From assembly GCA_026390695.1 (NCBI GenBank), contig JAPLFL010000092.1, positions 1-64,000 of the forward strand: a DNA stretch of 64,000 nucleotides, in the 5' to 3' direction. This DNA is from Candidatus Kapaibacterium sp. (GTDB taxonomy: Bacteria; Bacteroidota; Ignavibacteria; Kapaibacteriales; UBA2268). The translations under genes were made by a program, and so were the position numbers. This document shows, piece after piece, positions 1-64,000 of the stretch. Within the stretch, counting starts at the first letter, position 1. The number at the start of each line of letters is the position of its first letter. The notes beneath the pieces were generated by a model. The model saw only the letters and a list, made by a program, of their open reading frames with translations, was not told where the DNA came from and did not search any database.

Positions 1-322
1 TGTCATTCCCGCGCATGCGGGAATCCCCTTCGAGTACAACGTAAAATTATTGAATACTGACTACTTATAGATTAAAAAAAAATGGAAAATTCCAAAATTC
101 TTTAATCCCTTAATCCCCAAAATTTTAGTTCAGACACAATTAGGGCAAAAAACTATGCAAAAGTATGCATAAGGCATTAATAGCCGCTGTTGGAGCATCA
201 TCTCGTTGCATAATGTACTATGCAAAAGTATGCATTTTTTCATTATAAGATGTGCAAATTATGCAAATTTGTTTATAAAGTTGAAGAAATAATGGAAAAA
301 TTTGTGCTTCTTTCATTAGGGG

Positions 323-450
323 ATTCCTGTATGCGCAGGAATGACAGCGCTACTTTTTGGGGGATTCCTGCATACGCAGGAATGACAGCGCTACTTTTTG
401 GGGGATTCTTGCGCATGCGGGAATGACAGCGCTACTTTTTGGGGGATTCT
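323..450. repeat. 41-bp tandem repeat (about 3 copies), each containing an ATTCCTGC..GCAGGAAT palindrome
   Basis: attcctgtatgcgcaggaat (323), attcctgcatacgcaggaat (364), attcttgcgcatgcgggaat (405), each followed by gacagcgctactttttgggg. Confidence 0.92.
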
Positions 451-593
451 TGCTTATGTGTAAATATGCCCTCTTGTAATTAATAATTCACAATTAATAA
501 TTATCCCGTTTTCCTTTGTAATTTAATTATTTTAAATTAGATTTGTAATTGGTATATTTTGTAGTTCAATTTTATTAACTTTGGAAATTTATT

Positions 594-1553
594 ATGAAGA
601 GTATTGCAGTACTGACCAGCGGAGGAGATGCACCCGGTATGAATGCCCATATTCGAGCCGTTACGAGATCAGGATTGTCTCGTGGACTTGATGTATGGGG
701 TGTAATCGGTGGTTTTTCCGGTCTGATCGAAGGTACAATGATCCAGTTAGATCGAAAATCTACTGCCAATATAATAGCATCAGGAGGTACAATACTCAAA
801 ACCAGCCGCTCAAAAGAATTTATGATGCCTGGCGGACGTGCGGCTGCTGCTCAGGTTCTGAAGGAAAAAAGAATTGACGGACTCATCTGTTGTGGCGGTG
901 ACGGCACATTCCACGGTGCTCACTTCTTAGGTCTTGAGCATGGAATTCAGGTAGTTGGAACACCCGGAACTATCGACAATGATATTTATGGCACACAATA
1001 TACCATAGGATATGATACGGCATTGAATACCGCCGTAGAAGCTATTGACCGAATTCGTGACACAGCAGATTCTCATGGCAGAGTGTTTATCATCGAGGTT
1101 ATGGGACGTCATGCTGGTTTTATCGCTATGGAAGTAGGAATTGCAAGCGGAGCAGAATATGTGGCCGTACCTGAGACTGTTACAAATTTAGATATATTAT
1201 ACCAACGAATACTTAAACAAGGCCGCCAGCGCAGAACTATTGTGATAGTCGGAGAAGGTGATGAACTGGGTGGCGCATATCAGATCGGTGCTGCAATGAA
1301 AGATAAATATGACATAGATGCTAAGGTTGCCGTTCTGGGGCATATTCAACGTGGTGGAAGTCCTACAGTTCGTGATCGCGTTTTGGGTAGTCACCTCGGT
1401 GTTGCAGCCGTGGATGCGTTAATTGATGGTATTACCGATGTGATGGTAGGCCGTGTACATGGAGAAATTGAATATACTCCTTTAGAAGATACTTGGTCAA
1501 AGCAAAAGCCATTAGAAAATTACATGATTGAGTTATCAGATTTACTAACTTAA
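594..1553 (+). CDS. pfkA: ATP-dependent 6-phosphofructokinase
   Basis: N-term MKSIAVLTSGGDAPGMNAHIRAV; GGDGT; PGTIDNDI; EVMGRHAGFIA motifs of the PFK family. Confidence 0.95.
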   Translation: MKSIAVLTSGGDAPGMNAHIRAVTRSGLSRGLDVWGVIGGFSGLIEGTMIQLDRKSTANIIASGGTILKTSRSKEFMMPGGRAAAAQVLKEKRIDGLICCGGDGTFHGAHFLGLEHGIQVVGTPGTIDNDIYGTQYTIGYDTALNTAVEAIDRIRDTADSHGRVFIIEVMGRHAGFIAMEVGIASGAEYVAVPETVTNLDILYQRILKQGRQRRTIVIVGEGDELGGAYQIGAAMKDKYDIDAKVAVLGHIQRGGSPTVRDRVLGSHLGVAAVDALIDGITDVMVGRVHGEIEYTPLEDTWSKQKPLENYMIELSDLLT

Positions 1554-1607
1554 TTTTTCTTATAATATATATAATTTTCAAGTTACCGACTTTTGCTTAA
1601 TAAAATT

Positions 1608-2495
1608 ATGATGAAAATAGCTTTATTTGAGAATTTCGGAAAAATTCAAGCCTTGCAATGTGCTGAAATTTCCGCTGAAAAATTAATTTCTTTCGGTGCT
1701 GAAATAGCTGCTACTCCCAAGATGCTTACTTCTTTCAGTTCCGATATACGAAATAAAATAATACCTCTTGAATTTCACGATTATGAGAAATATGCTGATG
1801 TCGTTATTTCTTTTGGTGGTGATGGAAATATGTTATCTGCCGGACGATTGTTATTAGGAACAGAAGTACCTATTATGGGAGTGAACGTCGGAAGATTAGG
1901 ATTCCTTGCTGAATTTACAATTAAAGGTTTGGATAAATCGCTACGAGACTTATATGAGGGGAATTATCGTCTGGTTGATCGTTCAGTTTTTGAATTGGAA
2001 TACAATGGTGAGAAATTTTTTGCATTAAATGATTTCGTTCTTGAAAAGAGCGATACTCCGCACATGATCACTGTTCAGGCTTATACTAATAATCACTTTA
2101 TTGGTGATTACCGCGTGGATGGAATTATTATTACAACCCCAACAGGTTCCACGGCCTATTCCCTGTCATGCGGCGGTCCGATTATAGCTCCATCGGCAAA
2201 GGTAATTTGCCTGACACCCATTTCGCCTCACTCTCTAACGCTAAGGCCGCTTGTGGTACCGGATTCTAATGACGTGCGCCTTGATTTATTATCTGCCGAA
2301 AATGGTGCTAATCTGGTTGCTGACGGACAAATTGTTGTTAAAATGAAAAAAAATGAGTCTGTAACCATCAGACAATCTTCATCAGAAGTTAAACTTATTA
2401 AACCTGTTGATAGTACTTATTATGATCTATTACGTGCAAAACTTCTTTGGGCAACTAATGCCGAAGATTTCAACGGGAAATCTACTAATTTTTAA
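1608..2495 (+). CDS. nadK: NAD kinase
   Basis: ISFGGDGNMLSAGR, GVNVGRLGFLAEF, TTPTGSTAYSLSCGGPI motifs; true start probably ATG at 1608/1611 rather than 1593. Confidence 0.93.
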   Translation: MMKIALFENFGKIQALQCAEISAEKLISFGAEIAATPKMLTSFSSDIRNKIIPLEFHDYEKYADVVISFGGDGNMLSAGRLLLGTEVPIMGVNVGRLGFLAEFTIKGLDKSLRDLYEGNYRLVDRSVFELEYNGEKFFALNDFVLEKSDTPHMITVQAYTNNHFIGDYRVDGIIITTPTGSTAYSLSCGGPIIAPSAKVICLTPISPHSLTLRPLVVPDSNDVRLDLLSAENGANLVADGQIVVKMKKNESVTIRQSSSEVKLIKPVDSTYYDLLRAKLLWATNAEDFNGKSTNF

Positions 2496-2510
2496 ATTTA
2501 TTATATACTT

Positions 2511-3506
2511 ATGAATCCAACTCATTTTATATGGAATGTGCATCCGACCGTAATTTCAATCGGACCTTTTTTAATTAATACAATATATCTGAGAATCGCT
2601 CTGTCTGCATTGCTAATAGGACAATTATTATATTATTTTATTAATATAAACAAGCTTGAAAAAAGTCGCAAAGATAATCTTTCATTATATATCATTTTGA
2701 ATTTTTTAATAATTATCACATTTCAATTTATTATAGCTAATCCCCTGAAATTCCACCCTGAGGTGCGCTGGTATGGATTATTGTTTGCTTTAGCGTTTAT
2801 ATTATGTTATTGGGTACTGCATTATGTCTATGTGCGAGAAGCCAAGCCACTGAAACAATTGGAAGTTTTGACAATTTATCTGATAACTGGAACTGTTTTA
2901 GGCGCCAGACTTGGGCATTGTCTATTTTATGAAGGAGCTTATTATCTTGCCAATCCGGTAGAAATTCTTTTTATATGGAACGGCGGACTCGCAAGCCACG
3001 GCGCTGGAATAGGAGTAACTTTATCTGTAATTTTATTTGCTTATCGGTACGGGAAAAGCGAACTGGTTTGGCTTATGGACAGGGTTTCCTTGGTCGTGCC
3101 TATAGCAGCAACATGTGTAAGATTGGGCAATTTTTTCAATTCCGAGATAATCGGTCGTCCGGCAGATGTTGCTTGGGCAGTTGTTTTTGCAAGATTAAAT
3201 GATGCAACTCCACGTCATCCGTCTCAGCTTTATGAAGCAATTGCTTATATTTTGATATTTATTTTCCTTTTTATAACTTATAAATCCTTTAAAACTGAAA
3301 TACCTAAAGGCAGAATAACCGGTTATTTCCTTACATTTTTATTCAGTGCTCGCTTTCTGATTGAATTTTTCAAAGAAAGGCAGGTCCCGTTTGAGCAATC
3401 TATGTCCGTTGATATGGGGCAGTTACTCAGTTTACCTTTCATAGCATTTGGTATCTTTATGCTGTGGTGGTCGTTCAGGAAAAAGACATTGAATGATGAG
3501 TTATGA
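2511..3506 (+). CDS. lgt: Prolipoprotein diacylglyceryl transferase with an atypical N-terminal insertion
   Basis: VRWYGLLFALAF, GARLGHCLFYE, GGLASHGAGIG, RLGNFFNSEIIGRP, HPSQLYEA motifs. Confidence 0.93.
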   Translation: MNPTHFIWNVHPTVISIGPFLINTIYLRIALSALLIGQLLYYFININKLEKSRKDNLSLYIILNFLIIITFQFIIANPLKFHPEVRWYGLLFALAFILCYWVLHYVYVREAKPLKQLEVLTIYLITGTVLGARLGHCLFYEGAYYLANPVEILFIWNGGLASHGAGIGVTLSVILFAYRYGKSELVWLMDRVSLVVPIAATCVRLGNFFNSEIIGRPADVAWAVVFARLNDATPRHPSQLYEAIAYILIFIFLFITYKSFKTEIPKGRITGYFLTFLFSARFLIEFFKERQVPFEQSMSVDMGQLLSLPFIAFGIFMLWWSFRKKTLNDEL

Positions 3507-3593
3507 GTTAGGAGTTATAAGTTATGAGTTAGGAGTTATGAGTTAGGAGTTATAAATTATGAGTTATGGGTTATGAGCTAGGAATTATGAGTC
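3497..3593. repeat. Degenerate tandem repeat of TTATGAGTTAGGAGTTATAAG type (about 21 bp), starting in the lgt stop codon
   Basis: gttatgagttaggagttataa / gttatgagttaggagttatga / gttaggagttataaattatga / gttatgggttatgagctagga. Confidence 0.85.
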
Positions 3594-3610
3594 TCAACAA
3601 GTTTGTTTTA

Positions 3611-3646
3611 TTTATAACATTTATAACATTTATAACATTTATAACA
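3611..3646. repeat. 9-bp tandem repeat (tttataaca)x4
   Basis: Direct reading. Confidence 0.9.
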
Positions 3647-3744
3647 TTCCTGCAAATTTGACTGACTCATTAACCTAATCGAATTTAATCTGTTTAATAA
3701 TTTTATAATCTTCTATTCATTTTAAAATTAATTGTAATCATTTT

Positions 3745-4581
3745 ATGCTACAAAATACTTGTAAAATATGTAATTCCAAAAAGATAAATCAGATTAAGCT
3801 TTATAATCAGGAATTTATCAAATGTGAAAACTGTACTATTGTTTATAAAGCTCAAATCCCGGAAAATGATCTACTTAATAACTATTATAAAAAAGATTAC
3901 AAACTTATAGGCGATGAAATAATCGAAACCGAATTTCGCCGTTTATTCCGTGCCACAGAGCAATTAGAGCTTATTAATCTAATTCACAATTATATCCAGG
4001 CTCCAGCTAAAATAATTGATATTGGTTGTGACAATGCTTTTTTTTTAGATACTGCACGTAGATTTGGTTTTGAAGTTACTGGAATTGAGTTGTCTCAAAG
4101 AGCCAGACTATATGCGGAGCAATCCGGAATTCAAATTTTGCAAAGCACCAATGAAACAACGGAGTTGTTTGATTTTGCCATTATGAACCATTCTCTTGAG
4201 CATTTCACTGATCCTGTAACTTTTTTGAGTGAATTGAAAAAAAAATTAAATCAGAATGCATATATTTTAATTCGAGTTCCTGATTTTGACTCAATTTATA
4301 GAAAAATATTTGGAAAAAGATGGATTTGGTTTCAACCAGACAAGCATATATTCCACTTTAATTCTAAATCATTATCAGCAGCGCTAAATAATGCCGGTTT
4401 CGATATCATTTCTCTATTAAGACATAGTCCCAATAATAGATTTACAAAATATTTGTATTATATTTGTAAAACCTTTTTCAAAAAATATTATAACAACAAA
4501 ATCAGCCTTAAAAAAGCCATAGCTCGTCATTATGAGGATTTAACAGGACGAGAAATTCTTTTAATTGCAAAAATAAAATAA
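3745..4581 (+). CDS. Class I SAM-dependent methyltransferase with N-terminal zinc-ribbon-like CxxC...CxxC
   Basis: CKIC...CENC; IIDIGCDNAFFLDTARRFGFEVTGIELS; HSLEHFTDPVTFLSEL. Confidence 0.85.
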   Translation: MLQNTCKICNSKKINQIKLYNQEFIKCENCTIVYKAQIPENDLLNNYYKKDYKLIGDEIIETEFRRLFRATEQLELINLIHNYIQAPAKIIDIGCDNAFFLDTARRFGFEVTGIELSQRARLYAEQSGIQILQSTNETTELFDFAIMNHSLEHFTDPVTFLSELKKKLNQNAYILIRVPDFDSIYRKIFGKRWIWFQPDKHIFHFNSKSLSAALNNAGFDIISLLRHSPNNRFTKYLYYICKTFFKKYYNNKISLKKAIARHYEDLTGREILLIAKIK

Positions 4582-4695
4582 GAATATTATCAAAAACTCT
4601 AATCTAATTTATGATTCATATCTCTTCAGTATGTGTCGAATTTAAAAAGTGGCTGTAATATCGTTTCCTACTTGAAGGCTGTCATTTGTGCGCAT

Positions 4696-4825
4696 GAGAC
4701 TGTGTGAAAACGATGAAATTCCAATGGATTGTCATTCCCGCGCATGCGGGAATCACCTTCTATTACCAATCAGGGGATTCCTGCATTCACAGGAATGACA
4801 GAAATTGAAGTTTTCACACAGTCTC
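4696..4825. repeat. Nested inverted-repeat element: 16-bp outer IR enclosing two smaller palindromes
   Basis: gagactgtgtgaaaac (4696-4711) vs gttttcacacagtctc (4810-4825), perfect; inner attcccgcgcatgcgggaat (4734-4753) and attcctgcattcacaggaat (4777-4796). Confidence 0.85.
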
Positions 4826-5043
4826 GCATGCGGGAATGACAATAATTCCTTTCATTAAGGAAATGATATAAGAGAGATTCTTCACTTCGCTCCAAATGAC
4901 ATTTTTGGTAAATATTCAACCTACGAGACAGCCTCAACAAGAATAAAAATCACTGAAATTAACAAGAAAATAATTTTTTTGCTCACAATAATATTTATTC
5001 GATGAAAAGACTTCTAACTCTTAAATTTTATGAACTTTATAAA

Positions 5044-5703
5044 CTAACTAAAAGAGGATTGCGAATAGTTAGAACTACCGCCACTTCGACCGAATATTTT
5101 TCTGAAAACCCAGCGTATAATTACTACTAAAGCTATTATAAGAACGATTGATAGAATTACATTCCCGAATGAAAATGTCGGAGGATATGCGCTGACAGTA
5201 CCATCAGGATTATTTATATAAGTCGGAGAAGAATAATAAAATGCAGGATGGAATGGTGTGTGCCAATACCAAGGGCGATAACCCATCATATAACCCATCA
5301 TCAAACCATCAGTAAAGCCACCGTACTGATGAATTACGTAATTGCCACGAACTCCGCTAACAGAGCCCGGGGCTAATGATTTGCGCGGAGCCCCGTATTT
5401 TGAAGTATAGTGATTATTATAGGCTGGAGAACTGCTCATCGACCTATTGCCGCCAAATGAACTTCCACCGGTTGCTGGAGCAGTTGAGCGTGATGAAGGA
5501 TTATTAAATGAACTTCGTGGACTCGGAGCACTTGATTTTGGTGCAGAATAACTGCGTGATCCACCAAAACTTCTTCCTCCACCACCTCTGGAGCCACCAA
5601 AAGAGCCCTTTGAAAATGTAAATTCAGGTAAAATAGACATACCCAAGAAAAGAGCAATAAAAAAAATAGTTTTATATTTCGATAACAGTAAATTCATTTT
5701 CAT
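5044..5703 (-). CDS. Exported Gly/Ser-rich membrane protein of unknown function
   Basis: Signal-like N-term, GSFGGSRGGGGRSFGGSRS low complexity, C-terminal TM helix. Confidence 0.65.
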   Translation of the reverse strand: MKMNLLLSKYKTIFFIALFLGMSILPEFTFSKGSFGGSRGGGGRSFGGSRSYSAPKSSAPSPRSSFNNPSSRSTAPATGGSSFGGNRSMSSSPAYNNHYTSKYGAPRKSLAPGSVSGVRGNYVIHQYGGFTDGLMMGYMMGYRPWYWHTPFHPAFYYSSPTYINNPDGTVSAYPPTFSFGNVILSIVLIIALVVIIRWVFRKIFGRSGGSSNYSQSSFS

Positions 5704-5729
5704 AACAAACTTCTAAAATAATTATTAAA

Positions 5730-6206
5730 TTAAAAAACACTTTCTGTGGACATCGTGTCATCTTCATTTCTGAAGGTAATTTCAGCTTTAAAATCAACAT
5801 GAGTATCAACTTTCTTGGCGGCTGTAAAAAGGCTCTTAAAGCCACTAATGTGATTTGGTGCTTTAATGTGAATAAATAAACTCACTATCCCGTCCAATGT
5901 TTCCTGATTATAGAAGACTTGAGTATTTTCTATATCCCCATTGGATTCAATAGTTAACATCTGCAACTGTTCGGCTTCTTCCTCATCAAATGGAGGATCA
6001 GTAATTTTAATTTTATCGAAATAATCAGTAAAAATCTGTTTAGTGTATAGATTTTTATCTGAACCTTCATATTGAATCACCGCATCAAATGCACCGTCTT
6101 CGTCGATATTAAGAAAAACTTCTTTAACACCGCTTATTGTTTCACCATTTAAATATAAAGCAGTTTTTTCGAGTCTGCCATTGCTTTCTATTGAAAATGT
6201 AGCCAT
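5730..6206 (-). CDS. Hypothetical protein with two internal repeats
   Basis: FSIESNGRLEKTALYLNGETISGVKEVFLNI repeated as LTIESNGDIENTQVFYNQETLDGIVSLFIHI. Confidence 0.65.
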   Translation of the reverse strand: MATFSIESNGRLEKTALYLNGETISGVKEVFLNIDEDGAFDAVIQYEGSDKNLYTKQIFTDYFDKIKITDPPFDEEEAEQLQMLTIESNGDIENTQVFYNQETLDGIVSLFIHIKAPNHISGFKSLFTAAKKVDTHVDFKAEITFRNEDDTMSTESVF

Positions 6207-6294
6207 TAATAATCCTTAATTAAAATAAAAATACGTCATTTCGACGAAATTGTTTCAAGTCTATTTTATTTATCACCCGAAAATTATTTATAGA

Positions 6295-7431
6295 TTAAGG
6301 AGTGAAAGTAACGACCTTGGCTCCTTTAGATGCATCTTCTTTAGCTTTTATTAATTGAGTTCGGATATATTTAGCGGATTTATTTGCTACAATCTCCATT
6401 TTTATATTAACAGCAGCATAAGTTTCTTTTTCAAATTGATTTTCATTATTTCTCCAAATATCATAAAGCATTGCACCTTCATAGTCTGAGCTTGTTTCTA
6501 CTTCGTTAACACCAGTTGCACCTTTAAAAGTATTCTCACCAATCCACGCATCCAGAGGCTGCCCTTTTACAAAGATTGAGGAATTATTATTTGTGAAAGT
6601 ATTCTTGGAAATATCAACGATTCCGCTAATTCCCAGAAGAGCAAGTCCTGCAGTCTTTGATCCTGAAATCTGATTATTTCTGATTTTTGAATTATCGACC
6701 GTTACTTGTTTATTATTTCCAAAACAAATACCATAGCCATCGGTTGATTTAATTACATTTCCGGCACTAACTCCTATCATATTCTGCTCCATTCCAATAT
6801 CCTTAGGATTAAGCATTATCCCTATACCACCGGTTATTTCATTAGAGTTTTTATAAGATCTGATTTCTTCTATCATATTTTTATTCAAATCACAAAATAA
6901 TGGACCATCAAAGTATATTCCCCAATTGCAATTCTGAACATTAACTTTTTCAATTGAAATTTTACTGGTTCCAAAAGCGCAATAGATGCCGGCACCGACT
7001 ATTTCGTTGAGATTCAGATCAACAATGTTTAGAAAGTTCTTAATTGTCAAATCCGAGACTGATACCTGATAAGCAAGAATGCTAATGGCATTTTTGGGGA
7101 ATCGTGCGATAGAATCATTTTTCCTTAAAAAAGAGCCATCAATCACTGGTGAATGAGTCCCAAGGATACTTAATCCATTTTTATCATGTCCAATAATAAC
7201 TGACTCTGGATAAAAAAGTTGATTAGAATTTTTTCCTTGTCCTTCAATAACGATTTTATCGCCACCAGAGCTGTAATTAATAGCTTGTTGAATTGTTTTA
7301 AAGGGATTTTTAGCACTATTATCAACTTTACCCTTTAAATCATTACCTATTTCGGAATTTACATAAACTACGGCTGCATTCAAACGAATAGATAAACAAA
7401 GGATCAGTGCCGCAAAATAAAATATTTTCAT
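6295..7431 (-). CDS. Secreted right-handed parallel beta-helix repeat protein
   Basis: Signal peptide MKIFYFAALILCLSIRLNA; GNDLKGKVDNSAKNPFKTIQQAINYSSGGDKIVIEG (DUF1565/NosD-like start) then beta-helix-like N/G-rich repeats. Confidence 0.75.
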   Translation of the reverse strand: MKIFYFAALILCLSIRLNAAVVYVNSEIGNDLKGKVDNSAKNPFKTIQQAINYSSGGDKIVIEGQGKNSNQLFYPESVIIGHDKNGLSILGTHSPVIDGSFLRKNDSIARFPKNAISILAYQVSVSDLTIKNFLNIVDLNLNEIVGAGIYCAFGTSKISIEKVNVQNCNWGIYFDGPLFCDLNKNMIEEIRSYKNSNEITGGIGIMLNPKDIGMEQNMIGVSAGNVIKSTDGYGICFGNNKQVTVDNSKIRNNQISGSKTAGLALLGISGIVDISKNTFTNNNSSIFVKGQPLDAWIGENTFKGATGVNEVETSSDYEGAMLYDIWRNNENQFEKETYAAVNIKMEIVANKSAKYIRTQLIKAKEDASKGAKVVTFTP

Positions 7432-7923
7432 CAGATTTATACTCCATAAATAAAAAATCATTTTTCAACATGCAATTTAACGAAACAAATTACCAAAAAA
7501 TTGCACGAAAAAAAATAATCAAATTCCGAGCCAAAAAATCTCATTTTGAGACGTTAAACTCATGTAAACAAAATCCTATTTTCTATTTTCAATTATGAAA
7601 TAATAAACATTAATATCATAAATAGAATAAAAATTATTGATAAGAGCGTTAATGGTGATAATTTTTCCATATTCTCCCCCTTTATATCGAATATATTACA
7701 TATAAAGAAACACTTAAAGTGGAAAAAGGTTACATAGTTAATTTTTGTACTTGTGCTGTCTCATAAGTTTCGTTCTGTCTTTCCAGGGTATGACAATTTT
7801 TGTAAAATTTTTTCTTTTAATATAGCCTCAAAGAGAAACTTAAAAATAAAGATTGAGAGAATGAAATAAGCTCTCCCCAACCCCATTCAAAAAAATAATT
7901 ACTCGATTATTGCACTGGCAGCT

Positions 7924-9282
7924 TTAAAACTGATAAGCAATACCACCTGTAAATATATTAAATTTTGAAATATTGTAATCAAGAAATATTGAAAACCCCT
8001 TGAACTCTTTGACTAATCCTATATTAAAAATAAAATTATTACTCTTCAAATCAACTGTTGTAGATTGGGGGGCTTTGTCTCCGGGGTAGCCTGGTCTGGG
8101 TTTTGGATTCAACTTCTGTTCGGGAGGCAATGAGTCTGACGGTGGAAGAAGTCCAATTTGCATTTGAATAGATAAAGGTAAATAATATAAATAATCCGAA
8201 TGAACTTTGAGCATGCCGTAAGAAATGCCACCATAGACCGTGAAATCAGCGTCGTAATCTTCTTTTTTTATATTTTGCAAAGATGATTGCTCAGAAAAAA
8301 TATTTACATCTTTACTGAATTGAAGATTAAAGTTCCAAAATGTTCCCTTGGCACTCAATTCCGAATTTGTTAAACCTACATTATTTTTCAGATAAGTTCC
8401 TTGATAAACGGCTTGAACAGCAAGATCAAAATATCTTTCTGGAAAATATTGGGATATACTGTGCTTCAAACCAAATCCCCAAAATGCGAAATTACCGATA
8501 TTCGGCCCCATATCAATTAATGGGATAACTCTGATCAATGCTTCTGTTCCGAACAATGATCCTATTTCAATTTGCGGAATTCCAGTCAATATTGTATTAA
8601 TAGAAACACCATCCGGCATAAAAAAAGCGTTTGGAATGCGTCCCATTGCGGAATCAAGTTTCAGAGCCATTCCCGGAGCACTTGCCAAAATCAGGTTGTA
8701 AATATTTAATCCGCCAGGTGCATAGTTATGCATTAAAAAACGCAATGTATTTGAATCTAACATAATAGGAGTTGCTTTGCCACCTAAAATAGTAGGTTCA
8801 GTTGCTGGGATTTTAATACTATCTTTGGCAATTCCATCACCCACAACTAATTTAAAAGCATAAAGTATCAGACCACTTGTATCGAGAATTGTAACTTTTT
8901 TTGTGAAAAAATCATAAGTCATATATTTACTTAATTTATTCAAATCGAAAGAATCTGTCGGGAATATTGGTTTATATGTTTTCATATCTTTTCTGGTAAA
9001 TCCCATCATTCCGTTAATGCTTAGACGGAAATAAGGTTTTTTAACTTCCTTTGGAACATAAGCACCACTGTAGAAGCGCGAATTTGATGTTGCGTTAATA
9101 ACTTCAACCATTGGTTGCAGATAGGCAACTCCATTTTGAGTAAATATATCTTTTGTTAAACTTTTGCATAATTTCAGAATATTTTGGTCAACATGTGGCA
9201 TTGTTGAATCATATGTCGTTTGTGCCAGGCTAACCGTTACAAAAATAGCACAAGAAAATAGAATATATATGATTTTTTTCAT
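7924..9282 (-). CDS. Exported probable outer-membrane beta-barrel protein
   Basis: Signal peptide MKKIIYILFSCAIFVTVSLAQ; amphipathic strands; C-terminal ...NIFTGGIAYQF ends in aromatic residue. Confidence 0.65.
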   Translation of the reverse strand: MKKIIYILFSCAIFVTVSLAQTTYDSTMPHVDQNILKLCKSLTKDIFTQNGVAYLQPMVEVINATSNSRFYSGAYVPKEVKKPYFRLSINGMMGFTRKDMKTYKPIFPTDSFDLNKLSKYMTYDFFTKKVTILDTSGLILYAFKLVVGDGIAKDSIKIPATEPTILGGKATPIMLDSNTLRFLMHNYAPGGLNIYNLILASAPGMALKLDSAMGRIPNAFFMPDGVSINTILTGIPQIEIGSLFGTEALIRVIPLIDMGPNIGNFAFWGFGLKHSISQYFPERYFDLAVQAVYQGTYLKNNVGLTNSELSAKGTFWNFNLQFSKDVNIFSEQSSLQNIKKEDYDADFTVYGGISYGMLKVHSDYLYYLPLSIQMQIGLLPPSDSLPPEQKLNPKPRPGYPGDKAPQSTTVDLKSNNFIFNIGLVKEFKGFSIFLDYNISKFNIFTGGIAYQF

Positions 9283-9315
9283 CAGATTCCTAAGAAAGAT
9301 TAATGGAATTGAAAT

Positions 9316-9504
9316 TTATTTAATAAACTTTTTCTTTATTATTATATAAAACATTGGTGTAAGTACAAATACACCAATTATAACAGGTAAAGAAAAAAGC
9401 ATGTGCAAAAATATTGTTGTTGCAAAAAACATTAATTTTAAAATCAAGTAAACGGAAACTATAGCCAATGTGAGAGCGATTGTCCAAGTTATTACAGATT
9501 TCAT
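9316..9504 (-). CDS. Small membrane protein
   Basis: Two hydrophobic segments; short ORF in an operon-like position. Confidence 0.4.
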   Translation of the reverse strand: MKSVITWTIALTLAIVSVYLILKLMFFATTIFLHMLFSLPVIIGVFVLTPMFYIIIKKKFIK

Positions 9505-9550
9505 AATTCCCTCAAAATTTTAATAAACTATTTTTTACTGTTAAAAATAC

Positions 9551-9919
9551 TTATTTATTGGATTTAATATAATGCTCCAATTTCGTTATAGAATTGATAG
9601 TCTTACTGGTTGCAAGTGCATATTCGGTTCCATAATTTGTTACCATACTTTCTGCTAACTCATCCTCCCCGTTTATTTTTAACTTAACAACATTTGCAGC
9701 ACAAATATGGAAATGAGCATGATTCGCTTTTAATTCTTCAAACACAGGTACACCGGAATATTCAAAAGACCCTTGACTGTAAATCCAGATTCCGAGCTCA
9801 CATTGATTGTCTTCTGTTATTATTTGAGGATCCAGATTTTCTAATTTATTATTTTTAATAAAATCAACAAGATTCTTTTTCCAACGGAGATGAACCTCTA
9901 TTGCGTTTGTTAAATCCAT
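9551..9919 (-). CDS. Stand-alone CZB (chemoreceptor zinc-binding) domain protein
   Basis: HLRWKKNLVDFI ... CELGIWIYSQG ... HAHFHICAANVV matches the His/Cys pattern of CZB domains. Confidence 0.75.
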   Translation of the reverse strand: MDLTNAIEVHLRWKKNLVDFIKNNKLENLDPQIITEDNQCELGIWIYSQGSFEYSGVPVFEELKANHAHFHICAANVVKLKINGEDELAESMVTNYGTEYALATSKTINSITKLEHYIKSNK

Positions 9920-10063
9920 GCATAATCCTTAATTAATCAAAAAAACACGCATTAATGTAAACAATAAAATTACTACCATACTAAAATAAACATTTTTTAC
10001 TAACTAACAAATAAAAAAAAGGCATTGATTGAAAATGAATTCATTATCCCTAATATAATTCTT

Positions 10064-11398
10064 TTACATCTCAGCCATCTGAGTCCTGAATAATTTCAAA
10101 CGTTGCTCAAGTTCTGGTATTTGTTCCATTTTAATCAATGAGGTACAAGCTCTGATACCTTCAATCCTCAAACTTCCAGTTGATGACAGTGGAATACTTG
10201 AAATTCCAAAATAAAGCAGGCTTTCAGTCAATTCATCTCCTCGTAATCCAGGGAAACTAACTGTAAAATAGAAACCATCTGCAATCGGAACATCTCCATC
10301 TTTATCATAAACAATTTGAAAGCCATTTTCGAGAAAAATCTTTTTCATTATTCTTGCTTTTTCAGCATATATTTTAGTCTCCTCCAGAAATTGATACTGA
10401 CCGTCGCTCGCTGCACGAAGCATAGCAGCTAATGCAGCTTGTGATGATTGAGGTACTCCACCTGAAGTTAGTAACATTGTTCCATAAGTTATAGCCGGGC
10501 CATAAACCTCACTCAAATAATATTGAGTCAGGTCTGGGAATTTACTATCGAATAATTTGGCAGAAATAAGCATCATTCCTATTCTCTGACCGGCATAGCT
10601 AAATGATTTAGAACTCGAAAGCAATAAAACAAAGTAATCAGTATATTTTGTTATACTTGGCGGATATGGAGGCTGATCCGGATGTGAATAATCCACACGG
10701 TAATCCATTCCTAAGTATGCCAAATCCTCAATTGGAATAACGTTATATTTTTCACAGAGTTTGGCAATTATCTGAATTTCTTCCTCCGACAAGCAGATCC
10801 ATGCTGGATTATTTGGATTTGAGAATAGTAAAGTTGATATATTACCTTTGGCTAAAATTTCCTCCAATTTTGCTTCTAATTTATTCCCACGATATTCATA
10901 AATATCTAATGATTCAAGCTTCAGGCCAATCATTTTCACTTGTAATCTATGAGCAGGAAATCCCGGATCTATCAATAAGACAGTATCTTTATCTTTATAA
11001 CGTCTGCCAGCCACCATAAATGTGGCATAAGCACCATTAATACCCCCAACAGTTGGCACACAATGCTCCGGTGCAATGTCAAGATTCAGAAATTTTTTAG
11101 CAAAACGAGCAATTTCTTCTTTGGTTTCTGTCACTCCTTCGGCTGATGGATAGACGGACGCAATGTTAGTTTTTAACGCTGCAATTTCAGCATCAATACC
11201 TATTTGCGAAGGATTCAACCCCGGAGTACCTATTTCCATTCTGATAAATTTTTCGCCGGAATCACGCTCAATAAAATCAACAAGTCGCATCATTACGCGG
11301 GTATTACCGGCTGCTATATTCCTGCGATCAAAATATTCTACATGCTTCTGGATAATTTCCGGTTTAATGGTAGTTTGAAGTTTGAAAAAATCTTTCAT
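10064..11398 (-). CDS. PLP-dependent aminotransferase class I/II
   Basis: FSNPNNPAWICLSEEE, IPIEDLAYLGMDYR, LLLSSSKSFSYAGQRIGMM motifs. Confidence 0.88.
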   Translation of the reverse strand: MKDFFKLQTTIKPEIIQKHVEYFDRRNIAAGNTRVMMRLVDFIERDSGEKFIRMEIGTPGLNPSQIGIDAEIAALKTNIASVYPSAEGVTETKEEIARFAKKFLNLDIAPEHCVPTVGGINGAYATFMVAGRRYKDKDTVLLIDPGFPAHRLQVKMIGLKLESLDIYEYRGNKLEAKLEEILAKGNISTLLFSNPNNPAWICLSEEEIQIIAKLCEKYNVIPIEDLAYLGMDYRVDYSHPDQPPYPPSITKYTDYFVLLLSSSKSFSYAGQRIGMMLISAKLFDSKFPDLTQYYLSEVYGPAITYGTMLLTSGGVPQSSQAALAAMLRAASDGQYQFLEETKIYAEKARIMKKIFLENGFQIVYDKDGDVPIADGFYFTVSFPGLRGDELTESLLYFGISSIPLSSTGSLRIEGIRACTSLIKMEQIPELEQRLKLFRTQMAEM

Positions 11399-11409
11399 TA
11401 GCCTCTTTG

Positions 11410-12285
11410 TTAATCAGTTTCTAAAATTCCTTTACTAATGTTAAATAAAACCTGCTTTCTGTACCAATCCGAGGCTCTGACATCTGAAATAGGCGATGCG
11501 TAATTTAAAATATGATTAGCAAATGATGAACGATCATCGTCTTTTAATTGTTTTAAACTTTTACCAACAAGAAAATCACAAGCAGAACTTGTGAACATGA
11601 TTTTCGGAGAAACTGATCCAATGGCTATTCCTGCCTTTTCAATCTCACCATTTTCATTTAAAATAAAATGATAAGCAAGTGAAATAATAGAACATTCCAT
11701 TGATTTACGGGTACCGATTTTTATAAAATCCGAATAGCAATTATTTTGAGTTTTATTTAATTTCAATTTGATAGCTCTCAGCACTTCTTTTGGTGCAAGG
11801 GCAGTTTTTCTGACTCCGACAAGAAATTCACTGAGAGGAATTTCTCTGATAATATTTGTAGATGATGCAATTTCACAAACAGCTTCTAAGGCAACTAAAG
11901 CAGTAGTGATATCTCCTGCCGGAGAAGCTGTACAAATATTTCCACCTATGGTTGCCACATTTCGTATTTGTCTGGATGCAAGCAAACTGGCAGCACGGTT
12001 CAAGGCAGGAAAAAAGTTTTTAATAGTTTTATCGCGAACAATTTCTGCAGCAGTAACCAAAGCACCAATCCTTATAAATGGCTCCTGCACTTTGATTGAG
12101 CAGTATTCATCATCTTTTAGTTTCTTTAAATTAATAACTGTAAATTCATCATCCGACGCGGGCATTTTTCTAATATAGAATATCAGATCGGTGCAGCCAG
12201 CGCCAAATCTAAAGTTTTCGGTAATATTTACTGCATTGAATAATTCTTCAGTAGTTTCAGGTGATATTGTATTAAATTCTTTCAT
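11410..12285 (-). CDS. FAD-binding (medium) subunit, xanthine dehydrogenase/CO dehydrogenase family
   Basis: FGAGCTDLIFYIRK; RQIRNVATIGGNICTASPAGDITTALVALEA. Confidence 0.88.
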   Translation of the reverse strand: MKEFNTISPETTEELFNAVNITENFRFGAGCTDLIFYIRKMPASDDEFTVINLKKLKDDEYCSIKVQEPFIRIGALVTAAEIVRDKTIKNFFPALNRAASLLASRQIRNVATIGGNICTASPAGDITTALVALEAVCEIASSTNIIREIPLSEFLVGVRKTALAPKEVLRAIKLKLNKTQNNCYSDFIKIGTRKSMECSIISLAYHFILNENGEIEKAGIAIGSVSPKIMFTSSACDFLVGKSLKQLKDDDRSSFANHILNYASPISDVRASDWYRKQVLFNISKGILETD

Positions 12286-12381
12286 ATACTACAAATTTAA
12301 GAAGAAAATCTCTTTTAATATAGAAAAAAATTATTTGTAATTGTTAAAGATATTAAATCTCCGATTGATGATTGCGCCCTC

Positions 12382-12453
12382 GTTCCCAAGCTCCTTCTTG
12401 GGAACATCCTCTTCGTTCTGAGCAAACCGTTACCAAGCCGGAGCTTGGAAACG
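12382..12453. repeat. Double-hairpin palindromic element (gttcccaagctcc...ggagcttggaaacg)
   Basis: gttcccaagctccttcttgggaac (12382-12405) and cgttaccaagccggagcttggaaacg (12428-12453); related arms near 61464-61521. Confidence 0.8.
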
Positions 12454-12462
12454 ATGGGAAAA

Positions 12463-12525
12463 AGTTACTGGTGAACATACAAAGTTCAGCATCAGACATA
12501 CTGTAATTTCTTTTTGATGGATTCA
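12463..12525 (-). pseudogene. Truncated 5' remnant of the 41769/60436 gene family
   Basis: Translates MNPSKRNYSMSDAELCMFTSN; intact paralogues read MISSKRTYQFTDAELCMLTSN and MISSTRFYSMSDADLCMFTSN; homology stops about 10 bp before the palindromic element. Confidence 0.85.
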
Positions 12526-12572
12526 TAAATAAACAGTCCTAAATATAAATATAACAAAAATAAATTAAAATC

Positions 12573-12761
12573 GAATAAAAAGCCGTCTGATAAACTTTCG
12601 GAAGCATCCGCCGAGCTTTTGGGATCGTCCGCTGTACTTTCGGGAGCTTATGATGCACTTTCGGGAAGTTCCAAAAGTGCATCGGACGTTCCCAAAAGCG
12701 TAGCGGACATCCCCGAAAGTGCATCGGACGTTCCCAAAAGTGTAAAAGTGGGAAAAATCAT
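12573..12761. repeat. 21-bp tandem array A (about 9 units) with central orientation switch
   Basis: Forward cttttgggatcgtccgctgta, ctttcgggagcttatgatgca; then inverted tgcatcggacgttcccaaaag, cgtagcggacatccccgaaag, tgcatcggacgttcccaaaag. Confidence 0.9.
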
Positions 12762-12841
12762 CAAAATTTATCAAAGAACTTTTTTTAATGTATAATGTAG
12801 AATGTACAATTCAAAATTATGGAAAAGAATTGAAACATTCC

Positions 12842-14707
12842 TTATCTTTTAGGCATAAAAGAAAAATATCCAAATGAACTTGATGTACTCCATGGAGTAT
12901 AGTAAGAACCTCCATACCCTTCCATAAATAATCCACATGAACCAGTTACCGAGTTAGTTTCAGAATATTTTGTTGAATTCTCTGAAATTGCTCCATCATT
13001 TCCAGAACCCATAAAAGAACCACCCGAGCATTTATCTTCTGGTTTTAATCTTGCCCCAAATGTTAGGTCATATGATGTGGGTCCATAGGTTTTCACAAGT
13101 TTATTAGTGTATTGATTTAATTCTCCGGATATACACTCTCTTAACTCGCACATACCACTTTTTGAACTTATATTAAAGATATAAAATCCTTTTCCGGAAT
13201 GAGCTAATTTTTTTAATTCTTCATTTGAATTAACCAAGCTGTCAAGTCCGGTAACAATTAATCCACTATCAATTTTCTTATTCCAATCTGGTGCAACATC
13301 CACTGTTGCAGTTGTGTCAACTTGGTAATCGTTTAAAGATAACATACCGCGACCAGCATTTACTGACTCTATTGATAATTTAATATTAATTTTTGCCGGG
13401 CCTTCTTTTAATCCTGTTAAATTAACATGGGAAGGATCATCACCTTTTGTGTAACATGGTGCTTCAACCATTAGTTTATCTTTATCAACAACAGACCAAT
13501 CCCATCTCCATTGCCAACTATCAGGTTTACTGACAAATACTTGTTGGTTATATTTGTCAACTGCGTAAGCATTGAAAGAAGGGTATTTTTGATTGACCAC
13601 AGGATTATTTTCATCTTGTTTATAATAAATATGAACTAAATCCTTAACTATATCTTTCATGGAAGCGATAGTTTCTTGATCTCCAACATAATATTCGACA
13701 TGTAAATGAGCTGCAACATTTCCAGAGTTTCCAGAAAATCCAATGGTCTGACCTTTAGAAACAATAGCAGAATCGTAAGTCTGAAACCTATCAAGATGCA
13801 AGTATCTTGATTTTGTTCCGTTTGGGTGTTTAATTACAACAAATTTCAAATCACCTGCTTTTTGCTTGGAATTCGGTTTGGGGAATATCATAGCCAGTCC
13901 TTCATCAATTGCTTCAACCGGTTCACCTATTGCTGCATGAAAGTCAGTCCCTTTATGTGCCTGAAAAGTTTGGTTACCATTTTTATCTCTTGGCCATGTT
14001 AGCCCACCTTTACTATCAAATGATCTTAATTTTTGTATTGGGCAAGTGATGGTTAAAGCCCCTAAAAGTGGCGGATCAATATATTCATTAAATTGAATAT
14101 TGTTAGATTTTGATTGTGCTTTTTGAATTATTGGAGGTTCGGTAATTGCGATTTTAATAACGGCTTCATAAGTGCCATCACTTGTAAACTTATTAATATA
14201 AGCTGCCCAAGGTAATTTTGCATGAATAACTGAATCACCAAGTTTGAAATCTGTATGAATTGTTTCAAATTCAATTAACTCATCATTATCACTTTGCTCG
14301 TCGATAATAGCGAAAGCCATGATTCGTTTATCTCCAGTAGGATTTAATGAAGATGGGATATTGAGAGTAAGGTCGTATTCATCAATTCCTAAGGGTAGAG
14401 ATTTACCGATATTTATTCTAACTTCATAAGAAGAACTAATTATCACGTCATAAATAAAAGCCGTCTGCTCAAAAGTTTCAGCTACTGCTGTATCGCTCGT
14501 TTTCTTAATAACGACACTTTCTTTTTTAAAAGCGCTATCGGGAAAAGAGAAAGTGGCAACTTTTGGTAAAGATACTGAATTCATTGAGGATTCTTTTGGA
14601 ACAACTGAGCTGCCACAGCCAGAAAGAACGAAAGTAAATGTTAGGAGGAATAAAAGTAAATTTATTTTCTTCCTAAAGTCAGATGATAATTGTAAAACAA
14701 CGAACAT
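12842..14707 (-). CDS. Lipoprotein with M23-like peptidase domain
   Basis: Lipobox LSGC; AHKGTDFHAAIGEPVEAIDEG; GNSGNVAAHLHVEYY (HxxxD and HLH). Confidence 0.8.
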   Translation of the reverse strand: MFVVLQLSSDFRKKINLLLFLLTFTFVLSGCGSSVVPKESSMNSVSLPKVATFSFPDSAFKKESVVIKKTSDTAVAETFEQTAFIYDVIISSSYEVRINIGKSLPLGIDEYDLTLNIPSSLNPTGDKRIMAFAIIDEQSDNDELIEFETIHTDFKLGDSVIHAKLPWAAYINKFTSDGTYEAVIKIAITEPPIIQKAQSKSNNIQFNEYIDPPLLGALTITCPIQKLRSFDSKGGLTWPRDKNGNQTFQAHKGTDFHAAIGEPVEAIDEGLAMIFPKPNSKQKAGDLKFVVIKHPNGTKSRYLHLDRFQTYDSAIVSKGQTIGFSGNSGNVAAHLHVEYYVGDQETIASMKDIVKDLVHIYYKQDENNPVVNQKYPSFNAYAVDKYNQQVFVSKPDSWQWRWDWSVVDKDKLMVEAPCYTKGDDPSHVNLTGLKEGPAKINIKLSIESVNAGRGMLSLNDYQVDTTATVDVAPDWNKKIDSGLIVTGLDSLVNSNEELKKLAHSGKGFYIFNISSKSGMCELRECISGELNQYTNKLVKTYGPTSYDLTFGARLKPEDKCSGGSFMGSGNDGAISENSTKYSETNSVTGSCGLFMEGYGGSYYTPWSTSSSFGYFSFMPKR

Positions 14708-14923
14708 AAAAATTCCTTAATAAAAAACAACAAATCATTCTTTTTCTCTTCTTTTCTGTTAAATTTTCAATTTTCCAAAACCAATAAATCCATAATGCCA
14801 TTTATTGGTAGTGTGGGTGTACAGGCAATTTATTGATGAACTTCAATCATAATCATTTCAAATAAAATTTAGGTATTTATTTAACGATTTGTTTTTATTT
14901 TTATTTTATTGTTGTTGTTGAAA

Positions 14924-14954
14924 ATTCGTTCCCACGAAGTACATGGGAACGAAT
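14924..14954. repeat. Perfect 11-bp-arm inverted repeat attcgttccca-N9-tgggaacgaat
   Basis: Direct reading; lies just 3' of the 14970 (-) gene. Confidence 0.8.
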
Positions 14955-14969
14955 TAAATGAATTGCGCT

Positions 14970-15992
14970 TTAATCAATTTTTACAAACATCCTGATTTGA
15001 TTTCTGAATCTGATAAAATATACTCCCGAAACCAAACCCGAAACTTTTATTGCATTTAATGATGATTGAACTTGTTCCAGTGTAATTATTCTATCACCTA
15101 ATGAATTATAAATATTTATATTTTCATTTTTTACCTGTTCATTTTTGGAATCAGGTAAATAAATATTCAATAGCTCTTTCACTGGATTTTCCGAAATAAA
15201 CATTTCCTTAGCTGAAACAGTGTCATTAACCGATAGAAATATTTTATAAGTCGCGATCACTTCGGCATCGCGGGCGGGCATAATTATCTGAGTAAATTCA
15301 GCACTGGCATCTTTGACAGAATCGCCAGTCCACTTATCGAAAATATATCCATTAGCAGCTTTATCAGCCTGAATATTTTGTGTGTCCTCAAACAAAATAT
15401 CACCTGAACCCGTACCATTTTTAACAATTAAATGAAATGACCTTTTTTTAAAGGTCGCAGTAACTTCAGCGTTACGGGCAGGCATAACAATTTGTGTTTG
15501 AATGGCAGTTGGGTCTTTGACCGGATCACCGATCCATTTATCAAACATATAACCAGTCGCAGCCAGATCGGCTTCAATGAAATGAATCTGTTCATAATTC
15601 AAATCTGCGCTACCGGTTCCGTTTTTCACAGTCAAGTGATAAAGATTTTTCTTGTAGATTGCCTCCATACTTACATCATGATTTGGCATTATAAGATGTG
15701 TCTTACCGGAAAGTGGTTCAAAACAACTTGCACCCTGCCAAGTATCGAATGAATAGCCTATACGAGGAGGATAAGCTTCAATTGAAATGTCTTGCCCTGG
15801 ACGATAAAAACCAGAACCCGAACCGTTTAAAACCGTCAGATTGAACATAAAAAACTGATCCGTACTTTGAGAGTTCATTTCCGGAACAAAGGAAATAAAA
15901 TTAAAAATCACTATTAAAATTAATGTGATTTTTATGTTGAACAGGTTCAGCGTGTGTGTGGCTGCGTTCATTGGAGAAGAAGATGTTTTCAT
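14970..15992 (-). CDS. Secreted protein with InlB B-like repeats and T9SS C-terminal sorting domain
   Basis: Three repeats NGTGSG...GYIFDKWTGDSVKDASAEFTQIIMPARDAEVIATYK; C-term NIYNSLGDRII...GLVSGVYFIRFRNQIRMFVKID. Confidence 0.85.
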   Translation of the reverse strand: MKTSSSPMNAATHTLNLFNIKITLILIVIFNFISFVPEMNSQSTDQFFMFNLTVLNGSGSGFYRPGQDISIEAYPPRIGYSFDTWQGASCFEPLSGKTHLIMPNHDVSMEAIYKKNLYHLTVKNGTGSADLNYEQIHFIEADLAATGYMFDKWIGDPVKDPTAIQTQIVMPARNAEVTATFKKRSFHLIVKNGTGSGDILFEDTQNIQADKAANGYIFDKWTGDSVKDASAEFTQIIMPARDAEVIATYKIFLSVNDTVSAKEMFISENPVKELLNIYLPDSKNEQVKNENINIYNSLGDRIITLEQVQSSLNAIKVSGLVSGVYFIRFRNQIRMFVKID

Positions 15993-16211
15993 GATGGTAC
16001 TCCTTGAAATACTTTTAAAAATTTGTGAATCATTACAAATATAATGACACAAAAAATGCGATTTCGTCTCCAAGAAATTTCAAATATTTAAGGAGATTTC
16101 TTACAAGCTTCTCCTAAAATGATATTTATTATCATTTTCTTTTTTAATCAATAAGTCAATTAAAATTTAAAACAGCCAAACCATTCCGTATTTTGAATTT
16201 TACATTTTTCA

Positions 16212-17540
16212 TTAATCACCAACTTTTTCATTTCTATACCTTCTTTCACCCAAAATTCTATAATCCATCTTATCAAGAGCCTTTTCTATCGCCTCTCTAT
16301 TTTTATACAATGAATATTTCTCATATTTATTCATTCCAATTCCTATAAACATAATTATTGCCGATATAAACACTGCAATTGTTGTTCTTTTCACCCATTG
16401 CTTATGCAATAATTCAGAAAAACAATATGCCGCAAAAATTGTAACCAGCGGATATAGAATGATTGTCCCTTGCGTCGATGGACTTGCAATCGAAATCAAT
16501 GAACTCAAACACATTAGCCCATATCCACTAACTGCTAATAATCTCACTTGCTTCCATTCTATACTTGCTTTCCTTCGCAAAAATAGATTATAAATTAATA
16601 TCATAACTTGAGCGGCTCCAAAAATTGTTACATAAACTGAAAACGGAGACGCCAACCAATAATGTTTAAGAAAATCGAGTCTTTCCGTTGTTGTTGCGCC
16701 CCAAAAACGTGTTGTATCAAAGCATGACGAAGCCAAATATTTTGTTAAATAAGTAAAAAAACTCCCTATATGATCAAGATTTAACACAATTAATTGAGAC
16801 AATCCAATCCCCTTTTGGTTTGACAATCCGAACTTAACCAAAGTTGGGATAATCAAACTTCCAGTTGTCAATAATCCCAAAGTAAAGAAACCCAAATGAA
16901 CTGTTATCCCCTTCATATTATTCATTTTTATCCATGAATAAACTCCAAACAATGTAAACGGAATTGTAAGAACCCACGACGCATGCATTTGAAAAGCCCA
17001 CAACATTCCAAAACCTATAAAATATGCTGCAAGTTTTGAATTAATTACCCCTATTTTTATTTTCGGATAAGTTTCAAATATACCAATCCAAAAAAGAACA
17101 GCACCCGGAACCATTTGAGCCGTATTCATAATCAAAGTAAAATAAACCAAACTCCATGAAGAGAAAAATATCCAAAAATAAAGAATAACCTTATTAAAAT
17201 TAGGTATCCTTTTTGAAATATACCACGCTAAAAATGCCAGAGAAATGCTAATAATGATGTTCGAGAAAATATGTGGCGCCTCAGGAATTTTAACAATAAA
17301 CCATAAAGCCGAAACAAACAGCCCTTGCAAGGCACCTGGGATTTGTCCGTGCGTATATGGAATATCAGTACCGAAAAAAGGATACTTCCCGCTCGTGAAA
17401 AACTCTAATCCAATTAAATATATCTGCTTTACATCCTCATCCGGATGCCAGAAATCATTAACCAAACTAAATGCCAACCTCGCAATAATTACAATTAATA
17501 TAGCAAGAATAAATTTAACTCTTTTATTATTCCAAATCAT
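16212..17540 (-). CDS. Polytopic GT-C-type glycosyltransferase-like membrane protein
   Basis: Multiple TMs; early acidic motif NDFWHPDEDVKQIYL as in GT-C enzymes. Confidence 0.6.
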   Translation of the reverse strand: MIWNNKRVKFILAILIVIIARLAFSLVNDFWHPDEDVKQIYLIGLEFFTSGKYPFFGTDIPYTHGQIPGALQGLFVSALWFIVKIPEAPHIFSNIIISISLAFLAWYISKRIPNFNKVILYFWIFFSSWSLVYFTLIMNTAQMVPGAVLFWIGIFETYPKIKIGVINSKLAAYFIGFGMLWAFQMHASWVLTIPFTLFGVYSWIKMNNMKGITVHLGFFTLGLLTTGSLIIPTLVKFGLSNQKGIGLSQLIVLNLDHIGSFFTYLTKYLASSCFDTTRFWGATTTERLDFLKHYWLASPFSVYVTIFGAAQVMILIYNLFLRRKASIEWKQVRLLAVSGYGLMCLSSLISIASPSTQGTIILYPLVTIFAAYCFSELLHKQWVKRTTIAVFISAIIMFIGIGMNKYEKYSLYKNREAIEKALDKMDYRILGERRYRNEKVGD

Positions 17541-18229
17541 ATCAACCTACAAAATTATAAATTTAACATAAACGAAACGTTTAGAAAATTATTTTATTAA
17601 AATCCTATCAAAAGTTTATAGAATAAAGAAAAATTGTAAATAAATAATTATACCCGTCAAATGAATCATAATATTAATCCATTTCGTTTAATCCATTACC
17701 AGAAAATAGCTGTCTGGAACGTTTTTCTATCTAACAGAATGTAAAATATATTTATCTAATCCACATATCATAAAGACGAATAAATCTAATTCTTCATCAA
17801 CCTTTTGAAAAAGGATGGCAGAAAGGATTTTCTTTTCCTCCAACAGTCATTATTTTGCATTTAACATTAATATTTAATAATCTAATGATCATTTTATTTC
17901 AATAATAATGCATTGATATACAAATAATCATTTTTTAATCATTAATTTTGATTATTTAAGATCATCTAAAATCAATTAATTTATTACAATACTAATTTGT
18001 CAATCTTTTTAAGATAATTTATATTCATCCCTAATCAAAAAAAAGAAATTTAATCCATATTTTTTTTCATAATAATTGTGAATATGAGTATTTGATTTAT
18101 ATATATTTTTAGCGTACCTTTAAAAAATATGAAACATAATAAAAATATTTAAATCTATATAAAATTTATCTATATCTGATGTGAAATATATTTTATCATA
18201 ATAGAAAATAATGTTAACAAACGTGTTTT

Positions 18230-18481
18230 ACGGCTCGTCTAAATCATTTTTTATGTTATCTGAAGTGTTTTTTGTATTAACTAAACGGTCAGATGACGAT
18301 TTTTAGTCGTTGGTTGACGATTTAAAGTCGTTGGTTGACGATTTTTAGTCGTTGGTTGACGATTTTTAGTCGTTGGTTAACGATTTTTAGTCGTTGGTTG
18401 ACGATTTTTAGTCGTTGGTTGACGATTTTTAGTCGTTGGTTGACGATTTTTAGTCGTTGGTTGACGATTTAAAGAGTGTTG
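18230..18481. repeat. 21-bp tandem array B: 9 near-identical units preceded in phase by 3 degenerate units
   Basis: ttgacgatttttagtcgttgg repeated 18293-18481; acggctcgtctaaatcatttt / ttatgttatctgaagtgtttt / ttgtattaactaaacggtcag 18230-18292. Confidence 0.93.
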
Positions 18482-19123
18482 ATTATAATAATTTTTATTG
18501 AGATATAAATAAATTATATTTAGATATTGATAAATATAATTTCAATAAATGAAAGAAATGTATAAATGAGAATGGGTGCAATTAAAATGATTCTATTCTT
18601 TATTTTTACATACTTCCTTGTCCCTTTTTTTTAGAAGAAGAACTAAATGCTGACGTTTTATCTCCTCTTATTCTTATTCCCCCTCAATCAAGAGCTTGTT
18701 AGCTGGTGTGTTTCTTCAATAAATGGAACAAATATTTCAAATCTCCAGCTCCAGATTAGCTTCAATCTCCATCATTATTCATTCATTATGCAATTGCTGG
18801 GTATAATTTAGTTTTCAATGAGCTTATTAAGATATTAGATAATGATTATTAGTAAATATTTATGAATTAATCACCGTTCGATAAGTCAAATTATTGTTAA
18901 TAAAATAATTTATTTATTTAAAATTCAAAAAAAAATCATCTTAACAAAGATGATTATACAAATTTAATAAACTTTTATGAATTAATTGCAAATAAATTAT
19001 ATTTGGATAGGAAGAAATTGGCAATTATTAACTATCGGAAGCTTGAAGATGAGTCGAAAATAGAGATTAATAGTAAAATATTTATTTTAGAAGAAAGAAA
19101 TTTTAATATTTCATTAAATTGTT

Positions 19124-19336
19124 TTACAATGAAGATTGACTTTGTGACGGGAAAGAATTAATTATTGCCATTAGAACCTTATTTACGTCCTCTGATTTTT
19201 TAAAATATATCGCTACAACAGGATCTATTTTTATATAACCATTCTCTTCGGGCAAACGAGCAGCATATTTTCCTCTAATTCCACGAGAAAAATCATATTC
19301 CTGACGCATTTCGTCATTAATATCTTTCTTTTTCAT
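19124..19336 (-). CDS. BrnA/CopG-type antitoxin-like protein
   Basis: MRQEYDFSRGIRGKYAARL...IDPVVAIYFKKSEDVNKVLMAII, directly downstream of a BrnT-like frame. Confidence 0.6.
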   Translation of the reverse strand: MKKKDINDEMRQEYDFSRGIRGKYAARLPEENGYIKIDPVVAIYFKKSEDVNKVLMAIINSFPSQSQSSL

Positions 19337-19337
19337 A

Positions 19338-19595
19338 TTATTTTCTTTCTTCTTTAGCGGCTGATCGGGAACTTATTATTCTGATTGTCTCGTTATCTTC
19401 TGTATTTGCAACGATTAGGAGTCTATTCTTTGATGACAAACCTATGGTTATAAATCTATGTTCGTTGATTGAATGAATCGGGTCGGTGATTGTAATTGGA
19501 AGGAAATCAAAGAATACTGTTTGTGCTTCATCAAAACTTACTAAATGTTTAATTAAATTTGATTTTGCTTATTTATCATCCCAATCAAATTTCAT
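19338..19595 (-). pseudogene. BrnT-family toxin gene with in-frame TAA at codon 9
   Basis: Translates MKFDWDDK*AKSNLIKHLVSFDEAQTVFFDFLPITITDPIHSINEHRFITIGLSSKNRLLIVANTEDNETIRIISSRSAAKEERK; stop at 19569-19571. Confidence 0.75.
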
Positions 19596-19734
19596 TTTAA
19601 ATTGATTTCATTATTAATGATATTTTCTTTTCACAACCGGCCAGTTTTAGTTTCTGACCGGAGATGAATTTCAATTAGAGCAAATCTTTAACTTTATAGA
19701 CATAAAAAACTTTACGATGTTTAGAAAACTATTC

Positions 19735-20670
19735 TTACATGCCTAAAAGTTTTTTAGCTTCTTCGATGGTTTCGCGAACATGGACGACGGAATTTTCGAG
19801 TAGGGCTTTTTCGTCATCGTTTAAGTTGAGTTCAAGCACTTTTTCGAGACAATTTTTGCCGAGTACGCAAGGAACGCCAACGACTACGTCATTATAACCG
19901 TATTCACCGTCTAAAAGCACTGAACATGGGAAGATACGTTTTTGATCTTTGACGATAGATTCTACCATTTGGACGGCAGCGGCTGCAGGTGCGTAATAAG
20001 CAGAACCGGTTTTGAGATATTTTACGATTTCTCCGCCGCCACCAGCTGCACGTGCGACGATAGCATCTAACTTTTCTTTTGACATTAAATCAGTTACGGG
20101 AATACCTGCAACGGTTGTGAATCTGGTTAGTGGGACCATAGTATCGCCGTGCCCGCCTAAGATCATACCTTGAATGTCTTGCATTGAGACTCCAAGCTCC
20201 ATAGAAATGAATGAACGATAGCGCGCTGTATCTAAAATTCCTGCCATCCCGATAACTTTGGTTTTGGGGAGCCCGGTTTTGCGTAGAGCAACGTATGTCA
20301 TAACGTCAAGAGGATTTGAAACGATGATGTAGAAGGCATTTGGTGAATATTCAAAGGCCGAACCGATACAAGCATTGACGATGTCGGCGTTTTTTACTAA
20401 TAAATCATCGCGGGTCATACCTGGTTTGCGAGCAAGCCCTGCAGTTTGGATAATGATATCGGAATCTTTAGTTTTAGCATAATCGTTAGTACCGTAGATT
20501 CTCGAATCGGATTCAAAAATTGGCATAGATTCGTACATATCGAGTGCTTTACCTTCGGGAATTCCCTCGATAACGTCTAAAAGAATAATTTCATTGGCTA
20601 ATTCGGCATTTGCCAAAAGTTGAGCACATGTTGCTCCGACATTTCCTGCGCCAATAACTGTAATTTTCAT
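19735..20670 (-). CDS. mdh: Malate dehydrogenase
   Basis: [59 protein letters not shown]. Confidence 0.95.
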
Positions 20671-20695
20671 TTTGATCTCCTTTTTATAAAATAAA

Positions 20696-20722
20696 GCGTC
20701 AGGTTTTTAAAAGACCTGACGC
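20696..20722 (-). terminator. Rho-independent terminator between gltA and mdh
   Basis: gcgtcaggtttttaaaagacctgacgc; on the minus strand followed by tttattttat. Confidence 0.75.
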
Positions 20723-20760
20723 GTAAATTGTTAACTTTAACGAAAAGTCAGGCTAAATAA

Positions 20761-22038
20761 TTATGCACCGACAATTTTTTTGTAAGCTGCAGTTGGTAAT
20801 GATTTCGGACGGGTAATAGGATAACCCATTGCGCGAGCGACAACAGCCTGAGCGCCGATACCAAGAGCACGTGAAATACTGAATAATACAGTATAATAGC
20901 TAAATTCTGTAAGTCCGTAATGATAAAGTAAGGCACCGGATCCTGCGTCAACGTTTGGCCAAGGATCTTTAATTTTTTGAACTTGACTTAATACACCAGG
21001 AACAGTTTCAAATACTCTTTGAACAGTCAAGAAAACAGGATCTTCTCCCATGTATTTCTTACCGAATGCAAGGAAAGCGTCAAAACGAGGATCGGTAATG
21101 CGAAGGACGGCATGACCATAACCGGGGACGACTTTACCGCTTGCCAGAGTTTCTTCGGCAAATTGTTTTAATTGTTCGTGGGTAGGAGCGCCACCGAATT
21201 TGTCTCTTGTTTCGAGAACCCAGCCGAGGCATTCTTGATTGGCTAATCCGTGTAATGGGCCAGCAAGGCCGTTTAAACCGGCTGTTAGTGCATAATATAA
21301 ATCGGAAAGCGCTGAACTGACAGTAGCAGCAGAATATGCAGAAACATTTCCACCTTCGTGATCACTATGTAAATTCAAATAAAGTTGCATTAATTTGGTT
21401 AATTCTCCGTTAGGATCTTCCAAACCGAGCATCTGAGCATATTTTTGAGACCAATCGATATTTTTTGCTGATGAAAGACGTTCCCCTTTATTGAAGCGCT
21501 TGCGATAAACAGCAGCTCCTATAGCAGGTAACTTAGCAACGATAGAAATTAAATCATCATAAGTTGCTCCCCAATATTCATCTTTTTTCATACCTTCGCT
21601 ATAGCGGCGAGCAAACACTGATTCCCTTTGCATAACAAGTATAGCAGTATTGAACATAGCCATTGGGTGAGAATCTGCAGGCATTGCATTTAGAACGTCC
21701 CAAACATACTGAGGAACTTCTTCCTGAGCTTGAATTTCTGCTTGTAGGTCAGCTAATTCGGCTTCATTAGGTAATTCACCGGTAAGAAGAAGATAAAGAA
21801 TTTCTTCAGGTAACTTTTCAGTTAAATGAACAAGTTCAATTCCGCGGATAATTAGACCTTTATCAGGTGGAACTTCACTGGTATCGCAGACCAATCCTTT
21901 AACTCCGCGCATACCGCCATAAGCCTGAGCAAGTGTTACTTTTGACACTTCTTTTTCGCCAAATTCTTTGAGCATGGCTGCTATTTCCGCTTTTTGCTTT
22001 GGAAATATTTCTGCCAACTTTGATTTTAACATCGACAT
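20761..22038 (-). CDS. gltA: Citrate synthase (long, mitochondrial-like type I)
   Basis: GLIIRGI, LHSDHEGGNVSA, GPLHGLANQE, VVPGYGHAVLRITDPR; start probably MSMLKSKLAEIF. Confidence 0.93.
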   Translation of the reverse strand: MSMLKSKLAEIFPKQKAEIAAMLKEFGEKEVSKVTLAQAYGGMRGVKGLVCDTSEVPPDKGLIIRGIELVHLTEKLPEEILYLLLTGELPNEAELADLQAEIQAQEEVPQYVWDVLNAMPADSHPMAMFNTAILVMQRESVFARRYSEGMKKDEYWGATYDDLISIVAKLPAIGAAVYRKRFNKGERLSSAKNIDWSQKYAQMLGLEDPNGELTKLMQLYLNLHSDHEGGNVSAYSAATVSSALSDLYYALTAGLNGLAGPLHGLANQECLGWVLETRDKFGGAPTHEQLKQFAEETLASGKVVPGYGHAVLRITDPRFDAFLAFGKKYMGEDPVFLTVQRVFETVPGVLSQVQKIKDPWPNVDAGSGALLYHYGLTEFSYYTVLFSISRALGIGAQAVVARAMGYPITRPKSLPTAAYKKIVGA

Positions 22039-22217
22039 AATAATAACCTCATAATTAATTACAATTAAGTTATGATTCTGTAAATTTTTGAAATTGATTG
22101 TAAATAAACTAACTAAGGCAAATTTCAAACAAAACAGAACCAACAACAAAATTAATAAAAAATTTATTGTTGGTCAAATAAAATAAAATATTTCATAATA
22201 AAGATAAAATATATAGT

Positions 22218-23000
22218 TTAACTTTTTGATTTCAGAGGTGTGGAAGCTGTATATAAGTCATTATATTTTAATACTATACCTATTGAAATAAAATTATAAT
22301 TTAATTTATTGGAATTTAAGTATGAATTAAGATTATACCGAAAATTGATTTCTGGACTTAACATATATTTCTGATATTTTGACACAATTATATCATAAAA
22401 AATTGATGCGGTAAAAGATAAATTTAATTTATTAATATCGCTAATTTGGCCTTCAGACTGAGCTCTTTCACGTTTTCCATTTTCAAAAGTTCCATAATTT
22501 TCGGGTTGTATTAATTTCTCAACTTGTGAATAATTGTACATAAAAGGATATGAAATACAGCCACCAAAGCTAAAGTTCAAGTCGTAAATGAAGTTAATTC
22601 CAAAATTTGCAATAAACGAAGTTTCTAAAAATTTTATATCTGCTTGATGTAGAACCAGAGCAGTTATTGAAGAATTATTATAATTAATATTTTTTATTTC
22701 ATTTGCTTGAACAGTTGATGAGAACTGATTCACAGAGGCTTTCAGACTATAAAATAAATCATATTTTAATGGATTCATATAAGAAAGATACAACTGAAAT
22801 CCGCTTCCATTGCCATTATTATAACCCGCGCAACATGATTGAGAAGCTGATAAACTATTAATATTAGTTGTCAGTTGATTAAATGAATATATAGTACCAA
22901 TGCCGTATTGATTTTTTAATTGAGTTAGATCCAAAGCTGTGAGTGCGGAGTTTGTCAAGATCACTATTAAAATATTCAGATATAATTTATTCATAAACAA
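22218..23000 (-). CDS. Exported probable outer-membrane protein
   Basis: Signal-like N-term; alternating amphipathic strands, aromatic-rich. Confidence 0.5.
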   Translation of the reverse strand: MFMNKLYLNILIVILTNSALTALDLTQLKNQYGIGTIYSFNQLTTNINSLSASQSCCAGYNNGNGSGFQLYLSYMNPLKYDLFYSLKASVNQFSSTVQANEIKNINYNNSSITALVLHQADIKFLETSFIANFGINFIYDLNFSFGGCISYPFMYNYSQVEKLIQPENYGTFENGKRERAQSEGQISDINKLNLSFTASIFYDIIVSKYQKYMLSPEINFRYNLNSYLNSNKLNYNFISIGIVLKYNDLYTASTPLKSKS

Positions 23001-23388
23001 TGAAATATATAAAAATCAAATTTAATCAATTAGTTTTATAAATTATGCCAAACAATTAAGCATTCTTACTTTAGACATCTGCGTTGGCAATCTAATTGTT
23101 ATTCCGGTCATAAAAACCATAGTCCGTTTATCAATCAAATGTATTTCCCAATGTCAAAAATTTTAAAGGTAGTTTTTGAAAATTACCTTCCAGTGCAGCC
23201 CAAGAGATTCTCTAATTATTCAATATTGTTGTTTTTATTTCTAAACTTAAAGGAAGTCGATAAAATTTAATATTTTATAAATTATTTCAAAAATAATTGC
23301 TAATTTTGTATTGGAATGTTTAACATTTTTAAAATATATTTCGGGAGAAAGATAGTTAATAAATTCCCGAGATTATTATGGAGTTAAT

Positions 23389-24675
23389 ATGTCAACAGAA
23401 TCTTTTAATCCTTTTAAAATGGCTCAACAACAATTTGATGCCATTGCTGAAAAATTGAATTTAGACGAAGCTACGAGAGATCTGCTTCGTAATCCTGATC
23501 GTGAGTATCATTTTAATATCCCTATTAGAATGGATGACGGAAAATACAGAGTATTCCGCGGTTATCGCTCTCAGCACAGTGATGCACGTGGTCCGGCAAA
23601 AGGTGGAATCCGCTTCCATCCACATGAAACTATTGATACAGTTCGCGCTTTATCAATGTGGATGACATGGAAAACTGCTGTAGTCGATATTCCTCTCGGT
23701 GGTGGAAAAGGTGGAGTTATTTGTGACCCCCATAATCTGTCATTAAGAGAACAAGAAGCCATCTGCCGTGGCTGGGTTCGCCAGATTGCACGTAACATAG
23801 GTCCTAATCAGGATGTTCCTGCTCCAGATGTAATGACAAATGGTCAACACATGTTATGGATTATGGATGAATATGAAAGAATAATGGGAGTTAAAGCACC
23901 CGGTTTTATCACTGGAAAACCGCTTGGAATGGGTGGATCACTTGGTAGAACAGAAGCAACAGGTTATGGTGTAATGTTCACAGTTCGTGAAGCCTTAAAA
24001 GAAATGGGTATCGATATCAAGGCAACCACAGCTTCTTTCCAAGGTTTTGGGAATGTTTCTCAATATGCTATTGATCTTTATACTCAATATGGTGGAAAAG
24101 CCGTAGCAGTAGCTTGCTGGGATAACAAAGAGAAGAAAGCATTTACCTTCCGTAGATTGAGTGGCATTGATATGCACGAATTGCTAGGCATTACCGATCA
24201 TTTCGGTGAAATTGACCAAGCAAAAGCAGTTGAAATTGGTTATGAAATTTTACCTGGGAATGCCTGGATTGAGCAAGAGGTTGATATTCTTGTACCAGCT
24301 GCACTTGAAAATCAGGTTAATGCTATCACAGCTCCTTCAATACATCCAAAAGTTAAATTAATTGCCGAAGGTGCAAACGGTCCAACTACTCCCGAAGCCG
24401 ATAATCTTATTAAAGAGCGTGGAATATGGATGATACCTGACTTTTTGGCAAATGCCGGTGGTGTTACCTGTTCATACTTTGAACAAGTCCAGTGCAATAT
24501 GAATTACTTCTGGACAAAAGAAGAAGTATTTGAAAAACTTGATCATAAAATGACAATTGCATATCATGCAGTTTCAGATTTAGCTCATAAGAAAAATATT
24601 TATATGCGCGATGCTGCCTATATGATTTCAATATCAAGAGTAGCAGAAGCCTGCCATCTTCGTGGATGGGTCTAA
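23389..24675 (+). CDS. gdhA: Glutamate dehydrogenase (Glu/Leu/Phe/Val dehydrogenase family)
   Basis: YRSQHSDARGPAKGGIRFHP; PLGGGKGGV; PAPDVMTNGQHMLWIMDEY; GFGNVSQYAI; AEGANGPTTPEAD. Confidence 0.95.
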   Translation: MSTESFNPFKMAQQQFDAIAEKLNLDEATRDLLRNPDREYHFNIPIRMDDGKYRVFRGYRSQHSDARGPAKGGIRFHPHETIDTVRALSMWMTWKTAVVDIPLGGGKGGVICDPHNLSLREQEAICRGWVRQIARNIGPNQDVPAPDVMTNGQHMLWIMDEYERIMGVKAPGFITGKPLGMGGSLGRTEATGYGVMFTVREALKEMGIDIKATTASFQGFGNVSQYAIDLYTQYGGKAVAVACWDNKEKKAFTFRRLSGIDMHELLGITDHFGEIDQAKAVEIGYEILPGNAWIEQEVDILVPAALENQVNAITAPSIHPKVKLIAEGANGPTTPEADNLIKERGIWMIPDFLANAGGVTCSYFEQVQCNMNYFWTKEEVFEKLDHKMTIAYHAVSDLAHKKNIYMRDAAYMISISRVAEACHLRGWV

Positions 24676-24717
24676 ATCTTGCTTTCAGACCAGTGAATCA
24701 ATGGTTTGATTAAATTT

Positions 24718-24757
24718 GGGGTGTTGATGTGAGTATTCATTCAACACCCTTTTTATT
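24718..24757 (+). terminator. Rho-independent terminator of gdhA
   Basis: ggggtgttgatgtgagtattcattcaacaccctttttatt. Confidence 0.8.
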
Positions 24758-24864
24758 TAAAATATTTTAGAGTAACTAATATAATTATCAACTTTTATTT
24801 TATCTAAAATTTAATTAAATTTGCACTGGGCCTTGATTTAATGAAATAAAGAATTCGATTGTAA

Positions 24865-27800
24865 ATGAAAAATAATAATTCAATAATATATAATTATTTA
24901 AAATATGTTTCTGAATCCAAAAGTTATTATTTTATTAAAATATTAACCCTGACAAGATTTTTTAAATTTCTTTCTTGTTTGATTTTAATATTTATCACTC
25001 CTTTTATTACTCTATCTCAGCCATGGATCAATGTATCTTCAAATTTAAACTTTTTAGATATTCAGAATAATTTTATTAAGTTTTCCGATTCGATTGGTAC
25101 ACAAAATATTAAAGGATGGAAGAAATTCAAAAGATGGGAACATTTCTGGGAACCTCGCACCAAAAGCGATGGTTCGACTATGAATTTTGATTCTCTCTAT
25201 AAATACTATACTCATTTAAAAAATAATAATTCCATCAAATCATTACAATTTTATGGGAAATGGCAGGAATTAGGACCAAAAACAAATCCTGAAACACAAA
25301 GTGGAATCCCTTTTGCAACTATTGGAAGAGTAAATTGCATTTGCTTAAACCCTATTGATACCAATATTATTTATATCGGTTCCGCCACAGGTGGAATTTG
25401 GAAATCAACTGATTACGGCTCTCACTGGGTATCCCTGAACACTCCACAATTTTGTAGTCAAGGTATTTCCGATATAGTTTTATTAAATAAAAATCCTAAT
25501 ATTGTATTTGCAGCCACTGGTGATGCAGATGGTTGGTTCAGCCAGGGAAGCACTTATACGGGGATAATAAAATCAATCGATGCAGGTAATACTTGGTCAA
25601 CAATTAACCCCACAGCCAAAGAAGATTATCAGATTGTAAGTAAAATTTTAATTGATAATATTGATGAAAAAGTCATAATTGCCGCTACCAATCGAGGGAT
25701 TATCAAATCTAGGGATGGTGGTATCTCTTGGATTACTTTGTTTCAAGATACATATTTTAGAGATTTAATTAGATCAGCAGTAAATTCTCAGATTATTTTT
25801 AGCGCTTCATACAACTGGCAGGGACATGCCTCAATATTTAAATCAACAGATTTCGGCGATTCATGGATCAAAGTTTTCAGTCCTGATTCTGTTAATAGAA
25901 TCAAACTTGCGGCTTCTACAGCAGATAAAAACCGAATTTTCGCTTTATGTTCCGATTCAAGACTGAACAATTACAAAGATTTCTATATATCTGAAGACTC
26001 TGGAACAAATTGGCGGAGTATGGCTCTGGTACCTGATATTTTATCCGGTCAATCATTCTATAATATGTCATTGGCTGTATCTGATGCGAATCCGAGTAAT
26101 ATTTTTGCCGGGGGTGTTTATTCATGGAGAACTCAGACCGGTGGCGCCGTATGGAAAGAATTAGATCCTATCATTCATGTTGACGTGCATGATATTAAAT
26201 TTAATAGTAAATCAGGAACTGTTTTTATTGCAACCGATGGCGGAGTTTGTAGATCGTTCAATAATGGCTCCGATTGGGAGATTTTGAATACTGGACTTGG
26301 AATTACACAATTTTACAAATTTAGCAGTGCGAATCAGCATGACAATATACTAATTGGAGGAAGTCAGGATAATGGTTCATTTCTGAAATTCGGAAATATT
26401 TGGCATCAAATAATTGATGGAGATATGTTAGAATGTTTATTTGATAATGAAGATAATACTTATGCTTACTGTGAAGGTGGTAATGGTCGTTTATATAGTG
26501 TAGATCTATTGGATTTAAGTTATAATGAAATATTTTCACCTGATCGTCCGGATGTGAATGAGGAGTCTGCATGGGATGCTCCTATTGTGTTAAATCCTGT
26601 AAAATCCTCATCACTGGCTATTGGATACGAAAATATCTGGATCTCAAATAACTGGGGTCAAACCTGGAGACGGATTAGCAACTTTACACAAAAGAAAACT
26701 ATTCGTCATTTAGCTTTTGCACCTTCCGATACTAATTTTATTTACTATACAAACTCTACCGGAGTGTATCGTACAAGTAATTATGGTAAAAACTGGAATA
26801 GAATTCTTAGCCAGAATGGTTTCGTCTCTTCATTAACTGTTGATCCTATGAATCCACTGCATATATGGCTGAGTTTCGGAAATTATGATAATAAACTCAA
26901 GGTTCTTGATTATGATGGTGATCAATGGCGAAATATTAGTGATGGATTACCAAATGTTCCTGTTAATTGTCTGATATTAGATAAAAAAATGAATCAAGGG
27001 ATTTTTGTGGGAACTGATTTGGGTGTATTTATGCGAAATGCATATTTCCCTGACTGGGAGCCAGTCGGGACAGGACTTCCTGATATTATTGTGACAACAC
27101 TTGAGATAAATTATGGATCTGGATTTTTACGTGCTGCCACATTCGGACGTGGGATTTGGGAATTAGACATACATAATTTGCAAAGACCTGAGAAGCCACA
27201 GATCAGTCTTACGGGTAAGGATACTATTTGTTATGGTGATTTGGCAAAGATTTTCGTTACAAATAAATCCAAATATAAATACTTATGGTCAAATGCTGCT
27301 ATTGGTGATACTGTTTATGTTTCTGACGATAATTATTATTCAGTAACTGCAATTGACACAATAAGCGGTGCTCTTTGCAGTTCTGACCCAATTAAAGTTA
27401 ATGTGATTCCTTTTGCTGATCTGAAAATTATATTTGAAGGGAACCAAAATACTTTATGTGAAGGAGATTCAATCAGACTTATTGCAGACTTTAACAAAAA
27501 AATTAAAAAACTTCAATTAAATTGGTCAAGCGGTGACACAAGTAATTCAATCATAGTAAATAATTCCGGTGATTACACTCTTTACGGCGAAACTCCCGAA
27601 GGATGTACCTTTTCGAGCATTACTGAACATTTGGTATTTTATCCTAAAAGTGCAAAACCTACAATCAGCCGCGAAGGTAATATTTTAGTTGCATCCGATG
27701 GTACTGCTTTTCAATGGTATCTTAACGGTTATGAAATGCAAAACGGAAAAGCGAAACGTCTGCCAATCCAGTCTCAAGGCAGATACAAGGTATTAGTTTA

Positions 27801-28116
27801 TAATGAATTCTCCTGCCCAAGCCTTTCTGATGAATTTTTTGTCGAAAGCTCAGTAAAATCTTACCTTGACAATGATCAAGTAATAATTTACCCAAATCCA
27901 ACTTCAGGGACTTTTTTTATCGAATCAAAAAAAACATCTAATTATTTATCTGATATCAAAATTAGAGATTTAAATGGTGAAGTTATTCAATATATCAATG
28001 ATAGTATCATAACTAAAGTTGAAATTTCAAGTTCCCATTTAAATAGCGGCGCATACTTTATTGATTACACTTTAGGCATTAACCGTTATTCAGCCAAGAT
28101 AATTGTTTTAAAATAA
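24865..28116 (+). CDS. Large secreted BNR/sortilin-like beta-propeller protein with T9SS C-terminal domain
   Basis: Repeated GGIWKSTDYGSHW, GIIKSRDGGISW, SIFKSTDFGDSW; C-term IIYPNPTSGTFFIES...GAYFIDYTLGINRYSAKIIVLK. Confidence 0.87.
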   Translation: MKNNNSIIYNYLKYVSESKSYYFIKILTLTRFFKFLSCLILIFITPFITLSQPWINVSSNLNFLDIQNNFIKFSDSIGTQNIKGWKKFKRWEHFWEPRTKSDGSTMNFDSLYKYYTHLKNNNSIKSLQFYGKWQELGPKTNPETQSGIPFATIGRVNCICLNPIDTNIIYIGSATGGIWKSTDYGSHWVSLNTPQFCSQGISDIVLLNKNPNIVFAATGDADGWFSQGSTYTGIIKSIDAGNTWSTINPTAKEDYQIVSKILIDNIDEKVIIAATNRGIIKSRDGGISWITLFQDTYFRDLIRSAVNSQIIFSASYNWQGHASIFKSTDFGDSWIKVFSPDSVNRIKLAASTADKNRIFALCSDSRLNNYKDFYISEDSGTNWRSMALVPDILSGQSFYNMSLAVSDANPSNIFAGGVYSWRTQTGGAVWKELDPIIHVDVHDIKFNSKSGTVFIATDGGVCRSFNNGSDWEILNTGLGITQFYKFSSANQHDNILIGGSQDNGSFLKFGNIWHQIIDGDMLECLFDNEDNTYAYCEGGNGRLYSVDLLDLSYNEIFSPDRPDVNEESAWDAPIVLNPVKSSSLAIGYENIWISNNWGQTWRRISNFTQKKTIRHLAFAPSDTNFIYYTNSTGVYRTSNYGKNWNRILSQNGFVSSLTVDPMNPLHIWLSFGNYDNKLKVLDYDGDQWRNISDGLPNVPVNCLILDKKMNQGIFVGTDLGVFMRNAYFPDWEPVGTGLPDIIVTTLEINYGSGFLRAATFGRGIWELDIHNLQRPEKPQISLTGKDTICYGDLAKIFVTNKSKYKYLWSNAAIGDTVYVSDDNYYSVTAIDTISGALCSSDPIKVNVIPFADLKIIFEGNQNTLCEGDSIRLIADFNKKIKKLQLNWSSGDTSNSIIVNNSGDYTLYGETPEGCTFSSITEHLVFYPKSAKPTISREGNILVASDGTAFQWYLNGYEMQNGKAKRLPIQSQGRYKVLVYNEFSCPSLSDEFFVESSVKSYLDNDQVIIYPNPTSGTFFIESKKTSNYLSDIKIRDLNGEVIQYINDSIITKVEISSSHLNSGAYFIDYTLGINRYSAKIIVLK

Positions 28117-28176
28117 ATTTACAATAATTTTAATTATTATGTTTCTTTAATCTTTTAGTTTAACCAAAATTTAAAA

Positions 28177-29067
28177 ATGATTATTAATATAGATTCTTCC
28201 TCCGGTTTTTGCTGGGGAGTTGTAAAGACAATTGATATTGTTGAGAATGTTTTGCTTGAGAAAAATGGTGAAAATGTTTATGTCTTGGGAGAGGTTATCC
28301 ACAATCCCAAAGAGATTGAGAGGCTCGAATCCAAAGGACTAAAGACCATTTCCATCAATCAACTTAATATTATTGATAAAGAAAAGGATACTCTGATTGT
28401 ACGAGCACACGGTGAACCACCTTCGACATTTATAACAGCTAAGGAGGCTGGTATCAATGTTGTCGATGCAACCTGTCCGCTTGTAATTGCACTCCAGAAG
28501 CGAGTAAAAAAATTTTTTGATGAATCTTATCAGATAATTATATATGGAAAAAAGGAACATCCTGAAGTAATAGGATTAAGGGGTTTTTGTAATGATAAAT
28601 GTATAGTTATTTATTCAGTCGATGAAGCATTGGAAAAAGTTGATTTCACAAAGAAATCCGTACTTCTTTCCCAAACTACTGTTGACAAATCAATCTTATA
28701 TTCAATAAAAGATGCACTGGAAGCTAAAATATCAGATTTCCAATTTCAAAATCCCGATCAGAACAAACTTCTATTCCGTGATACAGTTTGTAAATATGTT
28801 TATGATAGAGAAGACAGCTTGAAGGAATTTGCCCGCAACCATAATGCAATTCTATTTGTCGCTGGCAGACACTCTTCAAACGGAAAATCTCTTTTTAAGC
28901 TCTGTTCTTCGGCAAATTCAAAAACTTTTTTTGTTGAAGATTATAATGAAATAGATTTTTCATGGTTTGACAATTGTCAAAATATCGGTATAAGTGGAGC
29001 TACAAGCACTCCTCAATGGTTTATGGAAGAAATACGAGCGAAATTATTAAGACATTTTGAAAATTGA
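28177..29067 (+). CDS. ispH: 4-hydroxy-3-methylbut-2-enyl diphosphate reductase
   Basis: GFCWGVVKTID; VLGEVIHNPKE; IVRAHGEPPS; DATCPLV; SGATSTPQWFMEE. Confidence 0.93.
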   Translation: MIINIDSSSGFCWGVVKTIDIVENVLLEKNGENVYVLGEVIHNPKEIERLESKGLKTISINQLNIIDKEKDTLIVRAHGEPPSTFITAKEAGINVVDATCPLVIALQKRVKKFFDESYQIIIYGKKEHPEVIGLRGFCNDKCIVIYSVDEALEKVDFTKKSVLLSQTTVDKSILYSIKDALEAKISDFQFQNPDQNKLLFRDTVCKYVYDREDSLKEFARNHNAILFVAGRHSSNGKSLFKLCSSANSKTFFVEDYNEIDFSWFDNCQNIGISGATSTPQWFMEEIRAKLLRHFEN

Positions 29068-29159
29068 TGAATTTTTAATTTATATCATATTTCTTTTTTT
29101 ACTCAAACAAATTCAATATATTGCCATATTGTTTTTTTGAATTGTTTGAATTTATAAAC

Positions 29160-30284
29160 ATGACCCTGAACATTGAATTAATTTTTATATTTGCTTTTGT
29201 ATTTTATGGTCTTAGGTGCATTCTTTTTATCATTGGATCTTACTTAGAGAGAATTAAAAGCAAAAAGTCTTTTAATTCAACATTCTTGCCAAAAGTTTCC
29301 ATCATTGTTCCAGCCAGAAATGAGGAAAAAAACATTAAAAATTGTATAGAATCAATTGCACTAAGTAATTATCCTAAAGAGAATTTTGAAATAGTTGTTG
29401 TGAATGATCGTTCGGAAGACTCAACCGGAGCCATTTTGAAAGAATTATCAATAAATATTCCAAATTTGGTTGTTCTCGAAATTAAAAATGCATCTGAAAA
29501 AAATCTTCAAGGTAAACCCGGTGCTCTTGATGCTGGAATCAAATTATCAAAGCATGATATAATTCTTATGACCGATGCTGATTGCACTGTTCATAAAAAC
29601 TGGATTGCCACAATGGCATCACATTATGCAGATGAAAAAGTCGGTCTTGTTGCATCATATACTCTTATCAAGCATAGGACAGCATTTCATTTTATGCAGG
29701 CTATTGAATGGATATATATGCATACAATGGGAGCTGCAGGCATGGGAATAAACTTTCCATTAGGCTGCTATGGCAATAATTATTCAGTAAGAAAGAGTGA
29801 TTATTTTGCGTTGGGTGGTTATGAGAATATTAAATTTTCTCTTACCGAAGATCTTGCTTTGGTAATTGCAATTTTTAAACTTGGGAAAAAAGTGCATTAT
29901 GTTGTTAATGAAAATTCTTCGGTGCATACTCTCCCCTGCGATAATTTTGGAGAGTATATACGTCAGCACCATCGCTGGGCTACAGGTGGAAAAGGGTTGG
30001 GATGGTTTGCAATTTTATTTGTTTTAGTGGCTTTCAGTCTTATGTCAGCTCTGGTAGCAGCTTTAATAACACAGAATTATTCGATGTTTTTTTGTTTATT
30101 AGGATTTCGCGTAATCATGGATTCAATTGTTAGTTTTCCGGCAATTATTTCTTTCAAACAGTGGAAGCTTTTGCCATGGCTGATTCCTTCGGTTCCATTC
30201 TTTATCTTTGTAGAGTTCATTGTTCCTTTTTTAATTATCAATCCCAAGGTTAAATGGAAGGGACAAATTTTTACAACCAAATAA
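29160..30284 (+). CDS. Family 2 glycosyltransferase, membrane-anchored
   Basis: KVSIIVPARNEEKNIKNCIESI; VVVNDRSEDST; MTDADC; QHHRWATGGKG (QxxRW-like). Confidence 0.85.
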   Translation: MTLNIELIFIFAFVFYGLRCILFIIGSYLERIKSKKSFNSTFLPKVSIIVPARNEEKNIKNCIESIALSNYPKENFEIVVVNDRSEDSTGAILKELSINIPNLVVLEIKNASEKNLQGKPGALDAGIKLSKHDIILMTDADCTVHKNWIATMASHYADEKVGLVASYTLIKHRTAFHFMQAIEWIYMHTMGAAGMGINFPLGCYGNNYSVRKSDYFALGGYENIKFSLTEDLALVIAIFKLGKKVHYVVNENSSVHTLPCDNFGEYIRQHHRWATGGKGLGWFAILFVLVAFSLMSALVAALITQNYSMFFCLLGFRVIMDSIVSFPAIISFKQWKLLPWLIPSVPFFIFVEFIVPFLIINPKVKWKGQIFTTK

Positions 30285-30318
30285 AAATCAATATCAAATA
30301 ATATCAAAGGGTATTTTT

Positions 30319-30786
30319 ATGAAAAAATTCTACATAATAACAATTATCTTCTTGTCAGCAAGTTTAATCTTTGGACAGGACGGGAATTCAAAATTCAGCA
30401 GCAGTGCTAATTCTCAGACAAAACAAATGCCATCCGAATTATCAGCAAAGATTGATGGATTTTTTAAAACCCTTATAACAAAAAAAGTTGATATTGCTTT
30501 TTTGGAACTTGTTAAAGGATCAGCTCTTGAAAAGAAAAAGGATGATATTACAAATTTAATTCAACAGACCTTTAAATCATTCGATATTTACGGTGATTTA
30601 AAAAAATTCGAGAAAATTAATCATCAATTTGCGGGTAGCTCATATCTCAGAGTTAGCTATATAGCATCCCACAGTACATATCCCACGCGCTGGGTCTTCA
30701 CATTTTATCAATCCCCTGATTCAGGCTGGGGACTGACAAATATTAAATTCGATGACTTGACGGAAAACTTTTTTAAAGAAGATTAA
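30319..30786 (+). CDS. Exported protein of unknown function
   Basis: Signal peptide MKKFYIITIIFLSASLIFGQ. Confidence 0.6.
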   Translation: MKKFYIITIIFLSASLIFGQDGNSKFSSSANSQTKQMPSELSAKIDGFFKTLITKKVDIAFLELVKGSALEKKKDDITNLIQQTFKSFDIYGDLKKFEKINHQFAGSSYLRVSYIASHSTYPTRWVFTFYQSPDSGWGLTNIKFDDLTENFFKED

Positions 30787-31416
30787 ATTTAGTTATTAAG
30801 ATTTAAAGTTTAAAGTTATAAAGTTGTTGGTTAATTTTATTTAATGTTGGAATTTTTATTGTAGTGGCGATTGGCTGTTAGCCTATACTATTAAAATGAT
30901 ATTATTAATATTCCTAAGAGTATTCCTTGTTAATCAGAACTTTAAAAAATAGTTTAACATACTAATCAAATTTCATCATCGGTTAATAATAATTAAGGTT
31001 AATCTAATTGTTTATTTAATTAATTATCCGTAATTTTGTAATTGTAATTAAAGTCTTTTTGAAAAAAGAGATTATTTGAAATTGAGAAATGGCATTGAGA
31101 CTGAAATTGAAGAATAAATTAAATATCAAAATTAAACCTAAATTAGTTTATTTTCAAATTCAGTTTATTTTATTATTAGTTAGCTTAGATTTTTTGAAAT
31201 ATTTTGAATTAAATTTTGGTATTAAGATTGATAAAATGATTGTGGAATTAACAAATTATATAAAATCCTTTTGGAATGTAAATATGATAACAACGACAAC
31301 GGCTTCCACACTGATGATTTCAAGGTATAAGAACGGGATTATTTAAAAATGAATCCCTTTTAGAGCTAATAAATTTGCCATTTAACAAAGGGAAATTTTC
31401 AGGGAATAGGAAAAAA

Positions 31417-32700
31417 ATGCATTTTATCGTTGTTGGAGCAAGTTTTAAAACTGCAAATGTCGAAAAAAGAGAAAAGCTCCATTTCTCATCAGAAGCTCTG
31501 CCAGCAGCTTATTCACAACTTAACTCAAACCAGTCTATCAATGGTAGTGTAATTCTTTCAACATGCAATCGTGTCGAAATATATGCATCTACTGATAATA
31601 TTGACAAAGGAATTGAAGATATAACTAATTTCATCAGTAATTTTCACAAAATTTCTTTGAATGAATTAAAGCCGATACTCTATTCAAAGAATTGCCACAG
31701 TGCTGTCTTCCATCTCCTCACAGTTACTTCTTCAATAGATTCAATGGTAATAGGTGAATCACAGATTCAGGGACAAGTTCGGGATGCATACGCAGCAGCT
31801 CAGGAATTGAATGCAACTAATGGAATGGTAAATAAACTCTTCCAGTCTGCAATACAAACAGGTAAGAAAGTACGCAATGAGACAAAGATTGGTGAAGGTT
31901 CGGTTTCTGTTGCCACATTAGCTCTTGATATAATTAAAAAATATTATGGACAGGATGAGAAATTCAGTGCTCTGATTGTGGGTTCCGGGAAAATGGGGTC
32001 TTTAACAGCCTCCAATTTCAGAAATTATTTTACAAATTTAAATTTATCTATTGCAAATCGTTCATTGGATAATGCAAAGATTTTTGCCGAAAAATTTGAT
32101 GCACAAATTATTGATTTTGATGATCGTTATAATACTTTAAAAGATTTTGACGTAATGGTTGTTGCAACAAGTTTTGAAACACATGTAATAAAGCATTCAC
32201 TTGTAGAAATGGCTTTAGCCGGTCATTTAACAGAGAAAAAGCGTTATTTTGTTGATCTGGCGATTCCAAGAAATATCGATCCGCATATAAGAATTGTTGA
32301 AAATTGCTCACTTTATTCAATTGATGATATAAATAAAATAATCACTACTAATTTGGATAAACGCTCCGAATCTATCGAAAGAGCCAAAGCTATTATCAAT
32401 GAAGTTGCTGAAGAATATTTTGAGTGGTACCTTAAGCAATCGATTGTCCCTACCATGATGGAAATAAAAAAAGGAATGGGGATAATAAAAGATAGAACAA
32501 TTGCCACTTTCGATGATTTTTATAAAACTCTTGAATCATCTCAAGCTGAAAATGTGAGCAAAATGCTTGATGAATATGCTGATAAAATTATAAAGGTAAT
32601 TATGAAAAACATCCGCCGTGCAACAACAAAGGATGAATTGATAAATATTACACGTACATTAAAAGAAACATTAACTTTAGATATAAATAATGATCATTAA
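31417..32700 (+). CDS. hemA: Glutamyl-tRNA reductase
   Basis: LSTCNRVEIYA; SSIDSMVIGESQIQGQVRDAY; VGSGKMGSLTA; FVDLAIPRNIDP. Confidence 0.95.
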   Translation: MHFIVVGASFKTANVEKREKLHFSSEALPAAYSQLNSNQSINGSVILSTCNRVEIYASTDNIDKGIEDITNFISNFHKISLNELKPILYSKNCHSAVFHLLTVTSSIDSMVIGESQIQGQVRDAYAAAQELNATNGMVNKLFQSAIQTGKKVRNETKIGEGSVSVATLALDIIKKYYGQDEKFSALIVGSGKMGSLTASNFRNYFTNLNLSIANRSLDNAKIFAEKFDAQIIDFDDRYNTLKDFDVMVVATSFETHVIKHSLVEMALAGHLTEKKRYFVDLAIPRNIDPHIRIVENCSLYSIDDINKIITTNLDKRSESIERAKAIINEVAEEYFEWYLKQSIVPTMMEIKKGMGIIKDRTIATFDDFYKTLESSQAENVSKMLDEYADKIIKVIMKNIRRATTKDELINITRTLKETLTLDINNDH

Positions 32701-33610
32701 AAAATATATTGTTGCCACCAGACCAAGTCTTCTGGCATATACTCAAACCGAACAGACCGTTAATTTTATTAGAGAAAAAAATCCCGGAATTGAATTTGAA
32801 ATAGTGAAATTCAGCACTCAGGGCGATAAAATTACTGATAAACCATTGACAGAATTCGGTGGCACCGGAGTATTTGTCAAAGAACTTGAGAATGCAATTT
32901 TAGAGGGTAAAGCTCATTTTGCCATTCACAGTCTGAAGGATGTACCAGGAATTCAACCCGAAAATATGACATTAGCCTGCTTCGTCAAACGTGAAGATCC
33001 GAGAGATTTATTATTAACAAATGACGGTCGTACTCTGGATCAGCTTCCTGATAATTGTATTATTGGAACTGGCTCACCGCGGAGAATTGTTCAGATCGCT
33101 AATCTTAAACATTCTATTAAATTTAAAGAATTACGCGGTAATATTGATACCCGACTTCGTAAACTATTTGATGGTGAGTATGATGCAATCCTGCTTGCTG
33201 CTGCTGGTATGAACCGATTAGGTAAAATGATTCCTGAGTCTGCATATTTACCTCTTGATAACTTTATTCCTGCTATTGGACAAGGTACTATTGCATTAGA
33301 ATGTCTTAGTGATGATTTTGAAACAATTGCTGTTCTTAAATCAATTAACCATGCAGAAACTGAAATTGCTACTATTGCCGAACGTAGTTTTATGAAAACA
33401 ATCGGTGGTGGTTGCAAATTCCCTCTTGCTGCTTATGCAACCGTCACTGGATCGAATATCACATTGAATGCTATGATTGGCAATCATTATAATTTTAAGA
33501 CTTATTATACCTCTGCAAGTGCAGAAAAAGAACAAGCCGTTCAATTGGGAATAGAACTTGCTGAAGAGATTAAACAAGCTGCAATCAGCCTTGATGTTAA
33601 AATTTCATAG
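32690..33610 (+). CDS. hemC: Porphobilinogen deaminase
   Basis: ATRPSLLAYTQT; HSLKDVP; GTGSPRR; RGNIDTRLRKL; PAIGQGTIALEC. Confidence 0.95.
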   Translation: MIIKKYIVATRPSLLAYTQTEQTVNFIREKNPGIEFEIVKFSTQGDKITDKPLTEFGGTGVFVKELENAILEGKAHFAIHSLKDVPGIQPENMTLACFVKREDPRDLLLTNDGRTLDQLPDNCIIGTGSPRRIVQIANLKHSIKFKELRGNIDTRLRKLFDGEYDAILLAAAGMNRLGKMIPESAYLPLDNFIPAIGQGTIALECLSDDFETIAVLKSINHAETEIATIAERSFMKTIGGGCKFPLAAYATVTGSNITLNAMIGNHYNFKTYYTSASAEKEQAVQLGIELAEEIKQAAISLDVKIS

Positions 33611-33615
33611 TTAAT

Positions 33616-34410
33616 TTGGAAATGTCTTTGCAAAATAAAATAATAATTTCGACAAAATCATTCAGCAATGATGACAAGTTCAAAGACTTTCTTGAAAATA
33701 AAGGAGCTATTGTATATAATTTTCCTTTGATTGAAACAGTAAAAGTCGAGATAACTCAGAACCTAATTGAAACTCTAAAAGAAATTAATTCGTTTAATTG
33801 GATTATTTTTACTTCAAAAAATGGTGTCGAAAAGTTTTTCAGTCTGTTGAATGATTTAAATATTAAATTACTTACTACGAGGTTTACTAAATTTGCGGCT
33901 ATAGGCAATCGTACAGCAGATGAATTAGAAAAAAATTCTATCGAAGCAAACTTTATTTCTACCGAAATGAATTCTGAGAAATTTGTCCTTGAAATGTCTG
34001 ATGAAATACTCTGCAAGGGTGATAAGGTATTATTAGCTCTTGGTAATCTTGCAAATGATACGCTTGAAAATGGACTAAAACAAACAACAGAAGTTCATCG
34101 AATCAATGTTTATAAAACTCATTCAACAATAAACCATCAACCAGACATCATTGACAGATTGATTGCTGATAATTATGATTTATTAATATTTACCAGTCCA
34201 TCTGGATTCGAGAGTTTTCTTTCGGTTTGTGATAAATATTCAATTAGAAATATAAATAAAATTGCATGTATAGGAAATACAACTGCTCAGGCTATTATTA
34301 ATTCTGGTTATAAACCTAAACTAATCTCTCCAAAATCTGATGCTGAAACCTTTGTTGATTCAATAGAGACTTATTTTAATGACAATTTTGCAAATTTTAT
34401 AAACAATTAA
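33616..34410 (+). CDS. hemD: Uroporphyrinogen-III synthase
   Basis: WIIFTSKNGVEKFF; LLIFTSPSGFESFL; IACIGNTTAQAI; position between hemC and hemB. Confidence 0.87.
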   Translation: MEMSLQNKIIISTKSFSNDDKFKDFLENKGAIVYNFPLIETVKVEITQNLIETLKEINSFNWIIFTSKNGVEKFFSLLNDLNIKLLTTRFTKFAAIGNRTADELEKNSIEANFISTEMNSEKFVLEMSDEILCKGDKVLLALGNLANDTLENGLKQTTEVHRINVYKTHSTINHQPDIIDRLIADNYDLLIFTSPSGFESFLSVCDKYSIRNINKIACIGNTTAQAIINSGYKPKLISPKSDAETFVDSIETYFNDNFANFINN

Positions 34411-34548
34411 ATTAATTATGAGTTATTAATAATAAGATACAGACTCCAGAGCATTTTATAACGCAAATTTAAATGATTATTCTAATGAATATTCAATTTT
34501 AAAAATAATAAAACTTTAATTTAAATTAAAAATACAAGGATAGGAACA

Positions 34549-35526
34549 ATGGTATTTCCAATAACAAGACTCAGAAGATTAAGAAAAAATCCCATCATTC
34601 GAGATTTTATCAGTGAAACATCTTTAAGTTTAAATGACTTAATATTACCTCTATTCGTCTGCCCTGGCAATAATGTTGAGAATCCGATTTCTTCTATGCC
34701 CGGAAATTTTCAATTATCTGTCGATTTATTAGTAGAAGAATGTAAAAAAATAATTGATTGTGGTGTTCGTTCGGTTTTACTTTTTGGCATTCCCGAACAT
34801 AAAGATGAGCATGGATTGGTTGCTTGTCAGGAAAACGGGATTGTTCAACAGGCAATTCGAACGATTAAACAGAATTTTGATAATAAATTACTTATTGTTG
34901 CAGATGTATGCAACTGTGAATATACAAACCACGGCCATTGTGGAACAATAGTCGATGGAGATGTTGATAATGATCTTACAATTGAGACATTAGCTATGCA
35001 ATCCCTTTCGCTTGCCCAGAGTGGTGCCGATGTTATTGCTCCAAGTGATATGATGGACGGTCGTGTTGGTAGAATACGAGAAATTTTAGATGATAACGAT
35101 TTCACTGGCACCCCCATAATGTCATACTCAGCCAAATACGCTTCTGGATTTTACGGTCCATTTCGGGAAGCAGCAGAATCAGCACCCAAATTTGGTGATA
35201 GAAGAAGCTACCAGATGAATTCATCTAATTCAGACGAAGCCATGCGCGAAATCGCTCTGGATATTCAGGAAGGAGCAGATATTATTATGGTTAAACCGGC
35301 TATGAGTTATCTTGATATTATTTACCGTGCAAAACATGAATTTAATATTCCAGTTGCAGCTTATAATGTAAGTGGTGAATTTTCAATGGTCAAAGCTGCC
35401 GCTGCTAATGGATGGATTGATGAAGAAAGAATTATGATGGAAGTAGCAACTTCAATAAAAAGAGCAGGAGCTGATATTATTATAACATATTTTGCAAAAG
35501 AAATTGCAGCAGTATTAAATAGGTAG
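34549..35526 (+). CDS. hemB: Delta-aminolevulinic acid dehydratase
   Basis: RLRRLRKNPIIRDFI; DVCNCEYTNHGHCG; APSDMMDGRVGRIRE; MVKPAMSYLDII; YNVSGEFSMVKAA. Confidence 0.96.
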   Translation: MVFPITRLRRLRKNPIIRDFISETSLSLNDLILPLFVCPGNNVENPISSMPGNFQLSVDLLVEECKKIIDCGVRSVLLFGIPEHKDEHGLVACQENGIVQQAIRTIKQNFDNKLLIVADVCNCEYTNHGHCGTIVDGDVDNDLTIETLAMQSLSLAQSGADVIAPSDMMDGRVGRIREILDDNDFTGTPIMSYSAKYASGFYGPFREAAESAPKFGDRRSYQMNSSNSDEAMREIALDIQEGADIIMVKPAMSYLDIIYRAKHEFNIPVAAYNVSGEFSMVKAAAANGWIDEERIMMEVATSIKRAGADIIITYFAKEIAAVLNR

Positions 35527-35529
35527 AAA

Positions 35530-36828
35530 ATGAAATTAGATAAAAGTATTTTAGAATATAAAAGAGCTTGTGAAATTATTCCAGGTGGAGTAAATTCACC
35601 TGTACGTGCTTTTAAAAGTGTGGGTATGAATCCGCTTCTAATCAGTCACGCTAAAGGTTCAAAAATTTATGACATTGACGGTAATGAGTTCATTGATTTC
35701 GTATGTTCATGGGGACCAATGATTTTAGGGCATGCTTACGAACCGATTATAAATGCTATCAATATAGCGGCTATCAGAGGTACAAGTTATGGTGCTCCTA
35801 CATTAGCCGAATCCGAAATTGCCGAATTGATAATCTCTATGGTTCCTTCTATCGAAATGGTGAGGATGGTTAATTCCGGAACTGAAGCAACTATGAGTGC
35901 AATTCGCCTTGCTCGTGGTTTCACTGGGAGGAATAAACTTGTAAAATTTGCCGGATGTTATCATGGTCATGCTGATAGTTTTTTAATTAAAGCAGGTTCA
36001 GGAGCAATTACTCTTGGTTTGCCAGATAGTCCGGGAGTAACACCAAGTATTGCCGGTGATACTCTAATTGCTGAATATAACAATCTTGCATCAGTTGAAC
36101 AATTATTTGATGCAGCTCCAAATGAGATTGCTGCAATAATCGTTGAACCAGTTGCAGGAAATATGGGTGTAGTTCCTCCGGTTGATGGGTTTCTTGAAGG
36201 TTTAAGAGCTATTTGTGACAAATATAATGCCCTTCTAATATTCGATGAAGTAATAACGGGATTCAGGCTTTCAGCAGGTGGAGCTCAGGAATATTACAAT
36301 GTAATGCCAGATATTACTACACTGGGTAAAATTATTGGTGGCGGACTTCCCGTCGGAGCTTACGGCGGAAAAAAAGAAATAATGAATATGCTTGCCCCAG
36401 TTGGGCCAATTTATCAGGCAGGTACTTTATCTGGAAATCCACTTGCTATGGCTGCGGGAATCGTTATGTTAAGGACATTGAACGACAATCCTTCAATCTA
36501 TAAAGATTTAAACAGAAAAGCAGAAAAACTTGAAAAAGGGTTAAAGGTAAATCTGGAGATAACTGGAGTTAAAGCTATTATCAATAGAGTTGGTTCAATG
36601 ATGACTATATTTTTCACTGAATCTGAAAAGATTGAATCTTTCGATCAAGCTATGACTTCCAATAAATCCTTTTATTCCAAGTATTTTACACTGTCACTTG
36701 AAAGTGGAATATATCTTGCTCCTTCTCAATTCGAAGCTGCTTTTATTTCCAATGTTCATAGTGAAGTGGATATTAAAAGAACTATTGATGCCAGTTTAAT
36801 GGCAATGGAAATAATGAAACAGAATTAA
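35530..36828 (+). CDS. hemL: Glutamate-1-semialdehyde 2,1-aminomutase
   Basis: [61 protein letters not shown]. Confidence 0.96.
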
Positions 36829-36926
36829 ACAAATGAAACAAATTAACCACGAATTTGATATAATAAATATCAAGTTTTCGATAATTGAAATGGTTAATAT
36901 GTTTCAAAAATAAACTTATTAACTAA

Positions 36927-37976
36927 ATGAACAAACAAATGACAAATAATTTATTTAAAGACACGCTATCTGGTATAAAAAGAGAAAGACCACCAGTTTG
37001 GTTTATGCGCCAAGCCGGACGGGTACTTCCAGCATATTTAAAACTACGTGAAAAATACAGTTTCCATGAATTAATGAGAACTCCTGAATTATGCTGCGAA
37101 GTAACTCTTCAACCAGTTGATGAACTTGGTGTGGATGCTGCCATCCTGTTTTCTGATATTTTAGTAATTCCAGAAGCATTGGGAATGAAGTTAAATTTTA
37201 CAGACAAAGGCCCTGTATTTGTCAATCCATTAAAAAATATAGAAAATCCATCTATTACTCTTCAGGCAGATTCTTCAAAATTGAATTACATATACGATGC
37301 ACTTGACATTATCAAACAGAAAAAATCTCAGGATGTCGGTTTGATCGGATTTTGCGGTTCACCATTTACAACTTTTTGTTATATGGTAGAAGGATCAAGC
37401 GCTAAACATGATTTCGCGAATGCAATAAGATTACTATATGAAAACAAAGAGGAATCGTTTAAAATTCTCGATAAAATTACAGATTTGTCAATTGAATATG
37501 CTAAATCTCAAGTTAATCACGGAGTTGATTGTTTCCAGTTATTTGAAACACATGCCGGATTAATTCCATCTGAATTATATATAGAAATGATTCTTCCATC
37601 TGTTAAAAGAATTTCTCAGGCTGTACGAAGTCTAAACACTCCATTTATTTATTTTCCCAAGGGCTTAGGGCTTGCTATTGCACAAATTAATTTTGATATT
37701 GCTGATTTTGTCGGTATTGATTGGCAATATTCTATTTCTGAAACACGAAATATTATTGATCCCAAAGTTGGAGTTCAGGGAAATATGGATATGAGAATTT
37801 TATCAATAGACAATAAATTTATTATAAATAAAGAACTTGATAAATTTATTCCTTTTGGAAGAGCTAATTCAAATTGGATATTTAACACTGGTCATGGTTT
37901 AATGCCTGATAATAAACTGGAAAATGTCAAGTATGTAGTTGAAAGAATAAAAAGTATTGACTGGCAAAGAGGTTAA
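36927..37976 (+). CDS. hemE: Uroporphyrinogen decarboxylase
   Basis: RPPVWFMRQAGRVLPAYL; AAILFSDILVIPEALGM; FNTGHGLMPD. Confidence 0.95.
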   Translation: MNKQMTNNLFKDTLSGIKRERPPVWFMRQAGRVLPAYLKLREKYSFHELMRTPELCCEVTLQPVDELGVDAAILFSDILVIPEALGMKLNFTDKGPVFVNPLKNIENPSITLQADSSKLNYIYDALDIIKQKKSQDVGLIGFCGSPFTTFCYMVEGSSAKHDFANAIRLLYENKEESFKILDKITDLSIEYAKSQVNHGVDCFQLFETHAGLIPSELYIEMILPSVKRISQAVRSLNTPFIYFPKGLGLAIAQINFDIADFVGIDWQYSISETRNIIDPKVGVQGNMDMRILSIDNKFIINKELDKFIPFGRANSNWIFNTGHGLMPDNKLENVKYVVERIKSIDWQRG

Positions 37977-39357
37977 GATGAAAATAGATCAGTATCTTTT
38001 AGACAAATATAATGCACCTGTTCCTCGTTATACAAGTTATCCTCCGGCTAACCATTTTTCAGATAAGTTTACTTCTTCTGATTATGAAACAGCAATTATT
38101 GAATCAAATGAATTAAATCCTCAAAATGTTTCTATATACGTACATATACCTTTTTGCAAGAAATTGTGTTTTTATTGTGGATGCAATAAAATATCAATGC
38201 ACAATGATGAAATGATCAAAAAGTATATTGAAACCCTTAAAATTGAATTACATAAAGTTTTAAAGTTAATAAATCCGTATCGTTTGTTGTCACAGATCCA
38301 TTATGGTGGCGGTACTCCGAATGCAATTGATTCCAAATACTTAGGTGAAATTAATTCAATTATTTTCAGTTATTTAAAAACAATTGAGTCTCCTGAAATA
38401 GCAATCGAATGTAATCCTGCATACTTAGATTTTCAGTATATCAAAGACTTAACTGATGCAGGTTTTAATCGGTTCAGTATTGGAATTCAGGATTTTAACA
38501 TTGAAGTTTTAAAAACGGTAAATCGCTCTATTCCTGAACTGCCAGTTAAAGAAATAATTAATATTATCAAAGACTTGAATCCAAATGCTGTTATTAACTT
38601 TGATTTTATATATGGTTTACCCGGTCAGAATTCTCAGAGTTTCGCCAAATCAATAGATGAGGCAATTTCATATAATCCTGATAGAATAGTTACATTTTCT
38701 TATGCTCATTTACCTACTGTATTTAAAGCTCAATACGCTCTTGAAAAAGCAGGACTACCTTCTCCTGAAGAAAAAATTGAAATGTATCAGAATACAAATA
38801 TTCAGTTGAAAGAAAATGGGTATATGCCGGTTGGTATGGATCATTATGTTCGTGAAGATGATGAACTCTATCAAGCATTTAAAAATAATTTACTGCATCG
38901 TAATTTTCAGGGTTATTGCACACGTCGCACTACCGGTCAGGTCTATGCTTTTGGTATATCATCAATTAGCCAGTTTGAAACTTCATATTTTCAGACTACA
39001 AAATCAATTGAGAGCTATATTGAAACCATAAATAAAGATTCATTTCCAGTTGAAAAAGGTTATCGTCTTAATAATAATGAAATAATTGTTCGAGAAGTAA
39101 TTGAAGAGCTTATGTGCAATAAAAAGATCGACTTAACTGCTATTGCCCTAAATTTTGATATAAGTTTAGATAAATTAAAAAGTCATTTAAATTTTGATGA
39201 ATCCAGCTTGCAGAATTTTATTCGGGATGGAATAATCAATTATTCAAACAATATTATTGAAATTTCGGAAATGGGAATTCTATTTATACGTAACGTAGCT
39301 GCATCACTCGATCCTGTTTATAAAAATAAAGTTATGAATTATTCGAAAGCTGTTTAA
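37957..39357 (+). CDS. hemN: Oxygen-independent coproporphyrinogen III oxidase (radical SAM)
   Basis: RYTSYPPANHF; VHIPFCKKLCFYCGCN; HYGGGTPNAI; GMDHYV. Confidence 0.95.
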   Translation: MTGKEVKMKIDQYLLDKYNAPVPRYTSYPPANHFSDKFTSSDYETAIIESNELNPQNVSIYVHIPFCKKLCFYCGCNKISMHNDEMIKKYIETLKIELHKVLKLINPYRLLSQIHYGGGTPNAIDSKYLGEINSIIFSYLKTIESPEIAIECNPAYLDFQYIKDLTDAGFNRFSIGIQDFNIEVLKTVNRSIPELPVKEIINIIKDLNPNAVINFDFIYGLPGQNSQSFAKSIDEAISYNPDRIVTFSYAHLPTVFKAQYALEKAGLPSPEEKIEMYQNTNIQLKENGYMPVGMDHYVREDDELYQAFKNNLLHRNFQGYCTRRTTGQVYAFGISSISQFETSYFQTTKSIESYIETINKDSFPVEKGYRLNNNEIIVREVIEELMCNKKIDLTAIALNFDISLDKLKSHLNFDESSLQNFIRDGIINYSNNIIEISEMGILFIRNVAASLDPVYKNKVMNYSKAV

Positions 39358-40724
39358 TGCCGATAGAAATCAACACTGAATTTGTCATTATTGGTGCAGG
39401 ATTAACCGGTCTTTCATGTGCTCATTTCTTGAAAAAGGCAGGTAAAACTGTTGTGCTGATTGAAAAAAACAATCGGGTCGGCGGAGTAATCAACACTATT
39501 TTCGAAGAGGGCTTTGTTTTCGAGACAGGTCCAAATTCCGGAGTGATTGCTCATCCTGAAGTATTTACATTATTTGATGATTTAAGAGAATCCTCACAGC
39601 TCGAAACAGCAAGAAAAGAATCAAAACGACGTTTGATCTGGAAGAATAAAAAATGGGAAGCTCTGCCTTCAGGGCTAATTTCTGCAATTCATACACCACT
39701 TTTTTCTCTAAAAGATAAATTTCGTATTTTAGGTGAACCTTTCAGGGCAAAAGGAACAGATCCTGATGAATCTGTTGCAGATTTAGTTCTCCGCCGACTT
39801 GGGAAAAGTTTTTTAAATTATGCTGTTGACCCATTTATTTCTGGTATTTATGCCGGCAATCCTGCTAATATAACCACTCGCTTTGCTTTGCCGAAATTGT
39901 ATGAATTAGAACAAAATTATGGCAGCTTTATAAAAGGATCATTTAAGAAAAAGCCTGTTAAACTTGCTGACGGCGAGAAAAAAGCAACTCGTGAAGTATT
40001 TTCTGCAAATGGCGGATTACTTAATATTATTAGTAGTTTAGAGAATTCTATTAACAAAAATAATATATTTTTGAATTCAGCTAATATTCATATAAATAAT
40101 ATAAATGGGGAATTTATTTCATCTTTCTCTCAATTTAATGAAGAAGTTGTTATCAAATCAAGAAAAGTTATTACTACAATTGGAGGATATGCACTTCCAG
40201 ATATTTTATCTTTTATTGAAAAGAAAGAATTAAAGCCAATAACCGATCTTGAATATGCAAAAGTCGTTCAAGTTGCTCTCGGATTTAAAAATTGGCAAGG
40301 CATTGAATTAAATGCTTTTGGCGGACTTGTTCCATCGATTGAAAATCGAAAAATTCTTGGAGTATTGTTCTGTTCTTCCATTTTCACTGGCAGATCGCCA
40401 ATTGGAGGAGCTTTACTTTCGGTATTTATTGGTGGTATGAGAAATCCACAAGCTATTAACTTGAGTGATGATGAAATACAATCATTGGTTTTGTCAGAAT
40501 TATCTGAAATGTGTGGACTTAAAAATCCTAAACCGGATTTAATCAGGATATTTCGTTACCCAAATGCAATTCCACAATACTCTGCTTCAACCGGTGCCAG
40601 GCTTGCAAAAATAAAAGAACTTGAAACTAAATTTCCCGGGCTGATTTTAGCAGGTAATATCCGAGATGGTATCGGTATGGCTGACAGAATAAAACAAGGA
40701 AAAAAGATTGCGGAATTATTTTAA
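39357..40724 (+). CDS. hemG: Protoporphyrinogen oxidase, FAD-dependent HemY/HemG type
   Basis: VIIGAGLTGLSCAHFLKKAGKTVVLIEKNNRVGGVI; ETGPNSG; DPFISGIYAGNP. Confidence 0.92.
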   Translation: MPIEINTEFVIIGAGLTGLSCAHFLKKAGKTVVLIEKNNRVGGVINTIFEEGFVFETGPNSGVIAHPEVFTLFDDLRESSQLETARKESKRRLIWKNKKWEALPSGLISAIHTPLFSLKDKFRILGEPFRAKGTDPDESVADLVLRRLGKSFLNYAVDPFISGIYAGNPANITTRFALPKLYELEQNYGSFIKGSFKKKPVKLADGEKKATREVFSANGGLLNIISSLENSINKNNIFLNSANIHINNINGEFISSFSQFNEEVVIKSRKVITTIGGYALPDILSFIEKKELKPITDLEYAKVVQVALGFKNWQGIELNAFGGLVPSIENRKILGVLFCSSIFTGRSPIGGALLSVFIGGMRNPQAINLSDDEIQSLVLSELSEMCGLKNPKPDLIRIFRYPNAIPQYSASTGARLAKIKELETKFPGLILAGNIRDGIGMADRIKQGKKIAELF

Positions 40725-40771
40725 TAAACACCCCCTAACCCGCTCTTTTTAATGTGGAAATTTGAATTAAA

Positions 40772-41791
40772 ATGCAAAAAAAAGCAGTTATATTAATTAA
40801 TACCGGTTCACCTGATTCATTCCAAATCCGTGATGTTAGGTGCTACTTGTCCCAATTTCTTAATGATAAACGTGTCATTAATTTGCCGTATATTCTTCGT
40901 AAATTCATAGTAAATCTCATCATTGTTCCTTTTCGTGCTCCAAAATCTGCTGTTAAATATAAACAAATCTGGACAAAAAACGGTTCTCCCCTCATCGTTC
41001 ATACTCAGAACTTAGTCAATAAACTACAAAAAAAGATTGATGATGACACAACTGTATTTTTTGCAATGAGATATGGCAATCCATCAATTAAATCTGTTCT
41101 TTCTAAAATCAAGGAATCAGATTTTGAACACCTTACGATTCTTCCTCTTTTCCCACAATATGCTTCATCTACTACCGGTTCGATTTACGAATATATTTTC
41201 AATTCGATTAAAGATTGGAATACATTTCCTTCGATCAATTTTATAAATCAATTTTATGATAATCCCCAATTTATCAATGCTTTCGTTAATCGAATCAAAT
41301 CTTATCAACCAGAGAAATTCGAGCATATAATTTTTTCTTTTCACGGATTGCCTCTTAGTCATTTAGACAATGTTCATCCTAAAATTCCAAATAAAATCTG
41401 CAATTGCAAAAAAATGATGCCAATCACAGGACATGGAAAATTTTGCTATAAAGCATGCTGCTATGAAATGAGCAGATTGTTGGCTAAATCATTAAATCTC
41501 AATCATGATCAATTTACGATTTCTTTTCAATCCCGTATGACAAAAAATTGGATTTCCCCTTTTACTGATGAAATTATTGCAAGCAAAGCTAAAGCCGGTG
41601 TCAAAAATATTCTTGTAGTAGCCGGTTCATTCGTTGCCGATTGCCTTGAAACAACTCTCGAACTTGGTGTTGAATATTCAGCAATATTCAAAACAAATGG
41701 AGGCGAAAATCTACAATTAGTTGAAAGCCTTAATGATTCCGACGATTGGGTTAATGCCCTTATTGCAATTATTCATGATGAAATCGTTTAA
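40772..41791 (+). CDS. hemH: Ferrochelatase
   Basis: VILINTGSPDS; VRCYLSQFLNDKRVINLP; FSFHGLPLSHLD; FQSRMTKNWISPFTDEII. Confidence 0.94.
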   Translation: MQKKAVILINTGSPDSFQIRDVRCYLSQFLNDKRVINLPYILRKFIVNLIIVPFRAPKSAVKYKQIWTKNGSPLIVHTQNLVNKLQKKIDDDTTVFFAMRYGNPSIKSVLSKIKESDFEHLTILPLFPQYASSTTGSIYEYIFNSIKDWNTFPSINFINQFYDNPQFINAFVNRIKSYQPEKFEHIIFSFHGLPLSHLDNVHPKIPNKICNCKKMMPITGHGKFCYKACCYEMSRLLAKSLNLNHDQFTISFQSRMTKNWISPFTDEIIASKAKAGVKNILVVAGSFVADCLETTLELGVEYSAIFKTNGGENLQLVESLNDSDDWVNALIAIIHDEIV

Positions 41792-42437
41792 TTCTCTCCG
41801 AAATCAAATAATTCCTATACTTGGCATCATTTACATCATCCCAGATTATTTTCCCGATCTCGCAATAACTGCTCACCAGCTCATACAATTCATTTCCCTT
41901 CGTAATCCGTTCCCGTGTCTTGAGTTCCCGTTGTTCGTTGGAAGTTGAATTCGCGTATAAAGCCTCTTCAAACAATTGTGTCTCATCCAACAAATCATCA
42001 ATCATCCCGCTGGTCAGTCCTATCGAGCTGAGTTCAGCAAGATAATCCGTTGCTGTTTTTACTGCCAATCTGCATTTACTCAGAAATACCAAGTCACTTT
42101 CCTTTAACACAAAACTTGTATCAAATTTCTTGACCTGAGGCGAACCGACACCCCATTTTATCTTTGCTAACACTACTATCTCTTTTAATTTCAATGTACA
42201 CGAACTCCGCCGAGTTTGTTTAATCTCCATTGCTAATTGACAATCGGCAAAATAATAAGCATCCGACGGAAAAACCTCGAAAGCATTTCCAAGCGCTTCC
42301 ATTTCGGTTACCATCGTAGCTGTTACACCTCGAGCCGTAAATTCAGTTTGATCAGACATCATAGTTTTGACAAGATTACTGGTTAACATGCAAAGTTCTG
42401 CATCGGTAAATTGATAAGTTCTTTTTGATGAAATCAT
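41769..42437 (-). CDS. Family member 1: unknown helical protein, no FN3 domain; 3' end overlaps hemH antisense
   Basis: Homologous along its length to the N-terminal ~200 aa of 60436-61386 (TSNLV.TM..DQTEFT.RGVTA, RITKGNELY..VS.YCEIGKIIW.DV..AKY..Y). Confidence 0.88.
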   Translation of the reverse strand: MISSKRTYQFTDAELCMLTSNLVKTMMSDQTEFTARGVTATMVTEMEALGNAFEVFPSDAYYFADCQLAMEIKQTRRSSCTLKLKEIVVLAKIKWGVGSPQVKKFDTSFVLKESDLVFLSKCRLAVKTATDYLAELSSIGLTSGMIDDLLDETQLFEEALYANSTSNEQRELKTRERITKGNELYELVSSYCEIGKIIWDDVNDAKYRNYLISERIKRFHHE

Positions 42438-42535
42438 GGGAATTTTTTTTGATTAATGGTGAATTATTTAAAATTATTATTTTTCTTGAGAAAGTTTAAG
42501 AAATATTTCGATAAAAATATATACAAAAATAATTA

Positions 42536-42829
42536 TATATACTTTTACATTACTTAGATGCACTTTGGAATTACTTAGATACACTTATGAATAACTTTGA
42601 TAAACTTTTGAAATTAATTGCAACACTTTTTTTATATAACAAAAGCATAACGTACTATGACGAAAGCATAACGTACTATGACGAAAGTATAGCGTACTAT
42701 GACGAAAGTGTAGCGTACTATGACGAGTTTGTAGCGTACTATGACAAAAGTGTAGCGTACTATGACGAGTTTGTAGCGTACAAGGGCGAGTTTGTAGTGC
42801 ACTATAACTAAAGTTCAGCTAAGAAATTC
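42536..42829. repeat. 21-bp tandem array C (about 14 units): 5 degenerate forward units then about 9 inverted units
   Basis: gatgcactttggaattactta / gatacacttatgaataacttt / gataaacttttgaaattaatt, then gaaagtgtagcgtactatgac x8 variants (reverse complement contains gctacactttcg). Confidence 0.9.
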
Positions 42830-42924
42830 AAATCATATTTTATAATAAATATTTTTACAAAGAACGAATTCAAAATACAAATATAAAAAATAATAATCAA
42901 TTTGTCAAATAATTTTTAAAGGTG

Positions 42925-42981
42925 GTTCTAAAAACTGTCATTCTTGCATTCGCAGGAATGGCAATATTGAGTTTTTAGAAC
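42925..42981. repeat. Nested inverted repeat: perfect 12-bp outer arms around an ATTCYTGC..GCAGGAAT palindrome
   Basis: gttctaaaaact (42925-42936) / agtttttagaac (42970-42981); inner attcttgcattcgcaggaat (42940-42959). Confidence 0.85.
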
Positions 42982-43204
42982 TTCCATTAATTATAAGTCG
43001 ATCATGCGATTTTCATGATTATTAGGAATGTGAGTTTATTTTCTTCCTAATCATGGCAATCATATCAATCCCAAAAAACCAGTTCAAACATCCATAAACC
43101 TCGGGCTGGATTTTATCAGGTCTAAAAACTTTAAAATGCGTATAACTTGGGATGAAGACACCGCAAATTTCAAACTAATTCCCTATATTTGTATTTTATG
43201 ACTA

Positions 43205-44257
43205 ATGGCAACGAAACAGATGGGTAAATCAAATCAGCGACAAAGTGAGGTCAGTTCAACAGATAAAACGAAATTTGACGAACTGGATTCGCAGCTCAGA
43301 CCGATAAAATTCGAGGAATTCACCGGACAAAAGAAAATTGTTGATAATCTGAAAATATTTATTCAGGCAGCAAAACACCGTGGAGAAGCGCTTGACCACG
43401 TGCTTCTGACAGGGCCGCCGGGTCTGGGAAAAACAACTTTGAGTTATATAATAGCTAAGGAAATGGGCTCAGCGCTGAAAATCACGTCAGGGCCGGTGCT
43501 TGAGAAGCCGGGAGATTTGGCAGGACTGCTCACAAATCTTGAGGAAGGCGATGTTTTGTTTATCGATGAAATCCACCGCCTATCCCCTATTGTTGAGGAA
43601 TATTTATATTCTGCAATGGAGGAATACCGCCTTGATATTATGATTGATTCGGGGCCATCAGCGCGGACAATTCAACTTTCGATACCAAAATTTACCTTAA
43701 TCGGTGCAACGACCCGTGCAGGATTGCTCACAGCGCCGCTTCGTTCGCGATTTGGCGTTACCAACAGATTAGATTATTATAGCGCTGAAGATTTAACATT
43801 AGTCGTAAAACGCAGTGCACATATATTGGAAGCCCCGATTGATGAAGAAGCTGCTTATGAGATTGCATCTCGTTCGCGGGGTACTCCGCGTATCTCAAAC
43901 CGACTATTGCGCCGAACGAGAGATTTTGCTCAGGTAAAAGGTAAAGGTACAATAACCATGGACATAGCTAAAATGGCATTGGAGGCACTTGAGGTGGATG
44001 CTTATGGTTTGGACGATATGGATAAGAGAATCATGCTATCTATTATTGAAAAATATGCAGGTGGACCGGTAGGAGTGGGAACTATAGCCGTTGCAGTTGG
44101 TGAAGAATCTGGTACAATAGAAGAAGTTTACGAGCCATTTTTAATACAATTAGGATTTATTCAGCGGACACAACGCGGAAGAATAGCTACTGATCTGGCT
44201 TACAAGTATTTTAATTTTAACCGTTCAAAAAATATTGATGGGTTGTTTGATAGTTAA
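43205..44257 (+). CDS. ruvB: Holliday junction branch migration helicase RuvB
   Basis: [82 protein letters not shown]. Confidence 0.97.
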
Positions 44258-44412
44258 AATTTTTATCGTAATTTGAATTTCCCAAATGAATTAAATTGAT
44301 TTTTCTGATATAAAGACTAATTTTAATATTAGCCTTTATAGATTGTAAACAAAGTCAAATCAAGCTTTTGCAAAAGCAATTGTAGAAACAATTAAAAAAG
44401 TCTGGGATTTAG

Positions 44413-44691
44413 ATGAATTATATATTATTTTATAAAACTGTTAATGATTATGTTGTCCGCCGCGCGCCATACCGCGATGAGCATTTATCTTACGCTACTA
44501 AATATTTAAACAGAGGCGAACTCTTGATGGCTGGAACGCTCTCAGAGCCGGTCGATTCGGCTGTTTTGATTTTTAAATGTAAAAATCCTTCCCTTGTTGA
44601 AGAATTTGCAAGTAACGACCCGTATGTAGTTAATGGATTAATTTCTGAGTGGACCATCCGTCCCTGGAATGTTGTTCTGGAGCTAAGATAG
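44413..44691 (+). CDS. YciI-like protein
   Basis: RAPYRDEHLSYATKYLNRGELLMAGTLSEPVDSAVLIF...FASNDPYVVNGLISEWTIRPWNVVL. Confidence 0.85.
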   Translation: MNYILFYKTVNDYVVRRAPYRDEHLSYATKYLNRGELLMAGTLSEPVDSAVLIFKCKNPSLVEEFASNDPYVVNGLISEWTIRPWNVVLELR

Positions 44692-44777
44692 TTATGAGTT
44701 AGCAATTATGAGTTTTGAGTTATAGATTACGAATTAATATAAAAGTATTGATATTTTTTACAATTTAAAATCAACCA

Positions 44778-45098
44778 TTGACAATTAACAATTTATATAA
44801 AAATATCTCGCAGTTTTTAGCAGATGAACTTTTTGAAACTATTATCAATAATGATTCATTTCATCTTGAGCGAATTGTTTCTGTAGGTCATTCAACGGCT
44901 CTGGAGCAGTGGTATGATCAAGAGAAAACGGAATGGGTGATCTTACTGAAAGGAGCAGCAGGAATACGTTTTGAAGATTCTGATAAAATTTTCGAATTAA
45001 ATCCGGGTGATTATCTACAAATAAATGCTCACTGCAAACACCGAGTGGAGTGGACTTCTCCAGATGAGGAAACAGTATGGCTGGCACTGCATTTTTAG
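44778..45098 (+). CDS. Cupin-domain protein
   Basis: EWVILLKGAAGIRFEDSDKIFELNPGDYLQINAHCKHRVEWTSPDEETVWLALHF. Confidence 0.82.
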   Translation: MTINNLYKNISQFLADELFETIINNDSFHLERIVSVGHSTALEQWYDQEKTEWVILLKGAAGIRFEDSDKIFELNPGDYLQINAHCKHRVEWTSPDEETVWLALHF

Positions 45099-45195
45099 TT
45101 AGTAAAGTTGATCGAGTTAATAATATAGATGGTTAATTTTTATTGGAATATGAAAGAATGAATAAAACATTTAAAACTAATTCACTTTATAACTT

Positions 45196-45990
45196 TCAAC
45201 TTATATTAGGCATGGAATATTCGTCGAATACAAATTTAATTGAGAAAAAAATATTTAGAAAAACTGTCAAAATACCTCCCGATAAAATTGAGAGCATAAT
45301 TAATATCTGATATTTTATTGCAAGCGAAGGATCGCTGCCAGCTAATATTTGTCCTGTCATAATGCCGGGTAACCAAATAATTCCTATTGTTGCAGTATTA
45401 GCAACTGACGGCCCGAATGCCGCCTTGAAAGCCTCACTCATAAATGGGAATACTGATTCCTTAATATTTCCACTTAATATCAGATTATATTTATAACGTT
45501 CCATATTCCCTATTAAATTTTTATAGAATGTACGTAATCCAATAATTGAACTTGATAAACAATTACCAATGAAAATACCTGCTATAGGAATAAAAACTCT
45601 CGCATCCAAAGGACTGGACGTATTTAACGAGAAAATAAAAAGCGAAATTCCATACAATGAGCTGATTGCTATTGATAAGATTAATACTCCAATAAATCGC
45701 CTCCATGGCAATTCAGAGCGTTTGGCTGTTGAAAATCCAGCAACTACAATCATTATCAATATCCACAAGAAACTGAGCCATAGCTGATTATATTCAAATA
45801 CAAATTTTAGATAAAAACCTAAAAAAAAGAGCTGCACATACATTCTAAGAATTGCAAATAGCATTGGCTTAAATAATCCTGTTTTGAAATATCTTAAAAT
45901 GAAAACCGGAATTAAAAATATCACCGAATCAATCGCAAGATTCAGCCAATTTATATCTAATGTGTTCATAGCGTGTAAAAAATCTGACAT
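45196..45990 (-). CDS. FetB/UPF0014-family ABC transporter permease
   Basis: IAGIFIGNCLSSSIIGLRTFY; AFKAAFGPSVANTATIGIIWLPGIMTGQILAGSDPSLAIKYQILIM. Confidence 0.87.
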   Translation of the reverse strand: MSDFLHAMNTLDINWLNLAIDSVIFLIPVFILRYFKTGLFKPMLFAILRMYVQLFFLGFYLKFVFEYNQLWLSFLWILIMIVVAGFSTAKRSELPWRRFIGVLILSIAISSLYGISLFIFSLNTSSPLDARVFIPIAGIFIGNCLSSSIIGLRTFYKNLIGNMERYKYNLILSGNIKESVFPFMSEAFKAAFGPSVANTATIGIIWLPGIMTGQILAGSDPSLAIKYQILIMLSILSGGILTVFLNIFFSIKFVFDEYSMPNIS

Positions 45991-46188
45991 TTGAAAAATC
46001 ATTAAAAATAAATTTACGAATTTTATGTCAAAAATCGCATTATTTCTTATTAATCTGATTTTTTTATATATTAAATTGGAAAACAAATCGTATTTTTGTT
46101 AGTTTGTTCTACTATAATTGAAAAAGTTTTTATATTAAAATCCGAATTAAATAATTAATAATATGTTCAACTGAATTAGGTTGTTTAA

Positions 46189-49100
46189 ATGTCTTATAAG
46201 ATGCATTACAAGGCTTTTGCCGCACTATCGTTTATAGTAACGTTCATTACTTTCGCAATGACAGTTCAGCCCAATGTCCCATTCTGGGACTGCGGTGAGT
46301 TTACTGCTTCTGCAATCTGGCAGCAGGTGCCACACCCGCCGGGTGCTCCTTTGTTTTTGATGATTGGCAGACTTTTCTATTTACTGATTCCGTTTGGTGA
46401 TCCCGGATGGCGTGTAAACATGGTTTCCGTCGTAGCCAGTTCATTCTCAAGTTTCTTTTTATTTCTTATTACTGCCAAAGTAATAGAAGCATTTCGCGGA
46501 AAAGATTATAAATCTCTTGGAGAAGCGCTTGCAGTCTATGGTTCTGCATTTATCGGAGCTATTGCTTTTACATTTTCGGATACTAATTGGTTTAATTCAG
46601 TTGAATCCGAAGTTTATGCAAGTTCGACAGTATTTGTTGCTTTTATTATTTGGTTAATCATGCGTTGGTATGAAGAATTTGATAAACCTGGACATGAACG
46701 CTATGTTTTGGTGATTGTATATTTCATCGGATTATCTTCCGGAGTGCATCTACTCAGTATTTTAACAATATTTTCATTTGTAACTCTCGTTTATTATAAA
46801 AAATATCGCTATACTTTGCCAACCTTTCTATTAACAGGAATTGTAGGTGTAGTTATTTTTATTGCAATTTACCCGGGTATAATTAAATGGCTCCCAGCAA
46901 TGCTTGCTTCACACATGCCATTTAGAAATGATTGCCGAGAATACTTAGTTGAAAATGAACCTTTTGTAAAAGTCATGGCTATCGGATTTATTTTATTAGC
47001 CGCTCTCGGTCTTGTAATCGGCTTTATTAAAAAAATTCACTTCCTTAACTTAGTTTGTTTATCATTTTTATTAGTCATCGTAGGATATAGCACATATACC
47101 CAAGTTTTAATACGCTCACATGCTAATCCGCCAATGAATGAAAACGAACCTAAGAATTTTTATAAATTAGCGGCTTATCTCGGTCGTGAACAATATGGTG
47201 ATGCTCCAACTTGGCCGCGTCGTTACCAGCGCGATCAGGAATTTATTGCTCATTACAATGAAGTAGTAAACGGAAATTCAAGAGATTCTTTATATGGTTC
47301 TTGGCATGAGCCCTCACAGGTTATTGTTCATTGCAAAGAAGGTGACGGTCGTGATTATAAATTTAAAAATGTCAATACTCTTGCCGAGTTGAAATATCTT
47401 TGGAAATATCAGATTGACCATATGTTCCTTAGGTATATGTTCTGGAATTATGTTGGAAGAGTAAGCGATGTGCAAGATGCCGAATCTGCATTTTTATCAA
47501 CTAAAAATAGTAAGGACGTCGAAGCTTTGAATTTCAATTCAGGCTACGCTTCCGAATTCCCTGTTAGATTTTTTGCAATTCCACTTCTCTTCGGTATTTT
47601 CGGATTAATTTTCCATTTCTATCGCGATCCTAAAATGGCATTTGTTTATCTTGTTATGTTTTTCGTCATGGGTGCCTTGGCAGCATTCGCACAAAATCAA
47701 CAAAATCCTCAGCCAAGAGAGAGAGATTATTTCTATTGCGGCGCATTCCTTGTCTGGTGCTTGTGGATTGGAATGGGTGCTTTTGGGATAATTGAATGGC
47801 TGACAAAACAGAAATTCCAAACAGCAATGACAAGCGGATTAATAACATTATCACTTATTGTTGTCCCTATCAATATGGCAGTTGGCGGTTGGAAAATTCA
47901 TAGTCGCGCTGGGAATTACATTCCTTTCGATTATTCTTATAACATTCTCCAAAGTGTGGAGCAAGATGCAATTTTATTTACAAACGGTGATAATGATACT
48001 TTCCCTCTCTGGTATTTACAGGATGTGGAAGGTGTGCGACGCGATGTAAGAATTGTTAATCTGAGCCTTGCTAACACTCTGACTTATGTCGATCAGCTCA
48101 AAAATCGCTCACCTTGGGGGGCAAAGGCTATTCCTCTGAGTTTTGCAGACGATTCTCTGCAAGTAGAAGACGAAGCTTCTGAAAAAGCATTAAGATATGA
48201 TTATTCTCCTCCACAAAAGATTTCCATAAGTGTTGATAAAGCTATTTTAGCAAAATATACCAAAGACCCAGATGTTATCAATAAAGGCGTTTTTGAGTGG
48301 ACTTTTACCGGAAAACAGATGGGTAAAAATAAAACCGGTGATGCCGTTCATTTATTTATGGTACGCGATAAAGTTGTTGCCGACATTCTAAAACAAATTA
48401 GATTTACTCGTCCCGTATATTATTCTGCTACCGTTGGACCGGATGCTTTTTGCGGTTTAGAACCTTTCTTCCGTGCCGAAGGTATGGCAATGCGTATTTG
48501 TCCTGTCCCTCAAAACAATGGAAAAGGAAATTCTGTCGATGCAGAAATCATGGACAAATGTTTTTCTAATATTGATAACTCTGATAATTTCTCAAAAGAA
48601 TTTAAATACGGATTCAAATTCAGAAATCTTAATAATATGGGAATATATTATGACGAAGTTCATCGAAGATTGATGAGAAGCTACCGTTCAAAATTCATGG
48701 ATTATGCCGATTATCTTATGAATAAGGAAAAAAATCCGCAAAAAGCAATTCAAATCATTGATAAGATGAATGAAATGATTTCCCCCACTCAATTTCCGCT
48801 CACCTTTGAGTTTGAACATAAACTTGCTCGCTTCTATAAAAACGCCGGTAATATGGAAAAAGCTAAAGATTTCGCACAATTAGGAATAAATACCTGCACA
48901 AAGATCATCGAGAGCGATAATATTATGCGCGAGTACGTTGAATATGAAGTAATGGGAAGATATTACGGGCCTTATCGCACTTGTTCTTACCTCTATGAAA
49001 TGTTAGGCGATTATAATAACGCAAGAAACGTGCTCGCTAAGTTCGATGAGCTTTGCATTTCATATCTAAAATCAAGTCAGGGACAAAATTATGCGCAAAC

Positions 49101-49362
49101 TATCTATGAAAACATATTCGATGTTAGAATGAACATCGATAATTTGAAAATTACCGAAGCCAAAGCTTCTAAAGGTAATGACGCTGCTTTAGCATTGGCA
49201 AAACAAATGAAACAACAGTATGATTCATTAAATGTAAATGATGAAATTCAGATGGGATTAAAAGCTCAGTTGTCCATGATGTTGGATCGTAAGATTTTAG
49301 AGCTGCAAGGTAAAGTCGATACCTCCGCTTATGCTAAAATGATGCAGGAAGCCATCGAATAG
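46189..49362 (+). CDS. DUF2723 (TMEM260-like) polytopic membrane protein with C-terminal TPR-like region
   Basis: TVQPNVPFWDCGEFTASAIWQQVPHPPGAPLFLMIGRLF; NQQNPQPRERDYFYCGAF; ILFTNGDNDTFPLWYLQDVEGVRRDVRIVNLSL. Confidence 0.93.
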   Translation: MSYKMHYKAFAALSFIVTFITFAMTVQPNVPFWDCGEFTASAIWQQVPHPPGAPLFLMIGRLFYLLIPFGDPGWRVNMVSVVASSFSSFFLFLITAKVIEAFRGKDYKSLGEALAVYGSAFIGAIAFTFSDTNWFNSVESEVYASSTVFVAFIIWLIMRWYEEFDKPGHERYVLVIVYFIGLSSGVHLLSILTIFSFVTLVYYKKYRYTLPTFLLTGIVGVVIFIAIYPGIIKWLPAMLASHMPFRNDCREYLVENEPFVKVMAIGFILLAALGLVIGFIKKIHFLNLVCLSFLLVIVGYSTYTQVLIRSHANPPMNENEPKNFYKLAAYLGREQYGDAPTWPRRYQRDQEFIAHYNEVVNGNSRDSLYGSWHEPSQVIVHCKEGDGRDYKFKNVNTLAELKYLWKYQIDHMFLRYMFWNYVGRVSDVQDAESAFLSTKNSKDVEALNFNSGYASEFPVRFFAIPLLFGIFGLIFHFYRDPKMAFVYLVMFFVMGALAAFAQNQQNPQPRERDYFYCGAFLVWCLWIGMGAFGIIEWLTKQKFQTAMTSGLITLSLIVVPINMAVGGWKIHSRAGNYIPFDYSYNILQSVEQDAILFTNGDNDTFPLWYLQDVEGVRRDVRIVNLSLANTLTYVDQLKNRSPWGAKAIPLSFADDSLQVEDEASEKALRYDYSPPQKISISVDKAILAKYTKDPDVINKGVFEWTFTGKQMGKNKTGDAVHLFMVRDKVVADILKQIRFTRPVYYSATVGPDAFCGLEPFFRAEGMAMRICPVPQNNGKGNSVDAEIMDKCFSNIDNSDNFSKEFKYGFKFRNLNNMGIYYDEVHRRLMRSYRSKFMDYADYLMNKEKNPQKAIQIIDKMNEMISPTQFPLTFEFEHKLARFYKNAGNMEKAKDFAQLGINTCTKIIESDNIMREYVEYEVMGRYYGPYRTCSYLYEMLGDYNNARNVLAKFDELCISYLKSSQGQNYAQTIYENIFDVRMNIDNLKITEAKASKGNDAALALAKQMKQQYDSLNVNDEIQMGLKAQLSMMLDRKILELQGKVDTSAYAKMMQEAIE

Positions 49363-49529
49363 TTATGAGTTTTGAGTTATCAATGATAAGTTATACGTTA
49401 TAAAATAGAGCTTATTTGTTTATAAAACTGGTCACAAATTAAATTATGTGACCAGTTTTTCTTTAAATAAATCAATTAGTTTAAAATATTCGTCGTCAAT
49501 AAGTCAAAAGAATCTATTTTTCAAAAATA

Positions 49530-49607
49530 ATAACTCATTACTTCTAATTCATAACTCATTACTTCTAATTCATAACTCATTACTTCTAATTCATAACTCA
49601 TTACTTA
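49530..49607. repeat. Perfect 21-bp tandem repeat (ataactcattacttctaattc, about 3.7 copies) overlapping the stop codon of the 49605 (-) gene
   Basis: Units 49530-49550, 49551-49571, 49572-49592, partial to 49607. Confidence 0.95.
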
Positions 49608-50828
49608 CGTCGGATCTACCGGAACATCCACAAAAATCGCCGTACTTGCCGAACTTTCACGGTAATCATTCACCGCAATCAAGTAATAATAGTATCTCTT
49701 GTTCTCAACTGATACATCAGAATACGTATTTGTGCTCGCAAGCTCCAAATATGAATATGTACCAGCAGGCGATCCAACCGTAACGATGCTTCTGTAAACT
49801 TTATATCTCGTCGCCCCCGCAACAACATCCCAATTCAGATTAATAATAAGCGGCGGAGTTGCTCCAGATAAGCCAATAGCTAAATTAGACGGCGCCGAAA
49901 GCGAATCATAATACGCAAATACCAATTCAGTGGCGAAATCTCCAAATCCACCCGAGTTTCTTGCACGAATACGGTATTGCTTTGTCACACCAGATTCAGG
50001 AATATATATAAATGTTGTCGCCGTATCCGAATAAATCTCCATCCATTCAGTTCCATTTAAGCTGATTTCAATCTGATAACTCGTTGCATTCGTTACAGCA
50101 TCCCATGAAAACGTATTTGAAGTGAAATTATAGGCAAAATTAGCCGGAGCTGTCAAACTACCGCCTCCACCACCCGATGGATACAATAAATAAAACTCAA
50201 TTTTTGCCGGAGAATCCTTGAAAATCAATTTAGACATGTTACTAATCTTAACCATCGTGTCCCAAATCTTGTTAAATGCGACCGCACGCTCCTCTGATCT
50301 CGTAAAAGAATGACGAATATAGTCCTGCTGTTCGTTAATATTGTCAGTTAATTCCGTTGCAATCGTATCAAGTAGCGTAATATCGGTTTGAAGGAAGCCC
50401 GATGCAATTAAATCTGCCTTATATGTCGTAGAATTTGCCGTCAGATAGGAACTACTCAGCAGATTTGCCATTTTTTGAGGGACTTTTCTCGATTTTTCAT
50501 ATTGATTATTGCCAAAAGCCAATAATTTTACGTCCGAATCCGGCCACGCAAAGCCAACATAGAGCAACAGCTTCTGATATTGTGCACGCGCAGTCTCCAT
50601 AATTGCTTCAACTTCGGCTGTAATCACCGCTTGTTGATTCAAATCATCATCATTAGTCGGAATAGCGTCAGCTGCTTCGATATCATCAAGGAAATCGGCA
50701 GCAAAAGGCGAAGCAAACATTGGTGATGCAGCAGTAAAAGCTGTTTGATCTACTACCAACTCACTTTGAAATAAGTAAGCCTGAGTTAAACATGCATCAA
50801 ACGATTTGTTAAATTTTTTAGTAATCAT
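49605..50828 (-). CDS. Family member 2: unknown N-terminal helical domain plus two fibronectin type III domains
   Basis: SLTAPANFAYNFTSNTFSWDAVTNATSYQIEIS and APSNLAIGLSGATPPLIINLNWDVVAGATRYKVYRS; N-domain shares VVDQTAFTA and K-I-F-D-SPAKI-Y-LY with members 1/3; ATG at 50828 preceded by ggag. Confidence 0.85.
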   Translation of the reverse strand: MITKKFNKSFDACLTQAYLFQSELVVDQTAFTAASPMFASPFAADFLDDIEAADAIPTNDDDLNQQAVITAEVEAIMETARAQYQKLLLYVGFAWPDSDVKLLAFGNNQYEKSRKVPQKMANLLSSSYLTANSTTYKADLIASGFLQTDITLLDTIATELTDNINEQQDYIRHSFTRSEERAVAFNKIWDTMVKISNMSKLIFKDSPAKIEFYLLYPSGGGGGSLTAPANFAYNFTSNTFSWDAVTNATSYQIEISLNGTEWMEIYSDTATTFIYIPESGVTKQYRIRARNSGGFGDFATELVFAYYDSLSAPSNLAIGLSGATPPLIINLNWDVVAGATRYKVYRSIVTVGSPAGTYSYLELASTNTYSDVSVENKRYYYYLIAVNDYRESSASTAIFVDVPVDPT

Positions 50829-50919
50829 AAAAAACTCCAATAATGGTAAATAAGAATAAATTTAATTAAAATTATAAAAGCATAAAAACAAAAAATTCTT
50901 GGAATATAGCCATAGAAAC

Positions 50920-51108
50920 AGCGGATTTTGCTTATAATATGGCGGACGTTTCATAAAATATGGCGGAGAACGCATAAAATATGGCGGAGAACGCATAAAA
51001 TACGGCGGAGAACTCTTAAAATATGGCGGACGAACCATAAAATATGGCGGACAACGCATAAAATATGGCGGACGATTCATAAAATATAGCGGATATTGCA
51101 TAAAATAT
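50920..51108. repeat. 21-bp tandem array D (9 units), conserved 16-bp core plus 5 variable bases
   Basis: ggcggacgtttcataaaatat / ggcggagaacgcataaaatat / ggcggacgaaccataaaatat etc. Confidence 0.95.
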
Positions 51109-51264
51109 GTATTTGTTAATGATTCCGGCAATATTTATTATTAATAATCTTTTTATATATCTTGTTCAATGCTTTATCAGAAATATTCCAAAGCATTTTT
51201 CTTTAGATATAATATATGATATTCGTGTGATAAATTATCAAAGAACGATTTATTTCTCTTTTTT

Positions 51265-52161
51265 CTATTTGACTAATCTTTTGAAATCTGAGTCTGACCA
51301 ATATGCTTTAAAATCCTCATCTTTTCTGGCTTTTGCCTTGCATTCTATATCTCTATTGATTGCTTCTTTTAAATCTGACAACATATTTTCTTTATTGTCT
51401 AATAATGAATATGAACATGCTCGATTATAATACGCATTGATGCAATTTGGATTTATTCTTAATGCTTCTGATGAGCAATATATTGAATCTATATATTTAT
51501 TTAACTTATTTAGTGCGAAAGCTTTATTTGTCCATGCCTGATAATACACTCTATTCATTTTAATGACGTGATTAAAATTTGTAATAGCTTCTTCATATTT
51601 ACCTATTATGTTTAATGCGTAACCTTTATTGTCATAAGTTTGTAAATATTTGGGCTTTATTTCTATTGCTTTATCAAATGATTTTATAGCTTCTTCTATA
51701 TTTTCCATTCTGACTAAAATAAATCCTCTTAAATCGTGTGCTTGATAGAAATCTGGCTTCAATTTGATAACAGTATCGAAGCATTTTAGAGCAGTTTCAT
51801 AATGTCTAAGGTTTGTTAAAATATATCCTTTATGATTTATTGCTTCTGTGTAATCGGGTTTAATCATTAGCGCCTGATTAAAGCATTCTACGGCTTTATC
51901 AAACTGTTTATATTTGCCTTGTACTAATCCTTGATACATCCATGCCTGATGACACTCTTCTATTATATTTATTGATTTCCTAAAATACTCCATTGCTTTA
52001 TCATAATTCCTTTTATTATATAATTCAACTCCTCTTTTCATCCATTTATTGTATATAAAATTTGAATTGAGTTCATTTCCAGTTTTATCTGTCAGATATC
52101 CGGGATTAAGATATTCATTTATGATGAATGAATTTTTATCTGATTTTATATCCATATCCAT
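51265..52161 (-). CDS. TPR repeat protein
   Basis: Tandem AWMYQGLVQGKYKQFDKAVECFNQALMIKPDYTEA-type 34-mers. Confidence 0.9.
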   Translation of the reverse strand: MDMDIKSDKNSFIINEYLNPGYLTDKTGNELNSNFIYNKWMKRGVELYNKRNYDKAMEYFRKSINIIEECHQAWMYQGLVQGKYKQFDKAVECFNQALMIKPDYTEAINHKGYILTNLRHYETALKCFDTVIKLKPDFYQAHDLRGFILVRMENIEEAIKSFDKAIEIKPKYLQTYDNKGYALNIIGKYEEAITNFNHVIKMNRVYYQAWTNKAFALNKLNKYIDSIYCSSEALRINPNCINAYYNRACSYSLLDNKENMLSDLKEAINRDIECKAKARKDEDFKAYWSDSDFKRLVK

Positions 52162-52335
52162 TTTCTCCTATCAGATATTCATTTAATCGGCATCTATGGC
52201 ATCTATCATCAAATTAAATATCTGATGATTTGAAATATACGAGTTGCGATTGATTGAATTTCTTCATTTTTATTAGGTTTCTACTTTATGGTAACGAGTT
52301 TGTATGTATTTTTATTTCTAAATTAATATTAATTT

Positions 52336-53631
52336 CTAATTAGTCTTCGGTAGTGTAAAATAAAATGTTGTCCCATTTCCTTCTTCGCTCTCTACCCAGA
52401 TATTTCCGCCATGTTTTTCGATAAAATCCTTGCATAGAATTAATCCAAGTCCGGTACTTGGCTCATTTTCTGTTCCTGGACGGGAAACTTTTTGATCTAA
52501 TAGGAATAATTTACCGATTGTTTCGGCATCGATTCCAATTCCAGAGTCTTTGACGTAAATGCAATCATTAGTTTTCTGGTTTTGATCAATGAAATCTTTA
52601 ATTCCTATCTCAATATTCCCGCCTCTTGGAGTGAATTTGATTGCATTGGAAATCAAATTCCTTAATACGGTATTAAGCATGGGAATATCTGCGGTAACTT
52701 GTGCACCTTCGTAGATATTGTCAATAAATTTTATCTCCTTTTGTTTGGCAAATTCACCGACAATGCCTAAATTTTGTTTAACGATGAAGGTTAGCATGCA
52801 AAGTTCGGGATTAAATGCGACGGAACCCTTTTGCATTCTCGCCCATTCTAATAAATTTTCCAAGAGTTTGAACAAATTATTTGCGGATTCGTGCATATTT
52901 TTGCCAAGTTCCTGCACTTCTTTTAAAGTTAAATCCTGATATTCTTCAGCAATGATTTTTGATAGACCCAAAAACCCGTTGAATGGGCCTTTTAAATCGT
53001 GTGCAATGATAGAGAAGAACTTATCTTTTTCGGAATTTATCTTTTCTAACTTCTCTTTCGTTATTGATAATTCATAGATGAGTGAATTTTTTTCAAATAA
53101 ACTTTGTTCGATCATTTCTTTGGAATCATTTAGGTTCTCGATGAGTTCAAATTGTTCAATTTCGGCTTCTATTCTTTCGCTTATATCAAAAAATGAGACG
53201 ACGGAGCCGTTTATTTTTTCATTATCAATCAATGGCATGGCAACGAAATCAACATAGAAGCCGGTTCCGTCCTTTCGCCAGAAATAAGATTCGCCTCGGT
53301 AGGTATTTCCGGTTTTGAAGGATTCATATATTGGGCATTCTTCGCGAGGGAAATGACTTCCATCGGGATAAGTGTGGTGCCACAGTGTATGAGAAGGCTT
53401 TCCGATAAGCTCATCGATTTCATAACCGAGCATAGCTGCACCTTTTGGATTGACGAATGTATGTTTTCCCTGAACATCGAGTCCAAAGATTCCTTCTCCG
53501 GCGCATTCAAGGATAGTTTTCAAATGTGTGCAGAATTTTAATTCATCATTTGATTTTTTGAGAGAATCATTTTCTTTTCTCAAGTTCTCTAATTCTTGAT
53601 AAAGTTCATTTTTGTCATCTGATTGAGTCAT
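52336..53631 (-). CDS. PAS-domain sensor histidine kinase
   Basis: ECAGEGIFGLDVQGKHTFVNPKGAAMLGYE (PAS); FFSIIAHDLKGPFNGFLG (H-box); LRNLISNAIKFTP; GIGIDAETIGKLF; GLGLILCKDFIEKHGG. Confidence 0.93.
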   Translation of the reverse strand: MTQSDDKNELYQELENLRKENDSLKKSNDELKFCTHLKTILECAGEGIFGLDVQGKHTFVNPKGAAMLGYEIDELIGKPSHTLWHHTYPDGSHFPREECPIYESFKTGNTYRGESYFWRKDGTGFYVDFVAMPLIDNEKINGSVVSFFDISERIEAEIEQFELIENLNDSKEMIEQSLFEKNSLIYELSITKEKLEKINSEKDKFFSIIAHDLKGPFNGFLGLSKIIAEEYQDLTLKEVQELGKNMHESANNLFKLLENLLEWARMQKGSVAFNPELCMLTFIVKQNLGIVGEFAKQKEIKFIDNIYEGAQVTADIPMLNTVLRNLISNAIKFTPRGGNIEIGIKDFIDQNQKTNDCIYVKDSGIGIDAETIGKLFLLDQKVSRPGTENEPSTGLGLILCKDFIEKHGGNIWVESEEGNGTTFYFTLPKTN

Positions 53632-53849
53632 ATTTTTTTTAAAATTGTTTATTTATAATATAAATTCTTCATCTCATAGACTGGTTGTGGTTTCTTTATT
53701 ATTGTTTACTATTTATTTACATAATTCAAACTAAACAAATTAAATACATAGTATAAATTCAATATGCAAATTACGAATTTCTTTTGAAATAACAACATTT
53801 ATTTTTTTTTATTTCTCATCTTTTTTCATTTTTCAAGAGATGAAATAAA

Positions 53850-53898
53850 AAGAAGCTGCCTCATTATTGACTAATATATAGTCTTGAGGCAGCTTCTT
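53850..53898. terminator. Strong hairpin, probable bidirectional terminator
   Basis: aagaagctgcctca...tgaggcagcttctt perfect 14-bp arms. Confidence 0.75.
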
Positions 53899-53946
53899 AA
53901 GGATTTATTCGTTCTGATTTATTTCACGGGAACGAAATATGTTGTA

Positions 53947-56226
53947 TTATTTTTTCTTGAGCTTCAATGTAATATCTTGAGTGTTGCAATGATTGTAAGT
54001 TACACTCTGATAGAAATAATTGTAATCAGATCTTAAGGCTTTTACGGTATAAGTGACAGGAGAACAAAGCCCTGTTTGAGAGAATTTTCCGTCTGCATCG
54101 GTTGTTCCGGTGATTGTCGGGAAACCGCTTCTCATAATATAGACGGTTGCGCCGGCTAATTTTGAACCGTCGGCGGAATCAACAACGGTTACGTTTAATA
54201 CGGCTGTACAGCAAGAATCTGGAGGCACGGTTTTGACCATTAGTTTGACGGAACCGTTGGAATCATTGCATTTCATAGTAAGATTATAGTAAAGATAGTT
54301 ATATCCGCTGAGAGTTCCTTTGATTGTGAAATCACCTTTGCAAACACCGGTGAAATGAGCGGCACCATTTACATCGGAGGAAGTGGTTTGAAGGGTAGTT
54401 CCGTTTTGTATGAGGTAGAGATACACGCCTTTTAAAGGATTTAGTGAAGCTGAATCTTTAATAATCAAATCTATTTTTCCATGGCAACATGTATCGACGG
54501 GCTTTGGCACCATTAGTTGATGACCGGTGTAAGATTCGTTGCAACCCATTGTTAGATTTAAGTATTTTCCGGTATATCCGGTTAAAGATCCGGAGATTGT
54601 GTAAGTACCGGAGCATAAACCTGTGAAATGGACAACACCATTTGCGTCGGTTGATTGTGCTGCGATTTTAGTTCCGTTCTTATAAACATAAACGGCGACA
54701 CTTTGAAGGGCTTTGCTTGATACTGAATCTTTATAATACAGATCTATTTTGCCATTGCAGCATGTATCGGTTGTAATTTTGGACATATATTGAGTACTGG
54801 CATTACTATCATTACATTTCATAGATACTTTAAAGTACTTGTAGTTATAATTGGAGAGCACTCCTTTAATATCATAGTCACCTTTGCAGACTCCGGTGAA
54901 ATGAACGGCACCATATTTGTCAGCGGTAGCGGTTTGAATAGCTGTTCCGTTTAAAAACAGATAAACGCAAGTTCCTGGTAGGATAGTTTTGGTGGTTGAA
55001 TCTTGATAAATAACATCTATTTTTCCTTGGCAGCAGGTATCTAATTTACCGTTAGGATTAATAAATCTTGTAGTAGTATCAAATGCATTACAGACAGAGG
55101 TATAATCGAAAATATCCGTATCATAATAATCAGATAATATGTGTATTTGATATTTGCCGGGGCATAGATGACTGAAATATGTGTAATTCATGGTAGTCAT
55201 TGTTTGAATTACAGCACCATTGAGTAATAATTTGAGAGTAATATTTGTTGTAGGAGCTTTTCCTGTTTTTTTATCAATAAGAGCAATTCTTATCGAGCCT
55301 TTGCAACAAGTATCTGTTGCTTGAACTTTCGATAGAATGACAGAAGAGTTGAATGAAGAATCGCTGCAACCGAGATGTAAATTAAGAACTTGATAGTTAT
55401 AACCTGATTTCCCGATTTTAACGGAATAGTCCCCCGGACAGAGATCACCAAACATCAATAATCCATTATGGTCGGAATGTGTGTAAGCAATAGCATTACC
55501 ATTTTGCAAGAGATATGCAAAAGCTGAATCTATATTATTATTTGCAGTATCTTTAACGGTTACTGTAATTTTGCCATGACAGCATGAATCGGGATAAATC
55601 TGCTGAAGACATGCTTGTAAATGCAAAGTGTCATTGCCGTTGGATGTGATTGAATCATAAACAAGTTTAAAATTCGGTTTATAGAATCTTAAAATATATG
55701 TGCCAGGGCAAACATTGGTAAGAAGCAATGTTCCATTTTGGGTAAGAGCTTTACGAATCAGAGTGCCATTGCGGAACATACGAATTTCAACATTACTTAA
55801 CAAAGTACTATCGCTGCATTTTGTTGTAAGGATGCTCAGAATACCGTGACAAGTATCGAGATGCATAAGTTTTACTGGCTCAGTGCTTTTTGATTTAAGT
55901 AAAATCAATTTCTCGGAGAATGGCTTAAAATCAGGATGAGTGACTTTTGCATTTAAATTTGTGGCATCAGAAGGAAGTTTTGTAACAGAGAAATTTCCAT
56001 CTTCATCACTGCTTGTACTTGCAATAGCTGCGGATCCCGGCTGAGCTGAATTATAAATATCAATTAGAGCCAACGGTACTATATTGCCCTGTTCATCAAC
56101 AAGTGTGCCTGATAAGCTGTTGTCAATCTTAGTTGTGCTCGGATTGTCCTGACAAGAAACAACCAATAAGCCGCATATAATCAGTAGTTGCATAATTCTG
56201 ATTACATATTTGTCGAAAATTTTCAT
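53947..56226 (-). CDS. Lipoprotein of tandem carboxypeptidase-regulatory-like (CarboxypepD_reg/Cna-B type) Cys-rich repeats
   Basis: Lipobox LLVVSCQD; repeated (D)TCC.GKI.....DS......V.VY..NGT....T.....G..HFTG.C.G.Y.I.G.L..Y...Y..L.MKCN.S. Confidence 0.82.
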   Translation of the reverse strand: MKIFDKYVIRIMQLLIICGLLVVSCQDNPSTTKIDNSLSGTLVDEQGNIVPLALIDIYNSAQPGSAAIASTSSDEDGNFSVTKLPSDATNLNAKVTHPDFKPFSEKLILLKSKSTEPVKLMHLDTCHGILSILTTKCSDSTLLSNVEIRMFRNGTLIRKALTQNGTLLLTNVCPGTYILRFYKPNFKLVYDSITSNGNDTLHLQACLQQIYPDSCCHGKITVTVKDTANNNIDSAFAYLLQNGNAIAYTHSDHNGLLMFGDLCPGDYSVKIGKSGYNYQVLNLHLGCSDSSFNSSVILSKVQATDTCCKGSIRIALIDKKTGKAPTTNITLKLLLNGAVIQTMTTMNYTYFSHLCPGKYQIHILSDYYDTDIFDYTSVCNAFDTTTRFINPNGKLDTCCQGKIDVIYQDSTTKTILPGTCVYLFLNGTAIQTATADKYGAVHFTGVCKGDYDIKGVLSNYNYKYFKVSMKCNDSNASTQYMSKITTDTCCNGKIDLYYKDSVSSKALQSVAVYVYKNGTKIAAQSTDANGVVHFTGLCSGTYTISGSLTGYTGKYLNLTMGCNESYTGHQLMVPKPVDTCCHGKIDLIIKDSASLNPLKGVYLYLIQNGTTLQTTSSDVNGAAHFTGVCKGDFTIKGTLSGYNYLYYNLTMKCNDSNGSVKLMVKTVPPDSCCTAVLNVTVVDSADGSKLAGATVYIMRSGFPTITGTTDADGKFSQTGLCSPVTYTVKALRSDYNYFYQSVTYNHCNTQDITLKLKKK

Positions 56227-56364
56227 TGTAAAGCTCCTAAAAAAGTACATAATTTATTAATCAATGAACAAAAATACAAAATGACTATATAATAATTCAT
56301 AAGAAGGACATTTGTTACACATAAATCAAAATAATTTAAAAAAAATGAACGTTTTAAAGTTATA

Positions 56365-57408
56365 TTAAAAATATAGTGAATAATTCACTCCGATAATACC
56401 GACAAACTGTATTCTTTTCCTGAGTGTTAAATCCATCGGTGGATAAGATACCAAAGGTTTTAAATAAATATCGAATCCTTTACCAAGAATAAAATCAAAT
56501 TTGATCGATAAGCTTATATTATCTATTCCTTTTTGTTTCACTTGTAGAGATTTTTTATTATTTGCAGAACCATTCTTCAACAACTTTTGCAGCTTAGCTT
56601 TGGAGAGTGCTGAATAGGCGTCCTTTATATCCAAAATATAATATGAATATTCTAAATTAAATAAAGGAAGTATTTTGAATTTTTCTCCGAATTTAAAAGT
56701 GCGAAATATACTCAAACCGAGATAATGGAATTTATCATCTCCAAATTTTAATTGATAACTCAGATCTATAATCATTTTCTTTATCATAAAATCAATACTT
56801 AAAGAAACGTCATTATTTGCCTGACTGAATATATTGGTTGTATCATTCCCGAAATCCGAATGATTAAGTGAGACTCCTATCCCAAACCAACTGTTAAGAA
56901 ATTTGCTATATCCCAGATACAAACTCCAGTTGCATAAAAAAGCATTGGTTCCAAAATCTTTTGTTCCGTCAAACTCGACTGAGAATCCATTTTCATGACT
57001 TATACCTACGGCAAGATTATCTACAGGTCTCCCGTTTGAATTTTTTAACCCATGTTGTAATTGTTGAGTTTTCAATAAATTCCCAGCATCTAAAGTCCAT
57101 TTTGTAGAATCTTCATTCGATTCAGGTTCCGGCTCAATTATTAAAGTTGGATCACTAATTGCTTCACCAGTTACAGCATCATCGCTCTCAACATCAGATT
57201 CCGGATTATTTTCTTCCTCCACTGCACTTGAATCAGGAATTTCTTTTACAAGATTAATGGTTGTGTCTGGAATTATTTCTATTTTCCCCATCTGACTGAA
57301 AGCATTCAAAGTGAAAATCATCTGAAAAAAGATCATGACAAAGAAAATCATGATGCAATTAATAATTATATTTTTTTGTGGTGGTTTTGATTTTATATAG
57401 TATGTCAA
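56365..57408 (-). CDS. Exported probable outer-membrane protein
   Basis: N-terminal hydrophobic segment, acidic linker, beta-strand-rich C-term ending IIGVNYSLYF. Confidence 0.55.
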   Translation of the reverse strand: MTYYIKSKPPQKNIIINCIMIFFVMIFFQMIFTLNAFSQMGKIEIIPDTTINLVKEIPDSSAVEEENNPESDVESDDAVTGEAISDPTLIIEPEPESNEDSTKWTLDAGNLLKTQQLQHGLKNSNGRPVDNLAVGISHENGFSVEFDGTKDFGTNAFLCNWSLYLGYSKFLNSWFGIGVSLNHSDFGNDTTNIFSQANNDVSLSIDFMIKKMIIDLSYQLKFGDDKFHYLGLSIFRTFKFGEKFKILPLFNLEYSYYILDIKDAYSALSKAKLQKLLKNGSANNKKSLQVKQKGIDNISLSIKFDFILGKGFDIYLKPLVSYPPMDLTLRKRIQFVGIIGVNYSLYF

Positions 57409-57734
57409 ATTTATTTCCTAATTAAATTTCTAAAATGTATTTTAAAAAGTTTGCCATCATCACAATACAAAAATCCTAAAAAAAAACGATAAAACAAAAA
57501 GATATATTTTTATCCTACCAATTTTTAACAGAATCTCTTCCTGTAAGAAAAAATCTCAAATGTTGTAACTTTTCTTTGTTTTTTGTGTTATTGCTTACTG
57601 TGGCGTGTAAATATGTAATTTGAATGGAATATGCAACTAAAAATACTAATATTGACAAATAAAATTCAAGACAATCCTTATATTTATTATTTTCATAAAT
57701 ATTTTATTATTAACATTAATCACTCAGGTTAAAA

Positions 57735-59420
57735 ATGAAAAAACTTTTTTTCTCCCTTCTTATTATTTTTTACATCACTTCAGTTTGGGCACAATCTCAG
57801 AATATGAAAGTTTATCTGAATGACGGATCATCGAAATCATATAATTTATCAGATATAAATCAGATTTCATTTCGATCTTTATATCAGGGTTCAAACTTTA
57901 ACATTTATTATGATAAAGGTGTAAACTCTACTTATTTAGTTTCTGATATTGACAGTGTTCAATTTTCTTTGAATTCTTCTATGAATAATATTTTAAAAAT
58001 TTATCTGAAACAAAACATCAAAACATTAGAAATTTTCAGAATTGACAGCATTAACTTTACCTTCCCTTCTCTGACAGCACCAAAAATAACTTCGGTGAAC
58101 CCTTCTGCTTCCCAAACCGGACAAGATGTTTCAATTAACGGGTCAAATTTCGGGATTAATCAAGGTACAGGGTTCGTGACTTTTAACGGACTTAAAGCTC
58201 AAACATATTCTCAATGGAGCGATAATAAAATTAATGTTCAGGTTCCGGCCGGAGCTTCAAATGGAAATATCATCGTAACCAATTCAAATTCCGAACAATC
58301 AAATAGTTTCGATTTTAATATTATTCCTTTTATAACAGGATTATCTTCCTCAAAATTTAAAGTGGGAGATGATATTACTGTTAATGGAAATAGTTTTGGC
58401 TCTGCTCAGGATTTAAATTTTATTTCCTTTGGCGCTATAAAAGCAACTGAATATACAAGTTGGTCTTCCACTTCGATTAAAGTTAAAGTTCCGGCGACCG
58501 CTTCAGCAGGAAAATTATCAGTTAATGTTGCCGCATACAAAAGTAATGAAGTTGATTTTTCGGTTATTCCTCAAATTTCTTCTATTAATCCCACTTTGAT
58601 TATTACCGGTGGAGTAGTTACAATTAATGGAAGTGGTTTTGGCACTTCAAAAGGCTCAAGTTTCATATCTTTTAATAATTTGAATTCAACTCTTACTAAT
58701 TCATGGAGCTATAATCAGATCAATGCAATTGTTCCTCAAGGTTCCACAAGCGGAAATCTTTCCATAACCGTAAATGGTAATAAAAGCAACAGCATTGCTT
58801 TTACTTTGAACTTGGCTTCCGTAGTTATTGGCAATCAAGTTTGGATGGTGAAAAACATCGAAGTTGATCATTATCTCAATGGTGATTCCATTCCTCAGGT
58901 TGCAGATCCTGCTCAATGGGCAAATCTTACCACGGGCGCATGGTGTTATAATAATAACGATGAAGCTAATGGGAAAATCTATGGCAAGTTATATAATTGG
59001 TATGCTGTTAATGATCCGCGCGGGTTAGCTCCTTCTGGGTGGCATATTCCTACTGATAAGGAATGGAAAGAATTAGAGCTTTCTATTCAAATGACTCAGG
59101 CTTCGGTTGATTCTGCTGGTTGGCGCGGTTCTTATGAAGCCGGTTCATTAAAATCTACCGGTACGATTGAGGCTGGTGATGGTTTGTGGTTTGGTCCTAA
59201 TGCCAGGGCAAGTAATGAAACAGGTTTTACAGGTTTGCCAGGTGGCTTGTGCGATCCTTACGGTGCTTTTTATGACAATGGAAGATATGGGGATTGGTGG
59301 ACAGCAACCGAATTCAATTCAAATTCTGCTTGGAGTCGTAGTTTAAGTTATTTTTATGCCAATATCGGACGCGATAACGTTAGTAAATTAAGTGGACTAT
59401 CTGTCCGATGTGTGAGATAG
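57735..59420 (+). CDS. Secreted protein with IPT/TIG repeats and a C-terminal FISUMP domain
   Basis: PKITSVNPSASQTGQDVSINGSNFG, PQISSINPTLIITGGVVTINGSGFG; VVIGNQVWMVKNIEVDHYLNGDSIP...LYNWYAVNDPRGLAPSGWHIPTDKEWKEL...GLSVRCVR. Confidence 0.88.
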   Translation: MKKLFFSLLIIFYITSVWAQSQNMKVYLNDGSSKSYNLSDINQISFRSLYQGSNFNIYYDKGVNSTYLVSDIDSVQFSLNSSMNNILKIYLKQNIKTLEIFRIDSINFTFPSLTAPKITSVNPSASQTGQDVSINGSNFGINQGTGFVTFNGLKAQTYSQWSDNKINVQVPAGASNGNIIVTNSNSEQSNSFDFNIIPFITGLSSSKFKVGDDITVNGNSFGSAQDLNFISFGAIKATEYTSWSSTSIKVKVPATASAGKLSVNVAAYKSNEVDFSVIPQISSINPTLIITGGVVTINGSGFGTSKGSSFISFNNLNSTLTNSWSYNQINAIVPQGSTSGNLSITVNGNKSNSIAFTLNLASVVIGNQVWMVKNIEVDHYLNGDSIPQVADPAQWANLTTGAWCYNNNDEANGKIYGKLYNWYAVNDPRGLAPSGWHIPTDKEWKELELSIQMTQASVDSAGWRGSYEAGSLKSTGTIEAGDGLWFGPNARASNETGFTGLPGGLCDPYGAFYDNGRYGDWWTATEFNSNSAWSRSLSYFYANIGRDNVSKLSGLSVRCVR

Positions 59421-59551
59421 ACTTATATGGAATGTGTTACGATCTTTAAATTTATAAAGAAATGAATATTTAGTATTGATTATTATTATGATCATAAATA
59501 GATTAATTAATAATCCGATTTTACCAGTTGTGGAAGTCATTATTACAATTC

Positions 59552-59620
59552 AGTAGCTCAGACCTCCCCGTCTGAGTATAATAAAAAGGAAATAGTAGCT
59601 CAGACCTCCCCGTCTGAGTA
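59552..59620. repeat. Two direct copies of a palindromic 27-mer agtagctcagacctccccgtctgagta
   Basis: 59552-59578 and 59594-59620, 7-bp stem ctcagac/gtctgag. Confidence 0.9.
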
Positions 59621-59646
59621 ATTCAAGAACAACTATTTTTCATCTA

Positions 59647-60090
59647 TTCCCCCTTCCAATGCCCCTAAATCTCCCTCCAATATCTTTTTGCTTTGATTGG
59701 ATGGGAGAGGGAAAAGTTCAAATCCTCTGGAAACCCCTCCCTAACCCTCCCCGAAGGGGAGGGAACTGGAACGTTCTTATTCCCTTCCTTGAGGAAGGGT
59801 TAGGGTAGGTGTTCTTCCGTCTTATGATGAACTTCTTCCCCCTTCCAATGCCCCTAAATCTCCCTCCAATATCTTTTTGCTTTGATTGGATGGGCGGAGG
59901 AAAAGTTCAAATCCTCTGGAAACCCCTCCCTAACCCTCCCCGAAGTGGAGGGAACTGGAACGTTCTTATTCCCTCCCCTTCGGGGAGGGTTAGGGAGGGG
60001 TTCTTAATAATTATGGTGAGCTTCTTCCCCCTTCCAATCCCCCCAAATCCCTCTCCAATTCCTTTTTGCTTTGATTGGATGGGCGCGGGA
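59647..60090. repeat. About 2.3 tandem copies of a 189-bp unit
   Basis: ttcccccttccaatgcccctaaatctccctccaatatctttttgctttgattggatggg at 59647, 59836 and (diverged) 60025. Confidence 0.88.
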
Positions 60091-60135
60091 ATTAAATATT
60101 ATATTTATTAAATTATTCATTAGTTATCAAATCTC

Positions 60136-60399
60136 TCATTTTAATTTAGAATAAAGTATATAAAAGATAATAAAATAAATTATTGGAAATAGAATAGAAT
60201 TGATTAGTATAATTTTTGCAATTATTTTATACTGAGCATTTATAATATAAGCTACAATAAGGCTTAGAATTAGAATTAAAAGAGGTTCAATTATAATACC
60301 AACTTCTGGAAGCATTATAGGATATTTATAAAGAATATAAATACTGCTTAGGATTACATCAATCAATATTAATAATGTAATTTTCGTATATAATTTCAT
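60136..60399 (-). CDS. Small membrane protein
   Basis: Three hydrophobic segments; uncertain. Confidence 0.4.
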   Translation of the reverse strand: MKLYTKITLLILIDVILSSIYILYKYPIMLPEVGIIIEPLLILILSLIVAYIINAQYKIIAKIILINSILFPIIYFIIFYILYSKLK

Positions 60400-60406
60400 A
60401 ATTGTA

Positions 60407-60437
60407 TAAATTCATTCATAATTCATAATTCATAATT
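60407..60437. repeat. 9-bp repeat (cataattcataattcataatt) abutting the stop codon of the 60436 (-) gene
   Basis: Direct reading. Confidence 0.85.
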
Positions 60438-61386
60438 AAACCGTAATCACCACTTCCGTCCACGCCTCATCGCTAAAATCACTCAGCGTAGAGCCAGATT
60501 TCGCCCGCACCTTGTAGTAATTACGTTTATCCGCCGTAAAAGACACTCCCTGCGGTGGTGAAGGCAGTTCCGCCAGCAAAGAATACGTTCCCGAAGGCAT
60601 CCCAAAGTTCACCGGACTATGATAAACCTCGTACGAAGCCGCCCCAGATACGTTATCCCAGTTCAAATGAACCTGCGTATCGCCCAGCATCCAATTCGCC
60701 GTCACATTCTGCGGTTTCGACAAGCCCGAAGACGTGCTCCCATAAATAATATAATCATTATACTTCGCTGGACTTACATCCTCCCAGATTATTTTTCCAA
60801 TCTCACAGTATCGCGACACAAAATCATACAATTCATTGCCCTTCGTAATCCTATCCTGCGTCTTAATATCGCGCTGAGTCTGCGCCGACGAAATATCATT
60901 CATCGCATCCTCCATCAGTTGCGCCGTTGCCTCCAAATCATCTACCATTGCTGAGGTTAGACCAACCGGCGTAAGGTCAGTCAGATAATCCGTAGCCACA
61001 ATAACTCCCAAACGACATGTTGTAAGGAATTTCTTATCATCATATTTCGTCATCTCCCCCGCATCAAAGCGCTTCACCTGCGCCGCACCCGATCCCCACT
61101 TAATTTTTGCATAACCAATAATCGCCCGTAGCTTCAGCGTACACGCATCCCGCTGCGTATTCTTCGCTTCAGTTGCCAGCATCAGGTCTGTAAGATAATA
61201 TACATCGGGTGGCAGCACCTCAAAAGCATTACCAAGCGTTTCAAACGCCGTTACCATAAGCGCCGTAACGCCACGAGTCGTAAATTCCGTCTGGTCGCGC
61301 CTCATCGTTACCACGAGATTGGAAGTAAACATGCAGAGATCAGCGTCTGACATGCTATAAAATCTTGTTGAACTAATCATAACCAT
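60436..61386 (-). CDS. Family member 3: unknown helical N-domain plus one fibronectin type III domain
   Basis: N-domain homologous to 41769-42437; LSKPQNVTANWMLGDTQVHLNWDNVSGAASYEVYHS...KRNYYKVRAKSGSTLSDFSDEAWTEV. Confidence 0.88.
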   Translation of the reverse strand: MVMISSTRFYSMSDADLCMFTSNLVVTMRRDQTEFTTRGVTALMVTAFETLGNAFEVLPPDVYYLTDLMLATEAKNTQRDACTLKLRAIIGYAKIKWGSGAAQVKRFDAGEMTKYDDKKFLTTCRLGVIVATDYLTDLTPVGLTSAMVDDLEATAQLMEDAMNDISSAQTQRDIKTQDRITKGNELYDFVSRYCEIGKIIWEDVSPAKYNDYIIYGSTSSGLSKPQNVTANWMLGDTQVHLNWDNVSGAASYEVYHSPVNFGMPSGTYSLLAELPSPPQGVSFTADKRNYYKVRAKSGSTLSDFSDEAWTEVVITV

Positions 61387-61463
61387 TTATTTTTTATTGT
61401 GAAACAAAACAATTAACTGCAAATTAAGTAAAATATTCTTAATAACAAAATAAATATTGTTTA

Positions 61464-61521
61464 TTCCTAAGCTCCAGCTTGGGAACAAAACCAGAATGTT
61501 ATTAGGCAGGAGCTTAGTAAC
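61464..61521. repeat. Palindromic element related to 12382-12453, between family member 3 and its array
   Basis: ttcctaagctccagcttgggaa ... aggcaggagcttagtaac. Confidence 0.75.
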
Positions 61522-61542
61522 AAGCAAAAGAAGTATATTCAT

Positions 61543-61752
61543 CATCCGTTACTATTTCATACCCTTCCGTTGTCATTTCGTATGCTTCCGTTACAGCTCC
61601 GTATGCTTCCGTTACAGCTCCGTACCCTTCCGTTACAGTATCTTCGCTCTACGAAACCTCAACGGAAGGCTACGGAGTTGCAACGGAAGACTACGGAGTT
61701 GCAACGGAAGACTACGGAGTTGCAACGGAAGGCTACAGAATTGTAATATAAG
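61543..61752. repeat. 21-bp tandem array E (10 units) with exact central orientation switch
   Basis: Forward cttccgttacagctccgtatg (61564-61647), inverted actacggagttgcaacggaag (61648-61752); reverse complement of the latter is cttccgttgcaactccgtagt. Confidence 0.95.
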
Positions 61753-61948
61753 AATATTTGATGTCAAAGAACGTGTATTTATTACTAATTTATATCGTAA
61801 TTAAGATATTTTTATAATATTTTTCTTTATCTGATGAATATAAAAGAGCAACAAAAGGATAAATTTAATATTTATACTATATTGAATTATATTCTGAAAT
61901 ATTCTAATTCTTTTCATGAGAATGATCTTTTTTTAAATATGTAATTTA

Positions 61949-62605
61949 TTATTTATTAGTAATATTTGCAATGTCATTATATATATGTAAATTAATATCT
62001 TTAATATATTGAGCTAATGGTAAATCCTTTTTCCAATACTTAATATTATATTCTTGATTTGTATAAAAGAGAATATTACCTTCCCTATCAAATAATAAAG
62101 CAAAAGAAGCCTCATCAATTTTACAAGAAGAGCATATTTCATTTGTGAATTTATATTTAGCATCATAAGATTGCGAAATTGCATCCACTGTTGATGAACT
62201 GTATATATCTGAATTTAACATATATCTTTTGTATGGAATATTTTTTAATTTATAGTAGTTCTCCTTAAATACTTGATCGTTCTGAGATACTAAATATATC
62301 TGAGTATTATATAATTTTGGTATATATTTCATAAAATCATCTAAGGAATATTTATTAGGAGAGCAAGTTAATGAATATAATAAAATCAATTGATATTTTT
62401 TCTTTGAGTTTTTCATTATTTGCTTAAGATTTTTGCTATCAATTGAATAAATTAATGTATCTGATTGAGATTCATGATCAATTATATTAATATTTTCAAG
62501 TTTATATAATAATTTATCTTCTACAGAAAGATCCTTATATATAGTAAAGCAGCCGGATAATAAAAATAAAAGAGATGTGAGTAGAAACAATATATTTTTC
62601 ATCAA
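61949..62605 (-). CDS. Lipoprotein of unknown function, possibly thioredoxin-fold
   Basis: Lipobox LLSGC; YQLILLYSLTCSPNKYSLDDFMKYIPKLYNTQIYLVSQND. Confidence 0.6.
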   Translation of the reverse strand: MMKNILFLLTSLLFLLSGCFTIYKDLSVEDKLLYKLENINIIDHESQSDTLIYSIDSKNLKQIMKNSKKKYQLILLYSLTCSPNKYSLDDFMKYIPKLYNTQIYLVSQNDQVFKENYYKLKNIPYKRYMLNSDIYSSSTVDAISQSYDAKYKFTNEICSSCKIDEASFALLFDREGNILFYTNQEYNIKYWKKDLPLAQYIKDINLHIYNDIANITNK

Positions 62606-62927
62606 AACACCTATATATTATAGAACAAATTAGTTAGCAAAATATACAAAATACTTATTCTCACCACCCACAGCCCAAACCGCACCATCATCGAAAGCAT
62701 ATTTTCCTTTTTTGAAACACGGATTAACCGGATTAAAGGATTAAGAGGATTCTGGAATGGATTAAATCCGTGCAATCTTTTAATCCGTTTCATCCGCGAT
62801 TCAGAAATCCCCTGCATTTTTTTATTCTGGTTTATTTGCTGTACATAAATTTTCATAATCATTCATCTCCTATTACAAAATTAAGGAATATTTTGGAAAT
62901 AACAAAAACTATTTATCTTCTTCATTC

Positions 62928-63003
62928 CTTATCACGTAGTGATTAAATATTGGTAGCAGTTCATTTCCCCCTGGTTTCTCTTATCCCGTAGGGATTAAAT
63001 ATT
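62928..63003. repeat. Pair of 24-bp repeats cttatcMcgtagKgattaaatatt with compensatory stem changes
   Basis: 62928-62951 (atcacgtagtgat) and 62980-63003 (atcccgtagggat). Confidence 0.85.
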
Positions 63004-63011
63004 CAAAAGGC

Positions 63012-64000
63012 TTATGGAAATATATAATCACTACGTTTATCGGAATGCCTAATCTTTTGTGCTAATGAAAAGGTTAAAAGATCAGCTTTGACCGCCCTAT
63101 CAGCTTTATTACCATTCACGTGAAGATCATTTAGTGTTAATTCAATAAAACCAGTGGTCGGACCGATAATAACTAATTCGTCACCATTTTGAAGCTCGGA
63201 ATTTTCAATTAGGAACTCTGCAACCTTGGCGCTGGCGAAGTAATTCATTCCACGGCCGACGTAAATCTTCTTTTTGGTGGCTTGCGAGCTGAAAACAGAG
63301 CTCCATTCCCCTATTCTTTTGCCTAAGTAATAGCCATCCCAGAATCCGCGGTTGAAAACTTTGGCTAATCGGCTCATCCAGTCGTCGAATAAAGCTGGTG
63401 AATAGGTTCCGGCGTAGAGGGAATCGATGGCTTCGCGGTAGCATTTGGTTACGGTGTGGACATAATCGGCTCCGCGACCGCGTCCTTCGATTTTGAGAAC
63501 GGATATGCCGGCGTTTTGGATTTTATCAAGGAAGTTGATGGTGCATAAATCCTTGCTGGACATGATATATTCGTTTTCGATTTCTAATTCAACGTCGCGT
63601 TCTTTATCTATGACGATGTATTTGCGGCGGCAGTTCTGTGCGCAAGCTCCACGGTTGGCGGAAGCGTTGTGATTGTCGAGGGATAAATAGCATTTGCCGG
63701 ATACGGACATGCAAAGGGCGCCGTGTCCGAACACTTCGATGCGTATTAGATCACCACTGGGGCCTACGAGACCGCGTTCAATGATTTGGTGAGCTATTTC
63801 AGAGACTTGTTCTAAGGATAATTCGCGTGCCATGACCATAACATTGGCGAAGACGGAATAAAATTCGATTGCTTCGATGTTTGAGATGTTGCATTGTGTG
63901 GAAATGTGGATGGATTGGCCGATTTTGCGGGCGTAATTCATGACGGCATGGTCGGAGGCGATAACTGCGGTGACTTCGGATTGCTTTGCGGCGTCTAAAA
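63012..64000 (-). CDS. Peptidase U32 family protein (partial, continues past the window edge)
   Basis: FGHGALCMSVSGKCYLSLDNHNASANRGACAQNCRRKY; SSKDLCTINFLDKIQNAGISVLKIEGRGRGADYVHTVTKCYREAID; frame open to 64000. Confidence 0.9.
   Translation of the reverse strand, partial: LDAAKQSEVTAVIASDHAVMNYARKIGQSIHISTQCNISNIEAIEFYSVFANVMVMARELSLEQVSEIAHQIIERGLVGPSGDLIRIEVFGHGALCMSVSGKCYLSLDNHNASANRGACAQNCRRKYIVIDKERDVELEIENEYIMSSKDLCTINFLDKIQNAGISVLKIEGRGRGADYVHTVTKCYREAIDSLYAGTYSPALFDDWMSRLAKVFNRGFWDGYYLGKRIGEWSSVFSSQATKKKIYVGRGMNYFASAKVAEFLIENSELQNGDELVIIGPTTGFIELTLNDLHVNGNKADRAVKADLLTFSLAQKIRHSDKRSDYIFP

Follow-up and report, generated by a model that had tools for sequence, protein, structure and literature searches.

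A Mirror-Image Array of 21-bp Repeats Upstream of a Helical-Domain Gene Family in an Ignavibacteria-Type Genome

The Locus and Array E

The window, i.e., the whole stretch of 64,000 nucleotides that was analyzed, is contig 81 of the 4.63-Mb draft genome G000, an Ignavibacteria-type MAG. At 60436-61386 on the minus strand it carries a gene for a protein of 316 aa with a novel helical domain (residues ~14-210) and a C-terminal fn3-like domain. Upstream of this gene lies array E (61543-61752), in which 21-bp units are set on one grid, five in one sense and then five inverted, exactly as the initial annotation had described. The gene-proximal half (61543-61647, read on the plus strand) consists of five CTTCCGTTACAGCTCCGTATG-like units starting at 61543, 61564, 61585, 61606, and 61627. 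The gene-distal half (61648-61752, minus strand) consists of five reverse complements of that unit starting at 61648, 61669, 61690, 61711, and 61732, with the orientation switching at 61647/61648 and the grid unchanged. The outermost and the two central units are degenerate (the unit at 61627 retains its first half only, that at 61732 only part), and “five plus five” is better described as about three to four good copies on each side plus decayed ones.

The inverted arms, 61549-61634 and 61661-61746, are 79% complementary. Folding of the single strand, which had been suggested as a check, gave -111 kcal/mol for the RNA vs. -49 kcal/mol for shuffled sequences (z = -14.5; 0 of 200 shuffles as stable), and -114.8 kcal/mol for the opposite strand (z = -11.9); the symmetry of array E is far above chance level. 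Rfam matches at E were sub-threshold microRNA precursors, which are meaningless given the long hairpin. The gap between array and gene contains a 31-nt inverted repeat (61457-61527) with relatives at two other positions of the sampled DNA, and this repeat may be the source of the longer spacer (158 bp) at E.

Linkage of 21-bp Arrays to a Gene Family

The gene beside array E is a member of a family that has some 50 matches in G000, many of them truncated, and with copies in 10 of the 55 genomes of the GTDB family. Its proteins have a helical N-terminal domain, often combined with fn3, and the model shows both helical and fn3-like domains. In structure searches the fn3 domain alone was matched; the helical N-terminal domain had no match at E<0.001, and no fold match supported RNA binding. 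Searches for Pfam or PADLOC matches and for PDB sequence relatives were likewise negative. Weak, co-linear similarity links the helical domain to DUF6261 (PF19775) and to the “PQLLE family” (NF052641). PQLLE-type relatives share the upstream 21/42-bp arrays, in contrast to DUF6261 loci, which have only weak, short or irregular 41/42-bp spacings.

Array E had been noted as a single feature, which is too narrow a view, as it is one of dozens of 21-base arrays, which lie shortly before almost all genes of this family. We surveyed 983 kb of G000, a sample partly picked around family genes and thus biased toward them; both this genome and its relatives are draft MAGs whose repeats come from short-read assembly. 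Strict arrays with a period of 21n lie upstream of 31 of 33 family starts, vs. 11 of 449 control genes (p = 3e-37), and the period is a multiple of 21 for 64 of the 82 TRF arrays scoring at least 150 in these 983 kb. Of 54 upstream regions taken from G000 and its relatives, 53 were most similar to themselves at a shift of 21 or 42, the exception being G015. Distant helical relatives retrieved with NF052641 (NCBIfam) or a profile also have 21- or 42-bp arrays (G315, G107, G347, G544, G241, G476, G450, G461, and G447), as does a second subfamily, DYIPK, with upstream 21n arrays. The linkage of array and gene recurs in other genera, families and subfamilies. Genome G053 contains a single family gene, and the only 21n array in 394 kb is found at that locus; G056, which is without the family, has no 21n array in 400 kb.

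Sequence Properties of the Arrays

Excess self-identity was 0.455, 0.46, and 0.40 at shifts of 21, 42, and 63, and near zero at 20, 22, 10, 11, and 7; a 10/11-bp half-turn sub-repeat that had been suspected by eye in E is thus not general. Arrays have a median of about 10 units, lie a median of 100 bp from the start codon, and outside the dyad clade are arranged head-to-tail. One such array (50936-51109, minus strand) lies upstream of the family gene at 49617-50759 (minus strand), with a boxA-like motif at 51238-51246 on the same strand. Another stretch of array plus spacer (18110-18543, minus strand) is an orphan copy, 83% identical, of the array plus spacer of the family gene on contig C13, and ends just before the would-be start codon. 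In 15 of 62 arrays, none of the six frames is open.

Conservation extends to the period, but to the repeat sequence only among close relatives. Array sequences are alike only between close paralogues, and paralogues that are 74% identical can carry unrelated arrays. The extent to which array sequence tracks protein sequence, considered as proof of direct recognition, was too weak to serve (rho = 0.11). A unit core, GGCGGAACGTnTTAACT, is common to three genera in which the array-adjacent spacers are unalignable by eye, so the unit is apparently under selection in that ortholog group.

Several other repeats were seen in the sampled DNA. Dispersed intergenic tandem arrays with periods of 42, 84, 105, and 189, which are unrelated to the gene family and still multiples of 21, occur at L043:10049-10336, L053:7315-7628, L075:10976-11281, L083:4611-4988, and window positions 59647-60085. 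Intergenic heptamer-like ATGAGTT/AACTCAT repeats lie at 3496-3592, 44690-44736, and 49530-49606 of the window, the last being a perfect 21-bp array located 3' of a family gene. Between two genes at 62935-63010 are CACGTAGTGATTAAATATTGGTAGCAG / CCCGTAGGGATTAAATATTC repeats of one dispersed family. The relative without the gene family, G056, has a large CRISPR array (L165; G056:C1:600001-620000).

Origin and Maintenance of the Dyad Arrays

Eight arrays in the sampled DNA are dyads: E, 42k, and 12k in the window, and one each on contigs C110, C25, C83, C61 (weak), and C52 (an orphan). The 42k dyad (42531-42824), with about 5 proximal and 8 distal units, precedes a family gene (41769-42437, minus strand; 222 aa) that has lost its fn3 part, and a boxA-like GTTCTTTGT with one mismatch is found 428 bp upstream of the gene start. 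The 12k dyad (12572-12760) has 4+4 units, a boxA-like motif nearby (12771-12779, minus strand), and beside it a decayed fragment of a family gene (12356-12538, minus strand; E = 7.8e-5). The largest dyad (L035:3640-4100; about 9+12 units) has no adjoining family gene and is an orphan that outlasted its gene.

Polarity is identical in all clear dyads, and six of the eight (E, 42k, C110, C83, C52, and 12k) have exactly the same axis phase with respect to the unit; in C25, the phase is shifted by one following a 1-bp indel. Gene-linked dyads form one clade (support 0.997), counting L073, which was put among them by the likeness of its contig-truncated array, in which no dyad is visible; the array of its sister, L075, is head-to-tail. 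Arms are more similar within a locus than between loci (0.520 vs. 0.456; 1 of 40,320 permutations), and, judged from these similarities, the two arms of one locus co-evolve. Automatic counts of the balance of unit numbers between arms contain noise, and we draw no claim from them. Because of the single clade, the shared polarity and axis phase, and the co-evolution of arms, we conclude that the dyad arose once and was then kept. This points to one ancestral inversion that was inherited, with arms homogenized by copying between them or by selection for matching one partner.

The argument that slippage alone cannot yield a dyad, and that the symmetry is kept, is thus supported, and the check proposed for related strains, made here on paralogues, shows that the center does stay fixed while unit numbers differ. 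Purely head-to-tail arrays in relatives, named beforehand as the sign of a one-off inversion, are the rule in other clades but not in the dyad clade, and we reject a one-off event in favor of a single origin with maintenance across the clade. An assembly artifact is unlikely, given that dyads occur independently at eight loci, with variants specific to each arm.

The arms of E, C110, and C25 pair strongly. In 42k, pairing has been lost (folding z = +2.7), so what is conserved in the dyads is not pairing as such, and the median z across 55 non-dyad arrays of the family is -0.39 (all folding statistics refer to nested folding only). Of the long cruciform or hairpin proposed in the initial annotation, the hairpin is a strong predicted fold at E; neither is the function common to the arrays.

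boxA-Like Motifs and Predicted Transcription

Beyond array E, on the gene strand, lies a boxA-like GTTCTTTGA (61764-61772, minus strand), a motif also found in the 16S leader of this genome. A sigma-70-like site, TTGACA-16-TACAAT (61740-61767, minus strand; 11 of 12 positions match), reads into array E toward the gene; it overlaps the boxA-like motif, and probably no more than one of these interpretations is correct. BoxA has been reported upstream of 16S rRNA and of CRISPR arrays, where it enhances the transcription of repeats that are not translated, and was set 58 or 90 bp ahead of the first repeat of a synthetic array (PMC7862264).

Exact copies of GTTCTTTGA occur upstream on the gene strand at 13 of 46 G000 loci and on the opposite strand at none (0.1 expected), the motif having been spotted at several loci before it was counted, so that the earliest of these cases do not test the hypothesis independently. 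The motif precedes 11 of 33 family starts, vs. 11 of 430 controls (p = 1.8e-8), and 16 of its 46 occurrences in the sample lie no more than 1 kb upstream of a family gene and on its strand. The 16S leader of G000 reads TAATTTTG, 26 bp, CGTTCTTTGAAAA, placed where boxA sits. The strand asymmetry and the match to the 16S leader are the stronger part of the case. An exact boxA is limited to roughly one third of the G000 loci, and there was none in the distant families G241, G476, and G450.

A second motif, TAnnTTTG, is found within 60 bp before the boxA-like motif at 7 of 24 loci (0.94 expected). It is also weakly enriched 40-59 bp before the start codon, which points to a possible second promoter located between the two, so that the gene may be independent of the array transcript. 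Hairpin terminators were found in none of 54 array-gene spacers, and none at E, so array and gene may share a transcript. Since GTTCTTTGA is confined to the gene strand and matches the 16S leader, transcription probably proceeds through the array toward the gene and gives an untranslated repeat RNA.

Another dispersed element (GTTCTTTGAAA ... CACGTAGTGAATAAATATTGGTAGCAA; L057:5560, L077:9067, L085:357, and L034:9671) also starts with a boxA-like motif, and is possibly another family of repeated non-coding transcripts.

Comparison with Known Systems

The layout resembles that of type III toxin-antitoxin systems (ToxIN, CptIN, TenpIN), in which tandem non-coding repeats of locus-specific sequence lie directly upstream of a co-oriented protein gene and are preceded by a promoter; possible promoter elements here are the sigma-70-like site at E and TAnnTTTG before boxA at 7 of 24 loci. 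ToxI repeats are about 36 nt long, however, compared to 21 bp here, and the repeats of this family are mostly unstructured (by nested folding) and present in about 50 copies per genome. A short hairpin terminator between repeats and gene is criterion iii for type III systems (PMC8860590), in contrast to its absence from all 54 spacers. The structure search (E<0.001) likewise did not find the ribonuclease fold of ToxN in the N-terminal domain of the family protein, a helical bundle. As neither the terminator nor the ribonuclease fold was found, we do not assign the module to type III toxin-antitoxin systems despite its layout.

The long untranslated transcript predicted for these loci, behind a boxA within about 100 bp, has its counterpart in CRISPR arrays and rRNA operons, and a boxA matching the rRNA leader does lie upstream on the correct strand at about a third of G000 loci, including E. 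In contrast to CRISPR, the arrays are head-to-tail without spacers or cas genes, and the family protein has no PADLOC match; unlike both systems, units are near-identical within a locus and a protein gene follows directly. Plasmid iterons and parC also consist of direct repeats near two helical turns upstream of a gene, but the arrays of this family are chromosomal, number dozens per genome and were not found on plasmids, and the family protein has no Rep/ParM/ParR-like domain.

Discussion

The linkage of array and gene, the 21-bp period, the non-coding nature of the arrays, unit conservation within one ortholog group, the single origin and upkeep of the dyad with its co-evolving arms, and the strand-specific motif are established. 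On this basis we regard array E as a clade-specific, mirror-image form of a general module of array RNA and protein, with a probability of roughly 45%. The module would comprise, in order, a promoter and boxA, an array of exactly 21-bp repeats (about 6-27 copies of locus-specific sequence), some 60-150 bp, and a gene for a helical-bundle protein. If GTTCTTTGA is a working boxA, transcription would run through the array in the direction of the gene and yield a long untranslated RNA protected against premature termination. The repeat RNA would either work with the downstream protein, with one binding site per 21-nt unit and locus-specific pairing of partners, or control its expression; in the clade of E, it would fold back upon itself. 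Transcription, antitermination, and the partnership of RNA and protein are what we infer. Counted against the module are the restriction of exact boxA to about a third of loci, the possible second promoter near the gene, the unstructured state of non-dyad arrays as RNA, the acidity of most fn3-type proteins together with the lack of a fold match pointing to RNA binding, and the unrelated arrays of 74%-identical paralogues.

An unlikely alternative that deserves attention is that the arrays act as DNA, as upstream operators or architectural sites in which oriented protein-binding sites are spaced two helical turns apart, with the dyads being opposed rows. The exact period, which does not drift to 20 or 22, the core conserved across genera, and the TAnnTTTG between array and start at some loci all fit such sites, and oriented sites fit better than a hairpin the co-evolving arms and an axis phase that is fixed even without pairing (42k). 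Against this reading stand strand-specific boxA and promoter-like sequences on the far side of many arrays, the lack of a half-turn sub-repeat on average, site sequences that are unrelated between paralogues, and the acidity of most fn3-type family proteins (pI ~4.7), which is unusual among nucleic-acid binders. A conserved, exact length rule of 21 bp with non-conserved sequence is unusual for operators, satellites, and coding repeats alike. Should the arrays turn out to be ordinary operators, the module would be less novel.

That the arrays, and with them the inherited dyad, arose mostly as by-products of a mutational ruler, i.e., of genomes duplicating in tandem by steps of 21n, is improbable. 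Very young duplications of 21 and 42 bp (100% identity) do exist, and of 36 tandem arrays located apart from family genes and from recognized orphans, 17 have 21n periods with unrelated repeats (p = 1e-13), one of the 17 adjoining a family fragment and one looking like coding repeats. However, arrays are concentrated upstream of one gene family, their unit core is conserved across genera, and G053 and G056 have 21n arrays only where the family gene is. A two-turn-ruler duplication habit may nonetheless exist in G000 and may have contributed to the arrays.

That array and gene are or were a mobile element, for example foldback-like with arrays as its ends, is very improbable: the roughly 50 dispersed copies, with truncated and array-only forms among them, would suit it, but the copies are mostly old and diverged, the family has no transposase or nuclease domain that we could find, it was absent from the plasmids, phages, and viral contigs searched, and copy flanks show no clean target duplications by eye. 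A repetitive 7-residue peptide, allowed by the divisibility of 21 by three, is hardly conceivable and was rejected, with 15 of 62 arrays open in no frame on either strand and three homologous arrays keeping no single open frame with conserved residues.

The novelty of the module of array RNA and protein rests on failed tests of membership in known systems and on a literature search, covering few subscription journals, in which no description was found. Tentatively, it might represent an undescribed class in Ignavibacteria and their relatives, in which a repeat RNA with its own 21-nt unit, under boxA antitermination, is paired with a cognate helical-bundle protein that recognizes it, with dozens of distinct pairs per genome. 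Transcribed under an rRNA-type leader, the arrays would make up a large, overlooked set of repeat RNAs; untranscribed, they would offer a clean natural system for studying what keeps a ruler of two turns fixed in DNA. An example of inverted arms that co-evolve through many duplications is provided by the dyad clade.
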